From contig CAIMLR010000014.1 of assembly GCA_903842345.1 (NCBI GenBank), positions 1 through 64,000 on the forward strand: 64,000 nucleotides of DNA. The letters run 5' to 3'. Positions within the stretch are counted from its first letter, which is position 1, and every line of letters begins with the position of its first letter. The notes below the pieces were generated by a model, which was not told the origin of the DNA, made no database searches, and was given only the letters and a program-made list of their open reading frames with translations. The position numbers and the translations under genes were made by a program. Below are positions 1 through 64,000 of this stretch, piece after piece. The stretch is from an uncultured Myxococcales bacterium (GTDB lineage Bacteria; Myxococcota_A; UBA9042).

Positions 1-269
1 CGCGCGCCCGGGCACCCACGCGAAGCCCACATTCACCAGGCCGGGCGGAGAACGGGACACAAGGACCCCGAACTCTGCCGAAGGGTGGGCGGCGCAGCGC
101 GAGCTGCGGGACCGCATTGTGGAGCTGTGTCCGGCGAAAGCTGGGCACTGCGGCGGGGAGGGCCGATTTTTTGGGGCGGAGGGCCCCGGCGAAGCCGGAA
201 TTGTCTCCCGCCCCGGCCAGGCCCCGCCGGTGGCCGGCGGCAAGGCCGGGATCGGCCGGAATCGGCCGG
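1..269. other. Non-coding stretch at window edge, downstream of glyA
   Basis: Apart from the repeat at 117-199 I see no convincing gene. Open frames exist on the plus strand, but their translations are Arg/Gly/Pro-rich and resemble no family. A short inverted repeat CGCCGG-TGG-CCGGCG lies near 228-242. A T-run at 167-172 has no good stem before it in the plus direction. No terminator was recognised for glyA. Confidence 0.5.
117..199. repeat. Intergenic repeat family 2, copy A
   Basis: This stretch can be aligned by eye with 14180-14275. Both have a core of CCGGCG, then A/C, then AAGCTGGG, followed by a GCGGCGGGG-rich block and a segment ending in GGCCC(C)GGCG...GAAG.CCG. Both copies lie about 30-70 bases beyond the stop codon of a leftward gene (glyA here, the sigma-54 regulator there). 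That suggests a 3'-end element rather than chance. The similarity is imperfect and the boundaries are approximate. Confidence 0.4.
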
Positions 270-1550
270 CTACGGGCGCGGCGGGTACGGAATCTCAAAA
301 CCCGGCGGCGGAAACTGCCCCATCAGGTCGAAGACTTCCGCTCGCACGCGCGCCAGCACCGCCTCGTCTTCGCGCCCGCGAATCGCCGCGGCGATCCAAC
401 GGCCGATGTGGGCCATCTCCGCTTCCTTCAGCCCGCGCGAGGTCAGCGACGGCGTGCCGATGCGCACACCCGACGGATCAAACGGCGACCGCGTGTCAAA
501 CGGAATGCTGTTGAAGTTGGCTTCCAAGCCCGCCTGATCCATCGCCTTGGACGCTTGCTTGCCCGTCGCGCCAAGCGCCGTGGCGTCAAACAGGATCAAG
601 TGATTGTCCGATCCGCCCGTCGCCAGCGGTAGACCTTCGGACTGCAGCGCCGTCGCCAAAGCGCGGGAGTTGGCGACGATCTGGTGGGCATAGGTGCGGA
701 ACTCATGCGTCGCCGCCTCCTTCAGCGCGACCGCGATGCCCGCCGTCGTGTGATTGTGCGGCCCGCCCTGCAGCCCCGGGAACACCGCGCGGTCGATCGC
801 CGCCGCATGCTGCTGCTTGCAGAGGATCATGCCACCGCGGGGCCCGCGAAGCGTCTTGTGGGTCGTCGTCGTGACCGCGTCCGCGTACGGCACCGGGCTC
901 ATGTGCGCGCCGCCCGCGACAAGCCCGGCGATGTGCGCCATGTCTGCGACAAGCAGCGCCCCGCATTCCTTGGCAATTTCCGCGAACATCGCAAAGTCGA
1001 TGACGCGCGGATACGCCGTCGCGCCGCAGATCAGGATCGCCGGCTTGAATTCCATCGCTTGGGCGCGGATCGCGCTGAAATCCAGCAGATGCGTCTTGGG
1101 ATCCACGCCGTACTGCGCTGCCTGAAAGAACCGGCTGGTCGCCGAGACCTTCCAACCGTGCGTCAGGTGCCCGCCCGCCGGGAGTCCGAGGCCGAGAATG
1201 CGCTGGTTCGCCGAGTCTTTGGGAATCAGCCCGGTGTAGACAGCCAGATTCGCGGGTGAACCGGAGTACGGCTGGACGTTCGCGTGCTCAGCGCCAAACA
1301 GCGCCTTGGCGCGCTCGATCGCGAGGGACTCAATCTGGTCGATGAACTGCTGGCCCTCGTAATATCGCTTGAATGCATAGCCTTCCGAGTACTTATTGGT
1401 GAGGACGGTTCCGGTCGCCTCCATGACGGCCGTCGACGCGTAGTTCTCCGACGGAATCAGCTTGGCCGTATAGAACTGCCGGGCTTCCTCAGCGGCAATC
1501 ATCGTGCGCAGGTCGGGATCGGTAGCAAGAAGGGCTTTCAACGGATTCAT
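270..1550 (-). CDS. glyA: Serine hydroxymethyltransferase
   Basis: A 426-residue PLP enzyme interconverting serine and glycine with transfer of a one-carbon unit to tetrahydrofolate in the cytoplasm. The N-terminal LIPSENY and NKYSEGYAFKRYY blocks are diagnostic, as is the PLP-lysine segment TTTTHKTLRGPRGG around residue 235. The length is typical of the family. An in-frame open region continues upstream to about 1823, but the ATG at 1550 is chosen because the protein begins with normal family sequence there and a GAGGA-type ribosome site lies just before it. It is divergent from the lipoprotein gene at 1708. With ahcY at 30.7 kb it belongs to one-carbon/methyl metabolism, but the two genes are not linked. 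Confidence 0.97.
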   Translation of the reverse strand: MNPLKALLATDPDLRTMIAAEEARQFYTAKLIPSENYASTAVMEATGTVLTNKYSEGYAFKRYYEGQQFIDQIESLAIERAKALFGAEHANVQPYSGSPANLAVYTGLIPKDSANQRILGLGLPAGGHLTHGWKVSATSRFFQAAQYGVDPKTHLLDFSAIRAQAMEFKPAILICGATAYPRVIDFAMFAEIAKECGALLVADMAHIAGLVAGGAHMSPVPYADAVTTTTHKTLRGPRGGMILCKQQHAAAIDRAVFPGLQGGPHNHTTAGIAVALKEAATHEFRTYAHQIVANSRALATALQSEGLPLATGGSDNHLILFDATALGATGKQASKAMDQAGLEANFNSIPFDTRSPFDPSGVRIGTPSLTSRGLKEAEMAHIGRWIAAAIRGREDEAVLARVRAEVFDLMGQFPPPGFEIPYPPRP

Positions 1551-1707
1551 GGCGTCCTCGGGAGCGTCTCGCTCGGGCCGCGGACTTTGGCAAACGCGCG
1601 GCCGGACGTCAAAGGCCATGACCCGCCTGTGACTAAACCGTCGCACGGCGCGCGTATTTTGGCGCCGGTGCAGTGGACGCACCAGCGCGAGACGCAGGAG
1701 CACAATC

Positions 1708-2895
1708 ATGAAACGCTGGATCAGCAAGTGGCAATGGGTTGGCTTGGCCTGTGCGGCAACCGCGATCGGGTGCGCCAGTTCAAGTGTGAGCAGCGGCGGT
1801 GGAGCGGACACGCAGATCAACACGGACGTCGTTTACGACCCGCCGGCGAACCTGGATCATTGGGTCTATAGCGTGACGCGGGCGAGTGGTTCGACCTACG
1901 CGCTGACGGCGCGCGTGGCGGGCACCAAGACGATCGGCGGGCAGACGTACGCGCGGCTGCAGATCGGCAAGCTGCCGACGACGGACAACGATCCGGCGGC
2001 GCGCTACATCGAGGTCTGGGCCGTACCGCAAGGGACAGCGGTCGTGTTTGCCGGCGCGGAGGCTCACTTGGCGGCGCTCGGTCTGCCGGCGGGCACGCCG
2101 GATTTGACGTTGACGGTGAATCCGCCGCTGACCGTCGAGACGAACATTCCGGTCGATGTGACGCAGACGCTGACCGGCAACGTGACGTTTACGATTGGCG
2201 ATCCGGCGACCGCACAGCCGACGACGGAGAGCTTGACCGGCACTTTGAAGCTCGTCGCCAAGAGCGAGACCGTGCAAACGGGGCTTGGGCCGCAGGCGGC
2301 GGCGCACTACGCGGGCGAAGTTGTCGCGCTGGGGCAAAAAGCCAGCGGCGACCTGTGGACGGTGTCTGGCACCGGCGTTGTCAAGGCGAGCGGCAGTTGG
2401 CTGGGGATTCCGGGACCGATGAAAGACGCGGTGATGGCGCTGGCCGGGACGGCGGGCTCAATGCAGGACGGCGATCACACGATTGCGTCGCAGGAAGCGA
2501 TCCTGTCGCCCGGCAACAAGCAGTTCAAGCTGGACACGTATGATCTGGACGGCGGAATCTACGCGGACAAGAACACCCACGCCAACATGCTCCTGGAATT
2601 GCGCTGGGCCGACCCGGAAAAGGCCAAGAGCAGCACGCCGCCGCCCGCGACGACGGAGTTCGGGACGGTGATTGGCTATTTTCCATCGAGCCAGGTCGAT
2701 TCCTCCGTCAGCCTTTTGCACCCGGAGGAGAACGGCAAGGGCTACCACTTCTGGACGTCGCTGGTGAATCAGGCTGCCAAGAACGAGCCGGGCGGCCCGG
2801 AAACGACGTACCATATCTACGCGACGTACGCGGGGACTGGCGACCCGGTGCGGGCGACAGCGCAGCTGAACTACCACTCGCTGAAGCCGAAGTAG
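1708..2895 (+). CDS. Predicted lipoprotein of unknown function
   Basis: A 395-residue protein with a basic N-terminus, a hydrophobic stretch and a Cys within TAIGC, consistent with a lipoprotein signal. A low-complexity Ser/Gly linker (SSSVSSGGGAD) follows. The rest is rich in short Thr/Val-alternating strands, suggesting a secreted beta-rich fold. No enzymatic motif was recognised. An AGGAG site precedes the ATG. It is divergent from glyA and followed at 164 bases by another lipoprotein gene. Composition matches the neighbours. The function cannot be told from the sequence. Confidence 0.8.
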   Translation: MKRWISKWQWVGLACAATAIGCASSSVSSGGGADTQINTDVVYDPPANLDHWVYSVTRASGSTYALTARVAGTKTIGGQTYARLQIGKLPTTDNDPAARYIEVWAVPQGTAVVFAGAEAHLAALGLPAGTPDLTLTVNPPLTVETNIPVDVTQTLTGNVTFTIGDPATAQPTTESLTGTLKLVAKSETVQTGLGPQAAAHYAGEVVALGQKASGDLWTVSGTGVVKASGSWLGIPGPMKDAVMALAGTAGSMQDGDHTIASQEAILSPGNKQFKLDTYDLDGGIYADKNTHANMLLELRWADPEKAKSSTPPPATTEFGTVIGYFPSSQVDSSVSLLHPEENGKGYHFWTSLVNQAAKNEPGGPETTYHIYATYAGTGDPVRATAQLNYHSLKPK

Positions 2896-3059
2896 CCTGA
2901 CCTCCCGCGGCGCATCGGCCGTGCTACAGCCCGAACATCGCAAGAAATACCGCGGATGGGCTTGCGTCACGCGCCTTTGCAGCGTAAACGTCCGGACAAT
3001 CTGGCCGGAAACCCGGCGCCGCGCGCAGCGCTATCCTGCGCACCCCATGGAGAGTCCCG

Positions 3060-3776
3060 ATGAAGAAATTTGGCATGTTTTCCGCGATGAGCGCCACGTT
3101 GGCGCTGTCTGTTGTGGCTGTCGGCTGCAAGCGTGAAGAGACGACCGCCCCGGTAGCGGTTCCGACCGTCGCTGCTGAGCCTGCCGCTCCTGCCGCCAAC
3201 GAGCTGCCTCCGGGCCATCCGCCGATGCCGGGCGCCGCTACGGAAGCCACGGCGCAGCCCGCCATGCCGGCTGGTCACCCGTCGATCAACGGTGCCGCGC
3301 CGGCTGCGATTCCGGGCGCTGCCGCCGATGGCCTGGCGTTTGAGGCGCCGGCCGAATGGCAGGCCAAGCCCGCCCGCGCGATGCTCTGGAAAGTCATGAG
3401 CGCGCCCAAGGTCGAAGGCGACACGGACGACGCGGAAGTGACCATTTCCTCGCTCGCCGCCAACATTCCGCTCAATGCCAACGTCGAGCGCTGGTGCGGC
3501 CAGTTTGACCTGGAAGGCGGCAAGCCTTGCAGCGAAGCGGCGAAGATTCGCGACCTGACCGGCACGGCGTTCCCGTCCAAGGTCGTTGAAATCGCGGGCG
3601 CGCTGAAGTCCGCCAGCATGAACGGCCCGGCGGGCGCGGCGAAGGCCGGCTGGCGCATGGTCGTCGTGGAAGTGACGATGCCCGGCAAAGCGTGGTACCT
3701 GAAAATGACCGGCCCGGCGAAGACCGTCGCCAAGTGGCAGGACGCGTACCTGAAGGCCGCGAGCGCCATCAAGTAG
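3060..3776 (+). CDS. Predicted lipoprotein with GHPP-type linker
   Basis: A 238-residue lipoprotein. The signal ends in VVAVGC, with the lipid-bearing Cys at residue 23. An Ala/Pro-rich linker follows, containing two GHP-containing copies (PPGHPPMPG and MPAGHPSI) that may span the periplasm or cell wall. The C-terminal domain, from about residue 90, starts FEAPAEWQ and contains NVERWCGQF. This recalls a small conserved domain seen in secreted planctomycete and deltaproteobacterial proteins, usually of unknown role; that resemblance is from memory. A GGAGAG site precedes the ATG. It sits just ahead of an orphan response regulator gene. Confidence 0.75.
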   Translation: MKKFGMFSAMSATLALSVVAVGCKREETTAPVAVPTVAAEPAAPAANELPPGHPPMPGAATEATAQPAMPAGHPSINGAAPAAIPGAAADGLAFEAPAEWQAKPARAMLWKVMSAPKVEGDTDDAEVTISSLAANIPLNANVERWCGQFDLEGGKPCSEAAKIRDLTGTAFPSKVVEIAGALKSASMNGPAGAAKAGWRMVVVEVTMPGKAWYLKMTGPAKTVAKWQDAYLKAASAIK

Positions 3777-3824
3777 TTTGCCAGTCGCCCTTTACACCTC
3801 GCTGATCGTTGGACGGAAGACCGC

Positions 3825-4511
3825 ATGCGTCTGCTGCTAGTTGAAGACAATCCGCTCGTCGGCACGATGTTGCGCGTCAATCTCGGTCAGGAGGGCTTTG
3901 AAGTCCACTGGCATACGACGGGCGAATCCGCGCTGATCGCGCTGGAGACCGAGCGGTTCGATCTGGCGCTGCTGGACATCGGCCTTTCGGGCATCAGCGG
4001 CATCGAGGTCGCGGGGCGCATTCGCAAGCTCGGGCTCGAGACGCCGATCATCATGCTGACAGCCAACGATGACCTGGATACCCGCGTGCATGCGCTGGAT
4101 CGCGGCGCGGATGACTATCTGGCCAAGCCGTTTGACATGGACGAGCTAATCGCCCGCGTGCGCGCGCACTTGCGGCGGGCGTCGGGCACGCTGGAGCACT
4201 TGCCGGAGACGGAAGTGCACATCGGCGACGCGGTGCTGACGTTGGAGCGGAAGCTGCTGCGCGGTCCTGACGGGCAGTCGCACGCGCTGACGGACCATGA
4301 AGTGGCGCTCGTGCAGTTTCTGGTGCGCAATCCGGCGCGGGTGCTGACGCGCGCCAACATTCTGGAAGAGGTCTGGGGCGCGGAAGACGCGCTGACATTG
4401 GCGGAGCTGGACGACCTGATCGCCCGCCTGCGCGGTTGCGTGGAGAACGAGCCGTCGCATCCGCGCTACATCGTGACCGCGCGCGGCGTTGGGTACCGGT
4501 TCGAGCCTTAG
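3825..4511 (+). CDS. OmpR/PhoB-family response regulator, orphan
   Basis: A 228-residue two-domain regulator. The receiver domain has the acidic pair E7-D8, phospho-acceptor D51, T79 and K101 in LAKPF. The C-terminal winged-helix DNA-binding domain ends in the family signature RGVGYRFEP. It is expected to bind DNA as a phosphorylation-controlled dimer. No kinase gene is adjacent: it follows a lipoprotein gene and converges with the nrfD-type gene, with an intergenic repeat between. Its partner kinase and targets cannot be inferred from position alone. Confidence 0.93.
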   Translation: MRLLLVEDNPLVGTMLRVNLGQEGFEVHWHTTGESALIALETERFDLALLDIGLSGISGIEVAGRIRKLGLETPIIMLTANDDLDTRVHALDRGADDYLAKPFDMDELIARVRAHLRRASGTLEHLPETEVHIGDAVLTLERKLLRGPDGQSHALTDHEVALVQFLVRNPARVLTRANILEEVWGAEDALTLAELDDLIARLRGCVENEPSHPRYIVTARGVGYRFEP

Positions 4512-4577
4512 GCCGTCAGGCTCGCGGCCGCCGGAATCCTGAATCACCCATGAACTTTTGATTCGCCCGAGGTGCGC

Positions 4578-4666
4578 AAGGGATCGTCGCGCGACTGCGC
4601 GGAGGCGCGCCGCTTGCGCGTCTCCGGGAGCGCAGCGAGCAGAGCCCGGTCCCCGCGTCAGCGGGG
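4578..4666 (-). repeat. Multi-hairpin intergenic repeat (family 1), copy 1
   Basis: Read on the minus strand this is a chain of hairpins joined by conserved linkers: GCTGACGCGGGG stem end, ACCGGGCTCT, CGGAG-[stem-loop]-CTCCG, a GC hairpin, then GACGATCCCT. The same skeleton occurs at 32063-32152 and 35759-35864 with different but still self-complementary stem sequences. It lies between convergent genes, downstream of the nrfD-type gene in the repeat's own orientation. It is an element of the REP/BIME kind or a structured 3' RNA. Confidence 0.7.
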
Positions 4667-4802
4667 ATGCGCCCAGATGAAACTGCCGGGGAAACTTGGC
4701 TGTCGACGGGCGGTGCCGCAACTTGGGCGGTGGCAAAAACGCGCAACGCCGGGGAAGAGAGGGATCTCGACCCGGCGTCACGCGACTCGTCGGCGGCAGA
4801 CC

Positions 4803-5966
4803 CTAGTGGTCGTGCGCGTCGATCTTCCACACCGGCAGAATCTGCGTCACCGCAATCAGCAGGATAAACGGCAGCGTAAAGACGCCCATCGCCACCAGGA
4901 TGCCTTCACGGCCGTACCACTCCGGCACGTACTGCACAAAGCCGCGGAAGCTCTTGGACAGCATCTGGCCGCCAATGACGACGTTGAACCGCATCGCCAG
5001 CACTTGCACAAGCACCAGCAGGCCCGAGATCGTGCCGAGCGTGATGCGGGTGCGCGGGCTCGTCTTCTTCATCCAGCCGATGAGCAGCAGCACGAACGGA
5101 ATCGCTGAGCCGATGATCAACTGCACGTAGAGGAACGTGAAGCGCAGTTTCTCGGTCACGAGGCGCGACAGAATGTGCCACTCTTCGCCGGCTTCATACG
5201 CCATGTTCAGCAGTTCCAGCGACTCGAGCGTCACCGCCAGGATCAGGAACAGCCACAGCGTCTTCATCATCGACCGCAGGCACTCGTCGTCCACTTTCAC
5301 GCCGCGCACCTTGGAGTACACAACGTAGAGGACAATCAGCATCGCGATGCCGGACACAATCGCCGACGCCAGGAAGATGACCGGCATCAGCGCCGTCGAC
5401 CACCACGGGTTCGCCTTGATGCCGCCGAAGATGAAGCCGACGTAGCCGTGGAGCACGCACGCCGCCGGAATACCGATGACGGAGAGCGCGTGGATCCACT
5501 TGGCGTCAATCTGCTTGGACTTGGCGGTCTCGCGCAGCACGCCGAGCGACAACACTTTGTACAGCAGGCTCTTGATGCCCGTTCCCGCCGCCATGGCGAC
5601 GATGTCGCTCCGGAACACCAGCAGGATCTCTACCGCGAGAAGCGTCAGATAGAAGCTGTAGATGAACCCGAAACCAGCCATGGCCGACGTAAAGTTGGGC
5701 ATGAACATGATGAAGAACGCGCGTTGCGGCTGATGCAAGTGCAGCAGCAGCGGCAGCGTGGCGAACGCGCAGAAGGAGAAAGACGCCGCCAAAGCGAAGC
5801 GCGCAACCGGTGCGAGCTCCTTCCGGCCAAACACGTGGTAGAGCGCCGCGACGACAAACGCGCCGGCGACGAGGCCTGTGATGTAGGGGTAAAGGACAAT
5901 CATGACGGTCCAGGCTACGCCTGACATATCATTGGGAAAAATGAACTCTGCAGCTTGGTGAGTCAT
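4803..5966 (-). CDS. NrfD/PsrC-family quinol-interacting membrane subunit
   Basis: A 387-residue polytopic membrane protein with roughly eight to ten hydrophobic helices. The pattern is typical of NrfD/PsrC membrane subunits that exchange electrons between the quinone pool and a periplasmic Fe-S subunit. It is the last gene of a leftward operon after a tetraheme cytochrome and a four-cluster Fe-S protein, the same subunit make-up as the Geobacter Cbc4-type complex. The ATG at 5966 overlaps the preceding TGA (TGATG), implying translational coupling; an in-frame GTG three bases upstream is the alternative. The quinol-oxidase or quinone-reductase direction is not shown by sequence, but the linked outer-membrane cytochromes favour quinol oxidation. 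Confidence 0.9.
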   Translation of the reverse strand: MTHQAAEFIFPNDMSGVAWTVMIVLYPYITGLVAGAFVVAALYHVFGRKELAPVARFALAASFSFCAFATLPLLLHLHQPQRAFFIMFMPNFTSAMAGFGFIYSFYLTLLAVEILLVFRSDIVAMAAGTGIKSLLYKVLSLGVLRETAKSKQIDAKWIHALSVIGIPAACVLHGYVGFIFGGIKANPWWSTALMPVIFLASAIVSGIAMLIVLYVVYSKVRGVKVDDECLRSMMKTLWLFLILAVTLESLELLNMAYEAGEEWHILSRLVTEKLRFTFLYVQLIIGSAIPFVLLLIGWMKKTSPRTRITLGTISGLLVLVQVLAMRFNVVIGGQMLSKSFRGFVQYVPEWYGREGILVAMGVFTLPFILLIAVTQILPVWKIDAHDH

Positions 5967-6820
5967 CACACCACCTCCGCGGTCAGGCCGATATAGCGGG
6001 TCTTGGGACGCGTGCCGAGGTAGGACTTCAGCACGTCAATACGGTTCGCCGCCAACGTCTTGGAGATCTCACTCTCCGGGTCGTTGATGTCGCCAAAGGT
6101 GCGCGTGCCCGTGGGGCAGACGTCCACGCAAGCCGGTTTCTCGCCGTGCTGGATGCGGTGGTAGCACCACGTGCACTTGTCGGCGGTGTTGGTCTTGGTG
6201 TTGATGAAGCGCGTGCCGAACGGGCAAGCCTGCACGCAGTACGCGCAGCCGATGCACTGTTCGTAGTCGACGAGCACCACGCCTTCCTTGGTCTTGTACG
6301 AGGCGCCGACCGGGCAGACCTGGATGCAGGGCGTGTCCAGGCAGTGGTTGCAGAGCTTGGGCACGAAGAAGGCCTTGTCGACCTCCTTCGGGTCAATCGG
6401 CGGCAGCTCGGTGAACGCGAACGTGCCCTTCGTGTTGGCGTCCACCCGCACCGAGCCGTCCTTGTAGTAGACGTAGCGCTCGACCCAAGTGCGAAACTCG
6501 CCGTCCGGGACGTCGTTTTCCTTCTTGCACGCCAACATGCAGCCGCCGCAGCCGATGCATTTCGTCGTGTCGACGAGGTAGCCAAAGAGCACCGTGTGGC
6601 CCTTCACTTCCTTGCCGTCGCTGTTGGTGTGCACCTCTTCAGCGTCCGCCTTCTCCACGAAGATCGGAATCGCCGTCAGCGTCAGCGCGCCGAACGTGAA
6701 GTTCTTGACCGCGTCCCAGATGAACTCACGGCGCGACTCATTCGCGTCCAGGAGCCCCACGGGCGCTTCCTTCGTCTCACAGCAGGTGTCCTTGCCACCC
6801 TTGTTGTCACAGCAGCTCAT
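5966..6820 (-). CDS. Tat-type ferredoxin-like subunit with four 4Fe-4S motifs
   Basis: A 284-residue electron-transfer subunit of the NrfC/DsrO/HybA type. A twin-arginine motif SRREFI (residues 29-34) precedes a hydrophobic segment and a plausible cleavage after ADA (residue 60), so it should act on the periplasmic face. Four cluster motifs follow: CxxCxxCxxxC, CxxCxxxxCxxxCP, CxxCxxCxxxCP and CxxC-x11-CxxxCP, sixteen Cys in all. Unusually, the part before the Tat motif has two Cys pairs (MSCC and DTCC). The start overlaps the cytochrome gene's stop (ATGA). It should pass electrons between the NrfD-type subunit and the tetraheme cytochrome. Confidence 0.93.
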   Translation of the reverse strand: MSCCDNKGGKDTCCETKEAPVGLLDANESRREFIWDAVKNFTFGALTLTAIPIFVEKADAEEVHTNSDGKEVKGHTVLFGYLVDTTKCIGCGGCMLACKKENDVPDGEFRTWVERYVYYKDGSVRVDANTKGTFAFTELPPIDPKEVDKAFFVPKLCNHCLDTPCIQVCPVGASYKTKEGVVLVDYEQCIGCAYCVQACPFGTRFINTKTNTADKCTWCYHRIQHGEKPACVDVCPTGTRTFGDINDPESEISKTLAANRIDVLKSYLGTRPKTRYIGLTAEVV

Positions 6821-7437
6821 TCTGCACCTCCAGCAGCGGGCGTCGCGGCAGCGGGAGCAGCGGTCGGGGTCGCTGCTTCAGCCGGCTTGGCCTCGTCGTC
6901 TTTGTCATCACTCGGCTCTTCCGACGGGTCGTGCGGCACGTGGCACTGCATGCAGACCATCGGGCTCTTGGGATCCTTCGGATCGTTGTCTTTCATGTGT
7001 TCGGGAAAGTTGATCTGCGGGTGCTTGGTCGCGCGGCCAACCATCTGCTGATGGCAGTGCAGGCAGATCGACTTGATGTCAGTCGGCATCAGGTTGGTCT
7101 TGTCGCAGCTCACCTTGTCGCCGGGCTTGGCCGCCGCCTTCGCGGTCTTGCACGCCGTCATGTGGTCCTTGCCCTCACCGTGGCACTCAATGCAGTGCAC
7201 CGCGGCGTGGCTCTTGCCCATCTCATGCTTGAGCGTCTCATGGCACGCGGCGCAATCGCCTCGGGTCGTAAGCTTGCGCTCCTTGTCGGTGGCAGTCTGC
7301 AGGGCAGCGCCGCGGTAATGGCCAAACTGGCCGAATGAAGGCGGGATGGTAAGGCCGCGTACGGTAAAGAAACCGACGCCAACCAGTGCCAACGCGCCCG
7401 CCAAAATCCAGAGGTGAAGGGTGTCGCGTGAAAACAT
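6817..7437 (-). CDS. Membrane-anchored tetraheme cytochrome c (CbcS-like)
   Basis: A 206-residue protein with one N-terminal transmembrane helix (about residues 9-27) and four CxxCH haem motifs (CAACH, CIECH, CLHCH, CMQCH). Two further Cys lie between the second and third motifs. An acidic Ala/Pro-rich tail follows. An in-frame start exists at 7482, but ATG 7437 is preferred because AGGAG lies at the right distance and the membrane anchor then begins at the N-terminus. It is the first gene of the leftward operon, about 45 bases from a sigma-54 promoter. By position and composition it is the cytochrome subunit of the quinol module. Confidence 0.92.
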   Translation of the reverse strand: MFSRDTLHLWILAGALALVGVGFFTVRGLTIPPSFGQFGHYRGAALQTATDKERKLTTRGDCAACHETLKHEMGKSHAAVHCIECHGEGKDHMTACKTAKAAAKPGDKVSCDKTNLMPTDIKSICLHCHQQMVGRATKHPQINFPEHMKDNDPKDPKSPMVCMQCHVPHDPSEEPSDDKDDEAKPAEAATPTAAPAAATPAAGGAE

Positions 7438-7491
7438 CGTAGAGCTCCTCTCTCTTGCAGGCCGCAACTGAGCGACCTGCACAGGGAGCTT

Positions 7492-7507
7492 TGCAAGAAG
7501 CTTGCCA
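7492..7507 (-). promoter_or_regulatory. Sigma-54 promoter of the quinol-module operon
   Basis: On the minus strand the sequence is TGGCAAGCTTCTTGCA. Compared with the TGGCACG-N4-TTGCA consensus it has one mismatch, and the GG and GC doublets are exactly ten bases apart. Transcription would start near 7480, leaving a leader of about 43 bases to the tetraheme cytochrome ATG. Confidence 0.8.
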
Positions 7508-7560
7508 TCTACGACAATTCCAGTTGCCGATCACGTTTAGCAAGGATGCAATCAGAGCCC

Positions 7561-7578
7561 ACTTGATCCAGATCAAGT
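7561..7578. promoter_or_regulatory. FNR-type binding site
   Basis: ACTTGATCCAGATCAAGT is an 18-base perfect dyad containing an exact match to the FNR consensus TTGAT-N4-ATCAA (7563-7576). It lies in the divergent control region, about 90 bases upstream of the inferred leftward start site and about 370 upstream of the rightward one. It suggests oxygen- or redox-responsive control by a CRP/FNR-family protein. No FNR gene is in the window. Confidence 0.8.
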
Positions 7579-7683
7579 GCCGGGAGCGAAAGCCAGAATC
7601 CCAGCCGGTGGCGCGCCGAAACTTCGGCATCGCATCTATCCATCTGTTATTACATGCGAATAGGGCGAGACGCCGAACGAGAA

Positions 7684-7697
7684 CGAACGATCGTTCG
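7684..7697. promoter_or_regulatory. Perfect 14-bp palindrome, possible operator
   Basis: CGAACGATCGTTCG is fully self-complementary and lies between the FNR-type box and the paired TGCCGA palindromes. No regulator family can be assigned. It may be an additional operator or chance. Confidence 0.35.
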
Positions 7698-7750
7698 CGT
7701 CGGTTTGCCACCACAGACCACAACACATTGAAATTACACAAAAGCGCGGC

Positions 7751-7787
7751 TGCCGAAAATTCGGCAGCGCATGCCGAGTTCTCGGCA
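7751..7787. promoter_or_regulatory. Paired upstream activator sites (TGCCGA-N4-TCGGCA x2)
   Basis: There are two perfect palindromes, TGCCGA-AAAT-TCGGCA (7751-7766) and TGCCGA-GTTC-TCGGCA (7772-7787). Their starts are 21 bases apart, two helical turns, as expected for cooperative binding by an NtrC-type activator. They lie about 145 bases upstream of the rightward -24 element and about 260 bases from the leftward one, within looping range of both sigma-54 promoters. The same motif recurs at 17349-17364 and 17449-17464 upstream of the kinase gene. Assignment to the neighbouring sigma-54 activator is inference. Confidence 0.7.
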
Positions 7788-7913
7788 GTCACAGAAGCCG
7801 GCATGGAACCCGGCAAGATCGGGCGAATTCCGTCCGGCAAGAAATGGCTTCACGGACAGGCACTTCCCTATCGGGCGCAGGTGTGGCAAATAGGCGCGAC
7901 AAGTCGGCCCGAA

Positions 7914-7929
7914 TGGCACGCTCCTTGCA
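7914..7929 (+). promoter_or_regulatory. Sigma-54 promoter of the porin-cytochrome operon
   Basis: TGGCACGCTCCTTGCA is a perfect match to the -24/-12 consensus TGGCACG-N4-TTGCA. Transcription would start near 7940, giving a leader of about 50 bases to the ATG at 7992. Confidence 0.9.
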
Positions 7930-7991
7930 ATGGATGCGTGTGGTTGCGTGGAGTCCGACGGCGGCTCATGCTGCGCCAGGAGACGAGAGAC

Positions 7992-10900
7992 ATGGACATG
8001 CGAATGACAAACGGCGAGCTGGCAGTGCGCGACAAGCGCTTCAGTTCGGGGCAACTTCTGGCAACGGCGTACTGCTTCCTGATGGTGGCGATGGCGGGTT
8101 GTGACAACGCCCGGGGCCCGCTCGTCGCGGAGACAGACGCCTTCTCCGGCGACGCGGCCGACGGAAGCGCTGACGTGACGCCGACCTTCGCACCAGAGTG
8201 CGGGGCGTGCCACGGCAGCTTGGCGAATCCGGCGCCGCCCAACGCGATTGGCGGCAAGACGGACACGACCTGGCGCGGCGTCGGCGCTCACCAGACGCAC
8301 GTGCGCGGCACCGAGACCAACCACGCGGTCGCCTGCAGCTCCTGCCACAAGGTCCCCACGGGCATTTGGGACGCCGACCACATGGACTCGCCGCAATTCC
8401 GCGCGACCGTGACCTTTGGCGGCGTGGCCCTGTCCGGCGGCGCGACGCCCGTCTACGACCCGGAAACGTTTACGTGCAGCAATACCTACTGCCACGGCGG
8501 CAAGGTGAAGGCACCGGGCAAGAACAGCAAGCCGCTTTGGACGCTTGTCGACAACAGCCAGCGCTCGTGCGACTCCTGCCATGGCGCGCCCCCTGCCGCG
8601 CCGCACCCGCAGACGGGCGACTGCATCGATTGCCACGCTGGCACCGCGGGTCCGAACAAGACCATCGCCAACAAAGCCAACCACATCAACGGCAAGGTTG
8701 ACCTGGTCCTCGGCGTCAACACGAAGTGCGACGCGTGCCACGGCTATCCGCCGGTCAGCGACAAGCACCCAAAGACGACCGAAAAGTGCGCGGGCTGCCA
8801 CGAGACGACTGTCGACGCCGATTCGCTCATCGTCGCCGGCGGCACGCACATGAATGGCAAAGTCGACGTGGCGCTGTCAGCCAGCGCGCCCTGCTCTGGC
8901 TGCCACGGCGCGCCGCCGATCAGCGACAAGCACCCCAAGACGCTCGGCAAATGCGAAGGCTGCCACACGACAACGGTCGACGGCGCTGGCAAAATCGTCC
9001 CGGGCGGCACGCACAACAACGGCAAGGTGGACGTGGCGCTCGGCGCGGACGTCGACTGCAAAGGCTGCCACGCGTTCCCGCCGGTCAGCGACAAACACCC
9101 GAAGACACTGGCGACCTGCGAAGGCTGCCACACCACGACGGTCGATGTGGACAACCACATCGTCAGCAACGGCACGCACAACAACGGCAAGGTCGACGTC
9201 GCGCTTTCCAACAACGCCAACTGCGTGGACTGCCACGTTGTGCTGCCCAACCCGCCGGGCACAGCCAAGCACCCTGCGACCAACGGCGCGACCAACTGCG
9301 AGGGCTGCCACGCGACGACGGTGGACGTGAACAAGCACATCATCCCCGGCGGCGCGCACATGAACACCAAGGAAGACGTGGTCCTCGGTGCTGACGTCGA
9401 CTGCGCGGGCTGCCACGGCTCGCCGCCCGTCAGCGCCAAGCATCCCTTGACCGGCGCGAAGTGCGAAGGCTGCCACACGACGACCGTCGACGCGGATCAG
9501 CACATCGTGGTCGGGGGCACCCACCGCAATGACAAGGTCGACGTGGCGCTCTCCAACAACGCCAACTGCACGGACTGCCACAAGATGTTGCCAAACCCGC
9601 CGGGCAGCGCCAAGCACCCGGTCACGGACGCCAACACCAACTGCGAGGGCTGCCACACGACCACGGTCGACGCGAGCAAGCACATCGTCGCGGGCGGCAC
9701 GCACATGGACGGCAAGAGCGAGGTCGCGCTCGGCAAAGACGCCAACTGCGCAGGCTGCCACGCCGCGCCGCCCAACAACGGCAAGCACCCGATCACGACC
9801 GCGAATTGCGAAGGCTGCCACACGTCGACGGTCGATGTGAACAAGCAGATCGTCGTCGGCGGCACGCACATGAACGACAAGGTCGACGTGGCGCTCTCTG
9901 CCAACGCCGATTGCACCGGCTGCCACGGCGCCCCGCCGGTCAGCGCGAAACACCCGGTGACGAGTGCGGACTGCGCGGGCTGCCACAGCTCGACGGCCTC
10001 CGCGGGCAAGCAGATTGTTCCGGGCGGCACGCACATGGACGGCAAGATCGACGTCGTGCTTTCGACCACCGCGGACTGCTCGGGCTGCCACGGCGCACCG
10101 CCGAACAACGGCAAGCACCCGATGACGCTGGAGAACTGCGAGGGCTGCCACGCGACGACGGTCGACGCCAACAAGCAGATCCTCGCCGGCGGCACGCACC
10201 AGAACGGCAAGATCGACGTGGTCCTCGCGAGTGACGCGGTCTGCAACGCGTGTCACGGCGCGCCGCCGACGACGCCGAATCACCCGGTGACCACGGCGAA
10301 TTGCGAGGGCTGCCACACGACAACGGTCGATGTGAACAAGCAGATCGTCCCGGGTGGAACGCACATGGACGGTACGGTGGAAGTCGCGCTCTCGGCCAAC
10401 GCCGATTGCAGCGGTTGCCACGGCGCCCCGCCGACGGTGAACAACCATCCGCAGTCGACAGCGTGCGAAACGTGCCACGCGCTCACGGCTGGGCCGAACA
10501 AGACGATCGCCAACCCGGCCAATCACCGCAACGGCAAAGTGGACATCAAGGTCACTGCCGCGGCGGATTGCACGGCGTGCCACGGCGCGCCGCCGCAAAA
10601 TGGCAAGCACCCGCAGTTGCAGCCGATCGTCGAGTCCTGCCACCTGTGCCACGGCACGACGGTGGGCGCCGACGACAAGGTGTTGGACGTCGGGACGCAC
10701 GCGAACGGCACGATTGACTTCGCGCTTGTGCCGACGACCTGCGATGCCTGCCACGGGGCGCCGCCGGTCAAACCCGAGCATCCGAAGATGAACAACTGCA
10801 ACAAGTGCCACTCGACGACCGTGGACGCGACGAACACCGGGATTGTGGCGAACGGCACGCACGTGAACGGCACCATCGACATCGTGCTCCCCACGGCGTG

Positions 10901-11423
10901 CGACAGCTGCCATGGCGGCAATGGTTCCGCCGCTCCGCCGCCGGACGTCAACGGCAACACCGACCCGACGCTGCCGACGGTCGGCGCGCACGCGGCGCAC
11001 CTGAAGGGCAACTTGTATTCGGGCGGCGGCATCACCTGCGACACGTGCCACGAACTGCCGACGACGGTGGCCCAAACCGGCCACCTGACGGGCACGCTCG
11101 ACTCGATCAAGTTCCCGAACGGCAAGGCAGTGGCGCCCGGATTGGTGCCGAACTACAACCCGGCGACGTTGACTTGCTCCAACGTCTACTGCCACGGCGC
11201 AACGCTTCCCGACGGCGTGAACACCTCCCCGGTTTGGAACAAGCCCGGCCTCGCTTGCAACAGCTGCCACGGCGTCGCGCCTTCAGTCCTGTCCGGCCAC
11301 CCGTACGTTGACCCCACGTTTGGCACGGTCGCCTGCGCGCTCTGCCATTCCAAGACCGTCAACGCCGATGGCACCTTGAACCTGAAAGACGGCTGGCACG
11401 TCAACGGATTGGTGAACCCATGA
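7992..11423 (+). CDS. Giant 36-haem c-type cytochrome lipoprotein
   Basis: An 1143-residue lipoprotein (lipobox VAMAGC, Cys37) with 36 haem attachment motifs by my count: 34 CxxCH and two CxxxxCH. The latter (CSNTYCH and CSNVYCH) are each followed by a CxxCH, the arrangement known as the CxxxxCH/CxxCH domain of Geobacter cytochromes. Between them lie about 14 tandem diheme units of some 52-60 residues with the pattern CxGCHGAPP...KHP...CEGCHTTTVD...GGTHMNGKVDVAL. The frame stays open from 7455, but ATG 7992 is chosen: it gives a clean lipoprotein signal, has AGGAG upstream and lies downstream of the sigma-54 promoter. Its stop overlaps the beta-barrel gene's ATG. It is probably the outer-surface or extracellular electron carrier of the cluster; filament formation is possible but unshown. 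Confidence 0.95.
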   Translation: MDMRMTNGELAVRDKRFSSGQLLATAYCFLMVAMAGCDNARGPLVAETDAFSGDAADGSADVTPTFAPECGACHGSLANPAPPNAIGGKTDTTWRGVGAHQTHVRGTETNHAVACSSCHKVPTGIWDADHMDSPQFRATVTFGGVALSGGATPVYDPETFTCSNTYCHGGKVKAPGKNSKPLWTLVDNSQRSCDSCHGAPPAAPHPQTGDCIDCHAGTAGPNKTIANKANHINGKVDLVLGVNTKCDACHGYPPVSDKHPKTTEKCAGCHETTVDADSLIVAGGTHMNGKVDVALSASAPCSGCHGAPPISDKHPKTLGKCEGCHTTTVDGAGKIVPGGTHNNGKVDVALGADVDCKGCHAFPPVSDKHPKTLATCEGCHTTTVDVDNHIVSNGTHNNGKVDVALSNNANCVDCHVVLPNPPGTAKHPATNGATNCEGCHATTVDVNKHIIPGGAHMNTKEDVVLGADVDCAGCHGSPPVSAKHPLTGAKCEGCHTTTVDADQHIVVGGTHRNDKVDVALSNNANCTDCHKMLPNPPGSAKHPVTDANTNCEGCHTTTVDASKHIVAGGTHMDGKSEVALGKDANCAGCHAAPPNNGKHPITTANCEGCHTSTVDVNKQIVVGGTHMNDKVDVALSANADCTGCHGAPPVSAKHPVTSADCAGCHSSTASAGKQIVPGGTHMDGKIDVVLSTTADCSGCHGAPPNNGKHPMTLENCEGCHATTVDANKQILAGGTHQNGKIDVVLASDAVCNACHGAPPTTPNHPVTTANCEGCHTTTVDVNKQIVPGGTHMDGTVEVALSANADCSGCHGAPPTVNNHPQSTACETCHALTAGPNKTIANPANHRNGKVDIKVTAAADCTACHGAPPQNGKHPQLQPIVESCHLCHGTTVGADDKVLDVGTHANGTIDFALVPTTCDACHGAPPVKPEHPKMNNCNKCHSTTVDATNTGIVANGTHVNGTIDIVLPTACDSCHGGNGSAAPPPDVNGNTDPTLPTVGAHAAHLKGNLYSGGGITCDTCHELPTTVAQTGHLTGTLDSIKFPNGKAVAPGLVPNYNPATLTCSNVYCHGATLPDGVNTSPVWNKPGLACNSCHGVAPSVLSGHPYVDPTFGTVACALCHSKTVNADGTLNLKDGWHVNGLVNP

Positions 11424-12826
11424 ATGCCCAACACCCAACGAAGCTGCGACAGATTCTGCTGGCCCTGGGACTCGCTGCGGGACTTGCGAGCCACACGGCG
11501 TGGGCCGAGGAGGGCGAGGCGGAAGGCACGCTTCACCTCACCGCCAAGAGCGTGACGACGATCACGCGCGACGTGGTCCCCGGCGCGTTTGACACGACTG
11601 AGCGGCAGATCCCGACGATGCAGATTCTCAATCTGCGCGGCGAGAACATCGCCGGAACCGGCATGTTCGCATACGGCTCAGGCTTCGCGGCGCAGCAAAT
11701 CGCCTCGGGCTCGCTCCCGCCCGCGCGTGCGGCCGATTTGGCGTACGGCTACGTCGGCTGGGACGGCATCGACCACAAGGTGCGCATTCAGGTCGGCCGC
11801 CAGTTTGTCTTCAGCGGCGCGCCGCGCTACGTCTTCATGGACGGCGCCTCAGCCATCGTCCGCCTGCCTGCGAACTTCCGGTTGGACGTCTACGGCGGCA
11901 CCGCGGCATTCAGCGGCTTCCAGCACGAGTTTGACGCGCCAGTCATCGGCACGCGCCTCGCGTGGATGCCGTGGACGGTCGGCCACATCGCAGCGGCGTT
12001 CCAGGACGTCTCGGGCAGCACGGAAGCGACGCGCCGCACGGTCGGCACGGACGCTTCGCTGCGCATCAAATCCGTCACGTTCACCGGCCTGTACGCGTTC
12101 GACCTGCTCGGCCGCGGCATGCAGGAAGCGCGCATCGACGGCACCTGGCGCCCGGTTCCCTGGCTCGGCATCTTCGCCCGCGGCGAAGCGCGCGATCCGC
12201 TGGCCTATTTGCCCCGCAACTCCATTTTCACCGCGTTCGTCCAGCGCACGGACGGCCTGGCGGGCTTGGGCTTTGACATCAAGACGCCCGGTGCGCTCTA
12301 CGGCAACGGCTCGTACGACCGGTACATCATCGGCGACGGCCACTTGGACGGCTACCGCGCGCAGCTCAACGTCGGCCTCAAGCTCGACGACAAGGGCGCG
12401 TACCGCACCGGCGTCACCTACACGCGGATGTACAACGGCGACAACGGCTACGATCAGGCGCGCATCTGGTGCCGCGGCGAACTGCCTTCGCACCTGACCG
12501 CCGCGCTCGATCTGGACAGCTACTATTTCTTCGCGCCGATCCGCGGCGTTTCGCAATCGCTGATGGCGACCGCGGCCGTGCGCTACCAGCCCACGCGTGG
12601 CCTGACGGCGGGCGTGGATGGCCAGGTTTGGACGAATCCCTACTTCACGTCGCAGGCAATGGCGCTGATTTCGGTGACAATCACCGACGCGCTGTTCCGC
12701 CCTGCCCCGGTCGCCGTGGCGCCGCCGCCCAAGAAGGCCGACGACGACGAAGGCCGCGCCGCATTCCCGGCGTCGCCCGGTTTGGCCGTCAATGACCGTC
12801 CGCTCGTCATGCGAGGTGCCCTGTGA
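11420..12826 (+). CDS. Predicted outer-membrane beta-barrel (porin of the cytochrome conduit)
   Basis: A 468-residue protein with a signal peptide likely cleaved after HTAWA. Alternating hydrophobic/polar strands with aromatic girdle residues follow throughout, the pattern of a transmembrane beta-barrel. A Pro/Lys/Asp-rich tail follows, so the last strand may end near residue 430. It overlaps both neighbours (ATGA with the 36-haem gene, GTGA with the 13-haem gene), so the three are translationally coupled. By context it is the barrel that sheathes a cytochrome across the outer membrane, as MtrB or OmbB do. It is shorter than MtrB and I see no clear MtrB motif, so family membership is inferred from context. 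Confidence 0.8.
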   Translation: MNAQHPTKLRQILLALGLAAGLASHTAWAEEGEAEGTLHLTAKSVTTITRDVVPGAFDTTERQIPTMQILNLRGENIAGTGMFAYGSGFAAQQIASGSLPPARAADLAYGYVGWDGIDHKVRIQVGRQFVFSGAPRYVFMDGASAIVRLPANFRLDVYGGTAAFSGFQHEFDAPVIGTRLAWMPWTVGHIAAAFQDVSGSTEATRRTVGTDASLRIKSVTFTGLYAFDLLGRGMQEARIDGTWRPVPWLGIFARGEARDPLAYLPRNSIFTAFVQRTDGLAGLGFDIKTPGALYGNGSYDRYIIGDGHLDGYRAQLNVGLKLDDKGAYRTGVTYTRMYNGDNGYDQARIWCRGELPSHLTAALDLDSYYFFAPIRGVSQSLMATAAVRYQPTRGLTAGVDGQVWTNPYFTSQAMALISVTITDALFRPAPVAVAPPPKKADDDEGRAAFPASPGLAVNDRPLVMRGAL

Positions 12827-13941
12827 TTGGCAAACGATTTTCCTCCCGCGCGCTCCGCGCCATCGTCCTGGGCGTCCTGCTCGTCAGCGCGTCCGCGTGC
12901 GCCTACCTCGTGGGCCCGTGGAGCGGCGTGGCCGGAACGCAAAGCAAGCGCGACGTCATCACGTTCTCGCACAACCGCCACATCGTCAAAGAGACCGTCG
13001 GCTGCGCCGATTGTCACGGCGACATGGCGACCAACGAAAGCCTGGACGCCAAGCGCGCGATTCCGCACGAAAGCCGCTGCATGGACTGCCATGACAAGAA
13101 AGACAACTGCAAGATGTGCCACGCCAATCCGGAACAGCCGGTGACGCTTGTCGACCACCGCATGGAAGGCATGGTCTTCTCGCACAAGAACCATCTGGTT
13201 CGTTCGCTGCCCGGCGACGCCTCGCCCGTGACGTGTGAGACGTGCCATGGCGACATCAAGGATGCGACGCGCGTCTCCGACAACACCCGGCCCGGAATGC
13301 TGGAAGCATGCAGCAAGTGCCACCAGAAGGACTTTGGCCGCGAGAACTGCACGCTGTGCCACAAGCCGGGCAGCTTGGGCGCGCAAACCTCCAACCAGAT
13401 TTGGGACCACGGCGGGGACTGGCTGCGCCGCCACGGCAGCGCCGCCCGTACCAGCGACGCGGTATGCGCGCACTGCCACAAGATTGACACCTGCGCCGAC
13501 TGCCACAGCCGCAGCAACGTCCCGATCCGGCCGTCGCAGTTGAAGCTTGACCGCCCTGACTCGCTCGCGCACCACCGCGGCGATTGGCTGTCACGCCATC
13601 CGATGGAAGCGCGTTTGGACAGCAAGTCGTGCCAGACCTGCCACCAGTTGAGCTCGTGCCAGCAGTGCCACGACCGCATGGGCGTGGGTCAAACCGGCGC
13701 GCTGGGCAGCAAGAACGGCCCGCACCCGGCCGGCTGGCTGCTGCGCGGCAGCGGCGAGAACCACGGCGATGCCGCGCGCCGCGACGCCGTCTCCTGCGCT
13801 GCGTGCCACGACCGCGGCGCCGCGTCCAACTGCGTCACGTGCCATCGCGTCGGCGCACCGGGCGGCAATCCGCACCCGCCGGGCTGGCAGAGCAACCAGG
13901 ACAAGCTGTCTGCGCCTGCTTGCACGCCCTGCCACCAGTAG
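12823..13941 (+). CDS. 13-haem c-type cytochrome
   Basis: A 372-residue protein that appears almost wholly haem-binding: 13 CxxCH motifs spread over about 320 residues with many extra His for bis-His ligation. The N-terminus has a signal sequence ending SASAC, which could be a weak lipobox or a normal cleavage site. The GTG start overlaps the barrel gene's stop. A probable role is the periplasm-facing partner that threads the beta-barrel and feeds the 36-haem protein, as MtrA/OmaB-type cytochromes do. That role is inferred from operon order and haem count, not from a diagnostic motif. Confidence 0.9.
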   Translation: MIGKRFSSRALRAIVLGVLLVSASACAYLVGPWSGVAGTQSKRDVITFSHNRHIVKETVGCADCHGDMATNESLDAKRAIPHESRCMDCHDKKDNCKMCHANPEQPVTLVDHRMEGMVFSHKNHLVRSLPGDASPVTCETCHGDIKDATRVSDNTRPGMLEACSKCHQKDFGRENCTLCHKPGSLGAQTSNQIWDHGGDWLRRHGSAARTSDAVCAHCHKIDTCADCHSRSNVPIRPSQLKLDRPDSLAHHRGDWLSRHPMEARLDSKSCQTCHQLSSCQQCHDRMGVGQTGALGSKNGPHPAGWLLRGSGENHGDAARRDAVSCAACHDRGAASNCVTCHRVGAPGGNPHPPGWQSNQDKLSAPACTPCHQ

Positions 13942-13958
13942 CGCGACGCCGGGAAACT

Positions 13959-13984
13959 ATTTTGGCCGCGCCCCGCGGCAAAAT
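13959..13984 (+). terminator. Possible terminator after the cytochrome operon
   Basis: An inverted repeat, ATTTTG(G)CCGCG ... CGCGGCAAAAT, with one bulged G, starts 18 bases after the 13-haem stop codon. It has A/T-rich outer pairs, so it could end transcripts from either side, but it lacks a clean T-run. Confidence 0.45.
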
Positions 13985-14009
13985 CCGCGAATCCACGAAC
14001 ACCAAGTAC

Positions 14010-14027
14010 GGGGGCGAGCTGGCCCCC
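14010..14027. terminator. Strong GC hairpin, possible second terminator
   Basis: GGGGGC-GAGCTG-GCCCCC is a perfect 6-bp stem with a 6-base loop in the convergent gap. No T-run follows on either strand, so rho-independent termination is doubtful. It may protect a 3' end. Confidence 0.35.
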
Positions 14028-14179
14028 TGCTCGTGGGCGGATCCTCGGCGTACGCGAGGCCCTGACACGAGCCCACAACTGGCTACCGGGCGACTGGGGC
14101 GATCTGCCTCAGCCAACCAAGGTAGGGCGGCACGACGGCATCGTCGTGGGTCCGCGCGAATTCCCGGTCGCAACAAGCG

Positions 14180-14275
14180 ATTTGGAGTTCCAGGGGGTGG
14201 TGCGCCCGGCGCAAGCTGGGTGCGCGGCGGGGGAGGCTTTGCTGGGGCTGCGTGGAGGCCCGGCGCGAAGGCCGA
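14180..14275. repeat. Intergenic repeat family 2, copy B
   Basis: This is the counterpart of 117-199. It has the same CCGGCGCAAGCTGGG core, G-rich block and terminal GGCCCGGCG...GAAGGCCG segment. It ends about 30 bases beyond the stop codon of the sigma-54 regulator, the same side as copy A relative to glyA. Boundaries are approximate. Confidence 0.4.
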
Positions 14276-14306
14276 CTAGCGCCCGCGGCGACAAGAAACA
14301 AGCGAA

Positions 14307-15707
14307 CTACGTCCGATTCATCTTGCTCTGGAACGTCGTCCGCGCCAGACCCAGAATCTCGCCCGCTTTGGACTGCTGGCCGCCCGCCCTGCGCATCGCC
14401 CACTGGATGAGCGCGTCTTCGACGCGGTGCACAAGCTCGGTCATGGGGACCGTTTCGCGCCCATCCAAGTGCAGGGTAAAAAGCTCGCCCGACGGCTCCG
14501 CCTGGACGCCGCGCAGAAACGCCGGCAGCTGGTCCGGCCCAATTGCGCCGTCTGCGCAGAGGGTCGCGGCTGACTCCATCGCGTGCCGCAGTTCACGCAC
14601 GTTGCCGGGCCAGCCATAGCGCCGCACCAGGCCCGCCGCCTCGGGGGACAGCGTCGGCTCCGGCTTGTTCGATTCGTGGGCAAAGCGCTGGAGGCAATGC
14701 TGCGCCAGCAGGAGCACATCCTCACCGCGCTCGCGCAACGGCGGGAGGCGAATTTCCAGCGCCCGCAGCCGATAGAACACGTCGTCCCGGAACCGGCCCT
14801 TCGCCACCGCCTCGCCCAGATCGACTTTGGTCGTCGCGATCACCCGCACATCGACCGTCACTTCGCGGTTGCCGCCCACCCGCTGGAACGAACCTTCCTG
14901 CAACGCGCGCAGCAACTTCACCTGCAAATTCAGCGGCAGATCGTCCACATCATCCAGCAGCAACGTCCCCTTGTGCGCGCGCTCAAACGCGCCCTGCCGC
15001 ATCCCCGTCGCGCCCGTGAAGGCGCCCTTCTCGTGGCCGAACAGCTCGCTCTCCGCAAGTTCGGTCGGAATCGCGCCGCAGGGAATCGGCACAAACGGAC
15101 CCATCGCCCGCGGCCCCGCCTCATGCAGCGCCCGCGCGACGACTTCCTTGCCCGTCCCCGTCTCCCCGGTAATCAGCACCGGCACGGCGTGCGCGGCAAA
15201 CGTGTGCACAAGCTTGACGACCTGCAGGATCTGCGGCGACTGCCCCAGGATCCGCCGCGACGCCGCGTCGGTCTCCAGCAGCGTTCGCAGGTTGGAGACC
15301 TGCTTGCGATAGCCGCGCAACTGCGCCAGCGTTCGCAGCCGCAGCTCCAACTCCTGAAAATGAAATGGCTTGGTCAAGTAGTCGGCCGCGCCGTCCTGCA
15401 TCGCCGTGACCGCGGTCTTCACGGTGCCAAACGCGGTCATGACAATGACGTCAACACCTGGATAATCGGCGCGAATCGCCCGCAGCAGCTCCAGGCCGTC
15501 CATGCCGGGCATGCGGAGATCGCACAGCACAACGTCCCATTCGCCCGCCGCGAGCAAATCGAGCGCACGGTAGCCGTTCTCCACCGCATCGGCCGGGAAC
15601 CCCGCGTCGTGCAGTTGCCGCATGGTGGTTTCGCGCACGAGCCGGCCGTCATCGACGACCAGAACGCGCAGTGGTGTTCCCAGATGCCCAGACGCGCCGT
15701 CGGTCAT
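14307..15707 (-). CDS. NtrC-family sigma-54-dependent response regulator
   Basis: A 466-residue enhancer-binding activator. The receiver domain has D19-D20, phospho-acceptor D63, T91 and K113. The AAA+ domain has Walker A GETGTGKE (about 181-188), the sigma-54 contact loop GAFTGA (about 228-233) and Walker B in GTLLLDD. A Fis-type helix-turn-helix ends the protein (GGQQSKAGEILGLARTTFQSK). The ATG overlaps the kinase stop (ATGA), so kinase and regulator form a coupled pair. Sigma-54 promoters occur at both divergent cytochrome operons and at the monohaem cytochrome gene, so these are the likely targets, with TGCCGA-N4-TCGGCA as candidate enhancer site. Confidence 0.96.
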   Translation of the reverse strand: MTDGASGHLGTPLRVLVVDDGRLVRETTMRQLHDAGFPADAVENGYRALDLLAAGEWDVVLCDLRMPGMDGLELLRAIRADYPGVDVIVMTAFGTVKTAVTAMQDGAADYLTKPFHFQELELRLRTLAQLRGYRKQVSNLRTLLETDAASRRILGQSPQILQVVKLVHTFAAHAVPVLITGETGTGKEVVARALHEAGPRAMGPFVPIPCGAIPTELAESELFGHEKGAFTGATGMRQGAFERAHKGTLLLDDVDDLPLNLQVKLLRALQEGSFQRVGGNREVTVDVRVIATTKVDLGEAVAKGRFRDDVFYRLRALEIRLPPLRERGEDVLLLAQHCLQRFAHESNKPEPTLSPEAAGLVRRYGWPGNVRELRHAMESAATLCADGAIGPDQLPAFLRGVQAEPSGELFTLHLDGRETVPMTELVHRVEDALIQWAMRRAGGQQSKAGEILGLARTTFQSKMNRT

Positions 15708-17266
15708 GCAGCCCTCGCCGTCGGTCGCAGCGGCAGGTCGATGCAGATTGTGGTGCCGGTTCCCAATTGGCTGGTGACGCGGATGTCGCCGTCGTGGTCC
15801 TCGACGACTTGCCGCGTGATGGCGAGACCGAGGCCCGTGCCTTCACCGACGGGCTTGGTCGTGAAGAAGGGCTCAAAGATCTTGGCGATCTCGTCCTCCG
15901 CGATCCCCGATCCGGTGTCCGAGACTTCAATCCGCACGCCGTCGCCTGGGGACGGTGTCGGCTGGATGCGCACCGTGACGCTGTCGTTGGTTGCACAAGC
16001 GTCGATGGCGTTGTCGATGACGTTGCTCACCGCATCGGTCAGCCGCTCCGTATCCACAGGCAACGTCGGCACTTCCTGGATTTCCAGGCGCACGAGCACG
16101 CCTCGCGCGCGCGCCCGCACTTCCGCGAACTGCATCGCATCCTGGACAAGCAGCGCAATATCCACCTGCGCCGACGGCGGCGGCGTCTCCCGCGCGAGCA
16201 CCAGCAGGCGGCTCGTGACGTTCTCAATGCGGTTCACGCCTTCGGTCATCAGATCGAGAATCTCGCCCGCGCTGCTGTCCTGCCTGTCGATCCGCTGCTG
16301 CAGCATGTCGATGCAGCTCAGCACGCCATGGAGCGGATTGCGAATGGTGTGCGCGACACCCGCGACGAGACTGCCGATCCGCGCCAGTCGTTCCCGCGCT
16401 TGCGCCACCTGCGCATGCTGCCGACGCAGGGCTTCAGCCTCGCGAATGCGGTGCACCAGATCGTGGACAAAGATGATGACGCCCAAGCCCGTCAGCCCGT
16501 ACGCCGCGATGTAACCCAGCATGTACAGAGGCGAAGTCCAGAGACTCGTCGGCGCCACCGCGTGCGCTGCCGTGCCGATCAGCAGCGGGTAGTGCGCCAG
16601 GATGCCCGACGACTCCGCCAGCACCATCGTCGCGTAGAGCAAGCCGGTGAACACGCCGATCGCCAACGCCTTGCGCAGTGGCAGCAGCATCCCGGCAAAG
16701 GCCATGTGGAAGACCGACAGCATCATGAACGGATTGTCAGCGCCGCCCGCGAAATGCAGCAGGTACATCAGCATTGCCAAATCAAAGACGATTTGCAGCG
16801 TCAGCAGGTTTTGCAGCACTTGCCGCGAAGTCGCCGCCGAAACGCGCTGTGCGATGATGTTGAAGACGACGTTGCCAGTCAGGTGCGCGAGGCCAAGCGC
16901 AAACAGCGTGGTCTTGGCGGTGACGATGTCCAAGGCGCTCGCGATCAGCACGACCCCGAGGATCGCCGCCGAAGCGCGCCAACGCAGACGCACGAACCAA
17001 TTGAGGCGCTCCACAAGCTCCGCGGGCTCCGGCAACTGCCCCGCGCCTTCAGCGGCGGGTCTCGGGCTTTCGATGCGCAGAACGGGCACTGGCAGGTCCT
17101 CCATGCGGGGACAATCTGCACAATGTGGACCAATCTCGCAGGCGTCTTGCGTATTCGATAGAGGCGAGTCACTTTCCGCGTGCCGACCCGCGCAATCCGG
17201 CAACCGCGCCGCGCGCATGGCGTCGTGCTTTTGCAGGGAAGTCAGGGTTGCGGGCAGTTGCGTCAT
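15704..17266 (-). CDS. RegB/PrrB-like redox-sensing histidine kinase
   Basis: A 520-residue kinase with six predicted transmembrane helices (about 98-268), an H-box AHTIRNPL (His306) and a C-terminal ATPase domain (DNAIDA, DTGSGIAEDE, GTGLGLAI). The loop after the third helix contains GGADNPF (174-180), the GGxxNPF quinone-binding signature of RegB/PrrB/ActS, so it probably reads the quinone redox state. C318 follows the H-box. The cytoplasmic N-terminus carries a CX5CX2C motif (C43, C49, C52). The start is uncertain: no strong ribosome site precedes ATG 17266. It is coupled to the sigma-54 regulator rather than to a RegA-type partner. Confidence 0.9.
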   Translation of the reverse strand: MTQLPATLTSLQKHDAMRAARLPDCAGRHAESDSPLSNTQDACEIGPHCADCPRMEDLPVPVLRIESPRPAAEGAGQLPEPAELVERLNWFVRLRWRASAAILGVVLIASALDIVTAKTTLFALGLAHLTGNVVFNIIAQRVSAATSRQVLQNLLTLQIVFDLAMLMYLLHFAGGADNPFMMLSVFHMAFAGMLLPLRKALAIGVFTGLLYATMVLAESSGILAHYPLLIGTAAHAVAPTSLWTSPLYMLGYIAAYGLTGLGVIIFVHDLVHRIREAEALRRQHAQVAQARERLARIGSLVAGVAHTIRNPLHGVLSCIDMLQQRIDRQDSSAGEILDLMTEGVNRIENVTSRLLVLARETPPPSAQVDIALLVQDAMQFAEVRARARGVLVRLEIQEVPTLPVDTERLTDAVSNVIDNAIDACATNDSVTVRIQPTPSPGDGVRIEVSDTGSGIAEDEIAKIFEPFFTTKPVGEGTGLGLAITRQVVEDHDGDIRVTSQLGTGTTICIDLPLRPTARAA

Positions 17267-17348
17267 CGGCTGGCGACCATCAAGGGGCGTTCACGCCGGT
17301 CTAGCCTACCAGAACTGCGTCGCGTAGCCAGCGAGCGGCGGCTGGAGC

Positions 17349-17364
17349 TGCCGACTTTTCGGCG
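17349..17364. promoter_or_regulatory. TGCCGA-N4-TCGGCA-type site upstream of the kinase gene
   Basis: TGCCGA-CTTT-TCGGCG differs by one base from the paired sites at 7751-7787. It lies about 85 bases upstream of the kinase start and suggests autoregulation. Confidence 0.5.
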
Positions 17365-17428
17365 CGGGGTCATTGCGGACCACGACAGTCACATTCCAAA
17401 CGGCTGAAATTGCTGACGATCCGCATGA

Positions 17429-17464
17429 AGCCGGAATTTCGGCGCCATTGCCGATTTTTCGGCA
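17429..17464. promoter_or_regulatory. Paired TGCCGA-type sites upstream of the kinase gene
   Basis: The site at 17449-17464 (TGCCGA-TTTT-TCGGCA) is a perfect copy of the palindrome found between the divergent cytochrome operons. Twenty bases to its left, 17429-17444 (AGCCGG-AATT-TCGGCG) is a degenerate partner. The spacing resembles the 21-base pair spacing at 7751-7787. Confidence 0.55.
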
Positions 17465-17504
17465 GGCGGCCGTGCAGGTGTCAGCGCCACCGTGCGATCG
17501 GCCC

Positions 17505-17548
17505 AAAAAACGCCGATCCCCGGCTCAGCCTGCGCCAAACCGGGGATC
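17505..17548 (-). terminator. Rho-independent terminator of the monohaem cytochrome gene
   Basis: On the minus strand GATCCCCGG and CCGGGGATC form a 9-bp perfect stem with a 16-base loop. GGCG and six T residues follow. It begins about 30 bases after the cytochrome stop codon and separates that gene from the kinase-regulator operon. Confidence 0.88.
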
Positions 17549-17577
17549 CGCGGTCGTTGCTGCGCCGAAGCGCGCGA

Positions 17578-17925
17578 CTACTTCTTGGTCAGGGTCTTCA
17601 GGAACGCGGCGACCGTGTCGAGTTCAGCCGGCGTGCCCTTGAAGGCGATCTTGTGCTTGGCCTTCTCGCCCTTCTTCACGATCGAGTCGCGCTCGATTTC
17701 CTTGTTCAGCCAGCCCTTGAACCAGGCCACGTCGTGTTCCTTGCCCACCCCGGAGAGGTCGATGATCGTCGGCTTGTCTTCCAGAGCCGCGACGCCTTCG
17801 CTGGTGATCTTGTGGCACTTGTTGCACTTCTGCTCGAGGAACGTTTCCTTGCCACCGGCAGCCTGGGCAGCGAACGGGGCAGCGGTCAAGGCGGTCACGG
17901 CAAACGCGAGAATGTAACGACGCAT
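17578..17925 (-). CDS. Small monohaem cytochrome c lacking methionine in the mature part
   Basis: A 115-residue periplasmic cytochrome: signal peptide cleaved after AAQA, one haem motif CNKCH, and the C-terminal helix GTPAELDTVAAFL typical of class I cytochromes. The mature sequence contains no Met, so the usual sixth ligand is absent. A His in AKHKIAF, where Met normally lies, is the likely substitute, which would lower the potential. In-frame sequence continues upstream to 18162, but ATG 17925 has AGGAG before it and a clean signal peptide. It has its own sigma-54 promoter and terminator. It may shuttle electrons between the quinol module and the 13-haem cytochrome. Confidence 0.9.
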   Translation of the reverse strand: MRRYILAFAVTALTAAPFAAQAAGGKETFLEQKCNKCHKITSEGVAALEDKPTIIDLSGVGKEHDVAWFKGWLNKEIERDSIVKKGEKAKHKIAFKGTPAELDTVAAFLKTLTKK

Positions 17926-18048
17926 GGCAAACTCCTGTCTCAATAGGGCCACTCGGGCCGGGAAAAGCGGGTTCGCGGCGCGAAACCCAGCAGAGCGTCC
18001 GTACCTGACAGCAAGCGCTAGGCCAGCGATAGGGACAGACCGACGATA

Positions 18049-18064
18049 TGCAAGCATCGCGCCA
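18049..18064 (-). promoter_or_regulatory. Sigma-54 promoter of the monohaem cytochrome gene
   Basis: On the minus strand TGGCGCGATGCTTGCA has one mismatch to TGGCACG-N4-TTGCA, with correct GG-N10-GC spacing. The inferred start near 18037 leaves a leader of about 110 bases. No obvious TGCCGA-type enhancer pair was seen upstream. Confidence 0.75.
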
Positions 18065-18191
18065 ACTCCGGACACGTCTTGCACATCCTCCAGCGGGTGG
18101 CATCCCATGACGCCCTTCCGCCCTCTCTGACTATCCAACGCGTGAGCCGCGGATTGATTCAAACCGCGGATTCAGCTGCCGCGGCGTTCGC

Positions 18192-18225
18192 CACGGACCT
18201 GCCCTTCCCCAAGTGCAGGTCCGTG
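18192..18225. repeat. 11-bp perfect inverted repeat
   Basis: CACGGACCTGC (18192-18202) and GCAGGTCCGTG (18215-18225) are separated by 12 bases. It lies between divergent genes, so it is not an obvious terminator. It could be an operator dyad or part of an unannotated RNA. Confidence 0.5.
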
Positions 18226-18284
18226 GGTAACGCGTCGCGACCGCCCCATGGGGACGTTGGAGTGGGGCAATTGTCAGCGAGCAC

Positions 18285-18298
18285 TTGATCTGCGTCAA
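18285..18298. promoter_or_regulatory. FNR/DNR-type site
   Basis: TTGATCTGCGTCAA matches TTGAT-N4-GTCAA, the form used by DNR/NnrR-type CRP/FNR regulators, and is one base off the FNR consensus. It lies about 100 bases before the hydratase-family gene and about 250 bases upstream of the inferred leftward cytochrome start. Confidence 0.5.
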
Positions 18299-18386
18299 TT
18301 GGCGGATGGCAAAAACGTTGCGTGCTCCCCCTTGACTGCGCGGCGCCGGGTGGCGATGGTGCAGATCAACCGCTGCGGAGATGAAC

Positions 18387-19163
18387 ATGCTGAGCGCTGA
18401 ACTGACCCAAAAACTCGCCGAACGCCTGGACGCTGCGCTGCTGAGCCGGCAGGAGATTCCGCGTCTGACGGAAGAAGTTGCCAACTTGAGCGTCTCGGCT
18501 GCCTACCGGGTGATGATCGCCGGTATTGCGCTCCGGCAGGCGCGCGGCGAGCACATCGTCGGCTGGAAGATGGGCCTGACTTCGGCGGCCAAGCGCGAAC
18601 AAATGAACCTCGATCGGGCGATCTGGGGCGTGCTGACCGACGCGATGCGCGTGCCGCTCGATGGGGAACTGCGCGTCGCCGACGGCGTGCATCCCAAGAT
18701 CGAACCAGAGATCGCACTGCGCCTCGGCCACGCGCTCGCGGGGCCGGTGACGCGCGAGGAGGCTTGGGAAGCCGTGGATGGCGTGTGTGCGGCGCTTGAG
18801 GTGCTGGATTCGCGCTACGTCGGTTTCAAGTACTTCTCGCTGCCTGACGTGATCGCCGACAACGCCTCGAGCTGGCGCTATGTCCTCGGGCCGTGGCAGC
18901 CGCCGTGCGACGTGGGCGATCTGCCCATGGCGATGGCGATCAACGACACCGTCGTGCAAACGGGAACTTCCGCGGCGATTTCGGGGCACCCTGTGGAGTC
19001 TCTGGTCCAGCTGATGGAGCTGCTCACGGAGTTCGGCATCAGCCTGCCCGCGGACGCCATCGTGCTGACGGGCGCAGCAACGCTCGCCGAGCCGCTGCTG
19101 CCCGGCATGCGCGTGAGCCTGCGCGTGCCTGGTCTGGCGGAAGTGCGCGTGCGCGCGGTGTAG
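18387..19163 (+). CDS. 2-keto-4-pentenoate hydratase / 4-oxalocrotonate decarboxylase family enzyme
   Basis: A 258-residue enzyme of the fumarylacetoacetase-like hydratase/decarboxylase family, which acts on 2-oxo-4-enoate intermediates of aromatic meta-cleavage pathways with a divalent metal. The family block WKMGLTSAAKREQM and the acidic metal-binding segment KIEPEIAL are visible, and the length suits DmpE/DmpH. I cannot distinguish hydratase from decarboxylase. No other meta-cleavage genes are nearby, so the true substrate is open. An ATG at 18381 is also in frame, but GGAG is better spaced for 18387. It follows a region with an FNR/DNR-like site. Confidence 0.85.
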   Translation: MLSAELTQKLAERLDAALLSRQEIPRLTEEVANLSVSAAYRVMIAGIALRQARGEHIVGWKMGLTSAAKREQMNLDRAIWGVLTDAMRVPLDGELRVADGVHPKIEPEIALRLGHALAGPVTREEAWEAVDGVCAALEVLDSRYVGFKYFSLPDVIADNASSWRYVLGPWQPPCDVGDLPMAMAINDTVVQTGTSAAISGHPVESLVQLMELLTEFGISLPADAIVLTGAATLAEPLLPGMRVSLRVPGLAEVRVRAV

Positions 19164-19199
19164 CTCCCCGCGGAGCGAGGGTCGGCTTGCGGACCGGTT

Positions 19200-19913
19200 C
19201 TACGGCTGGAGCGGCGTCGGCGCGGGCGCGGCCACCGGGGCATCGTGCCAATTGGCGTAATCCGGCGCGATCTGGTTCTGCGCCTTCGCGCGATTGATGA
19301 GCCCCGAGAGCGTTTTGGACGGCCATTTCTTCTGGATCAGGTTGATCAGCCAATCCGGCAGCGAGCCCTTCGGGTCAGTGTGCACTTCCACCGTCAGCTT
19401 GGTCTTCTCCGAGCCCGGAAGCGCCTCAAAGCGGTAGTACGTGTTCTTCGCCTCGGCGCGCACGCAGCAGTCATCCGGGCCCTTGCGCGCGTCCACGACC
19501 GACTTGATCCGCGCGGTAAAGACGTGCGCAGTGGCGTCGTTCTGGCCGTCCGCCTTCAGCACGTAGTCGCGGTCCGTCATCGGGAACGGCAGCTCAAAGT
19601 GAATCCAGTAGAGCTCCGACAGCGGATTGGGCTTCTCGATCATCTTCTGCTCCTTGAAGCGATCGACCCAATACTTGCGCTGGTCGCGGTCCAGGAACGT
19701 GTTCATGATCTTGCCGATGTGCAAGTTCGTGGTGATTTCACCCTTGAAGGCGAACAGATCGCTGCCGGGGATCTGCTTGCGCCACACCTTGACGCCGTCA
19801 TAGGTGCCGATGGTCTCCCACGCGCCCTCCTGGGCAAATCCCGCGGTCGCGAGGAACGTCAGGCAGAGCGTGAGGGCGAGAATGGAGCGACGCGTGAACT
19901 GCTGCAACATCAT
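19200..19913 (-). CDS. Secreted START-domain protein
   Basis: A 237-residue protein with a signal peptide ending near GFAQ, followed by a START/lipid-transfer-type domain (WETIGTYDGVKVWRK, PFPMTDRDYVLK, GSLPDWLINLI). START domains bind a hydrophobic ligand such as a lipid or sterol in a helix-grip pocket; the ligand here is unknown. It ends in an Ala/Pro-rich tail. GGAG precedes the first of two adjacent ATGs. It is one of three such proteins within 10 kb (also 23409-24176 and 28119-28850), all exported. It is 69 bases downstream (in its own direction of transcription reversed) of the acylase gene's stop, both leftward. Confidence 0.88.
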   Translation of the reverse strand: MMLQQFTRRSILALTLCLTFLATAGFAQEGAWETIGTYDGVKVWRKQIPGSDLFAFKGEITTNLHIGKIMNTFLDRDQRKYWVDRFKEQKMIEKPNPLSELYWIHFELPFPMTDRDYVLKADGQNDATAHVFTARIKSVVDARKGPDDCCVRAEAKNTYYRFEALPGSEKTKLTVEVHTDPKGSLPDWLINLIQKKWPSKTLSGLINRAKAQNQIAPDYANWHDAPVAAPAPTPLQP

Positions 19914-19982
19914 GAACTTCTCCGTGGTTGTCGGCCGGGTGACGCGATCTTATCGCCGAAACGGGCGAGGGGTGCAACCTAT

Positions 19983-22418
19983 TCACTGCATCGTCAAAGA
20001 CTGACTGGTCAGGTTGGGATCGGCGGCGATCTCGGCGTCCGTGAACGGCATGTCGCGGAACTTCCGCTGGCTGAACAGCGTCGCCTGATCGGTGAACTGC
20101 GGGCTCAGCGGGTCGCTTGACTGGCCATACGTCAGGATCGCCTTGGCCTTGGGACCGTCCGCCGTGAGCATGCAGACCATGACGAAGCTGCTGCCGTAGT
20201 TGACGGGATAGCCGTCGCCAATCGCCAGCCCCGACGCGCTGGTCGGCTGCTTTGGCGCGGTCATGCCCGCCAGGAGCGTGTCGTTCTCGCTCGGCACCCA
20301 GCCCACGACCTGGAAGGCGCCTTCGGAGTCATCCGACCCGTGAATCGCCAGCCGTGTCGCGCCCTTGAGCGTGTACTCAAAGTCCGGCACGGCGGCGTCC
20401 AGCGGAATCTTCGCCGCCTGAAGCGCAAGCACCGCACGCGCGAGCGTCTGCACGGCCGGATTCTCGGTACCCGTTGGCGCGAGCGGCATTCCGTACGGCG
20501 TGCCAATCGGATCGGCGAGGTCAAACTTGTGCGCCCAAGCCGGGCCATCCTTGTCGTACCAAAATTCCCGCCAGAGCAGCGCGCCTTTGCCGTCCGCCGT
20601 CGCCGTCCGGTCCCATTTGCCGAGGATCGCGCAAGCCTGCGCCACGTCGACGTCCTGATTGCCGATCTTCACCGTCGCGACGCCTGCGCACGCCGTCAGC
20701 ACGTCCGGCAGCGCCAGGTCCGCCGAGTGGATGTGATCGTTCATGAACATCGCGGTCAGCTCGTCCTGGGTAAACTTGCCGTCGTCGCCCGCTGCCGCGT
20801 CTTTGCCCGTGCCCATCAAGAACGCGAGGTTCATCCGCGTGCGCGTCGATCGCGCCGTTTTCTCCGGGCCGTACATCCCACCATAGCCTTCCAGCAGCGC
20901 CGCCGGATTGGTCATCCAGTGCGAGTCGTTGGCGTTGAAGACAAAATCCGTGCGCGTCAGGTGCGGCGTCTCTTCCCACGGCGTCAGCCCGTCCTCGCGC
21001 GCGCCGGGCTTCACGATCCAGTCATTGGCCGACGTGCTGCCGTCCAGCAGCACCACGCCGTTGTTGCGCAGCAGCCCGACGATGACGTCCGTGTCGGCGT
21101 TCCACGCGTCCATCGTCGCCTTGGCAACGTTCGGCGTGCTGTGCGACTCCGTGTAGAACGCGCTGCCCTGGTCATCCGCCGCCATCGTGTTCGTCCACGG
21201 ATTGGCCTGGACGGACTGGCAAACCGACTGCAAGTCCGCGACCGACTTCGCGACCGCAAAGCCGAGAAAATGGTCGATCAGTTTGCCGTTCAAGGCGTTG
21301 GCGTCCCGCAACGTGAACACCGTCTCCGTGTTCCATTCGCCCACGCCGCCCACGACCAGGATCGGCCCATGATGCGACTTCCAGAACGTCTGGGTCATGG
21401 GCTGGAGCGTGCCGTCTGGCTGCTTGATCTGGATCGTCTCGGTATGGCTCGTCATCTTCATGACCTTGCCGTCCACCGTGTAGCTCGTCGGATCGCCCTT
21501 GACCAACGGCAGCTTGTACACCGTGAACTTGCGCGACGCGGAGACCGTCTCCGTCCACGCGACGTGCTGGTTGTGGCCGATGAGCACGCCGCCCACGCCC
21601 ATCAACGACGCGCCGGCGACATCGACTTCGCCCGGAATCGTCAGGTGCGACTCCCACAGCCGCAGTTCGCCAAACCATGGAAAGTGCGGATTGGCGAGCA
21701 CCGCGCCGTGGCCGTCCGCCGTCTTGTCCTTGCCGAGTCCCCAACCGTTGGAGCCAATCTGCGCGTTGCGGATCGGATCCAGCTCCTTGCCAAACGCCAG
21801 CGCCAGCCCGTTCTGCTCCGCCGGATCCAGCCAACGCGGCCAATCGTTCTGCGTCGAATCGTTGGGCGGATGGGCGATCGTCAGGTATTCCTTGAAGTTG
21901 CGCGCTGAGGCCAGCTCGCCCAAGTCCGCATAATACGCCAGCAGGTCGATCGCCGAGATCGGCTGCACCCAATCCGCGCCCTTGCACGGCGACGGCAGCC
22001 CCGCCTTGCCCACTTCCGCCAGCCGCGCGTTGTAACCCGCCACGTAGCCGCTGATCATGTCCTTGGCGCGACCGCTGATCTGCACATCCCAGAACATCTG
22101 CGCGTGCGGCACGACTTCCATCGCCTTGTAGGCCATGTCGCTCGTCACGTTGGCGTTCTTGTCGCCGGCGCCCAGCCACTTGCTGCGCTCGCTGCGGACT
22201 TTGACGATCTGATCGGCCAGCGTGCAGATGTTCTCCTTGGCGAACGCGTAGCCCTGGCCATAGCCAAGTCCCTGCCACGTCGCCGCGGTGATGTGCGGCA
22301 CGCCGTAGCTGGTCCAGCGGATGGTGACAGTCTTGTCAGGCACGGCGTCTTTGGCGGTGCAGGCGCTGAGGCTGAGTGCGACGCCGCACGCGAAGAGGCG
22401 CCAGGGAATTGCGGTCAT
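19983..22418 (-). CDS. Penicillin-acylase-family (S45) lipoprotein
   Basis: An 811-residue N-terminal-nucleophile hydrolase precursor. The lipobox LSAC gives Cys20. The alpha region runs to about residue 222 and the autocatalytic site GSNGWGLG supplies Ser223 as the new N-terminal nucleophile of the beta chain. The downstream VLANPHFPW block is family-typical. Members cleave amide-linked acyl chains: beta-lactam side chains, acyl-homoserine lactones or lipopeptides. The sequence does not decide the substrate. The lipid anchor suggests an envelope-bound enzyme. It lies between a START-domain gene and an acyltransferase-domain gene, all leftward, possibly one transcript acting on lipids. Confidence 0.92.
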   Translation of the reverse strand: MTAIPWRLFACGVALSLSACTAKDAVPDKTVTIRWTSYGVPHITAATWQGLGYGQGYAFAKENICTLADQIVKVRSERSKWLGAGDKNANVTSDMAYKAMEVVPHAQMFWDVQISGRAKDMISGYVAGYNARLAEVGKAGLPSPCKGADWVQPISAIDLLAYYADLGELASARNFKEYLTIAHPPNDSTQNDWPRWLDPAEQNGLALAFGKELDPIRNAQIGSNGWGLGKDKTADGHGAVLANPHFPWFGELRLWESHLTIPGEVDVAGASLMGVGGVLIGHNQHVAWTETVSASRKFTVYKLPLVKGDPTSYTVDGKVMKMTSHTETIQIKQPDGTLQPMTQTFWKSHHGPILVVGGVGEWNTETVFTLRDANALNGKLIDHFLGFAVAKSVADLQSVCQSVQANPWTNTMAADDQGSAFYTESHSTPNVAKATMDAWNADTDVIVGLLRNNGVVLLDGSTSANDWIVKPGAREDGLTPWEETPHLTRTDFVFNANDSHWMTNPAALLEGYGGMYGPEKTARSTRTRMNLAFLMGTGKDAAAGDDGKFTQDELTAMFMNDHIHSADLALPDVLTACAGVATVKIGNQDVDVAQACAILGKWDRTATADGKGALLWREFWYDKDGPAWAHKFDLADPIGTPYGMPLAPTGTENPAVQTLARAVLALQAAKIPLDAAVPDFEYTLKGATRLAIHGSDDSEGAFQVVGWVPSENDTLLAGMTAPKQPTSASGLAIGDGYPVNYGSSFVMVCMLTADGPKAKAILTYGQSSDPLSPQFTDQATLFSQRKFRDMPFTDAEIAADPNLTSQSLTMQ

Positions 22419-22433
22419 GGGGCTCCGGAAAGG

Positions 22434-23336
22434 TCAGGTCTTGGCGACCGGCAGCGCTTTGGCGTTACCGGTCAACGGGTGGGATGGCGGCGTGGACACG
22501 CTCAGGTCGTCCAGCAGCTCGGGATTCTCCAGGCGGCGGATGAGCTCGCGGGAGAACACGGACGCCTGCAGGCCGTCGATCATGCGGTGGTCCAGCACGA
22601 TCGTCAGCGGCAGCGCCTTTTGCACGACGATCTGGCCATCGACAACTGCCGGGCGGTCGTGCACGCCGCCCACCAGCAGCACGCCGATGCAGCGCGCATT
22701 GGGAAACAGCGGCGCGTAGGCGTTGCGGATGCCAAACATCCCAAGCGACGTGACCATGATCGAGCCAAACGGGTCATCCGGAACGCCCATCCAACGCAGG
22801 TCGACACCCCAATCGTGGTTCAGATACGCCAGCAGGCGCAGGAAAGGCCGGGCGATGAACGGCGGCAGCACGGACAGCATCTGCTTGGTCTGCTGCAGCA
22901 GCGGATCCTTGTGTTGGCGGATCTTGTCAGCCATGGCCTGCAGCTCAGCGGCGATCTCCGCCATCGTGCGCTTGTCCGCATTGCGGATCACGGCACCCGA
23001 CAGGTCGGCGCCGGCCAGCTTCCTGCCATCGGCGTGCGGCACCGCGACCTGGCAGAACACGTCGACGTCGCGCCGCATCCACAGCCGACCGCGCCGCACC
23101 ATGCAATTGAGATCCGGATGCGCGCCCAGCACGGACGCCACGCCGCGCGCGACCGCGTGGGTCACCGTGAGCTTCTGGCCCGTCTTCGCGTGGTGCGCCT
23201 CCAGGTACGCGAGCAAGGGCGCGACGGCGATCTCGGAGTCGCCCAGGATCGTCGGATCGCGCGGGGCGTCCCAGATGATCGGCGCGAGCATGCGAAACGC
23301 AGAGACGTGCGGAGGACGGAAATAGCGACCGGCCAT
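22434..23336 (-). CDS. Stand-alone 2-oxoacid dehydrogenase acyltransferase catalytic domain
   Basis: A 300-residue protein resembling the E2 catalytic (chloramphenicol-acetyltransferase-like) domain. It has the active-site block LDHRMIDGLQA near the C-terminus and an N-terminal core typical of this fold. There is no lipoyl domain and no E3-binding domain, so it is not a normal dehydrogenase E2. Such free-standing forms probably use an acyl-CoA directly. GGAG precedes the ATG. It lies between a START-domain gene and the acylase gene on the same strand. The acceptor substrate is unknown. Confidence 0.85.
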   Translation of the reverse strand: MAGRYFRPPHVSAFRMLAPIIWDAPRDPTILGDSEIAVAPLLAYLEAHHAKTGQKLTVTHAVARGVASVLGAHPDLNCMVRRGRLWMRRDVDVFCQVAVPHADGRKLAGADLSGAVIRNADKRTMAEIAAELQAMADKIRQHKDPLLQQTKQMLSVLPPFIARPFLRLLAYLNHDWGVDLRWMGVPDDPFGSIMVTSLGMFGIRNAYAPLFPNARCIGVLLVGGVHDRPAVVDGQIVVQKALPLTIVLDHRMIDGLQASVFSRELIRRLENPELLDDLSVSTPPSHPLTGNAKALPVAKT

Positions 23337-23408
23337 CGGAACTCCGGGGGTCCGTGTTCTATGCGCAGACAGGCCGACGAGGCCTTGCCCGATGGGATGA
23401 TCAGCAGG

Positions 23409-24176
23409 TTAGGGCTGGGCCTGCGCCGGCGCAATGCCCGGAGCAGCCGTCGCGCCCTTGGCGAACTGCTCCGGAATCTTGCCACCCCGGGTCGGGTCAT
23501 AGCGCTTCACGAAGTCGTCGTAGTTGCCCAGCGTCTTCTTGAGCTGCTTGCGCATGCCGTTCAGCGTCTGCACGGGCAGCGCACGCGTCGCCCGGGCGAT
23601 GAGCCAGTCCGGCAAGCTGCCGCCGGAGTCGGCGTCGATCTGGTAGGTCACGCGCGTGTGCTTTTCGTCGACATACTGCAGCTTGTAGAAGCCCTTGAGC
23701 CGCGGCATCCGGACGACGCCATCAATCGGCCCCGGTCCCGCGTTGGTGATCTGGCTGAACTTGATGTTCACCTCGCGCTTGTCCAAATCCGCCGTCACGC
23801 CGACGAAGATGACCACGTCGCGATCGGAGACCGGCCACGGCGCGTCCGTGCGGTTGTAGATGATACGATCGAACTCGTTGACTTGCTTGAGAACCTTGTT
23901 CTCCATGCAGTTGGCCATCCAGTCGGTCGCCTTCTTGGCGTCGTCCAACATGCCCAGCACTTCAAACATCCCGCCGTCGACGACCGCCACGCCGCGGAAC
24001 GCCGGCAGGCTGCGGCCTTCTTCCGTCATCATGGAGACCGCGACGCCGTCCTCGGTGAACTCATGGTGCCACTTGCCGTCGGCCTCGACCGCGGCCGCAC
24101 CGGTCGCCAGAAAAGTGACAGCCATCGCCAGCCAAATTGGCCGGAACGTCATCTTGCGCTTGATCGCGTTCGTCAT
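23409..24176 (-). CDS. Secreted START-domain protein
   Basis: A 255-residue protein with a long basic N-terminus, a hydrophobic export signal ending ATGAAA, and a START-type domain (WHHEFTEDGVAVSM, DAPWPVSDRDVVIFV, GSLPDWLIARATRALP). The GSLPDWLI block is shared with the START protein at 19200-19913, so the two are paralogues. It ends with an Ala/Pro/Gln tail. The ATG at 24176 is preferred over an in-frame GTG at 24179. It heads a leftward set: START, acyltransferase-like, acylase, START. Confidence 0.87.
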   Translation of the reverse strand: MTNAIKRKMTFRPIWLAMAVTFLATGAAAVEADGKWHHEFTEDGVAVSMMTEEGRSLPAFRGVAVVDGGMFEVLGMLDDAKKATDWMANCMENKVLKQVNEFDRIIYNRTDAPWPVSDRDVVIFVGVTADLDKREVNIKFSQITNAGPGPIDGVVRMPRLKGFYKLQYVDEKHTRVTYQIDADSGGSLPDWLIARATRALPVQTLNGMRKQLKKTLGNYDDFVKRYDPTRGGKIPEQFAKGATAAPGIAPAQAQP

Positions 24177-24396
24177 CACCCGATTCCCCCCAGTTTACGC
24201 ACACCCCGCTGGCCATTCTAGCGCAAAAGGCGGCTGAGTTGGCAAGCGATTTCCCGGCGCATGGCGCCCTTCCCTGTTCGCGCTGCGCGAGAAGCACTTG
24301 CGGGCGGTTCCGGGCCATGGTACGAGTATTCCTATCGCGCCGGTAGGGTTACTCCAGAACCGCGACCCCAGATGACATGCGACCCAAGGCGAACCG

Positions 24397-25197
24397 GTGC
24401 AACTCCTTCAGACTCAGTTCGAGTGGACGCGCGCGCTTGTCGGCCTGCTCGTCGGTTTCTTCGTCGGCCTGACCGGCGTCGGCGGCGGCGTCATCCTCGC
24501 GCCGATCCTGATTTCGCTGGGCATCCAGCCGTCGGTCGCCGTCGGCACGGATTTGGTCTACGGCACCGTCACCAAACTCGTCGGCACGACGCGCAACATC
24601 GCCGCCAAGCGCGTGGATTGGAACTGGGTCTGGGCGCTGGCGCTCGGCAGCGTCCCCGCCGGTCTCGCCGGCAGCTACCTCATCGACTGGCTGCGCCACA
24701 CGCAACCGCACGCGGAGCCCATCATCAAGACGGCGCTCGGCGCAGTGCTGACGTTCGCGGCCGCGGTCAACATCGGTTCAGAAGTGTTCCTGCGCGGCAA
24801 AAAGCAGACCCAATTGGCGGATTGGACGCCGCGCGACGCAGGCACCCGCACCCGGGTCGCGCTCGCGGGCGCGCTGATCGGCTTCATGGTCGGGCTGACC
24901 TCCGTCGGCAGCGGCTCGCTCATCGCGCTTCTGCTGCTGTTCACGGCGCGGCTGGACATGGCCACGCTCGTCGGCACGGACATCGCCCACGCGATGTTGC
25001 TCGTGGCGGCAGCGAGCCTGGCGCACATCGACATTGGCACGGTTGACTACGGGTTGGCGATCAACCTGATGGCGGGCTCCATTCCAGGCGTGCTGATCGG
25101 CAGCCGCATGGTGGGCATCCTGCCGGCGCGCGCCATGAAGATTGGCGTGTGCGTGCTCGTGCTTGTGGCGGGCGTCAACATGCTGCTGCCCAAGTAG
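24397..25197 (+). CDS. TauE/SafE-family anion exporter
   Basis: A 266-residue membrane protein with about seven or eight hydrophobic segments and two homologous halves. The first half has GLTGVGGGVILAPIL and GTDLVYGTVTK, the second GLTSVGSGSLIALLLL and GTDIAHAML, the duplicated signature of the TauE/SafE (DUF81) family. Members export sulfite, sulfoacetate or other small organic anions. A polar loop with KKQTQ separates the halves. The start is a GTG at 24397 with AAGGCG upstream. Nothing nearby fixes the substrate. Confidence 0.9.
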   Translation: MQLLQTQFEWTRALVGLLVGFFVGLTGVGGGVILAPILISLGIQPSVAVGTDLVYGTVTKLVGTTRNIAAKRVDWNWVWALALGSVPAGLAGSYLIDWLRHTQPHAEPIIKTALGAVLTFAAAVNIGSEVFLRGKKQTQLADWTPRDAGTRTRVALAGALIGFMVGLTSVGSGSLIALLLLFTARLDMATLVGTDIAHAMLLVAAASLAHIDIGTVDYGLAINLMAGSIPGVLIGSRMVGILPARAMKIGVCVLVLVAGVNMLLPK

Positions 25198-25265
25198 CCC
25201 AAGCGCTCGCCGCCCGCCGCGCGCCGCCCAAATCACTGGCGGACGCGGCGGGGACGGGGACAGTC

Positions 25266-26720
25266 CTACTTGGCGACCGAGCAGTAGCTCGGGAAGACGC
25301 TCGGCAGCGGATCGGTGAACGCCGGGCTGGCCACGCCGAGTTCATAGTTGCTCAGGAACGCCCAATCGGCGGCCGTCATCGCTGCCGGCCACTTGTGGCC
25401 CGTGCCGTGGTTGCACTTCAGGACCGCGTGGCCGTCCGACTTCAGCGCCGGGATCAGCGCGTTGGCCAGCGTGTTGAAATTCTGCGAGAAAGCGCTGTCA
25501 GCCTCGCCGCCCCAGACGACCATTTCCGGGAACTTGTTCTTGGTGGACGGGTACTTGAACAGGTAGCCACCGGAGAACGGCGCCGCGGCCGCGATGACGT
25601 CTGAACGGCTGAACGACGTGAACACGGTCATCATGCCGCCGCCGGACATGCCGGTGACGTAGACGCGCTTGGCGTTGGTCTTGTACTGGTCGCCGACGCA
25701 CTTGAGCATGTCGTCAAAGAACACGAGGTCAGAGTTGTCGTCGGCAAACTGCTGCACGCCGTAAAGCCATTCGGTCTGGCTCACGGCCGTGCCGGCCTTG
25801 TCGCGCTCGGATTCCGGCACGATGAGGACGAACTTCTCGGTCTTGAGCAGGCCGTCAAACGCGGTGTCGCCGAGGATGCCCGACATCGAGCCGCCCACGC
25901 CGTGGAACAAGAAGACGACGGGGAGGTTTTGCGCGCTCACGTCGGTCGGAAGCCCGGTCGCCGTGCTGGCTTCCGGGAGAACGACGGTGAAACGGCGCGT
26001 GCGCTCAGCGCTGGTGATCTCATTGACGCCGGCCTTGAGCACCGGGCACGCGGTGATGCCCGCGTAGTGCTTGACCGCGGCGGCCGTGCAGGACGATTCC
26101 GGCGGCGTGGCCTCCGTGCCCCATTTGACGGCCTTGAACGTGCTCGTCGCGACGTCCTTGGAGAACTCGACGACCGTGCCGCTCATGTCGCCACAGATCG
26201 AGTTGTCGCTGCTGATCGTGCCGATGAGCTTGAAGTTGGCGACGTGCACATCGCTGCCCGTCGGGGCGGCCTTGGCGGGAATGAGGATCGGGTCGGCGAA
26301 CTGCGCGGTGAACGTGCCGCCCTTGGCGACGACGACGTCCTTGACGGTGCCGATCGGATCGCTGACGTACATCGGCGTCTCCTTGTCGGAGATGGCGCGC
26401 AGTTCCAGCGTGGCGAGCTTGCCGCCATCGGCCAGGCTGCCAGACGCGGTCAATGTCGCCTTGAACGGGAGGAGGAGGCCGCCAAACGGCACGACCTTGA
26501 CGGACAAGTAGTACTCGCCGTCAGCGATCAGCGTGTTGGCTGCGGCGGTGGTGTCGGCGCTCGCGTCGGCGCCGGTCAAGGCGCTGGCGTCGTCGCTGCC
26601 GGCGGCGGTGTCGTCCGTCGAAGTGCTGCTCGCAGCGGTCGTTCCGCATGCTGAAAAGAGCGCGGCGGCGGCAGCGACGCTGACCAATGGACGCAACATT
26701 TTGATATCAAAGCGCAACAT
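25266..26720 (-). CDS. PHB-depolymerase/feruloyl-esterase-like lipoprotein
   Basis: A 484-residue lipoprotein: lipobox ALFSAC, then a long Ser/Thr/Asp/Ala linker and an approximately 150-residue beta-rich N-terminal module. From about residue 220 there is an alpha/beta-hydrolase domain of the LpqC/carbohydrate-esterase-1 type. An oxyanion-type block LFHGVGGS, the nucleophile elbow GMSGGG, an acidic GGEAD and the catalytic His in GTGHKWP are all in order. It probably cleaves esters of a polymer or plant-type substrate at the cell surface; the substrate is unknown. ATG 26720 with GGGGAG is preferred over a TTG further upstream. It is divergent from corA. Confidence 0.85.
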   Translation of the reverse strand: MLRFDIKMLRPLVSVAAAAALFSACGTTAASSTSTDDTAAGSDDASALTGADASADTTAAANTLIADGEYYLSVKVVPFGGLLLPFKATLTASGSLADGGKLATLELRAISDKETPMYVSDPIGTVKDVVVAKGGTFTAQFADPILIPAKAAPTGSDVHVANFKLIGTISSDNSICGDMSGTVVEFSKDVATSTFKAVKWGTEATPPESSCTAAAVKHYAGITACPVLKAGVNEITSAERTRRFTVVLPEASTATGLPTDVSAQNLPVVFLFHGVGGSMSGILGDTAFDGLLKTEKFVLIVPESERDKAGTAVSQTEWLYGVQQFADDNSDLVFFDDMLKCVGDQYKTNAKRVYVTGMSGGGMMTVFTSFSRSDVIAAAAPFSGGYLFKYPSTKNKFPEMVVWGGEADSAFSQNFNTLANALIPALKSDGHAVLKCNHGTGHKWPAAMTAADWAFLSNYELGVASPAFTDPLPSVFPSYCSVAK

Positions 26721-26928
26721 AGCTCTCCCCAAATTTCAGCAAAGGACGCGATTCGCCCGTCAGCTGCGCCCCCAACCCCGGCCAACTTGCCGAAATTTGC
26801 GCAGTCGTGATGTGCACGCTACGAAACTGTGCCGAGGGTTGCAAGTCCCGCGGCATTGCAGGACAGTCGCGGAACCGTCGCTGTCGTCACAGCACGCGGC
26901 GACGCCGTTCGCCTCGCTGGAGCCCTTC

Positions 26929-28122
26929 ATGAGCCTGTTGAGCCGCGCCGCAGAGGAAGCCGATCGCCTGCTGCACGGCCAGCGGCGCCGGCCGCCGTCC
27001 ACGGTCATGGTGCAGACGCCGCTGATGTTGCCGGGTGCGACGCCGGGTACGCTGTTCGCCGATCCCGACGCGGAGCCGACCCACATCGCGTGGATGCGGT
27101 ACGCGCCCGGTCTGTTTGAGACGGGCGATCTGCAGCCGACCCAGCCGGTGTCCCTGCTGACGCCGGAACCCGGGCAGATCCTGTGGATCGACGTGCGCGG
27201 CACGAGCGACCGCGAGCGGATCCAGGCGATCGGCGACCTCCTGGGCGTCCATCCCCTGGCGCTAGCGGACATGGTGAACGTGCCGCAGCGGCCGAAGACG
27301 GACGTGTACGACCACCACACGCTCTGCGTTTCGCACATGATCCACCTGCGGGGCATCGCCGCGCATCCAGAGCAAGTCAGCGTGCTGCTGGGCGCGACGT
27401 GGGTGCTGACGGTGCAGGAGTCCGACTTGGACGGCGACGTGCTGGAACCGGTCCGCGCGCGGATCCGCCATGGCAAGGGCAAGATCCGCCAGAGCGGCTC
27501 CGATTACCTGACCTACGCGATCCTGGATTGCGTGATTGACGGTTACTTTCCCGTCCTGGACGTGCTGGGCGCGGCGCTGGAGGACCTGGAGCAGGAAGCG
27601 CTGGAGCGACCGGAGCCGGCGACCGGCAAGCGAATCCACGCGCTCAAGCGGACGCTGCTCGTCGTGCGCCGGTCGATTTGGCCGCAACGCGACGCGCTCC
27701 ACGCGCTCCTGCGCACGGAGGCGGAGGACGACCACGTCCACATCAGCGACGCGACGCGCGTGTACCTGCGCGACGCCGCGGACCATGCCGTGCACGTCGT
27801 CGATCTGGTGGAGACCTATCGCGAATTTGCCGCGAGTTTGATGGATGTTTACCTGTCAGCCGTGAACAATCGCATGAACGAAGTGGTCAAAGTGTTGACG
27901 ATCATTTCGACAATCTTTCTGCCGCTGACATTCATCGCCGGGATCTACGGCATGAACTTTGACGTGATGCCGGAGATCCACTGGCCGTTGGGCTACGCCT
28001 TCGCCTGGGCATTGATGATCTCCGTGGCGCTCGGCATGCTGTATGCTTTCAAACGGGTCGGCTGGATTGGCACGCGCCGCGCCGCGCGGCAAGCTGAACA
28101 CGACGGGGAAGGAAGACCATGA
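26929..28122 (+). CDS. corA: CorA-family divalent metal ion channel
   Basis: A 397-residue inner-membrane channel. A large cytoplasmic alpha/beta domain leads to a long helix and two C-terminal transmembrane segments, with the signature YGMNF at about residue 340 between them. The family transports Mg2+ and in some members Co2+, Ni2+ or Zn2+. The open frame extends far upstream, but ATG 26929 with GGAG is the sensible start. The N-terminal 80 residues are longer than in short CorA proteins. The stop overlaps the next ATG (ATGA), coupling it to a START-domain gene, an odd pairing. Confidence 0.93.
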   Translation: MSLLSRAAEEADRLLHGQRRRPPSTVMVQTPLMLPGATPGTLFADPDAEPTHIAWMRYAPGLFETGDLQPTQPVSLLTPEPGQILWIDVRGTSDRERIQAIGDLLGVHPLALADMVNVPQRPKTDVYDHHTLCVSHMIHLRGIAAHPEQVSVLLGATWVLTVQESDLDGDVLEPVRARIRHGKGKIRQSGSDYLTYAILDCVIDGYFPVLDVLGAALEDLEQEALERPEPATGKRIHALKRTLLVVRRSIWPQRDALHALLRTEAEDDHVHISDATRVYLRDAADHAVHVVDLVETYREFAASLMDVYLSAVNNRMNEVVKVLTIISTIFLPLTFIAGIYGMNFDVMPEIHWPLGYAFAWALMISVALGMLYAFKRVGWIGTRRAARQAEHDGEGRP

Positions 28123-28850
28123 CGCCATTTCGCACGCTGCTGTCGACGGTGCTCGCCCTGCCGCTCCTCATCGCCCAACCCGCGTGGGCCGGCGGCTGGA
28201 GCAAACTCTCCAATGACGACGGCATCCTCGTGGAAACGCGTGAAGTGCCGGATCAGGAAATGCCGGACGTCCGCGGCACGATGGTCATGAAGGGCGACTT
28301 CTACGAAATCGCTGCGCTCATTGAGGACGTTGACCACACGTGCGATTGGGCGAAACGCTGCCTGGGATCGCGGGTACTCAAGCGCATCACGGAAAGCGAA
28401 ATGATTTTCTACAGCCGCACGACCGCGCCGTGGCCCGTCCAGGATCGCGACGCTATCTTGCACGCGGTGGCGACGGGGCTGGAGCGCGGCGACGACGTAA
28501 CGATGCGGTTTGAGTCCATTCAGACGCCGCTTGGCCCGCCGGTGGACGGCGTCGTGCGGATGCCGGTCCTCAAAGGGCACTACCGGATGCAGCGGATCGA
28601 CGATCAGACCACGAAGTTGGAGTTCACCGTCCACGCGGACATCGGCGGGTGGATTCCGACGTGGCTTTGTAAGTCGCTGAGCAAGTCGATTCCGTATGAC
28701 ACGCTCGCGGGGATTCGCCGCCATTTGCCGAAAGTTCGCGCGAAATATGCCGAAAAGGTCGAGAAGTGGCAGAAGTTGCGCGCGGCGACACTGGCAGCGT
28801 CGGCGCCAAATACGCAGGACAAACCGACGCCTTCAGAGGCTGAGCAGTAG
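28119..28850 (+). CDS. Secreted START-domain protein coupled to corA
   Basis: A 243-residue protein with a signal peptide ending QPAWA and a START-type domain (WSKLSNDDGILVETR, TTAPWPVQDRDAIL, GGWIPTWLCKSLSKSIP). The last block corresponds to GSLPDWLI in the other two START proteins, so it is a more diverged paralogue. Its ATG overlaps the corA stop, so the two are co-translated. Ligand and role are unknown. One guess is lipid handling in the envelope. Confidence 0.87.
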   Translation: MTPFRTLLSTVLALPLLIAQPAWAGGWSKLSNDDGILVETREVPDQEMPDVRGTMVMKGDFYEIAALIEDVDHTCDWAKRCLGSRVLKRITESEMIFYSRTTAPWPVQDRDAILHAVATGLERGDDVTMRFESIQTPLGPPVDGVVRMPVLKGHYRMQRIDDQTTKLEFTVHADIGGWIPTWLCKSLSKSIPYDTLAGIRRHLPKVRAKYAEKVEKWQKLRAATLAASAPNTQDKPTPSEAEQ

Positions 28851-28977
28851 CCGAGATCAACGGACTTGCAGGTCCGACAGTTGACAAAATACTTCTTCAT
28901 GATTGATCCTGCCCTGGCTTGGACTCCGTCAGCAAACGGTTTGCGTACGTCGTTGGACAGGCACTAGGGGGCAAGAA

Positions 28978-29418
28978 ATGATGTGGAAAAATGTTCGGCG
29001 GACGCTTTTGGCCGCGATGCTCGCGCTGACCGCCGTCGGCTGCGGGCCGCAGTACCTGCTCTATGACCAGTACCTGGATCCGGCCGGCCAAGCCCGCGTC
29101 GGCAAGTCCAAGAACGTGTTCGTCTCGAGCGTGGACTACAACAACGACCTGATCGTCGTCGAATTGAAGGCCAAGGGCTATTCGATCGACGCCGGCAAGG
29201 CCGATTACGCCATCGAACTGGACAGCGATGTCTTCAACGGCGGCAGCGTCTACTCCAAGTTCATCCTGGTGACGATGACGTTCACCGTGAAGGACGCCAA
29301 GAACGGCAAGATCCTGTTCTCCAAGATTGGCCTGTACAGCAAGGCTCCGACCAACGGCGACGTTCAGGAGTTCATTCGGGGCAACTTGGCTGAATTCCAG
29401 GGCAACACGAAGTCCTAA
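28978..29418 (+). CDS. Small lipoprotein, first of three related genes
   Basis: A 146-residue lipoprotein (LTAVGC). The mature part reads as alternating strands and helices: a strand (KNVFVSSVDY), a helix with a gap-type ending (LKAKGYSIDAG), ADYAIELDSDVF, then a hairpin ending KDAKNGKILFSK. The same order appears in the two genes that follow, so they appear paralogous. An AGGGGG site precedes the ATG pair; an in-frame start at 28903 is unlikely. The style resembles small DUF4136-like outer-membrane lipoproteins, but I do not assign a family. Confidence 0.75.
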   Translation: MMWKNVRRTLLAAMLALTAVGCGPQYLLYDQYLDPAGQARVGKSKNVFVSSVDYNNDLIVVELKAKGYSIDAGKADYAIELDSDVFNGGSVYSKFILVTMTFTVKDAKNGKILFSKIGLYSKAPTNGDVQEFIRGNLAEFQGNTKS

Positions 29419-29495
29419 CGCCCGGTCGCAGCCATGCGGCCAGACCATTCAGACGCTGCAACTTCTCGCGAAGTTGCGCAGTTCAGGAGAAAACC

Positions 29496-29888
29496 ATGAC
29501 GCGTATCCTTATCCTCCTCGGCGTCCTGCTGTCCGTCGCCATGTCGGCGTGCGGCGCGCCCCAGGAAATCGTTTTCCGTGACGATAAAGCGCCCAAGCTG
29601 GGCAACAAAGTGTTCGTTCCCGAAGAAGGCGTCGTCGCCGACACCCTGCGCATCGAGCTGATGAAGCAGGGCAAGTTCGACGTCGTTTCGCAGGCGCCCG
29701 ACTACGTCGTGCACGTCAGTTCGCTGCTGTACGGGTACAACCCGGGCCTCGTCGCGTTGTCGGGTCAGTACTCGCTCTCCGTGACCAGCCGCACCGGCGA
29801 GATCGTCTTCATTCGCGTGATGAACGCGTTTGACATGAAGAACGTCTTGCCGGCCACGCTGAATGAAATCGCGCAGTTGCTGCTGTAA
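29496..29888 (+). CDS. Small lipoprotein, second of three related genes
   Basis: A 130-residue lipoprotein (VAMSAC). It repeats the architecture of its neighbour: NKVFVPEEGVVADTLRIELMKQGKFDVV, then PDYVVHVSSLLYG, then a strand pair around TSRTGEIVFIRVMN. AGGAGA precedes the ATG. The gaps of about 60-80 bases on each side, with no terminator, suggest one transcript of three lipoprotein genes. Function unknown. Confidence 0.75.
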   Translation: MTRILILLGVLLSVAMSACGAPQEIVFRDDKAPKLGNKVFVPEEGVVADTLRIELMKQGKFDVVSQAPDYVVHVSSLLYGYNPGLVALSGQYSLSVTSRTGEIVFIRVMNAFDMKNVLPATLNEIAQLLL

Positions 29889-29949
29889 GCGGCGACCGAG
29901 CACCACGACCCAAGACTGGCAACACTGCCCAACTTCTTGTGAGGAACCC

Positions 29950-30438
29950 ATGAACTTCAAACACGCGATGATCGCGCTCGCCGCTTCCGCCAGCCTCATG
30001 ACTGGCTGCCTGTCGTCGACCGCGGTCTTCAATCCGATTGAGACGCGCACGACCCAGCGCATCGTCAAGCTCAAGATGCACACCAACCTGGCGGAAACCG
30101 GGTCGGATGCCACGCGCTCAGCCGGGATCAACCTGGACATTTTCCGCGCCCGCGTCATGAACTCCACGTCGATCCGCTTTGTGGAAGGCAATGAGGACGC
30201 GTCCCTGTTCATCTCGTTCACGGCCGCGACGGTCGAGGGCATCTTGTTCAAGGACATCGTTCAGGGCTACACGATTCGCGTGACGGAGAACACCGGCAAG
30301 GTGATCTACATCGTCGCGGGTCGCCTGGTGGCGCCGATCAAGCATCCGGACCAGCTGGCCGTGGAGATGAACACCATCTTCATCAACAAGGTCATCCCGG
30401 TGCTGGAAGGCAAGAAGACGGGCCTCGAGCAGGAATAG
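29950..30438 (+). CDS. Small lipoprotein, third of three related genes
   Basis: A 162-residue lipoprotein (SLMTGC), again with the shared layout: a strand/helix opening, EDASLFISFTAATVEG, and a hairpin around TENTGKVIYIVAGR. GAGGA precedes the ATG. A strong rho-independent terminator follows directly, marking the end of the three-gene unit. Function unknown. The family resemblance among the three is structural by eye, with low residue identity. Confidence 0.75.
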   Translation: MNFKHAMIALAASASLMTGCLSSTAVFNPIETRTTQRIVKLKMHTNLAETGSDATRSAGINLDIFRARVMNSTSIRFVEGNEDASLFISFTAATVEGILFKDIVQGYTIRVTENTGKVIYIVAGRLVAPIKHPDQLAVEMNTIFINKVIPVLEGKKTGLEQE

Positions 30439-30458
30439 CCGCTCCGGCCAGCGTGTTT

Positions 30459-30512
30459 GCAACGCCGACGTTGGGGTCTCGTCCGGGACTCCGCGTCGGC
30501 GTTGCCATTTTT
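30459..30512 (+). terminator. Rho-independent terminator after the lipoprotein trio
   Basis: GCAACGCCGACG (30459-30470) pairs perfectly with CGTCGGCGTTGC (30494-30505), a 12-bp stem, followed by CATTTTT. It lies 20 bases after the stop of the third lipoprotein gene. Confidence 0.92.
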
Positions 30513-30672
30513 GCCGCGGCGGTCAAACGTCACGGCAAATGCGGATCGACAACCCCCTGAGGATCTGGCAAACTATGCGCCGTTTTGCGGCCCGGGCCGC
30601 ATCTGCCGCGCGCCTGCAACATCCCAATAGCCAGGAGTCTGTCCCGACTCCCTCCAGAACAAGGAACAACCT

Positions 30673-32028
30673 ATGACCGCTGTCCACTCGCCTTCCGCCA
30701 AGCCGGCCGCCTCGGGTCGCATGCCCTACAAAGTCGCTGACCTTTCCCTCGCCGATTGGGGCCGCAAAGAAATCATGTTGGCCGAACGCGAAATGCCCGG
30801 CCTGATGTCCCTGCGCGCGAAATACAGCGCGACCAAGCCGCTCAAGGGCGCGCGCGTCGCGGGCTGCCTGCACATGACGATCCAGACGGCCGTGCTGATC
30901 GAGACGCTGACCGAGCTGGGCGCGGAAGTGACCTGGACGAGCTGCAACATCTACTCGACGCAGGATCACGCCGCGGCCGCCATCGCGGTGACCGGCGTGC
31001 CCGTGTACGCGTGGAAGGGCCAGACGTTGGCGGAAGCCGACTGGTGCATGGACCAGCAGATCTTTGCGTTCGCGGGCGGCAAGTCCCCGAACCTGATCCT
31101 GGACGACGGCGGCGACCTGACGATGTGGGTCCACCAGAAGTACCCGGAAATGTTGAAGGACATCAAGGGCCTTTCCGAAGAGACGACGACGGGCGTTCAC
31201 CGCCTCGTGCAGATGCATGCGCGCGGCGAGTTGAAGGTTCCGGCCATCAACGTCAACGACAGCGTGACGAAGTCCAAGTTCGACAACCTGTACGGCTGCC
31301 GTGAATCGCTGGCTGACGGTATCAAGCGCGCGACCGACATCATGATCGCCGGCAAGGTCGTCGTGGTTGCGGGTTACGGCGACGTGGGCAAGGGCTCGGC
31401 GCAGTCGATGCGCGGCCTCGGCGCGCGCGTCCTCATCACGGAAATCGACCCGATCATCGCGCTGCAGGCGGCGATGGAAGGCTACGAAGTGACGACGATG
31501 GAAGAAGCCGTCAAGCTGGGCGACATCTTCGTCACGGCCACGGGCTGCTGCGACATCATCACGGGCGCGCACTTCAAGAACATCAAGGATCAGGCGATCC
31601 TGTGCAACATCGGCCACTTTGACAGTGAAATCGAGATCAAGTGGCTCGAGTCGACGCCGGACATCGTGGAAGAGAACGTGAAGCCGCAGGTGGACCTGTT
31701 CCACATCCCCGCGTCGCAGTCCAACAACGGCGCGAAGACGCTCATCGTGCTGGCCCGCGGCCGGCTGGTGAACCTCGGTTGCGCGACGGGGCACCCGAGC
31801 TTCGTGATGTCGAACTCGTTCACCAACCAGGTGCTCGCGCAGCTGGCGTTGTGGACGGAGAAGTTTGAGCTGGGCGTGCACGTGCTGCCCAAGAAGCTGG
31901 ATGAAGAAGTGGCGCGCCTGCACCTCGACAAGCTCGGCGTGAAGCTGACGACGCTGACCGCTTCGCAGGCGGAGTACCTCGGGATTCCGGTGGAAGGTCC
32001 GTACAAGCCGGATCACTACCGCTACTAG
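30673..32028 (+). CDS. ahcY: Adenosylhomocysteinase
   Basis: A 451-residue cytoplasmic NAD-dependent enzyme that splits S-adenosylhomocysteine to adenosine and homocysteine, removing product inhibition from methyltransferases. Visible blocks are the N-terminal [16 protein letters not shown], substrate-site [15 protein letters not shown], the NAD-binding [12 protein letters not shown] near residue 232, and the C-terminal KPDHYRY ending typical of the family. AAGGA precedes the ATG. The preceding 160 bases hold a 6-bp hairpin (30634-30651) but no SAH riboswitch that I can recognise. It is followed by a copy of the multi-hairpin repeat. Confidence 0.97.
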
Positions 32029-32062
32029 GCCAGGCGGCAGGCAGAGGTTCGTTTGGGCGAAT

Positions 32063-32152
32063 CCGGCCGAAGCGGCCGGACCGGGCTCTATCGGCGCAAG
32101 CGCCGACGGAGCCTCGCAAGCGAGTCTCCGCCCCTTCGGGGTAACGATCCCT
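32063..32152 (+). repeat. Multi-hairpin intergenic repeat (family 1), copy 2
   Basis: It begins with the 17-mer CCGGCCGAAGCGGCCGG (a 6-bp stem), then ACCGGGCTC, hairpin TCGGCGC-AA-GCGCCGA, CGGAG-[CTCGC-AA-GCGAG]-CTCCG, hairpin CCCC-TT-CGGGG and AACGATCCCT. It lies 35 bases downstream of the ahcY stop, in the same orientation as the gene. Confidence 0.75.
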
Positions 32153-32289
32153 TTCGCGGAGCGCGGCGTCGACAAGTGGCAAGCCCACAGGTCGGCGCCG
32201 CGTTCATGCGTTTTTGCGAACGGCACTTGTCGTACCGACCTGAACTTGCGAGGATTTGGCCAACCGGCTGATGCCGCACAAGGTCGTCC

Positions 32290-34428
32290 ATGAAACGCGT
32301 CTTGCTCCTCGCCGTATGCGCCTGCGCCTGCAGCAACACCGCCACCCCTGCCGGCACCGGTTTGCCTGACACCGTAGGCGGCAAAGGCGACGGCGTCGTC
32401 GCCCTGCCCGACGCCAGCACCAACGACGCGGTCGACTTTGACTCGCCGTTCAGCTGCAAGGACGGGGAAGTCGCGTGCTTCAACGAGACAACCAGCAAGA
32501 TCTGCGTGAACAGCGGCTGGAAACTCAAGGACACCTGCGCGGGCGGCGACGTGTGCAAGGACGGCGCTTGCCTGACGCCGACGACCTGCACCGCGGGCGC
32601 GAGCCTGGGCTGCGACGGCTTTTCCGCGGAGATCCACTGCAGCGCGGACGGCGCGTCGACGTTCAAGACCGCATGCACCGGCCAACAGCTCTGCGTCGAC
32701 GGCAAGTGCCAGACCACCGCGTGTACGCCGTACATCCCGGAATGCACGCCCGGGTCCAAGACAAGCTTCCACACGTGCCTGCCCGACGGCAGCGCGTACG
32801 GCGACGCGACGGACTGCAAGACCGGCTCCTACTGCTTTGGCGGCAAGTGCGTCAGCCTGTGCGAGCAAGGCGTGAAGTTCGGCGGCAACGTCGGCTGCGA
32901 ATACTGGAGCGTGGATTTGGACAACGATCCCGGCGCCGTGCCGCTCTCCACCGTCGTGCCGGAAATGGTGCCGCACAGCGTGGTCATCTCCAATCCGGGG
33001 CAATTTGACGCGACGATGACGTTCACCATCCAGGCGACCTGCGCGGACGGCTCCGTGTGCGCGCCGAGCGCGACGACCTGCAACAGCAAAGCCAAGACGG
33101 TGTGCGATACGCCCGGGCCGAGCATCGACCTCGTGATGAAGGACAGCGTCGTCCCCGCGGGCCAGACCCGGGAATTCAAGATGCCGGTCATGAACGCGTC
33201 CGGATCGGGCGTGATGCGCAAGGCCGTGCACGTCAAATCGACGCAGCCGGTCGTTGCCTACCAGTTCAATCCGTACAACGCGGAGAATGCCGCGTCCAAT
33301 GATGGCTCGCTCCTGCTGCCGCAGAACGCCTTGGGCAAGACGTACTACGCGGTGGTGCCGGCGCAGTCGCGCGGCGCGATGATGGGTTTTGCCGCCAACA
33401 GCGCGTTCCTGAGCGTGGTTGCGACGATGCCGGGCGCGACGACGGTGAACGTCACGCCGACCCGCGATTGCCAGGTGAACTACAAGCTGGGCGTGCCGGG
33501 CGATGGCACAAAGCCGGCGGTGCTGGCCAAAGGCAAGACGTACACGTTCCAGATCCTGCAGTTTGACGTGCTGAACATCGAGGAAGCGGCCAAGACGGAG
33601 CAGGTGCCGCCCAATTCCGGACCGCAGGCGCTGCCGAACATGACGGGTTCCAAGGTCGAGGCGGACAAGCCTGTGGCGGTATTCAGCGGCCATCAGGTGG
33701 CGGGCGTTCAGGACGATTGGCGCTTTGGCCAGAGCCAGGGCAGCGACCCGACGTGGGACACCTGCTGCACGGAGCACATGGAAGAGCAGCTGATGCCAGT
33801 GGAATTCTGGGGAACGGAGGCGTTCTGCGTCAAGACGAAGCCGCGCGGGGACGAGGTGGACGAGTTTGTCGTCGTCGCGGGCGAAAATGGCGTGCAACTG
33901 ACGACCGATCCGCCGTCCGTGGCCAAGTATCCAAATGGCAAAGAGCTGAACGGCGTGACGCTGAACGCGGGCGAACGCGCGCGCGTGCAGACGGACCAGA
34001 GCTTCATGCTCAAGGCGACCGGCAAGATCCAGGTGGCGCAGCTGCTGGTGAGCGCCGGACAGGCGTCGCAGACCAACAACGGCGTGGCGGCCACCTTGGG
34101 CGACGCGAGCATGGCGCTGATCCCGGCCAAGTCGCAGTACCGCCCGGACTACACGATCCAAACGGCGGCAGGCTTCATTGGCAACTACGTCAGCATCGTG
34201 CGCCCCGTGGGCGTTGCCATCGCGATGGACGGCGTGCCGCTCAAGGTCGGCTTCCAGAGCTTTGGCGACGGAACGTGGGAATTCGCCTACGTGAAATTCG
34301 ATCCCGGCACGCACACCCTGGAGAGCGTCGCGCCCACCGGCGGCACTGGCACGCCGTTTGGCCTGATGGTCTATGGGTACGGCGGCGTCACCGCGTACAG
34401 CTATCCGGGCGGCATGATCCTGAAGTAA
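32290..34428 (+). CDS. Secreted Cys-rich protein with IgGFc-binding-type domain
   Basis: A 712-residue exported protein. The N-terminus is hydrophobic and Cys-rich (LLLAVCACACS), perhaps a lipoprotein signal. A linker follows, then an approximately 150-residue Cys-rich region of short CxxG(A/K)C-type repeats. From about residue 200 there is a long beta-rich domain with IgGFc-binding-family features (SVDLDNDP, YYAVVPAQSRG, PVAVFSGHQ, CCTEHMEEQLMP, YGYGGVTAYSYPGG). In bacteria this domain marks surface proteins of Myxococcota and relatives. The name comes from animal homologues and does not imply IgG binding here. Its Cys-rich region resembles other secreted proteins in the window. Confidence 0.85.
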   Translation: MKRVLLLAVCACACSNTATPAGTGLPDTVGGKGDGVVALPDASTNDAVDFDSPFSCKDGEVACFNETTSKICVNSGWKLKDTCAGGDVCKDGACLTPTTCTAGASLGCDGFSAEIHCSADGASTFKTACTGQQLCVDGKCQTTACTPYIPECTPGSKTSFHTCLPDGSAYGDATDCKTGSYCFGGKCVSLCEQGVKFGGNVGCEYWSVDLDNDPGAVPLSTVVPEMVPHSVVISNPGQFDATMTFTIQATCADGSVCAPSATTCNSKAKTVCDTPGPSIDLVMKDSVVPAGQTREFKMPVMNASGSGVMRKAVHVKSTQPVVAYQFNPYNAENAASNDGSLLLPQNALGKTYYAVVPAQSRGAMMGFAANSAFLSVVATMPGATTVNVTPTRDCQVNYKLGVPGDGTKPAVLAKGKTYTFQILQFDVLNIEEAAKTEQVPPNSGPQALPNMTGSKVEADKPVAVFSGHQVAGVQDDWRFGQSQGSDPTWDTCCTEHMEEQLMPVEFWGTEAFCVKTKPRGDEVDEFVVVAGENGVQLTTDPPSVAKYPNGKELNGVTLNAGERARVQTDQSFMLKATGKIQVAQLLVSAGQASQTNNGVAATLGDASMALIPAKSQYRPDYTIQTAAGFIGNYVSIVRPVGVAIAMDGVPLKVGFQSFGDGTWEFAYVKFDPGTHTLESVAPTGGTGTPFGLMVYGYGGVTAYSYPGGMILK

Positions 34429-34522
34429 CGCAAAGCCCTGCGCGCGCGACTCGGCAGACGGCGGGTTTCATGCTACGCTCCGCGCGGCGGTGGACGTGGG
34501 CGTGAGCGGCAAATTCAGCGGC

Positions 34523-35695
34523 ATGAGACTCTGGCGAAGCGCCCTGTTCAGCGGCGTCGTGGCGCTCTTGTGCGTCGGCCAGGTCGCCCTTGCCGACGAA
34601 CCCACAGCCGAACTCGCCGCAAGCGCGACAGCCGCCGACGGAGGTGGCCAGTATTGGCGGCCGCGCAGCATCGGCAGCGAATCGCAGTTCAACCCGTTGA
34701 CCGGCTTGGTCAATGGCTCGTTTGACATCCTCCGCAACGCGGCCTACCAGGACCGCCTGAGCGGCATCGACTACCAGGCCGGCGCGGTCAACGTGTTCCG
34801 CAACGTGGCGCACCCGTTCGACGCGATGTCGCACATCGGCTGGGGCCACTTCGTCGCGCATGAAGTCGTGCCGATTCGCGGATTCGCCACGCAGTACGGG
34901 CAGTTCGTGCCCAATTGGTTCATGCACGCTTTGGGCGAAGGCATGCTCTACCGCAAGCTGGAGGATTGGTACGCGTTCCACGGCATCAGCCACCCGCGCG
35001 TGCTGGCGCTGCTGACAACAACGGCGCTGCAGTACGTCAACGAGATAACGGAGAACGGCTCATTTCGCGGGCCGAACCAGGATCCCATCGCGGACATGCT
35101 GATTTGGAATCCGCTGGGACTCGTGCTCTTCTCGTTTGAACCGGTGGCGCGCTTCTTCCGCGGGCCGGTGATCCTGAACTACTGGCCGGGCCAAGCGACG
35201 CTGGCCAACGGGATGCGGCTGACGAATCAAGGCGAGAACTACGCGTTCAAGGTGACCCTGGGCTTGCCCGTGGACCTGCGATTCTTCATGTATTACGGCA
35301 AGGAAGGCCTGTTTGGCGCCAGCGGGCCGGTGAACAAGCACGACCATTTGAGCGTGGCGCTCGGGCCGTCGCTCAAGGGGATGCAGGCGGTGTGGGTGGG
35401 CGACGGCACGGCGCGGATGATGATTCCCGGCAACCAGCTGATTTGGGAGACCGGCATCTTCTGGGACCGCGACGAGTCGCTGGTCATGTCGCTCATCGCC
35501 GGGCTGACCGAGCAGCAATCGGTGCACTTGAACGTCTATCCGGGTCTGTGGGAATGGAATGGCTGGGCGCTGGGCGGTTTCGCGCGGTGGGCGCTGGGCG
35601 AAGGCGCCTCGGGCGGTATCTCCCTGCGCGGTTCGCCGCTGGGCCTGGGCATGATTCAGGCGACGAACGACCATCCGCAGTCCTTCCTGCACTAG
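34523..35695 (+). CDS. Exported protein of unknown function, possibly outer-membrane
   Basis: A 390-residue protein with a signal peptide ending QVALA. The middle has a conserved-looking block (SHIGWGHFVAHEVVPIRGF, then NWFMHALGEGMLYRKLEDWY and DPIADMLIWNPLG) with several His and Trp. The C-terminal half has alternating strands suggestive of a beta-barrel or beta-sheet. I do not recognise the family. Start choice: in-frame GTGs lie upstream (34490, 34505), but ATG 34523 gives a normal signal peptide; no site has a strong ribosome-binding sequence. It is followed by a copy of the multi-hairpin repeat. Confidence 0.7.
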   Translation: MRLWRSALFSGVVALLCVGQVALADEPTAELAASATAADGGGQYWRPRSIGSESQFNPLTGLVNGSFDILRNAAYQDRLSGIDYQAGAVNVFRNVAHPFDAMSHIGWGHFVAHEVVPIRGFATQYGQFVPNWFMHALGEGMLYRKLEDWYAFHGISHPRVLALLTTTALQYVNEITENGSFRGPNQDPIADMLIWNPLGLVLFSFEPVARFFRGPVILNYWPGQATLANGMRLTNQGENYAFKVTLGLPVDLRFFMYYGKEGLFGASGPVNKHDHLSVALGPSLKGMQAVWVGDGTARMMIPGNQLIWETGIFWDRDESLVMSLIAGLTEQQSVHLNVYPGLWEWNGWALGGFARWALGEGASGGISLRGSPLGLGMIQATNDHPQSFLH

Positions 35696-35758
35696 ACCGC
35701 CAAGCCTCCGCCGGGTCAGCCGCTCCCCGTGCCCCACACTTTTCTTCTGGGCGGCTGC

Positions 35759-35864
35759 CCGGCCGAAGCGGCCGGTCACCGGGCTACTCGCTCCAGGGCG
35801 CGGCGCGCCCCTCCGCTCACGGAGACTCGCTGCGCGAGCCTCCGCCCTGCGGGTGACGATCCCT
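35759..35864 (+). repeat. Multi-hairpin intergenic repeat (family 1), copy 3
   Basis: It starts with the same 17-mer CCGGCCGAAGCGGCCGG as copy 2, then TCACCGGGCTA, hairpin GGGCGC-GGC-GCGCCC, CGGAG-[CTCGC-TGC-GCGAG]-CTCCG, hairpin CCC-TGC-GGG and GACGATCCCT. Stem sequences differ from the other copies but remain paired. It lies 63 bases downstream of a rightward gene, in a convergent gap. Confidence 0.75.
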
Positions 35865-35904
35865 GCCGCGGCTGCCGCGGGCCCCACACGCATCAATCTG
35901 CGCC

Positions 35905-35950
35905 AAAAAGCCCAACGCCCGCCCTGGCACGAAGCCGGAGCGGGCGTTGG
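35905..35950 (-). terminator. Rho-independent terminator of the Cys-rich lipoprotein gene
   Basis: On the minus strand CCAACGCCCGC and GCGGGCGTTGG form an 11-bp perfect stem, followed by GCTTTTT. It lies about 20 bases after the stop codon of the leftward gene at 35971. Confidence 0.9.
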
Positions 35951-35970
35951 TCCAAGGAACCGCGGGAGCC

Positions 35971-36759
35971 TTACGGCGCGACGCAGGTCTTCGCGTACTT
36001 GGTGACGCAGGTGTTGTAGTCGGTCAGCATCTTCTGCGTGGCCGTGGACGCCTTGCCGGCGCACGCGGTCGAGCAAGCCTGATCGCTGCCGCACGTCAGC
36101 AAGCAGCCGTACGTGCCGAGGCACTCGGCGTCGCCGAGGCACGCGGTGTACTGGTCGCTGCAGTAGTTCTCAGCGCCGCAAGCCTGCTGGCAGGAAGCCT
36201 TGCTGATGTCCGGCGCCGAGTTGGCGCAGTCGAGGCACTTGCCGATGACGCACTCGATGTACGCCTCGTCTTCAGCCAGCGCGGCGGGGCCACCCTGGAT
36301 TTCGCAAACGCGCTGGCAATAGGCGTCAGTCGCCTCGCCCGGCAGGTAGGCAACCGGCGTCGCGTCCTGCGGCGGCATCACCATCGGCGTCTTGCCGCAG
36401 TTCTGGAAGCAGGTCTGCAGGTCCGTGCACTTCTTGTCAGCCTGGCAAGCCTGGCTCGCGTCGCCGCAGTTGCTCGGCACGCAGCCCTGGAGGCACGCCT
36501 GATCGCTCAGTGCGCACTCGCCCCAGGTCGCCGTCGGCGGGCCCACATCGGCCTTGACGGTGTCCTTGCCGGCATCCTTGGCCGTGTCGCCCGTGGCGGT
36601 GTCGCCCGTCGCGTCGGTGCCACCGGTCGTGTCGGCAACGGCGTCGTCGGTCGTCGTCGTGTCCGTGGTCGTGCCGCCAGACGTGCTGGTCGTGCTGGAA
36701 CAGCCAGTGATGGCCAGGGAAGCCGCGAGCAGAGCGGCCAAAGTCATGCGAATCATCAT
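35971..36759 (-). CDS. Cys-rich lipoprotein
   Basis: A 262-residue lipoprotein (LAITGC) with an approximately 50-residue Thr/Asp/Gly linker, then an approximately 190-residue domain with more than twenty Cys in a spaced pattern (CALSDQACLQGC, CFQNCG, CQQACG, CLLTCGSDQAC). The Cys spacing implies a disulfide-stabilised extracellular domain of the kind common in secreted Myxococcota proteins. ATG 36759 with GAGGA is preferred over a TTG six bases further upstream. Function unknown. It has its own terminator. Confidence 0.8.
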   Translation of the reverse strand: MMIRMTLAALLAASLAITGCSSTTSTSGGTTTDTTTTDDAVADTTGGTDATGDTATGDTAKDAGKDTVKADVGPPTATWGECALSDQACLQGCVPSNCGDASQACQADKKCTDLQTCFQNCGKTPMVMPPQDATPVAYLPGEATDAYCQRVCEIQGGPAALAEDEAYIECVIGKCLDCANSAPDISKASCQQACGAENYCSDQYTACLGDAECLGTYGCLLTCGSDQACSTACAGKASTATQKMLTDYNTCVTKYAKTCVAP

Positions 36760-36942
36760 CTTCAAATCCTCGTCAAAGTTCCGTCAAAGCGGCCGTCGGG
36801 TTGGGGGACGCGTACAGAATGCCAGTCAACACGGGCATCGCCGCCGGCGCGCCCATAGAAACCCAATAGGCTACACATCCCGCCACCGGGTCGCAAGCGC
36901 CTCGCGCCGAGTTTCACACGCGGATCGGGCGAAATCGCGCGG

Positions 36943-38919
36943 CTATTGCAACAGTTCCGCCACAGCATCACGGACGTCGCGCAGGGCGAACGGCTTCTCC
37001 AGGTGCCGATTGGGCACCTGCTCGAGGAACTCGCGGAGGACCGGCGTGTACGCGCCGCCCGTCATGAAGACGATGCGATCGCTCTGATCCCGCGCGACCG
37101 GCATGACCGCCGCGTGGAAGTCCATGCCACTCATCTCCGGCATCAACAAGTCGCAAAAGATCACATCAAACCGCTCGCCGCCGACGATTCGGCCCAGCGC
37201 CTCGCGGGCGTTCGTCAGCACCGTCACGTCGTGATCGCGTGCCAGCAACTGCCGCAACGTCGCCGCAACGTGCGGCTCGTCGTCCACGACCAGCACCTTG
37301 CCGCGGCGCGTCGAAACCGGACCCGGCACCCGCGCAGGCGCGTCAATCGTCGCGGGCGGCAACGTCACGCGAAAACGCGCGCCTTCGCCCACGGCGCTCA
37401 CCACCTCGATCGTGCCGCCGTGGGCCCGGACGATGTCGTGGCAGATCGACAGTCCGAGCCCGGTGCCGTGGCCAACGCCCTTGGTGGTGAAGAACGGTTC
37501 AAAAAGGTGCGGCAACTCGTCCGCGGCAATCCCTGGCCCGGTATCGGCGATCTCCACAACCGCGTCGCCATTTGGCCCGGTCGACGTCTGGATGCGCACC
37601 TCATGGGCGTGGCTCTCGCCCTCCGGCAGCGCCTCCGCGGCGTTGACCAGCAGATTGAGGAACACCTGGCACAGCCGCCCCTCAACGCCGAGCACGACCG
37701 GCACCGGCTGACGATCCTGGACCAGGCGAGCGCGCGGCTGGATTTCCCGCCACGCCATGCGCACGGCGGCATCAAGCGGTCGGTTGACGTCCACCGGCTC
37801 GCGGCGATCGTCGGCGTCCGACCGCGAAAAGCTCTTCAAGTCCCGCATGATCGCGCGCACGCGGTCCGCGCCCTCGCTGGCATCGCGCACGACGGACGTC
37901 AGCTCGACAAGCCGCTCACTCAGGCGCGCGACGCGCGGCGCAAGCTCCAGGTCATGCGCGATCTTCCCGTGCAGGAGCCGACATTCCTCCAGCAAATTGG
38001 GCAGTTCTTCCCGCGCCACTTCCAGGTTGCCCAGCACGTACGAGAGCGGATTGTTCAATTCGTGCGCAACGCCGGCGGCAATCCGCCCCAGTGCCGCCAT
38101 GCGATCCGCCTGCGCGACCTGCGCCTCCATCCGCCGCTGCTCGGTCAGGTCGCGCACAACCGTCACCTGCGCGGGCGCACCTTCCAGCTCCACGGTGATC
38201 GTCTGCATTTCCACGACGCTCTCGGCGCCCGTCCGCGACCGCAGATGCCGTTCGATCGGCGGCAAGTCGCGCCCCGCCTGCGCCTTCCGCAGCCGCGCGA
38301 TGCCCTGCTTGCGCTCGTCTGCACGAAAGAACGTCTCGATGATCTCGTGGATGGGGATGTCGAGCAGTTCATCGACAGGCACGCCCAGTTGCCCGCCCGC
38401 CACGGAGTTGGCAAAGATCGGTTTGTCGCGGCGATACGCCAGGATGCCGACGGGTAGCACTTCAATGATGCGCCGCAAGGTCAAATCCAACTGCCGCGAG
38501 TACGCTTCGCGCTCGTGGCTCTCGTTGATGTCCTCAACCAGCCCGACCATCCGCACCAGCGCGCCGTTCTGGTCCAGGCGCGGAAACTGCCGCAGCTGCA
38601 CCCACCGCCAGTTCCCCGTGGCAACCCGAATCCGGTACGGCGGATGCGGCACGCCCTGCTCCAGCTGCGACTGGAACTTGGCGACCTCGCTGAGGTCGTC
38701 TGGATGGACAAACTGCCGCCAGTACTGCGGCGCCGAGTTCATCTGCTCCAGCGTGACGCCGAACAGCCGAACGAACGCCGGATTCACGTAGCTGAGCTGC
38801 ATCGACGGAACTTCCGTCACATACATCGCTTCGCGGATCGTCTCGGCGAGATCGCGAAAGAAGCCGGCTTCGCTCCTGATTGAGTCGACCGTGGTCGGCG
38901 TTGGAGCCGGGTCACCCAT
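36943..38919 (-). CDS. PAS-domain hybrid histidine kinase with C-terminal receiver
   Basis: A 658-residue soluble kinase with no transmembrane segment. Order: PAS (about 20-135, with PDD and a PAC-like ending), second PAS (about 150-260), H-box GVAHELNNPL with His near 284, ATPase domain (NAAEALPEG, DTGPGIAADE, GTGLGLSI), and a C-terminal receiver with phospho-acceptor Asp near 588 (IFCDLLMPEMSG) and Lys in EKPF. It therefore probably passes phosphate to its own receiver and then on. GAGGTG precedes the ATG. No partner regulator or transfer protein is adjacent. The signal sensed is unknown; the PAS motifs show no clear haem- or flavin-binding residue. Confidence 0.92.
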   Translation of the reverse strand: MGDPAPTPTTVDSIRSEAGFFRDLAETIREAMYVTEVPSMQLSYVNPAFVRLFGVTLEQMNSAPQYWRQFVHPDDLSEVAKFQSQLEQGVPHPPYRIRVATGNWRWVQLRQFPRLDQNGALVRMVGLVEDINESHEREAYSRQLDLTLRRIIEVLPVGILAYRRDKPIFANSVAGGQLGVPVDELLDIPIHEIIETFFRADERKQGIARLRKAQAGRDLPPIERHLRSRTGAESVVEMQTITVELEGAPAQVTVVRDLTEQRRMEAQVAQADRMAALGRIAAGVAHELNNPLSYVLGNLEVAREELPNLLEECRLLHGKIAHDLELAPRVARLSERLVELTSVVRDASEGADRVRAIMRDLKSFSRSDADDRREPVDVNRPLDAAVRMAWREIQPRARLVQDRQPVPVVLGVEGRLCQVFLNLLVNAAEALPEGESHAHEVRIQTSTGPNGDAVVEIADTGPGIAADELPHLFEPFFTTKGVGHGTGLGLSICHDIVRAHGGTIEVVSAVGEGARFRVTLPPATIDAPARVPGPVSTRRGKVLVVDDEPHVAATLRQLLARDHDVTVLTNAREALGRIVGGERFDVIFCDLLMPEMSGMDFHAAVMPVARDQSDRIVFMTGGAYTPVLREFLEQVPNRHLEKPFALRDVRDAVAELLQ

Positions 38920-39025
38920 TGCGCACCTCGTTTGCCGTCGCTAAAACTGGTTCGTTGCCCATCTTACGCCAATTCTCGCAGAGGAAAAGAGGCAAAGAAT
39001 GCGAATGTTGGGTCGCTGACGGCGA

Positions 39026-41131
39026 TCACGCGGCATCCAACAGGCCATAGTGGCGCAACAAGGCTTCCGCCGACGCGTCACGCCCACGAAACGCCCGAAA
39101 TACGTCTGCAGGGTGCAGACTGCCGCCCAGCGCGAGCACGGTATCGCGGAAATGTCGGCCCGTTTGCGCGACCTGCGTCGGATCGTCAAGACCGGCTTCT
39201 TCAAAGGCGGCAAACGCGTCAGCGCTCAAGACCTCTGCCCACTTGTAGCTGAAATAGCCGGCCGCGTAGCCTCCCGCGAAGATGTGGCTGAATGCGCAGA
39301 GAAAACGATCCTCAGCCAACGGTGGCAACACGCTCGTGCGGCTCGCGACGTCGCGGTAGACGTCAAACGGCGACTCGCCCTGCCCCGGCTTGTAGCCGTG
39401 GTGGAGCGCCAAATCCGTAATCGAGAAAAGCACTTGCCGCAACATGTCGCTGCCCGCGCGATAGGTGCGCGCGGCCAGAATCCGCTGGAAAAGCGCCAAC
39501 GGCAGCCGTTCGCCGGTCTCGAAATGCCGGGTCAGGCCGCGCAGCGTCGGCTCGTGATAACACCAATTTTCCATGAATTGGCTCGGCAATTCGACGGCAT
39601 CCCACTCAATATTGCGAATACCGCTCGCCAGGCCCTCTTCCACCTGCGTGAGCATGTGCTGAAGCCCGTGGCCAAACTCGTGGAACAGCGTCTCCACTTC
39701 GCCAAACGTCATCAGCGACGGCACGTTACCCACCGGCGGCGTCTGGTTGCAGACGAGAAAGGCGACCGGCAGCCGCACCGCCTCGCCTGGCAGCGCGAGC
39801 GCGCGACTGCGCCCCACGCACTCATCCATCCACGCGCCGCCACGCTTGTGCGCCGGGCGACTGTAAGGATCAAGGAAGAATGCCGCAATCTCCCGCCGCT
39901 CTTCGTCCAGCACGCGGAAGAACTGTACGTCCGGATGCCAGACTTGCGCAGCGCCGCTGGCCGCGACGATCGTCACACCAAAGAGCCGATGCGCCAGGGC
40001 GAACAGGCCATCCAGCACGGTCGGCAAGGCAAAATACGGGCGCAGCTGTTCGTCGCTAAAATCGAACTTGGCTTCCCGCAGGCGTTCCGCCCAAAATGCC
40101 ACGTCCCACGGCTGAAAATCCACGCCTTCCGGCTGCCCGGACTCCTGGGCCAGCGCGCGCAAGTCCGCCAGATCCTGACGCGCCGCCGCCAGCGACTGGT
40201 CGCGCAAACGCTCGAGCAGATCCAGCGCGGTCGCCGGTTCCGACGCCATTTTTTGCACAAGCGACAACGCCGCGTAGTCGGCAAAACCCAGGAGATTTGC
40301 CAACTCCAGGCGCAGGCCAAGAATCTCGTCCAGGAGCGGCGTATTGTCGTGCGGCGGCTGGCTGGCGCGGGTAATGCTCGCCCGGTAAACCGCCTCGCGC
40401 AGATCGCGGCGCTTGCTGTGCTGCAGGAACGGCGCGGTCAGCGGCATGTCCAAGGTGATGCGCCACGGCCCCGTCGCCGCGGGATCCTCGCTCGGCGGCG
40501 CTTCCGCGTGCGCTTCCCGCCACATCTGGGCGGCCAGCCGCAACAGGCTCGGCGGCAGCCCCGCCGCCTCCGCTGGCGTCGTCAGCTCCAGCGACCACGC
40601 CTTTGTCGCGTCGAGCACGTGGTTGGAGAACCGCGTCGCAAGCTCCGCCAACTGCAGTTGGATCGCGTTGAACCGATCGCGCGCCGCACCGTCGAGGCCG
40701 ACGCCGGCGAGCTCCGCATCGCGCACGTTGCACGCCACGATCCGCTGCTGCGCCGCCGTCAGCGTCGCCGCCTCTGGCCCGTCGCGCAGCGCTTTCCACG
40801 CCTCGTACAGCGGCCGGGATTGGCCTGCCCGCATCGACACTTCAATGACCAGCGGCTGCACCGCATCGTGCGCCGCGCGCAGCTCCGGACTGTTCGCCAC
40901 GCCCATCAGGTGGCCGACCGTTCCCCAAGCGCGCCCCAGCCGGTCCTGCAACCGCTCCAGCGGGACGACCAAGCCTTGCCACGTCGGCACCACGGCCGCC
41001 TCAAGCGCCGTCAGGCCGTCCGCCATCTCCGCGCAGATTTGCCGCAACGCCGGCTCCACATGGGCTGGCGCGATCTTCTCAAACTGCGGCAGCGCCGTTT
41101 CACTCAACAGCGGATTGTCGATTTCACCCAT
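39026..41131 (-). CDS. prlC: M3-family oligopeptidase (oligopeptidase A type)
   Basis: A 701-residue cytoplasmic zinc metallopeptidase. The active-site motif HEFGH lies at residues 484-488 in LFHEFGHGLQHM, with the third ligand Glu in the following helix and the family block SQFMENWCY downstream. Length and layout fit oligopeptidase A (PrlC), which degrades short peptides and released signal peptides. The open frame continues upstream to 41707, but ATG 41131 gives the family-typical N-terminus (NPLLSETALPQFEKI). It is divergent from the DUF1415 gene. Confidence 0.94.
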   Translation of the reverse strand: MGEIDNPLLSETALPQFEKIAPAHVEPALRQICAEMADGLTALEAAVVPTWQGLVVPLERLQDRLGRAWGTVGHLMGVANSPELRAAHDAVQPLVIEVSMRAGQSRPLYEAWKALRDGPEAATLTAAQQRIVACNVRDAELAGVGLDGAARDRFNAIQLQLAELATRFSNHVLDATKAWSLELTTPAEAAGLPPSLLRLAAQMWREAHAEAPPSEDPAATGPWRITLDMPLTAPFLQHSKRRDLREAVYRASITRASQPPHDNTPLLDEILGLRLELANLLGFADYAALSLVQKMASEPATALDLLERLRDQSLAAARQDLADLRALAQESGQPEGVDFQPWDVAFWAERLREAKFDFSDEQLRPYFALPTVLDGLFALAHRLFGVTIVAASGAAQVWHPDVQFFRVLDEERREIAAFFLDPYSRPAHKRGGAWMDECVGRSRALALPGEAVRLPVAFLVCNQTPPVGNVPSLMTFGEVETLFHEFGHGLQHMLTQVEEGLASGIRNIEWDAVELPSQFMENWCYHEPTLRGLTRHFETGERLPLALFQRILAARTYRAGSDMLRQVLFSITDLALHHGYKPGQGESPFDVYRDVASRTSVLPPLAEDRFLCAFSHIFAGGYAAGYFSYKWAEVLSADAFAAFEEAGLDDPTQVAQTGRHFRDTVLALGGSLHPADVFRAFRGRDASAEALLRHYGLLDAA

Positions 41132-41260
41132 CGCGATTCTTCTCCCATGTTGATGCGGCAGACCCGGCCGCGAGCGGCGCAACGCTACCTGCTCAAGCGG
41201 CAAGCGGCAATGCTTGCCGACGCCACAATCCTGAGCCAATGTAGGCCGCGCGAGGGAGCT

Positions 41261-41920
41261 GTGCCGCCGATCGACGTCGAAAAAGTCCTGAACGAGAATG
41301 CAGTGTGGCAAGCGCAGCTCATCGAGGCGTTTGGCATCTGTCCCTTTGCGCGGCAGTGTCGCGAGGAAGGTCGACTGCGGCGCGAAGTCCTGGTGGCGGA
41401 TGACGCCCAGCTTCCGGACGCGCTGACCGCTGCCATCGCGGACCTCCACCGCCAGCCGGAGCACAACGGCAAGACGTCGGAAGTTGCGCTGCTGATCTGC
41501 CCGGCCAGCGCGCGCGACGCCGGCGATTTTGAGCGGCTGATTCACCAGTGCGCCGATCGCGCGGCCGCGCAGGTGCAGGCGGAGGGCGTGACGCCGGCCT
41601 ACCACGTCGTGGCCTTTCACCCGCAGATGGCTTGGTCGGCGGCGAGTCCGGAGAAACTTGTGGGTTTCTGGCGACGCACGCCGCATCCCACGGTTCAGCT
41701 TGTGCACATCGCCACGTTGAATCGCCTGCGCGGGCCCCGGCTGCCGACCAAGTACGTGGACCCCGATGATCTGACGGCGATCCAGGCGCTGATGGGACAG
41801 ACCGTTTCTGGCGACTTGGCGGATCGCATTGCCCTAGCAAATTGGCGAAGTTACCACGCTCAGGCTGAAGTGCTCCTGGCGAAAAGTGAGCAATTGCTTG
41901 CGACTCGCCTCCGCAGTTGA
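41261..41920 (+). CDS. DUF1415-family protein
   Basis: A 219-residue protein matching the DUF1415 pattern: an N-terminal LIEAFGICPFARQCREEGRLR block with a conserved Cys-Pro, then AFHPQMAW and PHPTVQLVHIATLNRLR. The biochemical function is not known. The open frame runs far upstream; possible starts are ATG 41147, ATG 41210 and GTG 41261. I choose 41261 because the earlier residues are Arg-rich and unlike the family. That also leaves room for a promoter between this gene and prlC. Start confidence is low. Confidence 0.75.
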   Translation: MPPIDVEKVLNENAVWQAQLIEAFGICPFARQCREEGRLRREVLVADDAQLPDALTAAIADLHRQPEHNGKTSEVALLICPASARDAGDFERLIHQCADRAAAQVQAEGVTPAYHVVAFHPQMAWSAASPEKLVGFWRRTPHPTVQLVHIATLNRLRGPRLPTKYVDPDDLTAIQALMGQTVSGDLADRIALANWRSYHAQAEVLLAKSEQLLATRLRS

Positions 41921-42052
41921 CGGCGGCCGGTATTTGCGGCACCACCAATTCGGGCAGTTTCAGTTCACTCGCGCTTGCGAGTTGGGCCGGCTGTGCGCGG
42001 GCGTGTGCAACCAGCGGGGCAAATCCGCCTTTTGCGTCGCCCAGAAGGGCCG

Positions 42053-45000
42053 ATGATCGACGTCCGCAGCCCAGACCCGGTGTCAGGGGAAGTCGCGCGC
42101 AGCCGCCGCGTGGCGCTTGTTGGCGCCGGCATCGCCGCGTGGCTCGCCGCGCTCGGCGTCGCGCTGCCGTTGTTGGGTCAACCGGCGATCCAGCCGCCGC
42201 TGTCCGCCTTCAATATGCTTCTGCTCGCGCTGGTGCACCTCGCCGATGAGCCGGGCAGCATGCTCCGCTGGTCGCGCAAGGTCCGGCTGACGCTCACGGC
42301 CCTGCCGCTCGTCGCTGCGACGTTCGCGGGGATGTGGCTGGCGTTCCACTGGCCGTTTGACATCTGCTCGGCGGCCTGGCCCTTCCCGACGGACATGGCG
42401 CCGACCGCGGCGTGCGTGGGTGCCGTCTGGTTGATCGCGGCGAGTCGGCTGGCCGCGGATCGGCCGGAATGGACGCGCCTTTCCGCGATCCTGGGCATCG
42501 CCGCGTTGCCGCCGGCCGTGACGAGCCTCGTCGGCTGGGTCTTTGGACCGACGATCGTGAGCTCCGTCGCGACGCCTCTCTACCTGCGCGTCCCGGCGGC
42601 AATCGCAGTGACGGCCCTTGTCGCAGCGCGGATGACCTCACCGCTGCAGGACATGCCGTTCCGCTGGCTCTACAGCGACCGCTCGACCGCCAGCTGGCTG
42701 CGCCGCCTGATGCTGACCGTGCTCGTGCTCATTCCCCTGTTGATGCTGCTGCAGGACCACGCGGTCGACCACAAATGGTACCAACCGCATGCGGCGGCGA
42801 TGGTGAGCACGGTCTTGATGCTGACCATCGGCTTCACCGGGATTCTGTGGTCGGCGAGCAAGCTGAACCGTGCGGAGACCTTGCTGCGGAGCGCGCAGGC
42901 GGAACTGGAGCAACGCGTCGCGGATCGCACGCATGAACTCGCACTGGCCAATCAGGCGCTCAGCCGGGACATTACGGAACGCCGGCGCGTCGACGGACAG
43001 CTGCGCGCGTCGCGCGAGCGGCTGCGGGCGGTGACGGAGTCCGCGATCGATCCGATCCTGACGGTCGACGCGAACGGCCAAATCGTGCAGTGGAATCAGG
43101 CGGCGACGCAGGTGTTCGACTACCCGGAGTCGGCGATTCTGGGCGCCCGACTGGAGCTGCTGTTGCCTGAGCTCGGGGACGCCCCCAACAGCGTCAGCCC
43201 GTTCCCAGTGCGCATCGCGAGCTGGCTGGGGCAGACCCGCCGCTGCGGGGGCCGCCGCAGCTCAGGCACCGCCATCGATCTGGAAGTCTCGTGCGCGACG
43301 TGGCAGGACCGGGAGGACCGCTTCTACTCGATCATCGGCCGCGACGTGACGGCGCGATCGCGCGCTGAAGCGGAGTTGACCGATGCCAAGGACGCCGCGG
43401 AGATGGCCAACCGCTCCAAAAGCCAGTTCCTCGCCAACATGAGCCACGAGATTCGCACGCCGATGAACGTGATCCTCGGCATGGCGGAGCTGATCGGCAA
43501 TACCGAGTTGACCGACGACCAGCGCCGCTACCTGCATTCAACGCAGGAAGCGGGCGATCACCTGCTGGAAATCATCAACGATATTTTGGATCTATCAAAA
43601 GTTGAAGCGGGCGCGCTGCAGCTGGACGCGACGGAGTTCGATATCCGCGAACTGGCCGAGCAGACCGTGGAGTTCCTCGCGCCGCGCGCCTACAGCAAGC
43701 ACCTGGAGATCGTGTGTCACCTCGAGCGGGCCCTGCCGCCGTCCGTGATTGCCGATCCCCAGCGGCTGCGGCAGGTGCTTGTCAACCTGCTTGGCAACGC
43801 GGTCAAATTCACCGATTCGGGTTGCGTCGAGCTGTTTGTGGACGTCGCCGGGCCGGATCGCCTGCATCTCGCGGTCAAGGACACCGGATGCGGCATTGCC
43901 CCGGAGATGCACACGGTGATCTTCGACAGCTTCACGCAGGTGGATGCCTCGTCGACGCGGCGGCATGGCGGCACGGGCCTGGGCCTGGCAATTTCGCGGC
44001 AGTTGGTCGAGCGGATGGGCGGCAGGCTGCGCGTGGAGAGCAGCGCCGACGCCGGGAGCACGTTCCACATCGACATCCCGGTGCAATTCGACCAGCGCCC
44101 GAGTTGGTCGGTGGCGCGGGCGCTCGAGATGGATCCGCCGCTGCGCGACAAGCTGCGGCAGTGCCGTGCGCTCGTGGCGGGCGGTCACGCGGTGTTCCGG
44201 CAGTCGCTGCGGGCACAGTTGGCCGAGGTGGGCGCGACGGTGACGGACGTCGCCGACTGCCCGGCGATGCTGGCGGAGTTGCACGCGGCGGAGGTCGCAG
44301 GCCGGCCGTTTGCGCTGTTGGTGCTGGACGCGGACGTCGGCGGAATCGATGGGTATGCGGCCGCTCGTCGGGTTGTTGACGCCGGGCTTGCGAATCCGCC
44401 GCGCGTCGCGATGACCAAGCCGAGCGAGGAACCCGACGACGCGCCCAACCGCCGGCAAGCCAACGTCGCCGTCCTGGTGCGCAAGCCGGTGCGCCCGCGC
44501 GCCCTGCTGGATGCGCTGGCGATCACGCTGGGGACGCGGCAGGAACAGGAAGCGACGTCCAGCGAGCGCACCGACGTGCTGGCGGGGCCCCCGCGCACCG
44601 TGCTTGTGGTGGACGATGCCGGCGACAATCTGCGGCTGATGGAAGCGTTCCTGCGGGATACCGGATGGCGCGTGGAGACGGCCGATGACGGTGCGCAGGC
44701 TGTTGAACGCTGGCGGGCGGGCCAGTTTGATGCAATCCTGATGGACCTGCAGATGCCGGTGATGGATGGGCTGACGGCGACGCGCGAGATCCGTCGGCTG
44801 GAAATCGCGCTGGGCCGTGCACCGACGCCGATTGTCGCGGTCACGGCGCACGCGTTGGCCGAGGCGCGCACCCAAAGTCTGCAAGCAGGCTGTTCAGCGT
44901 TCCTCGCCAAGCCGCTGCGCCGCGCGCGGTTGTTGCATGTGCTTACTGAAGTGTTTCTCGGCGCGCTGCACAGCCCGTCCGGCGAGGATGGCATGATCGA

Positions 45001-45280
45001 GATTGTGGTGGATCCTCTGTTGCTGACGCTGATTCCGAGCTTCCTCGCGCATCGGCAGGAGGACGTGGCCACGGTTGAGAACGCGCTCGCCAACGGCGAT
45101 TTCACGACGATTCGCCTGCTCGGGCACAGCATGAAAGGCTCAGGCGGCAGCTACGGGTTCGAGGTCATCAGCCGGATCGGCCGCGAACTCGAATTGGCGG
45201 CGCGCGCGGAGGATGGCGGCGCCATTCGCCAAGCGCTGACGGAACTCGTCGACTATCTGGGCCGCGTGCACGTTCAGTAG
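42053..45280 (+). CDS. Membrane hybrid histidine kinase (BarA-like layout) with HPt
   Basis: A 1075-residue hybrid kinase. About eight hydrophobic segments (MASE-like, to about residue 280) are followed by a coiled-coil, a PAS domain, and an H-box NMSHEIRTPMN with His near 464. An ATPase domain (GNAVKFTDSG, DTGCGIAPE, GTGLGLAI) comes next, then two receivers and a C-terminal HPt domain (GHSMKGSGGSYGF, His near 1024). The first receiver looks degenerate, lacking the acidic pair at its start; the second is complete with Asp near 897 (ILMDLQMP). All phosphorelay steps are thus in one protein, leaving a separate output regulator to be found. AAGGG precedes the ATG. The next gene, a receiver/metallo-beta-lactamase fusion, is a candidate. 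Confidence 0.92.
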   Translation: MIDVRSPDPVSGEVARSRRVALVGAGIAAWLAALGVALPLLGQPAIQPPLSAFNMLLLALVHLADEPGSMLRWSRKVRLTLTALPLVAATFAGMWLAFHWPFDICSAAWPFPTDMAPTAACVGAVWLIAASRLAADRPEWTRLSAILGIAALPPAVTSLVGWVFGPTIVSSVATPLYLRVPAAIAVTALVAARMTSPLQDMPFRWLYSDRSTASWLRRLMLTVLVLIPLLMLLQDHAVDHKWYQPHAAAMVSTVLMLTIGFTGILWSASKLNRAETLLRSAQAELEQRVADRTHELALANQALSRDITERRRVDGQLRASRERLRAVTESAIDPILTVDANGQIVQWNQAATQVFDYPESAILGARLELLLPELGDAPNSVSPFPVRIASWLGQTRRCGGRRSSGTAIDLEVSCATWQDREDRFYSIIGRDVTARSRAEAELTDAKDAAEMANRSKSQFLANMSHEIRTPMNVILGMAELIGNTELTDDQRRYLHSTQEAGDHLLEIINDILDLSKVEAGALQLDATEFDIRELAEQTVEFLAPRAYSKHLEIVCHLERALPPSVIADPQRLRQVLVNLLGNAVKFTDSGCVELFVDVAGPDRLHLAVKDTGCGIAPEMHTVIFDSFTQVDASSTRRHGGTGLGLAISRQLVERMGGRLRVESSADAGSTFHIDIPVQFDQRPSWSVARALEMDPPLRDKLRQCRALVAGGHAVFRQSLRAQLAEVGATVTDVADCPAMLAELHAAEVAGRPFALLVLDADVGGIDGYAAARRVVDAGLANPPRVAMTKPSEEPDDAPNRRQANVAVLVRKPVRPRALLDALAITLGTRQEQEATSSERTDVLAGPPRTVLVVDDAGDNLRLMEAFLRDTGWRVETADDGAQAVERWRAGQFDAILMDLQMPVMDGLTATREIRRLEIALGRAPTPIVAVTAHALAEARTQSLQAGCSAFLAKPLRRARLLHVLTEVFLGALHSPSGEDGMIEIVVDPLLLTLIPSFLAHRQEDVATVENALANGDFTTIRLLGHSMKGSGGSYGFEVISRIGRELELAARAEDGGAIRQALTELVDYLGRVHVQ

Positions 45281-45349
45281 CGCCAACGTTCTTGCGGGAA
45301 GTGCCGACGAGGACTACGGTAAAGACCAGATGACGGTCGGAGGCGGGTC

Positions 45350-46633
45350 TTGACGAGCAAACAAACGGCGAAGCAGAAACCGGGGCGCATTCTCGTTGTC
45401 GAGGATCAGCCCGATATTCAGGCGCTGATCGCCGCGATTCTCCGCCCGGACGGCCATCAGGTCACGTTTGCGAACGACGGTGAAGCCGGCGTGCAGATGG
45501 CGCAGCGCGACCCGCCGGACGTGATCCTCCTCGACCTGATGATGCCCAAGCTGCACGGGTATCAGGTGCTGCAGGCGCTCCGCGCCCATCCGGCGACCCA
45601 GCGCGTCGCGATCGTCGTGGTTTCGGCCAAGGCGTATGCGAGCGATCAGCGCAAAGCGCTGGAAATGGGCGCCTCCGCGTTCCTGCAGAAGCCATTTGAG
45701 GCCAAGGCCCTGCGCGCGTTGGTGCGCCAGCAGCTGGACAAGGCGGTGCTGACGTTCTGGGGCGCGCGCGGGTCGATTGCGGCACCCGGGCCGGACACGG
45801 TGCGCTATGGCGGCAATACGCCCTGCGTTTCGTTGGCGTATCGCGGCGTGCAGATCGTGCTCGACGCAGGCACGGGCATCCGGCCTTTGGGCGTGTCGAT
45901 GCAGGCGGCGGCTTGTGGCGCGCCGTTTGAAGTCAATCTGCTGATCACGCACACGCACTGGGACCACATCCAAGGCTTCCCGTTTTTCACGCCGGCGTTC
46001 GTGCCGGGCAACCGCATCAACGTGTTTGGCCCGCATTCGACTGAAAAGCCGCTGGAGAAGGTGCTGCGCGGCCAGATGGACCACGAGTACTTTCCGGTGG
46101 CGCTGGGCGACATGGCGGCGACGATTACGGTGCGCGACGTGGCGATGGACCCGTTCCAGGTCGGCCCGTTCCAGGTGCGCGCAACCTACATGAACCATCC
46201 GGGCATGACGTTGGGCTACCGGCTGGAAGCCGAGGGCCTTATCGTGGCGTACGCGACTGACACGGAGCCGTTCCGCGCTTTGCTGCCGACGCTGAAAACG
46301 GGCGAAAACGTCGTCGAATTCGCGCGCAGCCAGGATCAGGAGCTCATCGACCTGGTGCGCGACGCCGACGTCTACATCGCCGACGCCCAGTATTCGCCCG
46401 AGGAATACGCCAAGAAGACCGGCTGGGGTCACACGAACTACGTCGATGCCGTGACGATTGCGATCGAGGCGAACGTCAAGCGATTGGTGCTGTTCTCCCA
46501 CGATCCCATGCATGGCGACACGCAAATCGACCAGAAATTGGCCCACTGTCGCGCGCTCGTTGCGGCGGCGGGCAAGTCCATCGAGGTCATCGCGGCAGCG
46601 GAGAGCGTGCCGCTGGAAATCCTCGCGCGGTAA
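45350..46633 (+). CDS. Receiver domain fused to a metallo-beta-lactamase-fold hydrolase
   Basis: A 427-residue two-domain protein. The receiver (residues 12-125) has E18-D19, phospho-acceptor D62, a Ser at the Thr/Ser position and Lys in LQKPF. From about residue 135 there is a metallo-beta-lactamase domain with the metal motif THTHWDHIQGFPFF (near 203-208), a later His in MNHPGM and ATDTE for the bridging Asp. Related domains cleave cyclic nucleotides or phosphodiesters; the substrate here is unknown. The start is a TTG with GGAGG eight bases upstream. It is 69 bases behind the hybrid kinase with HPt, so a phosphorelay ending in an enzyme rather than a transcription factor is plausible. Confidence 0.88.
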   Translation: MTSKQTAKQKPGRILVVEDQPDIQALIAAILRPDGHQVTFANDGEAGVQMAQRDPPDVILLDLMMPKLHGYQVLQALRAHPATQRVAIVVVSAKAYASDQRKALEMGASAFLQKPFEAKALRALVRQQLDKAVLTFWGARGSIAAPGPDTVRYGGNTPCVSLAYRGVQIVLDAGTGIRPLGVSMQAAACGAPFEVNLLITHTHWDHIQGFPFFTPAFVPGNRINVFGPHSTEKPLEKVLRGQMDHEYFPVALGDMAATITVRDVAMDPFQVGPFQVRATYMNHPGMTLGYRLEAEGLIVAYATDTEPFRALLPTLKTGENVVEFARSQDQELIDLVRDADVYIADAQYSPEEYAKKTGWGHTNYVDAVTIAIEANVKRLVLFSHDPMHGDTQIDQKLAHCRALVAAAGKSIEVIAAAESVPLEILAR

Positions 46634-46717
46634 CCGCTCGCGCTTCACCCCCTGCAGCCTGGCCGGCAGCCGATCCCGTTGCGCGACGCGACGCTGCTTG
46701 TCCATCCGGAGTCGACG

Positions 46718-47443
46718 ATGGCGCACAAGGCCACGCACCGCACGATGGGCGCGCTTGCGGCAGTGATGCTGCTGAGTCAGTGCGCCAAGACGTCTCCACC
46801 CTTGCCGACCGCGCCGCTGGTGCTGCCGCCGTTGTGCCCGCCTCAGCCGGACGCTGCGAACGTTGAAGCGGTCGACCGCATGCGCGCGGCGCTCCTGCGC
46901 GTGCTGGCGTTGCAGCGCGGCATGCAGGTGGGCGACATCGGCACCGGCGGCGGCTGGTTCACCGTGCGGGTCGCCAAGGCCATCGGCAAGGACGGCAGGG
47001 TCTACGGCACGGACATCAACGCGGCGACGCTGGACGGACTGCGCCACGCGCCGCCGCTGGGCGAGGATGCCGCGCCGATGCAGTTTACGCTGGTGACGGG
47101 CGAACGCGAGACAGGACTTGACGATGTGCCGGACAACAGTCTGGATCTGCTTATGATGATCGACTCGCTCTGTTTTGACGACCGCGTGCCGCGCGCGGCC
47201 AATCGCGCCTACCTCGGCAAGTTCCTGCGCGTGCTCAAGCCCGGCGGGCGGCTTGTCCACCACATGGATTGCACGTGCCGCACGACGGTGGCCGAGACTG
47301 AGGCGCTGTTCGTCGCGAGCGGGTTCACAGAGCCGCCTGGCCACCCGCAGCTGACGTGCGCGGAACTCTCGACGGCGGCTTGCCCGACGGCCGAAGCGCA
47401 GGCGCGCGCGCAGTTTGTCGGCGTCTTCCAGAAGGCGCGGTAG
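46718..47443 (+). CDS. Lipoprotein with class I SAM-methyltransferase domain
   Basis: A 241-residue protein with a lipoprotein-type signal (VMLLSQC) and a Pro-rich linker, then a Rossmann methyltransferase fold: motif I VGDIGTGGGWF, acidic end of strand two YGTDIN, and motif IV-like LDLLMMIDSLCF followed by LKPGGRLV. An exported methyltransferase is odd, because the periplasm is not expected to hold S-adenosylmethionine. Either the signal is not used, the ligand differs, or the domain has another role. ATG 46718 with GGAG is preferred. It precedes a porin gene on the same strand. Confidence 0.75.
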   Translation: MAHKATHRTMGALAAVMLLSQCAKTSPPLPTAPLVLPPLCPPQPDAANVEAVDRMRAALLRVLALQRGMQVGDIGTGGGWFTVRVAKAIGKDGRVYGTDINAATLDGLRHAPPLGEDAAPMQFTLVTGERETGLDDVPDNSLDLLMMIDSLCFDDRVPRAANRAYLGKFLRVLKPGGRLVHHMDCTCRTTVAETEALFVASGFTEPPGHPQLTCAELSTAACPTAEAQARAQFVGVFQKAR

Positions 47444-47500
47444 CCGGCGCACGTGCGGCAGCAACTGGACGACGCGGCCGATTGCCCCTATCGTCGCCGC

Positions 47501-48718
47501 ATGACGCGTATCCTCGCCATTGCACTCACACTCTTTGCCCTTCCCGCCCTCGGCCAAATGGCCGCGGAGCCAACGCCGACTGCGGAGCCGTCGCCCCTCG
47601 CAGTGGCGCTGTCGCGGGAGATGACCACGAGTTCCGGCGACGTGTTTGGCGATGACGACGGCGGGCCGATGAGCATCCGCGCGCTGCTGCAGACCCGCTA
47701 CGGCCAGTCGTGGCCCCTGTCCGTGCGCCCAGGCGAGCGCGCGCTGGTGCAGGCGAACGACGGTTGGCGGGTCGAACGGGCGTTCGTGCGGCTCTCGGCC
47801 AAGCCGACGACCTGGCTGACCGGCAAGATCCTGCTGGATTTTGCCGCGCTGCGCGACGGCAACGCCATCCAGACCGTGAAGCTGGCGTACGCTGAGGTGG
47901 AGCCGGCGTCGCGGGTCAAGATCACCGCGGGCCTGTTCAAGCGCTCCTATTCGCTGCTTGAGCTGTTGCCGATCGCCGAGTACGAGTTTGCCGACACGGG
48001 TCTCGCCGACACGCTCATCCAGGACACCGGTTTTGGCGGCCGAGACATGGGCGCGATGGTCGCGGTGCAACCGTTGCCCAAGAAGAAGTGGCTCAAGCTG
48101 TTTGTCGCGGCCTTTCAAGGTGGCCACATCGCGACGGACGCGCGGCCCGATGGCCTGCTGACCGCCCGCGCTGAATCGACGCCGGTCAAGCACCTGCACC
48201 TCGGCGCGGACGTCGCGTGGCGGCGGGCGCAGACAGCGCCGAACATCCTCCCAGTGGATGGCCCGCAGGATGCAGGCATGGCCTGGAGCGCGGACGCGAT
48301 GCTGCAATTCGACACGTGGGAAGTGCGCGCGGAAATGCTCGGCGGCGATCGGACGGACGTGCTGCACCGCGCCAATCCGGAGGTGGGCGCCGACGCGAAG
48401 TCGTTCCTCGGCGCGTGGCTGCTCGGGGTCTACCGCATCCCGGTGCGGACTGCCGTCGTCATGCCCGCGCTGCGGCTGGAGTGGTTGGACACCGACCGCG
48501 ATCGCCCCGTGGGCGGCCATCTGCTGGCTTCCGGCGCGCTGAACATCGACTTTGGCGGGCGCGTGCGCCTCCTGCTGGATTTGACGCGGCAGTGGGTCCA
48601 GGACAACACGATTCCGATTGGCCAGAAGCCCAAGGGCGACACGGACCTCGGCACGTACATGACATTCCACGACGCGGCGTACTGGAAGTTCGTCACGCAG
48701 CTGCAAGTGCGGCTGTAG
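47501..48718 (+). CDS. Predicted phosphate-selective-type porin
   Basis: A 405-residue outer-membrane protein with a signal peptide ending PALG and about 16 alternating strands. It contains VERAFVRLSAKPTTWLTGKILLDFA and KLAYAEVEPASRVKITAGLFKRSYSLLELLP, the pattern of OprO/OprP-type porins. The C-terminal strand FVTQLQVRL ends without the usual Phe. An acidic Pro-rich stretch follows the signal. ATG 47501 is preferred over an upstream in-frame start. Substrate preference cannot be read from the sequence. Confidence 0.75.
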   Translation: MTRILAIALTLFALPALGQMAAEPTPTAEPSPLAVALSREMTTSSGDVFGDDDGGPMSIRALLQTRYGQSWPLSVRPGERALVQANDGWRVERAFVRLSAKPTTWLTGKILLDFAALRDGNAIQTVKLAYAEVEPASRVKITAGLFKRSYSLLELLPIAEYEFADTGLADTLIQDTGFGGRDMGAMVAVQPLPKKKWLKLFVAAFQGGHIATDARPDGLLTARAESTPVKHLHLGADVAWRRAQTAPNILPVDGPQDAGMAWSADAMLQFDTWEVRAEMLGGDRTDVLHRANPEVGADAKSFLGAWLLGVYRIPVRTAVVMPALRLEWLDTDRDRPVGGHLLASGALNIDFGGRVRLLLDLTRQWVQDNTIPIGQKPKGDTDLGTYMTFHDAAYWKFVTQLQVRL

Positions 48719-48730
48719 GAGCGCGCCCGC

Positions 48731-49165
48731 ATGGATTCGCCGCAGCACAGCCTGCCGTCGCGCGTCGTCTTTGGCGTGCTGGTCCTGGTCAGCTACGTCG
48801 CCATCGCGGGCACCGTGCAGCAGCTCTATCCATTTTCAGTCTTTGACATGTACGCCCACCCCGCGACTTCTGCGAGCCGAATTGCCGTGCGCGACGCCGC
48901 GGGCGTTGTCAGTGAAGTCTCCGCGTGGACCGATTGGCAATGCGACGGGCCCATCGCGTTGGCGGTCGCGCCAGACCACGATGAACGTTCGCCGTACAGC
49001 ATTCCCTACCGCGACCGCGAGGCGCAGGAGTGGCTTTCGGCGCACCGGGGCGCAGGCGCGCAGGCCGTCGCGATCGTGCGGCACATCTGGTGGCTCCAGC
49101 CGCAGCCGGGCCAAGCGGAGATCGAGGATCGCGTGCTGCTGCACTGCAAGGCGAGGCGGCCATGA
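48731..49165 (+). CDS. Small single-pass membrane protein
   Basis: A 144-residue protein with one N-terminal transmembrane segment (about 12-30) and an approximately 110-residue extracytoplasmic part with PFSVFDMYA after the membrane and Trp-rich C-terminus (HIWWLQPQ). It overlaps the next gene (ATGA), a polytopic membrane protein, so the two probably act together. GGAG precedes the ATG. No family was recognised. Confidence 0.75.
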   Translation: MDSPQHSLPSRVVFGVLVLVSYVAIAGTVQQLYPFSVFDMYAHPATSASRIAVRDAAGVVSEVSAWTDWQCDGPIALAVAPDHDERSPYSIPYRDREAQEWLSAHRGAGAQAVAIVRHIWWLQPQPGQAEIEDRVLLHCKARRP

Positions 49166-50223
49166 GCTTCGCGCCCCTCGCCAGCAGTTACTGGGACGGC
49201 CGATCGCGGAGCTTCCTGCGGGTCGGCTTGGCCATCATCGTCGCGAGCAACCTGCTTGGCGCGGCGGCGACGGTGTGGCAGGACCAGCGCGGCACGTGGT
49301 CGCATCCCATGGCCCCGGATTGGTTGCTCAACCTCGGCGGTTCACCGCTTGTCGGGCTGCTGCTGATTGTCGCGCTGTTGGCGATCGGCCAATTCGCCCG
49401 CAAGCCGGGGCAGCTCGCGGCGGGCGCGCTGGCGTTGGTGACCATGGCGCTGCTTGTCGAAGCTGATGGCGCGCTCAACGAGGGGCCCAAACGCCACTTC
49501 TTTGCGCCGGGTCTGGCGTTGCTGGGCTGGCTGGCTGGGCTCGCGTTTGCGCGCCTTGTGGCGTGGCGCAGCGGGCACGCGCGCGCGGACCAGACGGCGT
49601 GGCAGGAAATCCACGCAGAGATCGGCGCAGTCGCCGCGCTGGCAGGCAACTACGTCGATGCCGTCGCGAGCAAGCTGATCCACGTTGGCCCGGGCTGGGC
49701 CAATGACACAACGCTGCGCTCCGTGATCCTGAGCCACCATCCGCTTGGCGATGGCTCACTGGCCGGACAATACGCGCATTTCATCGCCGGGAGCGCTGCC
49801 GCGTCCCAAGTGCTGGCCGTCGCGACGCTGATCGTGCAAGGCGGCGCGTGCCTGATGCTGGTAGGACCGCGCTGGCGGTTGCTGGCGGGCCTCGCCGTCT
49901 TCGCCTTTCACTGCAACGTGGAGCTGCTCGCTGACATCGGCTACGGCCCGGCGCGCATGACGCTGCTGCTCTTCTGCCTGCCCTGGCCGCTCTACCTGCC
50001 GCGCCTGCTGCGGCGGTGGCCGCGCGCCGTGGCGTACTTTGCCGTCAGTGCGCCCATGACGGCGCCCGTCGTTTCGCGTACACAGTTGCTGCGGGCGAGC
50101 GCGCTGGTTGTCGCACTTGTCGCGGCGACCGTCGTGACCGCGCGCGCCCTGCCCATCCGCGCCTACACCGCGCTACACCACAGCTATTCCGGCGAGCGGT
50201 CAGGACCGCGGCCGCAACCTTGA
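49162..50223 (+). CDS. Polytopic membrane protein, HTTM-like
   Basis: A 353-residue protein with about eight hydrophobic segments. The N-terminal region (YWDGRSRSFLRVGLAIIVASNLL) and later HFHCNVELL-like segments recall HTTM/vitamin-K-dependent-carboxylase-like membrane proteins, but the match is loose. Translation is coupled to the small membrane protein before it. Twelve bases after it a dehydrogenase gene starts on the same strand, so 48731-51144 may be one transcript. Function unknown. Confidence 0.7.
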   Translation: MSFAPLASSYWDGRSRSFLRVGLAIIVASNLLGAAATVWQDQRGTWSHPMAPDWLLNLGGSPLVGLLLIVALLAIGQFARKPGQLAAGALALVTMALLVEADGALNEGPKRHFFAPGLALLGWLAGLAFARLVAWRSGHARADQTAWQEIHAEIGAVAALAGNYVDAVASKLIHVGPGWANDTTLRSVILSHHPLGDGSLAGQYAHFIAGSAAASQVLAVATLIVQGGACLMLVGPRWRLLAGLAVFAFHCNVELLADIGYGPARMTLLLFCLPWPLYLPRLLRRWPRAVAYFAVSAPMTAPVVSRTQLLRASALVVALVAATVVTARALPIRAYTALHHSYSGERSGPRPQP

Positions 50224-50235
50224 GGAAACCCGCCC

Positions 50236-51144
50236 ATGTCGTCGATTGCCGAGAAGAAATACAGCCACCTCCCGCCGCAGAAGGTCGCCTTCATCGGTCT
50301 GGGCGTGATGGGCGCGCCGATGGCGGGACACCTGGCGCGCGCCGGGCACCGCGTGACGGTGTTCAATCGCACGCCGGAGAAAGCACTGGCGTGGCAGGCG
50401 GAATTTGGCCAAAGCGCGGCGCCGACGCCGGCCGAGGCGGCCCACACCGCCAAGTTTGTCGGCCTGTGCGTGGGCAATGACGACGATGTGCGGCAGGTCG
50501 TGGCCGGCCCCGATGGCATCCTGGAGAGCGCGCAGCCCGGCACGGTGATTTGCGACCATACGACGACGAGCGCGGAGCTCGCCCGCGAACTCGCGGCGCT
50601 GTGCGCGGAACAGGGCGTGGCGTTTATCGATGCGCCGGTGTCCGGCGGCCAAGCAGGCGCGCAGAACGGGCTGCTTGCCGTGATGGCGGGCGGCGATCCG
50701 GCCGCGTTCGCCAAGGCGCAACCGCTGATGCTGGCCTACGCCAAGGCTGTCACGCGAATCGGCGATTCCGGCGCGGGCCAGCTGACCAAGATGGTCAACC
50801 AGATCTGCATCGCCGGCCTTGTGCAAGGGCTCGCGGAGGCGCTCGCCTTTGGCCAGAAAGCCGGTTTGCCGATGGAGCAGGTCCTGGACGTCATTGCCAA
50901 AGGCGCGGCGCAGAGCTGGCAGATGGACAACCGCGGCAAGACGATGCTGGCGGGGCAATTCGACTTCGGCTTTGCCGTCGATTGGATGCGCAAGGACCTC
51001 GGGCTGGTCTTTGACGAAGCGGCGCGCGTTCAGGCGGAAGTGCCGATCGCACGAGTCGTGGACGCGTTCTACGCCGAAGTGCAGGCCCAAGGCGGCGCGC
51101 GCTGGGATACCAGTTCGCTGATGGTGCGGCTCACGGAAAAATGA
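50236..51144 (+). CDS. 3-hydroxyisobutyrate-dehydrogenase-family reductase
   Basis: A 302-residue beta-hydroxyacid dehydrogenase. An approximately 15-residue N-terminal extension precedes the dinucleotide motif GLGVMGAPMA, the substrate motif DAPVSGGQAGA and the catalytic Lys in GQLTKMVNQ. The N-R-T after the second strand (VFNRTPEK) is typical of members that prefer NADP(H). Candidate substrates are 3-hydroxyisobutyrate, tartronate semialdehyde, glyoxylate or succinic semialdehyde. No pathway genes nearby decide. GAGGA precedes the ATG. Confidence 0.92.
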   Translation: MSSIAEKKYSHLPPQKVAFIGLGVMGAPMAGHLARAGHRVTVFNRTPEKALAWQAEFGQSAAPTPAEAAHTAKFVGLCVGNDDDVRQVVAGPDGILESAQPGTVICDHTTTSAELARELAALCAEQGVAFIDAPVSGGQAGAQNGLLAVMAGGDPAAFAKAQPLMLAYAKAVTRIGDSGAGQLTKMVNQICIAGLVQGLAEALAFGQKAGLPMEQVLDVIAKGAAQSWQMDNRGKTMLAGQFDFGFAVDWMRKDLGLVFDEAARVQAEVPIARVVDAFYAEVQAQGGARWDTSSLMVRLTEK

Positions 51145-51148
51145 CCGC

Positions 51149-51952
51149 TCAGCCGCCACAAGCCGCGGCGTAGTCGTTGCAGCAATCGCCCTTGCCGATG
51201 CACGGCTGGTCGCAGAAGCAGTCGGTTGATGCGCCGCCGCAGTGGCCGGAACATGAGCCGGTCTTGGCCGCTTTGCAGTCGCCGGGACACGTCGTCGTCG
51301 TCTCGTTGGCCTCGCACAGCCCGTCGCCGCAGCCGCCCGCGCAGATGAGCATGCCGCACGACGCGAGCCCAAACGCCGCCGCGTCACCCGTCCAGTTTGC
51401 CTGACAGACGGAAAGGCAGCCCTGGCCGCCGCCGCACGCGACGACGCAGTCCATGGCGGCGTTGATCGCGGCCGCGCAGATGGACGATTGGATGCACACA
51501 TACGTCTGCGACGGGCAGTGCTTCTGGAAACACGCCTGGTTCGGCAGCGGCGACGTCACCGGCACATCGCTCACATCCGCGTCCGGCGTCGCGCCATCCA
51601 GCTTGGCGTCGACCGCGTCGACCTTGGCATCCGCGACTTGGCCATCCGGGTGCGAGGCATCGGTGAAGACTGCGGAATCGCCGTTCGCCGTCGCGTCATC
51701 GCCCGAGAATGGCGCTTCGCACGTCGTCAGCCGCGCGCCTGTGTCGTCCGGTGGCAGCAGCAAGCACGCCAGTGGCGGTTGGCAAAGGGCAAACGGCGTC
51801 CACTGCCCGTTGGCGGGGTTGCAGAACGCGCGCCGCTCATGCGTGGCGTCGCACTGCTCGTGGTCCGTCGTCGGATCGCAGCGCGCCGCGGCGAGCTGGT
51901 CCGGCGTCGCCTTGCACGCCGTCAGCAACAAGAACAGCAACAGATACCGCAT
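51149..51952 (-). CDS. Cys-rich lipoprotein with somatomedin-B-like C-terminus
   Basis: A 267-residue lipoprotein (FLLLTAC). A Cys-containing N-terminal part, an Asp/Ala/Val-rich linker, and a Cys-rich domain (CFQKHCPSQTYVC ... CGGGQGC) are followed at the C-terminus by a stretch with eight Cys: CSGHCGG ... CFCDQPCIGKGDCCNDY ... C. This spacing and the GDCCxDY core match the somatomedin-B fold, best known in animals but also present in some Myxococcota secreted proteins. GGAGG precedes ATG 51952. Function unknown; a binding or adhesion role is a guess. It converges with the dehydrogenase gene. Confidence 0.8.
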   Translation of the reverse strand: MRYLLLFLLLTACKATPDQLAAARCDPTTDHEQCDATHERRAFCNPANGQWTPFALCQPPLACLLLPPDDTGARLTTCEAPFSGDDATANGDSAVFTDASHPDGQVADAKVDAVDAKLDGATPDADVSDVPVTSPLPNQACFQKHCPSQTYVCIQSSICAAAINAAMDCVVACGGGQGCLSVCQANWTGDAAAFGLASCGMLICAGGCGDGLCEANETTTTCPGDCKAAKTGSCSGHCGGASTDCFCDQPCIGKGDCCNDYAAACGG

Positions 51953-52080
51953 GAACACCTCCGCATGCAGCGCATTCGCTGGCACACTCCGCACTGCTAT
52001 GGCAGACTACTCCGCCGCCGGTCACCGCGCCACGGCCGCTCCGTCGGTCACGCCACCCTCACCTGTTTGCCCAAGGACTG

Positions 52081-52995
52081 ATGAGCACCTCCGCCGAAAG
52101 CCAGTCGCACCTCCAAGCGCTTGAAGACGAAAGCATTTTCATCATGCGCGAAGTCGCCGCGGAGTTTGAGCGGCCTTGTCTGCTGTTCTCGGGCGGCAAG
52201 GACAGCATCGTCATGCTGCGGCTGGCGGAGAAGGCCTTCCGGCCCGGAAAATTTCCGTTTCCGCTCATGCATATCGATACGGGCCACAACTTCCCGGAAG
52301 TCGTGGCATTTCGCGACTACCGCGCGGCCCAGTTGGGCGAACGCCTGATCGTCCGTTCCGTGGAAGACAGCATCCGGACTGGACGGATTGTCGAACGGCC
52401 GGGCCAGGACAACTCCCGCAACCGGATGCAGATCCCGACCCTGCTGGATGCGCTCGCGGAATTCCGCTTTGACGCGGTCTTTGGCGGCGCACGGCGCGAC
52501 GAGGAGAAGGCCCGCGCCAAGGAGCGCATCTACTCGTTCCGCGATCAGCACGGCCAATGGGATCCAAAAAACCAACGGCCAGAGCTGTGGAATCTCTACA
52601 ACGGCCGCATCCACAACGGCGAAAACATCCGGATCTTCCCGATCTCAAATTGGACTGAGCTGGACATCTGGCAGTACATCGCGACCGAACAGCTCGAGAT
52701 TCCGAGCATCTACTACGCGCACAAGCGGCCAATCGTAATCCGCAATGGCCTCGTGCTGCCGATTTCTGACCTGCTGCCGGCGCTGCCGGACGAGATCGTG
52801 GAAGAACGCACCGTGCGCTTCCGCACCGTCGGCGACGCGACTTGCACGGCGTGCGTCGAATCGCCCGCGTCCGATCCATGGCAAGTCATTGAGGAAACTG
52901 CGGTCACGCGCATCACGGAACGCGGTGCCACGCGCGTCGACGACAAAGTCAGCGAAGCGTCGATGGAAGACCGCAAACGCGCTGGCTATTTCTAG
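52081..52995 (+). CDS. cysD: Sulfate adenylyltransferase, small subunit
   Basis: A 304-residue PP-loop ATPase subunit that forms adenosine phosphosulfate from ATP and sulfate together with CysN. The PP-loop SGGKDS is at residues 37-42, with family blocks HIDTGHNFPEV, SFRDQHGQWDPKNQRPELW and ISNWTELDIWQYI. The C-terminus SMEDRKRAGYF is family-typical. AAGGA precedes the ATG. It heads the cysD-cysN pair. No APS/PAPS reductase or sulfite reductase gene lies in the window. Confidence 0.97.
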   Translation: MSTSAESQSHLQALEDESIFIMREVAAEFERPCLLFSGGKDSIVMLRLAEKAFRPGKFPFPLMHIDTGHNFPEVVAFRDYRAAQLGERLIVRSVEDSIRTGRIVERPGQDNSRNRMQIPTLLDALAEFRFDAVFGGARRDEEKARAKERIYSFRDQHGQWDPKNQRPELWNLYNGRIHNGENIRIFPISNWTELDIWQYIATEQLEIPSIYYAHKRPIVIRNGLVLPISDLLPALPDEIVEERTVRFRTVGDATCTACVESPASDPWQVIEETAVTRITERGATRVDDKVSEASMEDRKRAGYF

Positions 52996-53144
52996 ACATG
53001 CCGACGCTTGTTGGGTATCCAACTTGGCCGGCCAGACCCGCGGCATTTCGGCCTGAACCGCGAGCGTGCGCCTCCGGTTGCGCGCCGCAGACCAAAGCGG
53101 CCTGATTTCAGACTTCTGTCACCGTGTCTTGGGAGGATCGGAAA

Positions 53145-54896
53145 TTGGATCTGCTTCGTTTTTCCACCGCTGGTTCTGTTGATGACGGCAAATCCACGCT
53201 GATTGGCCGGCTGTTGTTTGATTCCAAAGGCGTTTTTGAGGACCAGCTGGAGGCCGCCGAGCGCTCCACGGTCAATCGCTCCGCCGGTCCGATCGACCTT
53301 TCCCTGCTGACGGACGGCCTACGCGCTGAACGCGAGCAAGGCATCACGATCGACGTCGCGTACCGCTATTTTGCCACGCCCAAGCGCAAATTCATCATCG
53401 CCGACACGCCGGGCCATGAGCAGTACACGCGCAACATGGCGACGGGTGCGTCGACCGCCGATCTGGCGATCATCCTCATTGACGCCCGCTATGGCGCGCT
53501 CGTGCAGTCGCGCCGGCACACGATCATCGCGTCTTTGCTGAAGATTCCGCAGATCGTCATCGCCGTGAACAAGATGGACCTCGTCGGCTTCTCCCATGAG
53601 CGCTTCCTCGAAATTCAGCGCGATTTCCAGCCGTTTGTCGACCAGATGGGCTTCACGGGCGTGCAGTGGATTCCGCTGTCGGCGCTGAACGGCGACAACG
53701 TGGTGACGTGCACGGACGTCGCGCCGTGGTATCACGGGCCGAGCCTGCTGGAGCATCTGGAGACCGTCGAGATCGCGCCGGTGGACGTCCGCGACGACTT
53801 TCGCTTCCCGGTTCAGCTCGTGATCCGGCCGAACCTCGATTTTCGCGGTTTCGCGGGCCTGCTGGCGGCGGGGACGCTGAAAGTGGGCGATGAAGTGCTG
53901 GCGCTGCCGGCGGGAACGCGCAGCAAGGTGAAGCAGATCCACACGCACGACGCGAACCTGCCGCAGGTGTCCGCGCCGCGCTGCGTGACGGTGCTGCTTG
54001 AAGATGAAATTGACGTTTCGCGCGGCGACATGCTGGTGCATCCGCAGCGGCTGCCATGGGTCAAGCGCGATTTTGACGCGCAGCTCGTGTGGATGGACGC
54101 GACGCCGCTGGACGTGACGCGACCGTACCTGATCAAGCACACGACGCGGACGGTGCGGGTCAAGATCGCGCAACTGCTGTACCGCATCGACACGAATACC
54201 CTGGAGCACGTGCCGGCGGAGACGCAGCAGCTCAATGAGATCAGCCGCGTGCGGATCTCGGCAGCGCAGGCGCTGTACCTCGACAGCTACGAGAGCAACC
54301 GGACGACGGGCAGCTTCATCCTCATCGATCCGCTGACCAACGCGACGGTGGCTGCGGGCATGGTCGTCGCCGATCAGCCGGCGGATGAACAGGCGGTGTC
54401 GACGCTGAGCCGCATCGATCGCGCGGCGCGTGAGGCGCACAACGGCCACCGCGCGCAGGCGCTCCTGTTGGCGGGCACGAGTCGCGAAGCGCAAACGCAG
54501 TTTGCCCGCGCGCTGGAGACCCGGCTGTTCCACCGCGGCGCGCAGGTGCTGGTGCTGGATAGCGAGAGCGCGCGCGGCGATCTGTCTGCGTTGACGGCGA
54601 CGATTCGGCTGCTGCTGAGCGCAGGCCTCGTCGTGCTGATTGACCTGCCGCTCGACACACGCGCGGAACGCGATGCCCTGCGGCGCGCGCTGGGTGTGGA
54701 CGATTTGGCGGAGATGCTGATCGACGCGCCGGATGCGCCGCTCAATGGCGACTTCCAGCGGCCGGTCCTGGCGGATTGCACAGTTCCGCTGCGCCGCGCG
54801 GGCCTGGATGCGGCGACCGCGCAGGCGGTGACGTGGCTGGCGGATCAGGGCCTGTTCGGGACGCACCGCGTGGTGAGCCCGGGCGCGGGCATCTAG
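53145..54896 (+). CDS. cysN: Sulfate adenylyltransferase GTPase subunit with degenerate APS-kinase domain
   Basis: A 583-residue protein. The GTPase part (about 1-425) has GSVDDGKS (10-17), DTPGHEQY and NKMD, and drives APS synthesis with CysD. The C-terminal approximately 150 residues align with the APS-kinase (CysC) half of CysNC fusions, but the Walker A GLSGAGKST has become AGTSREAQT, losing the Gly-Lys-Ser core. That half is therefore probably not a kinase. The start is a TTG at 53145 with GGGAGG just upstream, giving MDLLRFSTAGSVDDGKS as in other CysN; a GTG at 53124 is the alternative. It is 149 bases after cysD. Confidence 0.93.
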   Translation: MDLLRFSTAGSVDDGKSTLIGRLLFDSKGVFEDQLEAAERSTVNRSAGPIDLSLLTDGLRAEREQGITIDVAYRYFATPKRKFIIADTPGHEQYTRNMATGASTADLAIILIDARYGALVQSRRHTIIASLLKIPQIVIAVNKMDLVGFSHERFLEIQRDFQPFVDQMGFTGVQWIPLSALNGDNVVTCTDVAPWYHGPSLLEHLETVEIAPVDVRDDFRFPVQLVIRPNLDFRGFAGLLAAGTLKVGDEVLALPAGTRSKVKQIHTHDANLPQVSAPRCVTVLLEDEIDVSRGDMLVHPQRLPWVKRDFDAQLVWMDATPLDVTRPYLIKHTTRTVRVKIAQLLYRIDTNTLEHVPAETQQLNEISRVRISAAQALYLDSYESNRTTGSFILIDPLTNATVAAGMVVADQPADEQAVSTLSRIDRAAREAHNGHRAQALLLAGTSREAQTQFARALETRLFHRGAQVLVLDSESARGDLSALTATIRLLLSAGLVVLIDLPLDTRAERDALRRALGVDDLAEMLIDAPDAPLNGDFQRPVLADCTVPLRRAGLDAATAQAVTWLADQGLFGTHRVVSPGAGI

Positions 54897-54905
54897 CCTC
54901 AGGGA

Positions 54906-55520
54906 CTAAGCGTCAATCGAACCTTTGGTCGACGGCAGCTCCGCGACCGCCCGCGGGTGACGCGCGACGGCGAGCTCCAGCGCACGGGCAAACGCCTTGA
55001 ACAGCGCCTCGATCTTGTGGTGGTCGTTCTGCCCGCGGATCAGCTCCAGGTGCAGGTTGACGCCGAGCGCGATCGCCATGGCCTGAAAGAACTCCACGAC
55101 CAGATCCGTGTGCAGTTCGCCGACGGTCTCCCGCGTAAATTCCGCGAGAAACACCAAGTGCGGCCGGCCGCCGATGTCGATCGCGCACTCCGCCAGCGTT
55201 TCGTCCATCGGAAAGCGGCACGATCCGGTGCGCCAAATGCCGCGCTTGTCGCCCAGCGCCTGCTTGATCGCCTGACCCAGCACGATCGCCGTATCCTCGA
55301 CCGTATGGTGCTGGTCCACGTGGAGATCGCCGCGGATGTGCATCGTCAAGTCGATGTGGCTGTGCCGGCCGAGCGCGTCGAGCATGTGGCCAAAAAAGCC
55401 GATGGGGCAATCGATCTGCGTCGCACCCACGCCGTCCAGGTTGACGGTCGCGGAGATTTGCGTCTCTTTGGAGTTGCGCTCAACCGCGGCGATGCGCGGT
55501 GGATTCACTGCTGTAGCCAT
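54906..55520 (-). CDS. hisB: Imidazoleglycerol-phosphate dehydratase
   Basis: A 204-residue monofunctional HisB, the sixth step of histidine biosynthesis. The manganese-binding repeats are visible: GFFGHMLDALGRHSHIDL with DLHVDQHHTVED, then FFQAMA and QNDHHKIEALFKAFARAL. There is no N-terminal histidinol-phosphatase domain as in enterobacterial HisB. The start codon overlaps the end of the hisC-HAD gene by 16 bases. It is the last gene of hisG-hisC::HAD-hisB. Confidence 0.96.
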   Translation of the reverse strand: MATAVNPPRIAAVERNSKETQISATVNLDGVGATQIDCPIGFFGHMLDALGRHSHIDLTMHIRGDLHVDQHHTVEDTAIVLGQAIKQALGDKRGIWRTGSCRFPMDETLAECAIDIGGRPHLVFLAEFTRETVGELHTDLVVEFFQAMAIALGVNLHLELIRGQNDHHKIEALFKAFARALELAVARHPRAVAELPSTKGSIDA

Positions 55521-57283
55521 TTCAGGACCTCGCCAACTGAAGCGAACACGACTTCTGCGCCGGCTGCATAGAGCTTCTCGGCAAGGCCGCTGCTCCAGGA
55601 TTGCCCTGCCGGCAGGATGCCGATGGGATAGACGCCCGCCGCGCGCGCCGCCTGCATGTCGTCGACCGAGTCGCCGAGATACGCCGCGCCCGCAACCGGC
55701 GCCTGCACGTGCTGCAGCGCGAGGAAGATCCCGTCTGGCGCCGGCTTGGCGGCCGAATCTTCCATCGCCACAAGCACCGGCCACGTTCCCAGCGCGCCGT
55801 TGAGCTTGAGCGTGTGCAGCGCTTCCTCGCGCGGCCGCCCCGTGACGATCGCGGTCTGGAAACGCCCGCGGATGTGCGCGCGCTGCTCGGCGTCGATGAG
55901 GAACGGCTCGCCGGCGATCAGCCCCTCGCCCACCTCGCCCCAATAGATGCGCTGGAACGTCTCGTAAATCGCGTTGGTGTCGACTTCGCCGCCGACCTCC
56001 GCGATCAGCGCCGCGGTGCAGTCCCAGTCGTTGTTCAGCCCGCCGCGGCGCTTCAGGAGTTCCACGTGTTCGAGCGTCAGCTGCGCCAGCACGACTTCCT
56101 TGGCGCCCTGCGCGATCAGCAAGTTGCGCGCGGTCTCGACGATGGCCACCCGGTAGCTGCGGCTCGTGTCGACGAGCGGCCCATCCATGTCAAAAACCAG
56201 CGTCTGCAGCCGCGGCGGTGGCACGAGCACTTTGCGGATCGCACCGGCCGTCCGCGCCATCTGCGGCCGATCGCCGATCGCGATGCGCGCCCAGCCGTTC
56301 AGCCGCGGATGACTGCCCGTGCGATTCCGGATGAGGATCGCCTCCTGCGCCAGATGCGCCGTCACTTCCTGCGCGCGGTCGCCAAAGTGCGCCAGCACAA
56401 AGTTGGCGTTGGCCGGGCCCGGCTCAACGTTCATCGCCGTCAGCGCCGCCACAAACTCGGTTCGCGCCGCCGTGATTTCAAGCACATGGGCACGGGTTTC
56501 TTCCGGATGCGCCATCACCGCCAGCGCCGCAGCGATCGCCGCCCGGTTGACGTTGAACGGGTTGAGCACCCGCCGCAGCGCCTCGATATTCTGCGCCTGG
56601 CTCAGCACCGCGCCTGCGCGCAGCCCCGCGAGGCCATGCACCTTGGAGAACGAACGGATGATGAAAAGGTGCGGAAAGCGCGGCAGCAGGTCCGCGACCG
56701 AGCGGCCAACGAACTCGGCGTACGTCTCGTCAATCACCACCGGACAGGTCACCCGCTGCAGCGTCTCCTCGATGATCGCGCGGTCGCAGAGCGTTCCGGT
56801 CGGATTGTTGGGCGTCACGAGCGCGATCATCCCCACGTCAGGCTGGGCAATCGCGTGGAGCCACGCTTCGCGGTCAAAGCTGAAGCCCGGCAGGAGCGGC
56901 ACGCCCGTCATCGGATTGCCGTACAGCTGCGCCCAAATCTTGAACATGTCGTAGCCGGGATCGACCGTGACAAGCGCCTTGCCCGGCAGCAGATGCGCCT
57001 CGCAGATCGCCTTGATCGCCTCGTCGCCGCCCGCCGCGCACGTCAGCTCATCGACGCCAACGCCAAACCACGCCGCCGCCTTCGCGTGCCACTCGGCGTA
57101 GACCGGATACGTCGCAATGGTCGCGGACGAGAGCGCCGCGTGCACCGCTTCGACGACAAAGGATGCCGCGCCGCCCGGATGCTCGTTGACGTCCAGACGC
57201 AAGTAGCCAGCGCGCTCAAACTGTGGAATGCGATACGGTTCAACCGCTTCCAGGGCGATGCGCGAAGGCAGGAACGGCTTCAC
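55505..57283 (-). CDS. hisC: Histidinol-phosphate aminotransferase fused to a HAD phosphatase-like domain
   Basis: A 592-residue fusion. Residues 1-355 are a class I/II aminotransferase of the HisC type (LDVNEHP, VTPNNPTGT, VIDETYAEF, PLP-lysine segment RSFSKVHGLAGLRAG near Lys213). From about 357 a HAD hydrolase follows: DMDGPLVDTS (motif I), VTGRPREEA (motif II) and GDSVDDMQAARAAG (motif IV). Histidinol phosphate made by the first half is the substrate of histidinol phosphatase, and no other phosphatase gene is in this operon, so the HAD half is a good candidate for that next step. The GTG start overlaps the hisG stop. Confidence 0.93.
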   Translation of the reverse strand: MKPFLPSRIALEAVEPYRIPQFERAGYLRLDVNEHPGGAASFVVEAVHAALSSATIATYPVYAEWHAKAAAWFGVGVDELTCAAGGDEAIKAICEAHLLPGKALVTVDPGYDMFKIWAQLYGNPMTGVPLLPGFSFDREAWLHAIAQPDVGMIALVTPNNPTGTLCDRAIIEETLQRVTCPVVIDETYAEFVGRSVADLLPRFPHLFIIRSFSKVHGLAGLRAGAVLSQAQNIEALRRVLNPFNVNRAAIAAALAVMAHPEETRAHVLEITAARTEFVAALTAMNVEPGPANANFVLAHFGDRAQEVTAHLAQEAILIRNRTGSHPRLNGWARIAIGDRPQMARTAGAIRKVLVPPPRLQTLVFDMDGPLVDTSRSYRVAIVETARNLLIAQGAKEVVLAQLTLEHVELLKRRGGLNNDWDCTAALIAEVGGEVDTNAIYETFQRIYWGEVGEGLIAGEPFLIDAEQRAHIRGRFQTAIVTGRPREEALHTLKLNGALGTWPVLVAMEDSAAKPAPDGIFLALQHVQAPVAGAAYLGDSVDDMQAARAAGVYPIGILPAGQSWSSGLAEKLYAAGAEVVFASVGEVLKWLQQ

Positions 57284-58134
57284 GGAATCACCTTGCGCAG
57301 GTCAGTTTCCAGGATATCCGTAGCGCCCAGCCGCTTGAGCTCCGGAATCAGCCGCGGAACCAAGGACTTGCGAACCGCAACTTTCACCGCGTAGCCGCTC
57401 TGGCCATAGAGCTGGGCGATCGTCGGCGACTTCATCGCCGGCAACTGCGCCACGAGCAGCGGCAGCCGCGCTTCGTCGATGTTCATCTCCAGGATCACGC
57501 GATCGCGGGCGTCGATGACCGACTTGATGAGCAACAGCAGTTCCTCAATCACCTTGCGCTGTTCCGGATTATCCATGGCGCGCGGATTGGCGATGATCCG
57601 CGTCGTGGACTGCAGCAGCGTGTCGAGGATCTGAAGGTGATTCTCCACGAGCGTCCGACCGCTCGCCGTGTTGTCCACGATGAGATCGGCGTCTTCAGGC
57701 GGGAATACTTCCGTTGCGCCGTAGCTGCGCATGTAATGAAAATCGTGGACGTTCTTGCTGTTCAGCCAGCGCCGCGTGAGGTTCTCGTACTCGCTGACGA
57801 CGACGAGCTTCGGGCGGCCGAGGATGGCCTCCGCGCTCAGGCCTTCAGGCGCCGCGGCGACGATGCGGACCGGATCAAAGCCGAGATCGAGCAGTTCCAC
57901 GACCTCCGCGCCGCTCTCCTGCACCCAGTCCAGACCCGTGAATCCGAGATCGTGCGAGCCAAGGCCAACCAGCGCCGCGACATTTTGCGCCTTGAGCACC
58001 TTGATGGTCAGGCGTTCGTCGTTGCAGTCCGGGCGATAGCCGCGGTCCGGCATGCGCAGCGCAAGCCCACAATCATTCAGGAGAATCGAGACTTTCTCAA
58101 AGATCCGGCCTTTCGGCAGTGCAAGTCGCAGCAT
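57280..58134 (-). CDS. hisG: ATP phosphoribosyltransferase, long form
   Basis: A 284-residue HisG, the first and feedback-controlled step of histidine synthesis. The N-terminal LRLALPKGRIFEK, the PRPP-site region DLIVDNTASGRTLVENHL and a C-terminal approximately 75-residue regulatory domain are present. That makes it the long, HisZ-independent form. ATG 58134 starts the family-typical sequence; further in-frame upstream sequence is unlikely to be translated. It is the first gene of the his operon. No histidine leader peptide was seen in the 187 bases upstream. Confidence 0.96.
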   Translation of the reverse strand: MLRLALPKGRIFEKVSILLNDCGLALRMPDRGYRPDCNDERLTIKVLKAQNVAALVGLGSHDLGFTGLDWVQESGAEVVELLDLGFDPVRIVAAAPEGLSAEAILGRPKLVVVSEYENLTRRWLNSKNVHDFHYMRSYGATEVFPPEDADLIVDNTASGRTLVENHLQILDTLLQSTTRIIANPRAMDNPEQRKVIEELLLLIKSVIDARDRVILEMNIDEARLPLLVAQLPAMKSPTIAQLYGQSGYAVKVAVRKSLVPRLIPELKRLGATDILETDLRKVIP

Positions 58135-58321
58135 GTTCCATCCAGTGCCGGGCAGCCGGCGGGGCGCGCAGTTTACACATCCTGAACGCATTCGAATACC
58201 CACGTGAACGGGGTCGGTCCTGGTGCATCCCGGACTCGGCCCCCCGAGCGTGCACCTCTGGCGGCACGCCGCGGCGCGGGAGGCTGTGACGTTGGAATTC
58301 CGTCAGCGCGTGGGACCAAGA

Positions 58322-59083
58322 TTAGCGGCTCAACCTGGGTGCCCGCGCCAGCCGATCGCGCAAGGCCAAGATTTCCGTCGGCGGCGGCGCGAGCGACGTG
58401 CCGTCAAGGGCGCGAATCGCGCGCAACAGGACAATCGCGTTGGTCAGCACCGCCCAGCGAATGTGGGGGCGCATCGTGACGTCGAGGCGCATCGGCGCGA
58501 TCGGCAGGAGCGCGGCGAGCGAGGCCAGCGTCGTCCCGGGCAGCGCCATGGACGCGGGCCACGGCGTCGCGATCCGCCCGTCGTCCAGGCCGCACACGAG
58601 GTTCGCGGTCGTCGCCTCCGCCCACTGGCCATCGGGCCCCCTGAGCAGCGCGTCGTCGTCGCCGTGGGCGCGCGCCTGTTCGCGCCAGTGGCGCGTCGCG
58701 TGCAGATCCGTGGACTTGCAGGGACCAAGCGCCGCAGATCTCGCTGCGACGGCGCCCAGCGAACGGAGCGTCCACGGTCGCGGCGCCAGCTCGTCGGCCT
58801 CCAGCGGTCGCCAGGCCAGTTCAATCCCGCCGGGAAACGCCGTCAGCCGCACCCGCCAAGGCGTCCCCGGCGTCAGGAATGGCGCGGCGTCCTGCAGCAG
58901 CGACGGCAAATCGCGTTGCGGCAAGTGCAGCGTCGCCAAGCCGAGCCGCCACCGGGCCGCGTGGTGCGCCAAGCCGGGCGGAGGGCCATCGTCCCAGCGC
59001 AAGGTCTCATACACGCCGCGTTGGGCGCGCACTGCGGGCTCCTCGTCCGGACGCACCGCGCCGTGCAGCCAAACCACCCGCAT
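58322..59083 (-). CDS. pabC: Aminodeoxychorismate lyase-type class IV aminotransferase
   Basis: A 253-residue PLP enzyme of fold type IV. The putative PLP Lys lies in PCKSTDLHATRHW and the cofactor-binding Glu in EATTANLV. Residues 20-30 (RGVYETLRW) match the opening block of the family. Its ATG overlaps the pabB stop (TGATG), so it is translationally coupled and very probably releases 4-aminobenzoate from aminodeoxychorismate for folate synthesis. Sequence alone would also allow a branched-chain or D-amino-acid aminotransferase; the context decides. Confidence 0.85.
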   Translation of the reverse strand: MRVVWLHGAVRPDEEPAVRAQRGVYETLRWDDGPPPGLAHHAARWRLGLATLHLPQRDLPSLLQDAAPFLTPGTPWRVRLTAFPGGIELAWRPLEADELAPRPWTLRSLGAVAARSAALGPCKSTDLHATRHWREQARAHGDDDALLRGPDGQWAEATTANLVCGLDDGRIATPWPASMALPGTTLASLAALLPIAPMRLDVTMRPHIRWAVLTNAIVLLRAIRALDGTSLAPPPTEILALRDRLARAPRLSR

Positions 59084-60285
59084 CACTGCCCGCCGCGCAA
59101 GGTTGCCAACAAGCGCAGCGCCCCTTGCGCCTTGACGCACAGCTCCTGCCACTCGCGTTCCGGCTCGGACTGCGCGACGATCCCCGCGCCCACCTGCAAC
59201 ACAGCGTGACCCGGCTGCAGCCACACTTGCCGAATCCCCACGGCGAGATCCAACGCGCCGTCGGGCAGATCCAGGCCCAGCGCGCCGCAATACGGCCCTC
59301 GCCAACGTTGCTCCAGCCGGCCGATGACCCGCGTCGCCTGAATCTTGGGACAGCCGGTCACTGACGCCGGCGGCAGCGTCGCCTCCAGCAGCCCGGCGCG
59401 ATCGTCAGGGTTCCGCAGCACGCTGTGCACCTCGGATTCGAGATGCCACAGCGTCGCGTAAGGCGTCGGCTCGCACAGCGCCGCGACCTGCACGGATTGC
59501 CAATGGCTCGCCCGCTGCAAGTCATTGCGCACCATGTCGACGATCATCGTGTTCTCGGCGCGCTCCTTCACCGTTTGCGCCAACTGCGCCGCGGCGTGGA
59601 CGTCGGCCATCGGGTCCGCCTGACGCGGCGCGGTCCCCTTGATGGGCCGGGACTGCACGAGCGCGCCCTGGACGCGCAGGAACTGCTCCATCGAGCCGGA
59701 AAGCAGCGTGCCCTGCTCCGCCTGCCAAACCAGCGCGTAGGGCACCGGCTGGACGGCGAGGAGCGCCGCGAGCATCTCCGGCAGCGGCCGTTGCGTCGCA
59801 AAAGCCAGTTCCGCCGCGACGCTGAGGTTGACTTGATAGACCTCGCCCGCGCGGATCGCGTCGAGCGCCTGTTCAACGGCGTGCTGGAACCACGCGCTCT
59901 GCCGCAGCAGGCTCTCCGGCAACGGCAACGCGGGCTGCGGCGTGACGGCGGGCAGCACAGTCGGCTCCAGATCGCCCGGGGCAAAGGCGCACAAGTCCGC
60001 ATCCGGCCACTGGCTCGCGTGCACTTGCGGCGCGACGCCTTCCAGCGCTGCGCCGAGGTCGTAGCCCAGATAGCCGGCCACCGCGAGCCCCGCATCCCGC
60101 CACGTCTGCCACTGCCGGAGCGCGTCGCGCGCCTGCTGCTGGCAATCCACGGCCGTCAGCCGAACCTGCAGCCGATGGCGAACCGCGCGCTGACGCAAGC
60201 CCAACGCCGGCCGGTCGCCCAGCGCCAACCAGCGGCGCGGTCCCTCGCCTGCGAGCAGAAACTGCCAATCCTCGCGATGCGCCAT
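59083..60285 (-). CDS. pabB: Aminodeoxychorismate synthase component I
   Basis: A 400-residue chorismate-binding enzyme. It has PIKGT (Lys near 216), the nucleophilic-lysine motif that marks PabB rather than anthranilate synthase, then ERAENTMIVDMVRNDL, the PPASVTGCPK block and PYCGALGL. It converts chorismate to 4-amino-4-deoxychorismate with ammonia from a PabA partner, which is not in the window. The N-terminal regulatory-like part is present but short. ATG 60285 with GGAG is preferred over a TTG at 60327. Confidence 0.93.
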   Translation of the reverse strand: MAHREDWQFLLAGEGPRRWLALGDRPALGLRQRAVRHRLQVRLTAVDCQQQARDALRQWQTWRDAGLAVAGYLGYDLGAALEGVAPQVHASQWPDADLCAFAPGDLEPTVLPAVTPQPALPLPESLLRQSAWFQHAVEQALDAIRAGEVYQVNLSVAAELAFATQRPLPEMLAALLAVQPVPYALVWQAEQGTLLSGSMEQFLRVQGALVQSRPIKGTAPRQADPMADVHAAAQLAQTVKERAENTMIVDMVRNDLQRASHWQSVQVAALCEPTPYATLWHLESEVHSVLRNPDDRAGLLEATLPPASVTGCPKIQATRVIGRLEQRWRGPYCGALGLDLPDGALDLAVGIRQVWLQPGHAVLQVGAGIVAQSEPEREWQELCVKAQGALRLLATLRGGQ

Positions 60286-60378
60286 GAGCTCCAGACCGGG
60301 TGCGTGAACGCGTTTGAGACTGCCCAAGCGCCGCCCGCCGTGCTACAAGAGCCGCAGGTGGACGGCGGGCGGTGTGGA

Positions 60379-61161
60379 ATGGTAGCGCAGACACAGCCTG
60401 AGATGCGACATCACGCGCAAAGCGGCCGGCAGGACGAAACCGCCGGTTGGCGCGACTACATGCAGACCGTTGAGAATTGCTTCCTGGAAATCCGCGGGCG
60501 CGGCGTGCATTGGTCGGAGACGGACCGGGCGCGCGCGTCCGCTTGGTACGCGATGGGCCTGCCCGCGGGCGCGACCGTGCGCGTGCTGCAAGCGCGTGTG
60601 CAAGCGTGGCGCTTTCGCCATGGCCAGAATGCCCGCGTGCCGATGAACCTCGGCTGGTATGAACCCGCGGTGTTGGAGCACGCCAAGCATTTGCGGCAAC
60701 TGGGCGATGAACGTCTCGATCCGTTGATCGCGCAGCCGGTGGCGCCGCCGGCCTTTACCGTGACGGTGCTTGTCGCCGAGCTCGCTGGGCTGATGGCGGC
60801 GACGCAGCATCAGGTGCTGGGCCACGTTTACCGCAAGACTTTTGACTGGCTGGACACCGCACTGCAGGGCGCGGCACCCGATGCCGCTCCAGACGCGGCA
60901 GTGGTGACGGCGACGGCGCCGGAGCTCGACGTGCTGGTTGGCCAATGCCGAATCCGGATGAACAAGCTGCTGCAGAGCGCCTTGGACGACGAAGCGCGCG
61001 GGGCGCTGGAGCAGTTTCTCGCGGCAGACCCGGGTGCGGGCGGCATCAGCAAGCATGCCCGCAAGCTGCGGCAGGAGCGCCTGACGGAGCGCTGGCTCGC
61101 CGGGGCCTTTGGCCATCGCGTGCCAACGTTGACGGGCTGGCGCGATCCGCGTGAAATGTGA
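60379..61161 (+). CDS. Hypothetical protein linked to a DnaC-like ATPase
   Basis: A protein of about 260 residues of unknown family. The N-terminal half (YMQTVENCFLEIRGRGVHW, then SAWYAMGLPAGATVRVLQARV) looks like a small helical domain. The middle is Ala-rich, and the C-terminus is basic and helical (HARKLRQERLTERWLAGAF). It ends 13 bases before the DnaC-like gene on the same strand, which suggests a partner, perhaps a loader or adaptor for nucleic acid. The start is uncertain: ATG 60379, 60400 and 60460 are all possible. Confidence 0.6.
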   Translation: MVAQTQPEMRHHAQSGRQDETAGWRDYMQTVENCFLEIRGRGVHWSETDRARASAWYAMGLPAGATVRVLQARVQAWRFRHGQNARVPMNLGWYEPAVLEHAKHLRQLGDERLDPLIAQPVAPPAFTVTVLVAELAGLMAATQHQVLGHVYRKTFDWLDTALQGAAPDAAPDAAVVTATAPELDVLVGQCRIRMNKLLQSALDDEARGALEQFLAADPGAGGISKHARKLRQERLTERWLAGAFGHRVPTLTGWRDPREM

Positions 61162-61174
61162 CAACGAGGTTGTA

Positions 61175-62092
61175 ATGTCGACGTGTCTCGCCGAACTCGG
61201 GATGAATACGTGCGAATGGTGCCGCGGCGAGGACATTGTCACGCGCGCCGGGCCGGAACGCGCGGAGGCGGCGCTGTGCAAGCACCTGGCGACGTGCAAA
61301 ACGTGCGGCGGCACCGGCTACCTGCGGACGCGCGACGCCCGCGGCTACGAAGTCATGGGCCACTGCGCGCGCGCCGGAATCGTCCGCCGCGTGACGCGTT
61401 TTAACGACATGGCGCTGCCCGCGCGCTTTCACGACGTGCGCCTGGCGACCTACGAAGCGCGCGGCGGGCCGCAGAGCAACCAGCGGCAGATGCGGGCGAC
61501 CGTGGAAGGGCTGCGCGACCGGCTGATCGACGCCCAGCGGCCCGACGGCTCCATCGAACCCGGCATCCGCGGCCTTGGCCTTTCGGGCACGCCGGGCGTC
61601 GGCAAAACGCACCTGCTGTGCGCGCTGGCACGGGAACTGACCGTCGACTACGGCATGGTCGTGCGGTACGCCGATTTCTCCAACTTGCTGTGGGACCTGA
61701 AATCGCGCTTCGATCAAGGGTCGGGTGAAGCCGCGCTGCTGGGACCGCTGATCGACGCGGACGTGCTCGTGCTGGATGAAGTCGGCAAGGGCAAAGCCAG
61801 CGAGTGGGACATCAGCATCATCGACGCGCTTGTCGCGGGCCGCTACAACCGCCGCAAGACCATCGTTTTTGCCACGAACTACGCGTTCACGGAGACCGCG
61901 GGCGGCATCGACCTGAACCGCGCCGCCAGCAGCGCGCGCGCCGGTGGCGGCCTGAGCCACCTTGAAACGCTCAAGGATCGCGTCCACGACCGGGTCTTCT
62001 CACGGCTCTGCGAGATGTGCGACCTGGTCACCGTCGTCGGCCCGGACCAGCGCAAAGCCGGGTTGCCGGAAGCCGCCCGGGGCGCGCGGTGA
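61175..62092 (+). CDS. DnaC/IstB-like AAA+ ATPase with N-terminal zinc motif
   Basis: A 305-residue ATPase. The N-terminal approximately 60 residues carry CEWC and CKTCGGTGYL-type Cys pairs, a likely zinc-binding module of the DnaJ/DnaC kind. The AAA+ core has Walker A GTPGVGKT (138-145), Walker B VLVLDEVGKG, a sensor-type Asn (FATNYAF) and an Arg-rich end (DRVFSRL), as in helicase loaders. ATG 61175 has GAGG upstream. The stop overlaps the GspF-like gene's GTG. Helicase loading or another DNA-remodelling role is expected from the family. No transposase is nearby, so IstB function is unlikely. Confidence 0.87.
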   Translation: MSTCLAELGMNTCEWCRGEDIVTRAGPERAEAALCKHLATCKTCGGTGYLRTRDARGYEVMGHCARAGIVRRVTRFNDMALPARFHDVRLATYEARGGPQSNQRQMRATVEGLRDRLIDAQRPDGSIEPGIRGLGLSGTPGVGKTHLLCALARELTVDYGMVVRYADFSNLLWDLKSRFDQGSGEAALLGPLIDADVLVLDEVGKGKASEWDISIIDALVAGRYNRRKTIVFATNYAFTETAGGIDLNRAASSARAGGGLSHLETLKDRVHDRVFSRLCEMCDLVTVVGPDQRKAGLPEAARGAR

Positions 62093-63309
62093 TCTGTCCG
62101 CTCTGCGGCAACGACCAGCCGATCGCGCCCGAATGCGCGCGGTGCGGCGTCATCTTTGAACGGATGCACACGCTCGGTCGGCCGCGCCTCGTCAAGCCGG
62201 AGCCACCGCCGCCGGAACCCAAGGCGCCGCCGGCCGTCCAGGTGCAGCAGGCCTTGCGCAAGGCGATGGCGACCCGGCCAGCGCTGCTCCGGCACCGCCA
62301 CATCTTCTTCGTCCAGTTGGGACGGATGCTGCACTCCGGCGTGCCGCTGGACGAAGCGCTGGGCCGAATCGGCGACGTCGTTGGGCGATCGGCCATGGGT
62401 CGCGCGACGCGGGCAATGGCAGCGGACGTCAAGATCGGCGTGTCGCTCAGCGCGGCGATGGAACGGGAAGCGACCGTTTTTGACGAAGTTGAACGCGCCG
62501 TCGTGTCGGCCGCGGAGCACACGGGCGACCTGCCGCGCGCCGCCAATCGCCTTGCGAGCCGCGTGGAAGAAGCGCGGCGGACGTCGCGCATCCTGCTGGG
62601 CGCGGCCGCCTACCCCGTTTTCATCGTCACGATGTCGATTTTGAGCGAGCCGCTGCCCGCGCTCGTACTTTCCGGGTTCAGCGCGTTCCTGGACGCGGTG
62701 TGGCTGCCGCTGACGATTTGGCTGGCCATCCTCCTCACCGGCTTGGTCATCGTGCCGCAGCTGCTGGCGCGCCCCGCGGTGCGGTCCCTGCTGCTGGATA
62801 CGCTCGGGCGGCTGCCGCTGCTGCCGATCTTGCTGCGCAATCGCCGGTATGCGCTGGCTTTTGACGTCCTGGCGCAAGCGCTGGAGGCCGGCCTGCCCCT
62901 GGCGCGTTGCCTCGAGCTGAGCTGCCGCGCAACGGGCGAAGAACGGATGGTCACAGCGGGCCGGGTTGTCGCGCTGGCTGTCGACAAAGGCGCATCGCTC
63001 GCCGACGCGTCACTGGGCCTGCCGGGGCTCGATGGCGCTTCACGGGCAACGATTGCGGCGGGTGAGCGCACGGGCCATTTGCCCGAGACCTTCGCGGAAC
63101 TCGCCAAGGAGCGGGCGCAGCACTGGCAGACGCAGTTGAAGATTGCCGCCTCGGCGTTCGGGCTGGTGCTGACGCTGGGATCGGCGGCGTGGGTGGGGTA
63201 CTCGCTGGTTCGTCAGGTGCAGCAAGGCGTCGCTGGGCCGCTGAGCGGCTTGCCAAAGGCGGATCTGCGGGAGTTGGAGCGGGCGCTGGGGCCGGAGTTG
63301 TTCAAGTAG
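62089..63309 (+). CDS. GspF/PilC-like membrane protein with N-terminal zinc ribbon
   Basis: A 406-residue protein. A short zinc-ribbon (CPLCGNDQ ... CARCGVIF) starts the protein, then a Pro-rich linker, then two type II secretion F domains (about 70-190 and 260-390) with three hydrophobic segments. GspF/PilC proteins form the inner-membrane platform of type II secretion systems and type IV pili. A zinc ribbon at the N-terminus is unusual, and no other pilus or secretion gene is adjacent. The GTG start overlaps the DnaC-like gene's stop, so the two are translationally coupled, a surprising pairing. Confidence 0.85.
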   Translation: MICPLCGNDQPIAPECARCGVIFERMHTLGRPRLVKPEPPPPEPKAPPAVQVQQALRKAMATRPALLRHRHIFFVQLGRMLHSGVPLDEALGRIGDVVGRSAMGRATRAMAADVKIGVSLSAAMEREATVFDEVERAVVSAAEHTGDLPRAANRLASRVEEARRTSRILLGAAAYPVFIVTMSILSEPLPALVLSGFSAFLDAVWLPLTIWLAILLTGLVIVPQLLARPAVRSLLLDTLGRLPLLPILLRNRRYALAFDVLAQALEAGLPLARCLELSCRATGEERMVTAGRVVALAVDKGASLADASLGLPGLDGASRATIAAGERTGHLPETFAELAKERAQHWQTQLKIAASAFGLVLTLGSAAWVGYSLVRQVQQGVAGPLSGLPKADLRELERALGPELFK

Positions 63310-63397
63310 CGGCTTGGCCCTGCGCTTCGGGCATCGTTGCGGCCGACTCGTTCACCGGACGTAGCACTTTGCCCGTCACCTGTGGCATCGTGCCGCC

Positions 63398-63904
63398 ATG
63401 CCTGCCAGCCTCGCCGAGTACCGCCTGCTCCTCGCCAAAGTCGACGCCAAAGTCGCTGAAATCGCCGCTCACCAGGCCGCGCAACTTGCGTGTGCCGCCG
63501 GGTGCCACGCGTGCTGCGCGCCCGACCTCACCGTCGCCGCCGTGGAAGCAGCAGCCATCGCCGAATTCCTCGCCGCGCACGCTGACAAACTGTCTCAGGT
63601 CGAGGCCCTGGCCGTCGCCCGACCGTGGGGCGCGACCCGCTGCGCATTCCTGAATCGCGACGGCGGCTGCGCCATCTACGCGGTCCGCCCGCTTGTCTGC
63701 CGCACGCAGGGATTGCCGATCGCGTTGGAGAACGGCGAATTGACCGCGTGTTCGTTGAACTTCCGCGACGGGCTCACTGCGCTTCCCGTCGGCGACCGCA
63801 TCGACCAGAAGACGCTCAGCACTTTGCTTTTTGTGGTGAACCAGCGGTTTGGCGGCGGCGAACGGCGCGAACTGACCGTCGCCGGCGTAACGGGACGCGG
63901 CTAG
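63398..63904 (+). CDS. YkgJ-family Cys-cluster protein
   Basis: A 168-residue protein with the CxxCC-type metal motif near the N-terminus (AAGCHACCAPD) and later Cys in TRCAFLN, GGCAIY and RPLVCRTQG, the layout of the YkgJ zinc- or iron-chelating family. Its biochemical role is not established. Its stop codon overlaps the stop codon of the convergent hydrogenase-like gene (shared CTAG at 63901-63904). Confidence 0.85.
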   Translation: MPASLAEYRLLLAKVDAKVAEIAAHQAAQLACAAGCHACCAPDLTVAAVEAAAIAEFLAAHADKLSQVEALAVARPWGATRCAFLNRDGGCAIYAVRPLVCRTQGLPIALENGELTACSLNFRDGLTALPVGDRIDQKTLSTLLFVVNQRFGGGERRELTVAGVTGRG

Positions 63905-64000
63905 GGCAGCGCGATTCCGAGCAAATCCATCAGGCCGTTGACGAGCGTCAGCGGGTGCGGCGGGCAGCCGGGCACGTAGAGAATCGGCACGTTCGCGTCG
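63901..64000 (-). CDS. C-terminus of a [NiFe]-hydrogenase/NuoB-type small subunit (partial)
   Basis: The last 32 codons of a leftward gene cut by the window edge. The translation contains LYVPGCPPHPLTLVNGL and ends LLGIALP. The PGCPPxP motif supplies a cluster ligand in [NiFe]-hydrogenase small subunits and the related NuoB 20-kDa subunit. Only about 20 residues follow it, which fits a short soluble type rather than the long HyaA-type subunit that carries extra clusters. Too little is present to choose the subgroup. The rest lies to the right of the window. Confidence 0.65.
   Translation of the reverse strand, partial: DANVPILYVPGCPPHPLTLVNGLMDLLGIALP

Follow-up and report, generated by a model that had tools for sequence, protein, structure and literature searches.

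The divergent gene set at positions 4,803 to 13,941 of the window (the whole 64,000-bp stretch analysed, G000:C14:1-64000, from a 5.85-Mb, 96%-complete genome) probably encodes an outward trans-envelope electron conduit that belongs to a Myxococcota-wide porin-cytochrome family and is controlled by a sigma-54 regulon. This genome and all others behind the results are draft assemblies; the bacterium may come from a lake, judging from the name of a related uncultured Myxococcales MAG, AlinenLipids_bin-2060. The earlier note had described six genes in two divergent operons, with 53 haem motifs and overlapping start and stop codons, and these points were borne out: the open reading frames lie where they had been placed, the motifs recount as 4 + 36 + 13 = 53, and the overlaps are of 4 bp each (5966-5969, 6817-6820, 11420-11423 and 12823-12826). 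The genes and sites of the locus are:

4803..5969, minus strand: NrfD-type membrane subunit, presumed quinol-oxidising (PF03916, E 4e-38)
5966..6820, minus strand: periplasmic Fe-S subunit with four 4Fe-4S motifs and a twin-arginine signal (SRREF motif)
6817..7437, minus strand: membrane-anchored tetrahaem cytochrome c (4 CXXCH)
7492..7507, minus strand: sigma-54-type -24/-12 site facing the quinol operon, TGGCAAGCTTCTTGCA (11/12; kept in congeners)
7563..7576, no strand: FNR-like box, TTGATCCAGATCAA (the only one in the window, 0.02 expected)
7614..7629, no strand: enhancer-like palindrome with one mismatch
7751..7766, no strand: enhancer-like palindrome, TGCCGAAAATTCGGCA (perfect site)
7772..7787, no strand: enhancer-like palindrome, TGCCGAGTTCTCGGCA (perfect site)
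7914..7929, plus strand: sigma-54-type -24/-12 site facing the conduit operon, TGGCACGCTCCTTGCA (12/12; kept in congeners)
7992..11423, plus strand: 36-haem lipoprotein (13 dihaem units of 55 aa between two 5-haem caps)
11420..12826, plus strand: predicted 22-strand outer-membrane barrel, 468 aa (AlphaFold2 pLDDT 75.9, fold matches)
12823..13941, plus strand: 13-haem lipid-anchored cytochrome, presumed occupant of the barrel
14307..15707, minus strand: NtrC-type sigma-54 activator, a response regulator (PF00158, PF00072, PF02954)
15704..17266, minus strand: membrane histidine kinase with a PilS-like transmembrane region
17349..17364, no strand: enhancer-like palindrome with one mismatch, upstream of the kinase gene
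17449..17464, no strand: enhancer-like palindrome, TGCCGATTTTTCGGCA (perfect site)
17578..17925, minus strand: monohaem cytochrome c, probably of the same regulon (PF00034)
18049..18064, minus strand: sigma-54-type site facing the monohaem gene, TGGCGCGATGCTTGCA (11/12)

The large open reading frame opens nominally at 7455, but its start is corrected to ~7992 on account of a Shine-Dalgarno sequence (AGGAGA), an ATG and a lipobox (VAMAGC) that are conserved in congeners; with the start of the tetrahaem gene corrected to 7437, ~550 bp of true intergenic DNA lie between the operons and hold the control sites. The quinol operon is flanked (window positions 3060-4511) by genes for a 238-aa lipoprotein-like protein without a Pfam match and an OmpR-type response regulator, both found in congeners. 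Farther along the window (32290-34428), a gene whose 712-aa product matches the IgGFc_binding family (PF17517) adjoins an S-adenosylhomocysteine hydrolase gene. Viral or plasmid carriage was considered; such relatives were searched for and none was found.

The 468-residue protein, which the earlier note took for a beta-barrel and on which it staked the conduit model, is indeed predicted to be one: AlphaFold2 with 24 homologues gave 22 long strands at a mean pLDDT of 75.9. The structural neighbours of the model are generic outer-membrane barrels (OprD-like channels, ushers and TonB-dependent receptors; Z 16-19), and MtrB is absent among the fold matches listed, an absence that proves nothing by itself. 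By sequence the window protein has no match in Pfam, NCBIfam or the PDB, and no Pfam barrel model is common to the 24 homologues, whose weak Pfam matches are scattered and do not extend to the family as a whole. The 468 residues include no plug domain, and the barrel lumen may therefore have space for a partner.

The presumed partner, the 13-haem cytochrome, has a signal sequence and a lipobox-type cysteine, which at least 90% of 42 homologues share; over the same 42 the haem motifs are near-invariant. The PDB entry best matched by a profile of 24 homologues is 3ov0 (Cytochrome c family protein), which we take to be GSU1996, followed by ACIII c-subunits; the profile thus picks out c7-type cytochromes, and MtrA is not among the PDB matches listed. 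The structure model (mean pLDDT 68) is reliable over roughly residues 40-180 alone, a stretch similar to ACIII c-subunits (Z 6-7), and becomes poor past residue 180.

Matches to the barrel query were found in 25 of 71 genomes, including all five of the genus. In all 24 genomes of the class with a convincing barrel match, the barrel gene adjoins a 13-haem gene (12 motifs in one genome) and, wherever the contig allows, has a large cytochrome gene on its other side; the barrel gene is split over contigs in two of the 24. Across the phylum, 79 of 379 genomes matched (E up to 1e-3), and the matches inspected were mostly those stronger than ~E 1e-20: a 12-14-haem cytochrome, sometimes with one CX3-4CH motif, stands beside the barrel in all 20 loci opened, and a relative of the large cytochrome is present in 17. 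The rightward trio is thus kept together in class and phylum, the second point on which the conduit model had been staked, whereas the linkage of the quinol module to it, part of the same proposed gene set, extends only to the genus (contig reach permitting) and two further genomes (G016 and G021), the module being unlinked in most relatives.

The generic fold matches of the barrel would suit an ordinary channel, with no trans-membrane conduit and with cytochromes that serve a periplasmic reductase or electron storage. Such an arrangement is very improbable, since a 12-14-haem cytochrome accompanies the barrel at every locus examined and Pfam and NCBIfam searches found no catalytic reductase subunit in the two operons. 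The barrel and cytochrome constitute a Myxococcota porin-cytochrome family that Pfam and NCBIfam barrel models do not recognise, and the two-gene clusters described from Anaeromyxobacter probably belong to it; because neither database names the barrel, surveys with MtrB-type models would miss the family. Many distant loci (L095, L097, L106, L108 and others) encode an extra 22-34-haem cytochrome and 8-10-haem proteins beside the barrel pair, so that cluster content differs greatly between families. Long open frames in L014, L024 and L030 had hinted at a natural barrel-cytochrome fusion, but the frames differ and there is none.

The 36 haem motifs of the large lipoprotein comprise 34 CXXCH and two CX4CH, the latter being the third haem in either cap. 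Its 13 dihaem units of 55 residues each have a 20/35 motif spacing and share this spacing and their sequence character with cap haems 4-5, from which they may have arisen by amplification. Complete members of this large-cytochrome family have 16, 26, 28 or 36 haems with caps alike; proteins that are encoded in the equivalent gene slot but do not belong to the family consist of tandem pentahaem modules (spacing ~45/46/30/18/33, roughly 18-36 haems in total). Elsewhere in the genome, contig C39 has a 2952-codon open frame with 72 haem motifs (L121:6557-15412, minus strand; 44 CXXCH and 28 CX3-4CH), mostly pentahaem-module repeats as in the 36-haem caps and with a lipobox-like start, and pentahaem-module cytochromes of 22 and 21 motifs are encoded at L120:6821-9733 and L124:7865-10348 (both minus strand; contig C30).

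In essentially all members of the family, Asp directly follows the lipid-anchored Cys of the large cytochrome, and Asp at this +2 position is the inner-membrane retention signal for lipoproteins in E. coli. The 36-haem protein might therefore be held at the inner membrane as a covalent wire that spans the periplasm and joins the quinol complex to the 13-haem/barrel pore, with no surface cytochrome; 36 haems could plausibly cross the periplasm, and two-gene clusters elsewhere have no surface cytochrome (PMC4245776). Electrons would then follow one hard-wired chain without diffusing carriers, its length set by the copy number of the dihaem unit. We consider this placement unlikely, because the inner-membrane lipoprotein signal observed in M. 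xanthus is Lys+2, not Asp+2 (PMC3222651), Asp+2 is not kept outside the family, the haems vary from 16 to 36 within it, yet the gap to be spanned should not vary, and an extracellular position is predicted for the large repeat-built cytochromes of PCC3 clusters (PMC5566968). With so wide a variation in haem number and with the PCC3 precedents, surface display of the 36-haem protein is the better bet, with the cell exterior as its putative, most likely location.

The leftward operon apparently encodes a quinol module. The NrfD-type subunit and the four-cluster Fe-S protein, both named in the first reading of the sequence, are upheld by the PF03916 match and the four 4Fe-4S motifs, respectively. 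NCBIfam matches of the module are generic (TtrB, DsrO, NrfC and NrfD), all under cut-off, and the tetrahaem protein is present in 10 of 22 genomes of the family.

Both operons and the monohaem cytochrome gene face sigma-54-type sites. Three sites of at least 11/12 were found in the window versus 0.93 expected, which is weak on number alone, so that their weight derives from position, orientation and conservation: the sites of the conduit, quinol and monohaem genes recur in congeners where covered and before equivalent genes in G016, G021, G007 and G010, and the monohaem site occupies the same place in congeners and G016. The enhancer-like palindrome, TGCCGA-N4-TCGGCA, occurs at five sites in the window with at most one mismatch (0.46 expected). 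Genome-wide, the perfect form occurs three times in 5.85 Mb, always at the conduit locus, and never in a reversed control; with one mismatch there are 38 sites versus 27 in the control, so only the perfect sites are informative. The palindrome is found at the loci of genomes with a close ortholog of the NtrC-type regulator; it does not occur at the loci of more distant relatives. The conduit and the regulator gene of G001 are on different contigs, and both have palindromes: two upstream of the regulator gene, and the conduit's own. The tetrahaem gene of G006 is also preceded by a palindrome, although a barrel was not found in that genome. RpoN is encoded in the genome. With its -24/-12 promoters, enhancer palindromes and activator, together with RpoN, the locus has the sequence features of a sigma-54/NtrC regulon, and the regulator is predicted to bind there. 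The FNR-like box of the shared intergenic region recurs in congeners as TTGAY-N4-RTCAA, and its conservation suggests anaerobic control. A second FNR/CRP-like box (TTGATCTGCGTCAA, window positions 18285-18298) lies upstream of a fumarylacetoacetate-hydrolase-like gene.

In the proposed mechanism, the NrfD/Fe-S/tetrahaem complex at the inner membrane would draw electrons from the quinol pool, cytochromes would ferry them across the periplasm, the lipid-anchored 13-haem cytochrome inside the 22-strand barrel would carry them through the outer membrane, and the 36-haem lipoprotein, most likely situated outside and acting as a haem wire whose length can evolve, would pass them to acceptors, for example humics or Fe(III). 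The histidine kinase and NtrC-type regulator would activate both operons and the monohaem cytochrome gene via the sigma-54 promoters, and an FNR-like input may add anaerobic control to this regulon. We infer complex formation, electron direction and acceptor; outward respiration, as the most economical reading, is the likeliest function. Electrons could instead flow inward to the quinone pool, given up by Fe(II) or some other donor outside the cell: complexes of the NrfD type can work in both directions, and the monohaem cytochrome of the regulon recalls MtoD. Related architectures are also present in iron oxidisers (PioAB, MtoAB and PCC3; PMC5566968). Inward flow is nevertheless quite improbable, given the FNR-like anaerobic box and the result that RuBisCO, the carbon-fixation route searched, has no match in the genome. 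The latter result and the two haem-copper oxidases encoded in the genome fit a facultative heterotroph. Earlier reports from humic-rich lakes describe porin-cytochrome genes, among them one that has a 51-haem partner (PMC6344600, PMC5615132).

Barrel-cytochrome conduits and giant repeat cytochromes are already known kinds. New with respect to the open-licence PMC literature (earlier reports may exist) are the outline of a phylum-wide family, the cap-and-dihaem-array design with its series of haem numbers, and the locus-specific sigma-54 regulon joining conduit, quinol module and monohaem cytochrome. Differing haem numbers in one gene slot offer a natural series for asking what fixes the length of a haem wire, and the DNA signature of sigma-54 promoters with a nearly unique palindrome can be used to predict which genes of uncultured lake bacteria work together with the conduit.

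Among known systems, the locus has the features of porin-cytochrome (Pcc) systems in the broad sense, namely a predicted outer-membrane barrel and an adjacent exported multihaem cytochrome that are kept in relatives. Membership of the MtrAB/PioAB/MtoAB group was rejected, as there is no MtrB/PioB-type barrel profile match and the partner has 13 motifs and is not an MtrA-like decahaem protein. The combination of a barrel, a multihaem cytochrome and a lipoprotein multihaem cytochrome resembles MtrAB(C) of Shewanella, but 22 strands are predicted here versus 26. The three-gene porin/cytochrome/cytochrome logic is that of OmbB-OmaB-OmcB and ExtABCD of Geobacter, a likeness of layout; OmaB and OmcB have 8 and 12 haems, compared with 13 and 36 here. 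The quinol module, with its tetrahaem cytochrome, four-cluster Fe-S protein and NrfD in one operon, is like Cbc4 (CbcSTU) of Geobacter in composition (a c-type cytochrome, an Fe-S protein and a membrane quinol subunit; PMC11434368), but unlike Cbc4 it is apparently under common control with a barrel operon.

A giant repeat-built cytochrome, a porin and another multihaem cytochrome are likewise encoded together in PCC3 clusters (He et al. 2017, PMC5566968). Up to 42 strands are predicted for PCC3 porins, however, and the inner-membrane protein is a different one, in contrast to the 22 strands and NrfD/Fe-S/tetrahaem module found here. The remark in the earlier note that such conduits are little described in the lineage describes a field that is less bare than it implied, since two-gene clusters of Anaeromyxobacter were published in 2014 by Shi et al. 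as group IV (the Anaeromyxobacter and Kuenenia clusters described there have cytochromes of 338-344 aa with 12-14 haems; PMC4245776). Anaeromyxobacter belongs to the same phylum, and in its clusters, as here, a barrel adjoins a cytochrome of similar size (343-372 aa and 12-14 haems among the present homologues). Compared by description, size and haem number, the locus differs from those two-gene clusters in having a quinol module, a regulon of its own and, as third gene beside the pair, one for a 36-haem protein.
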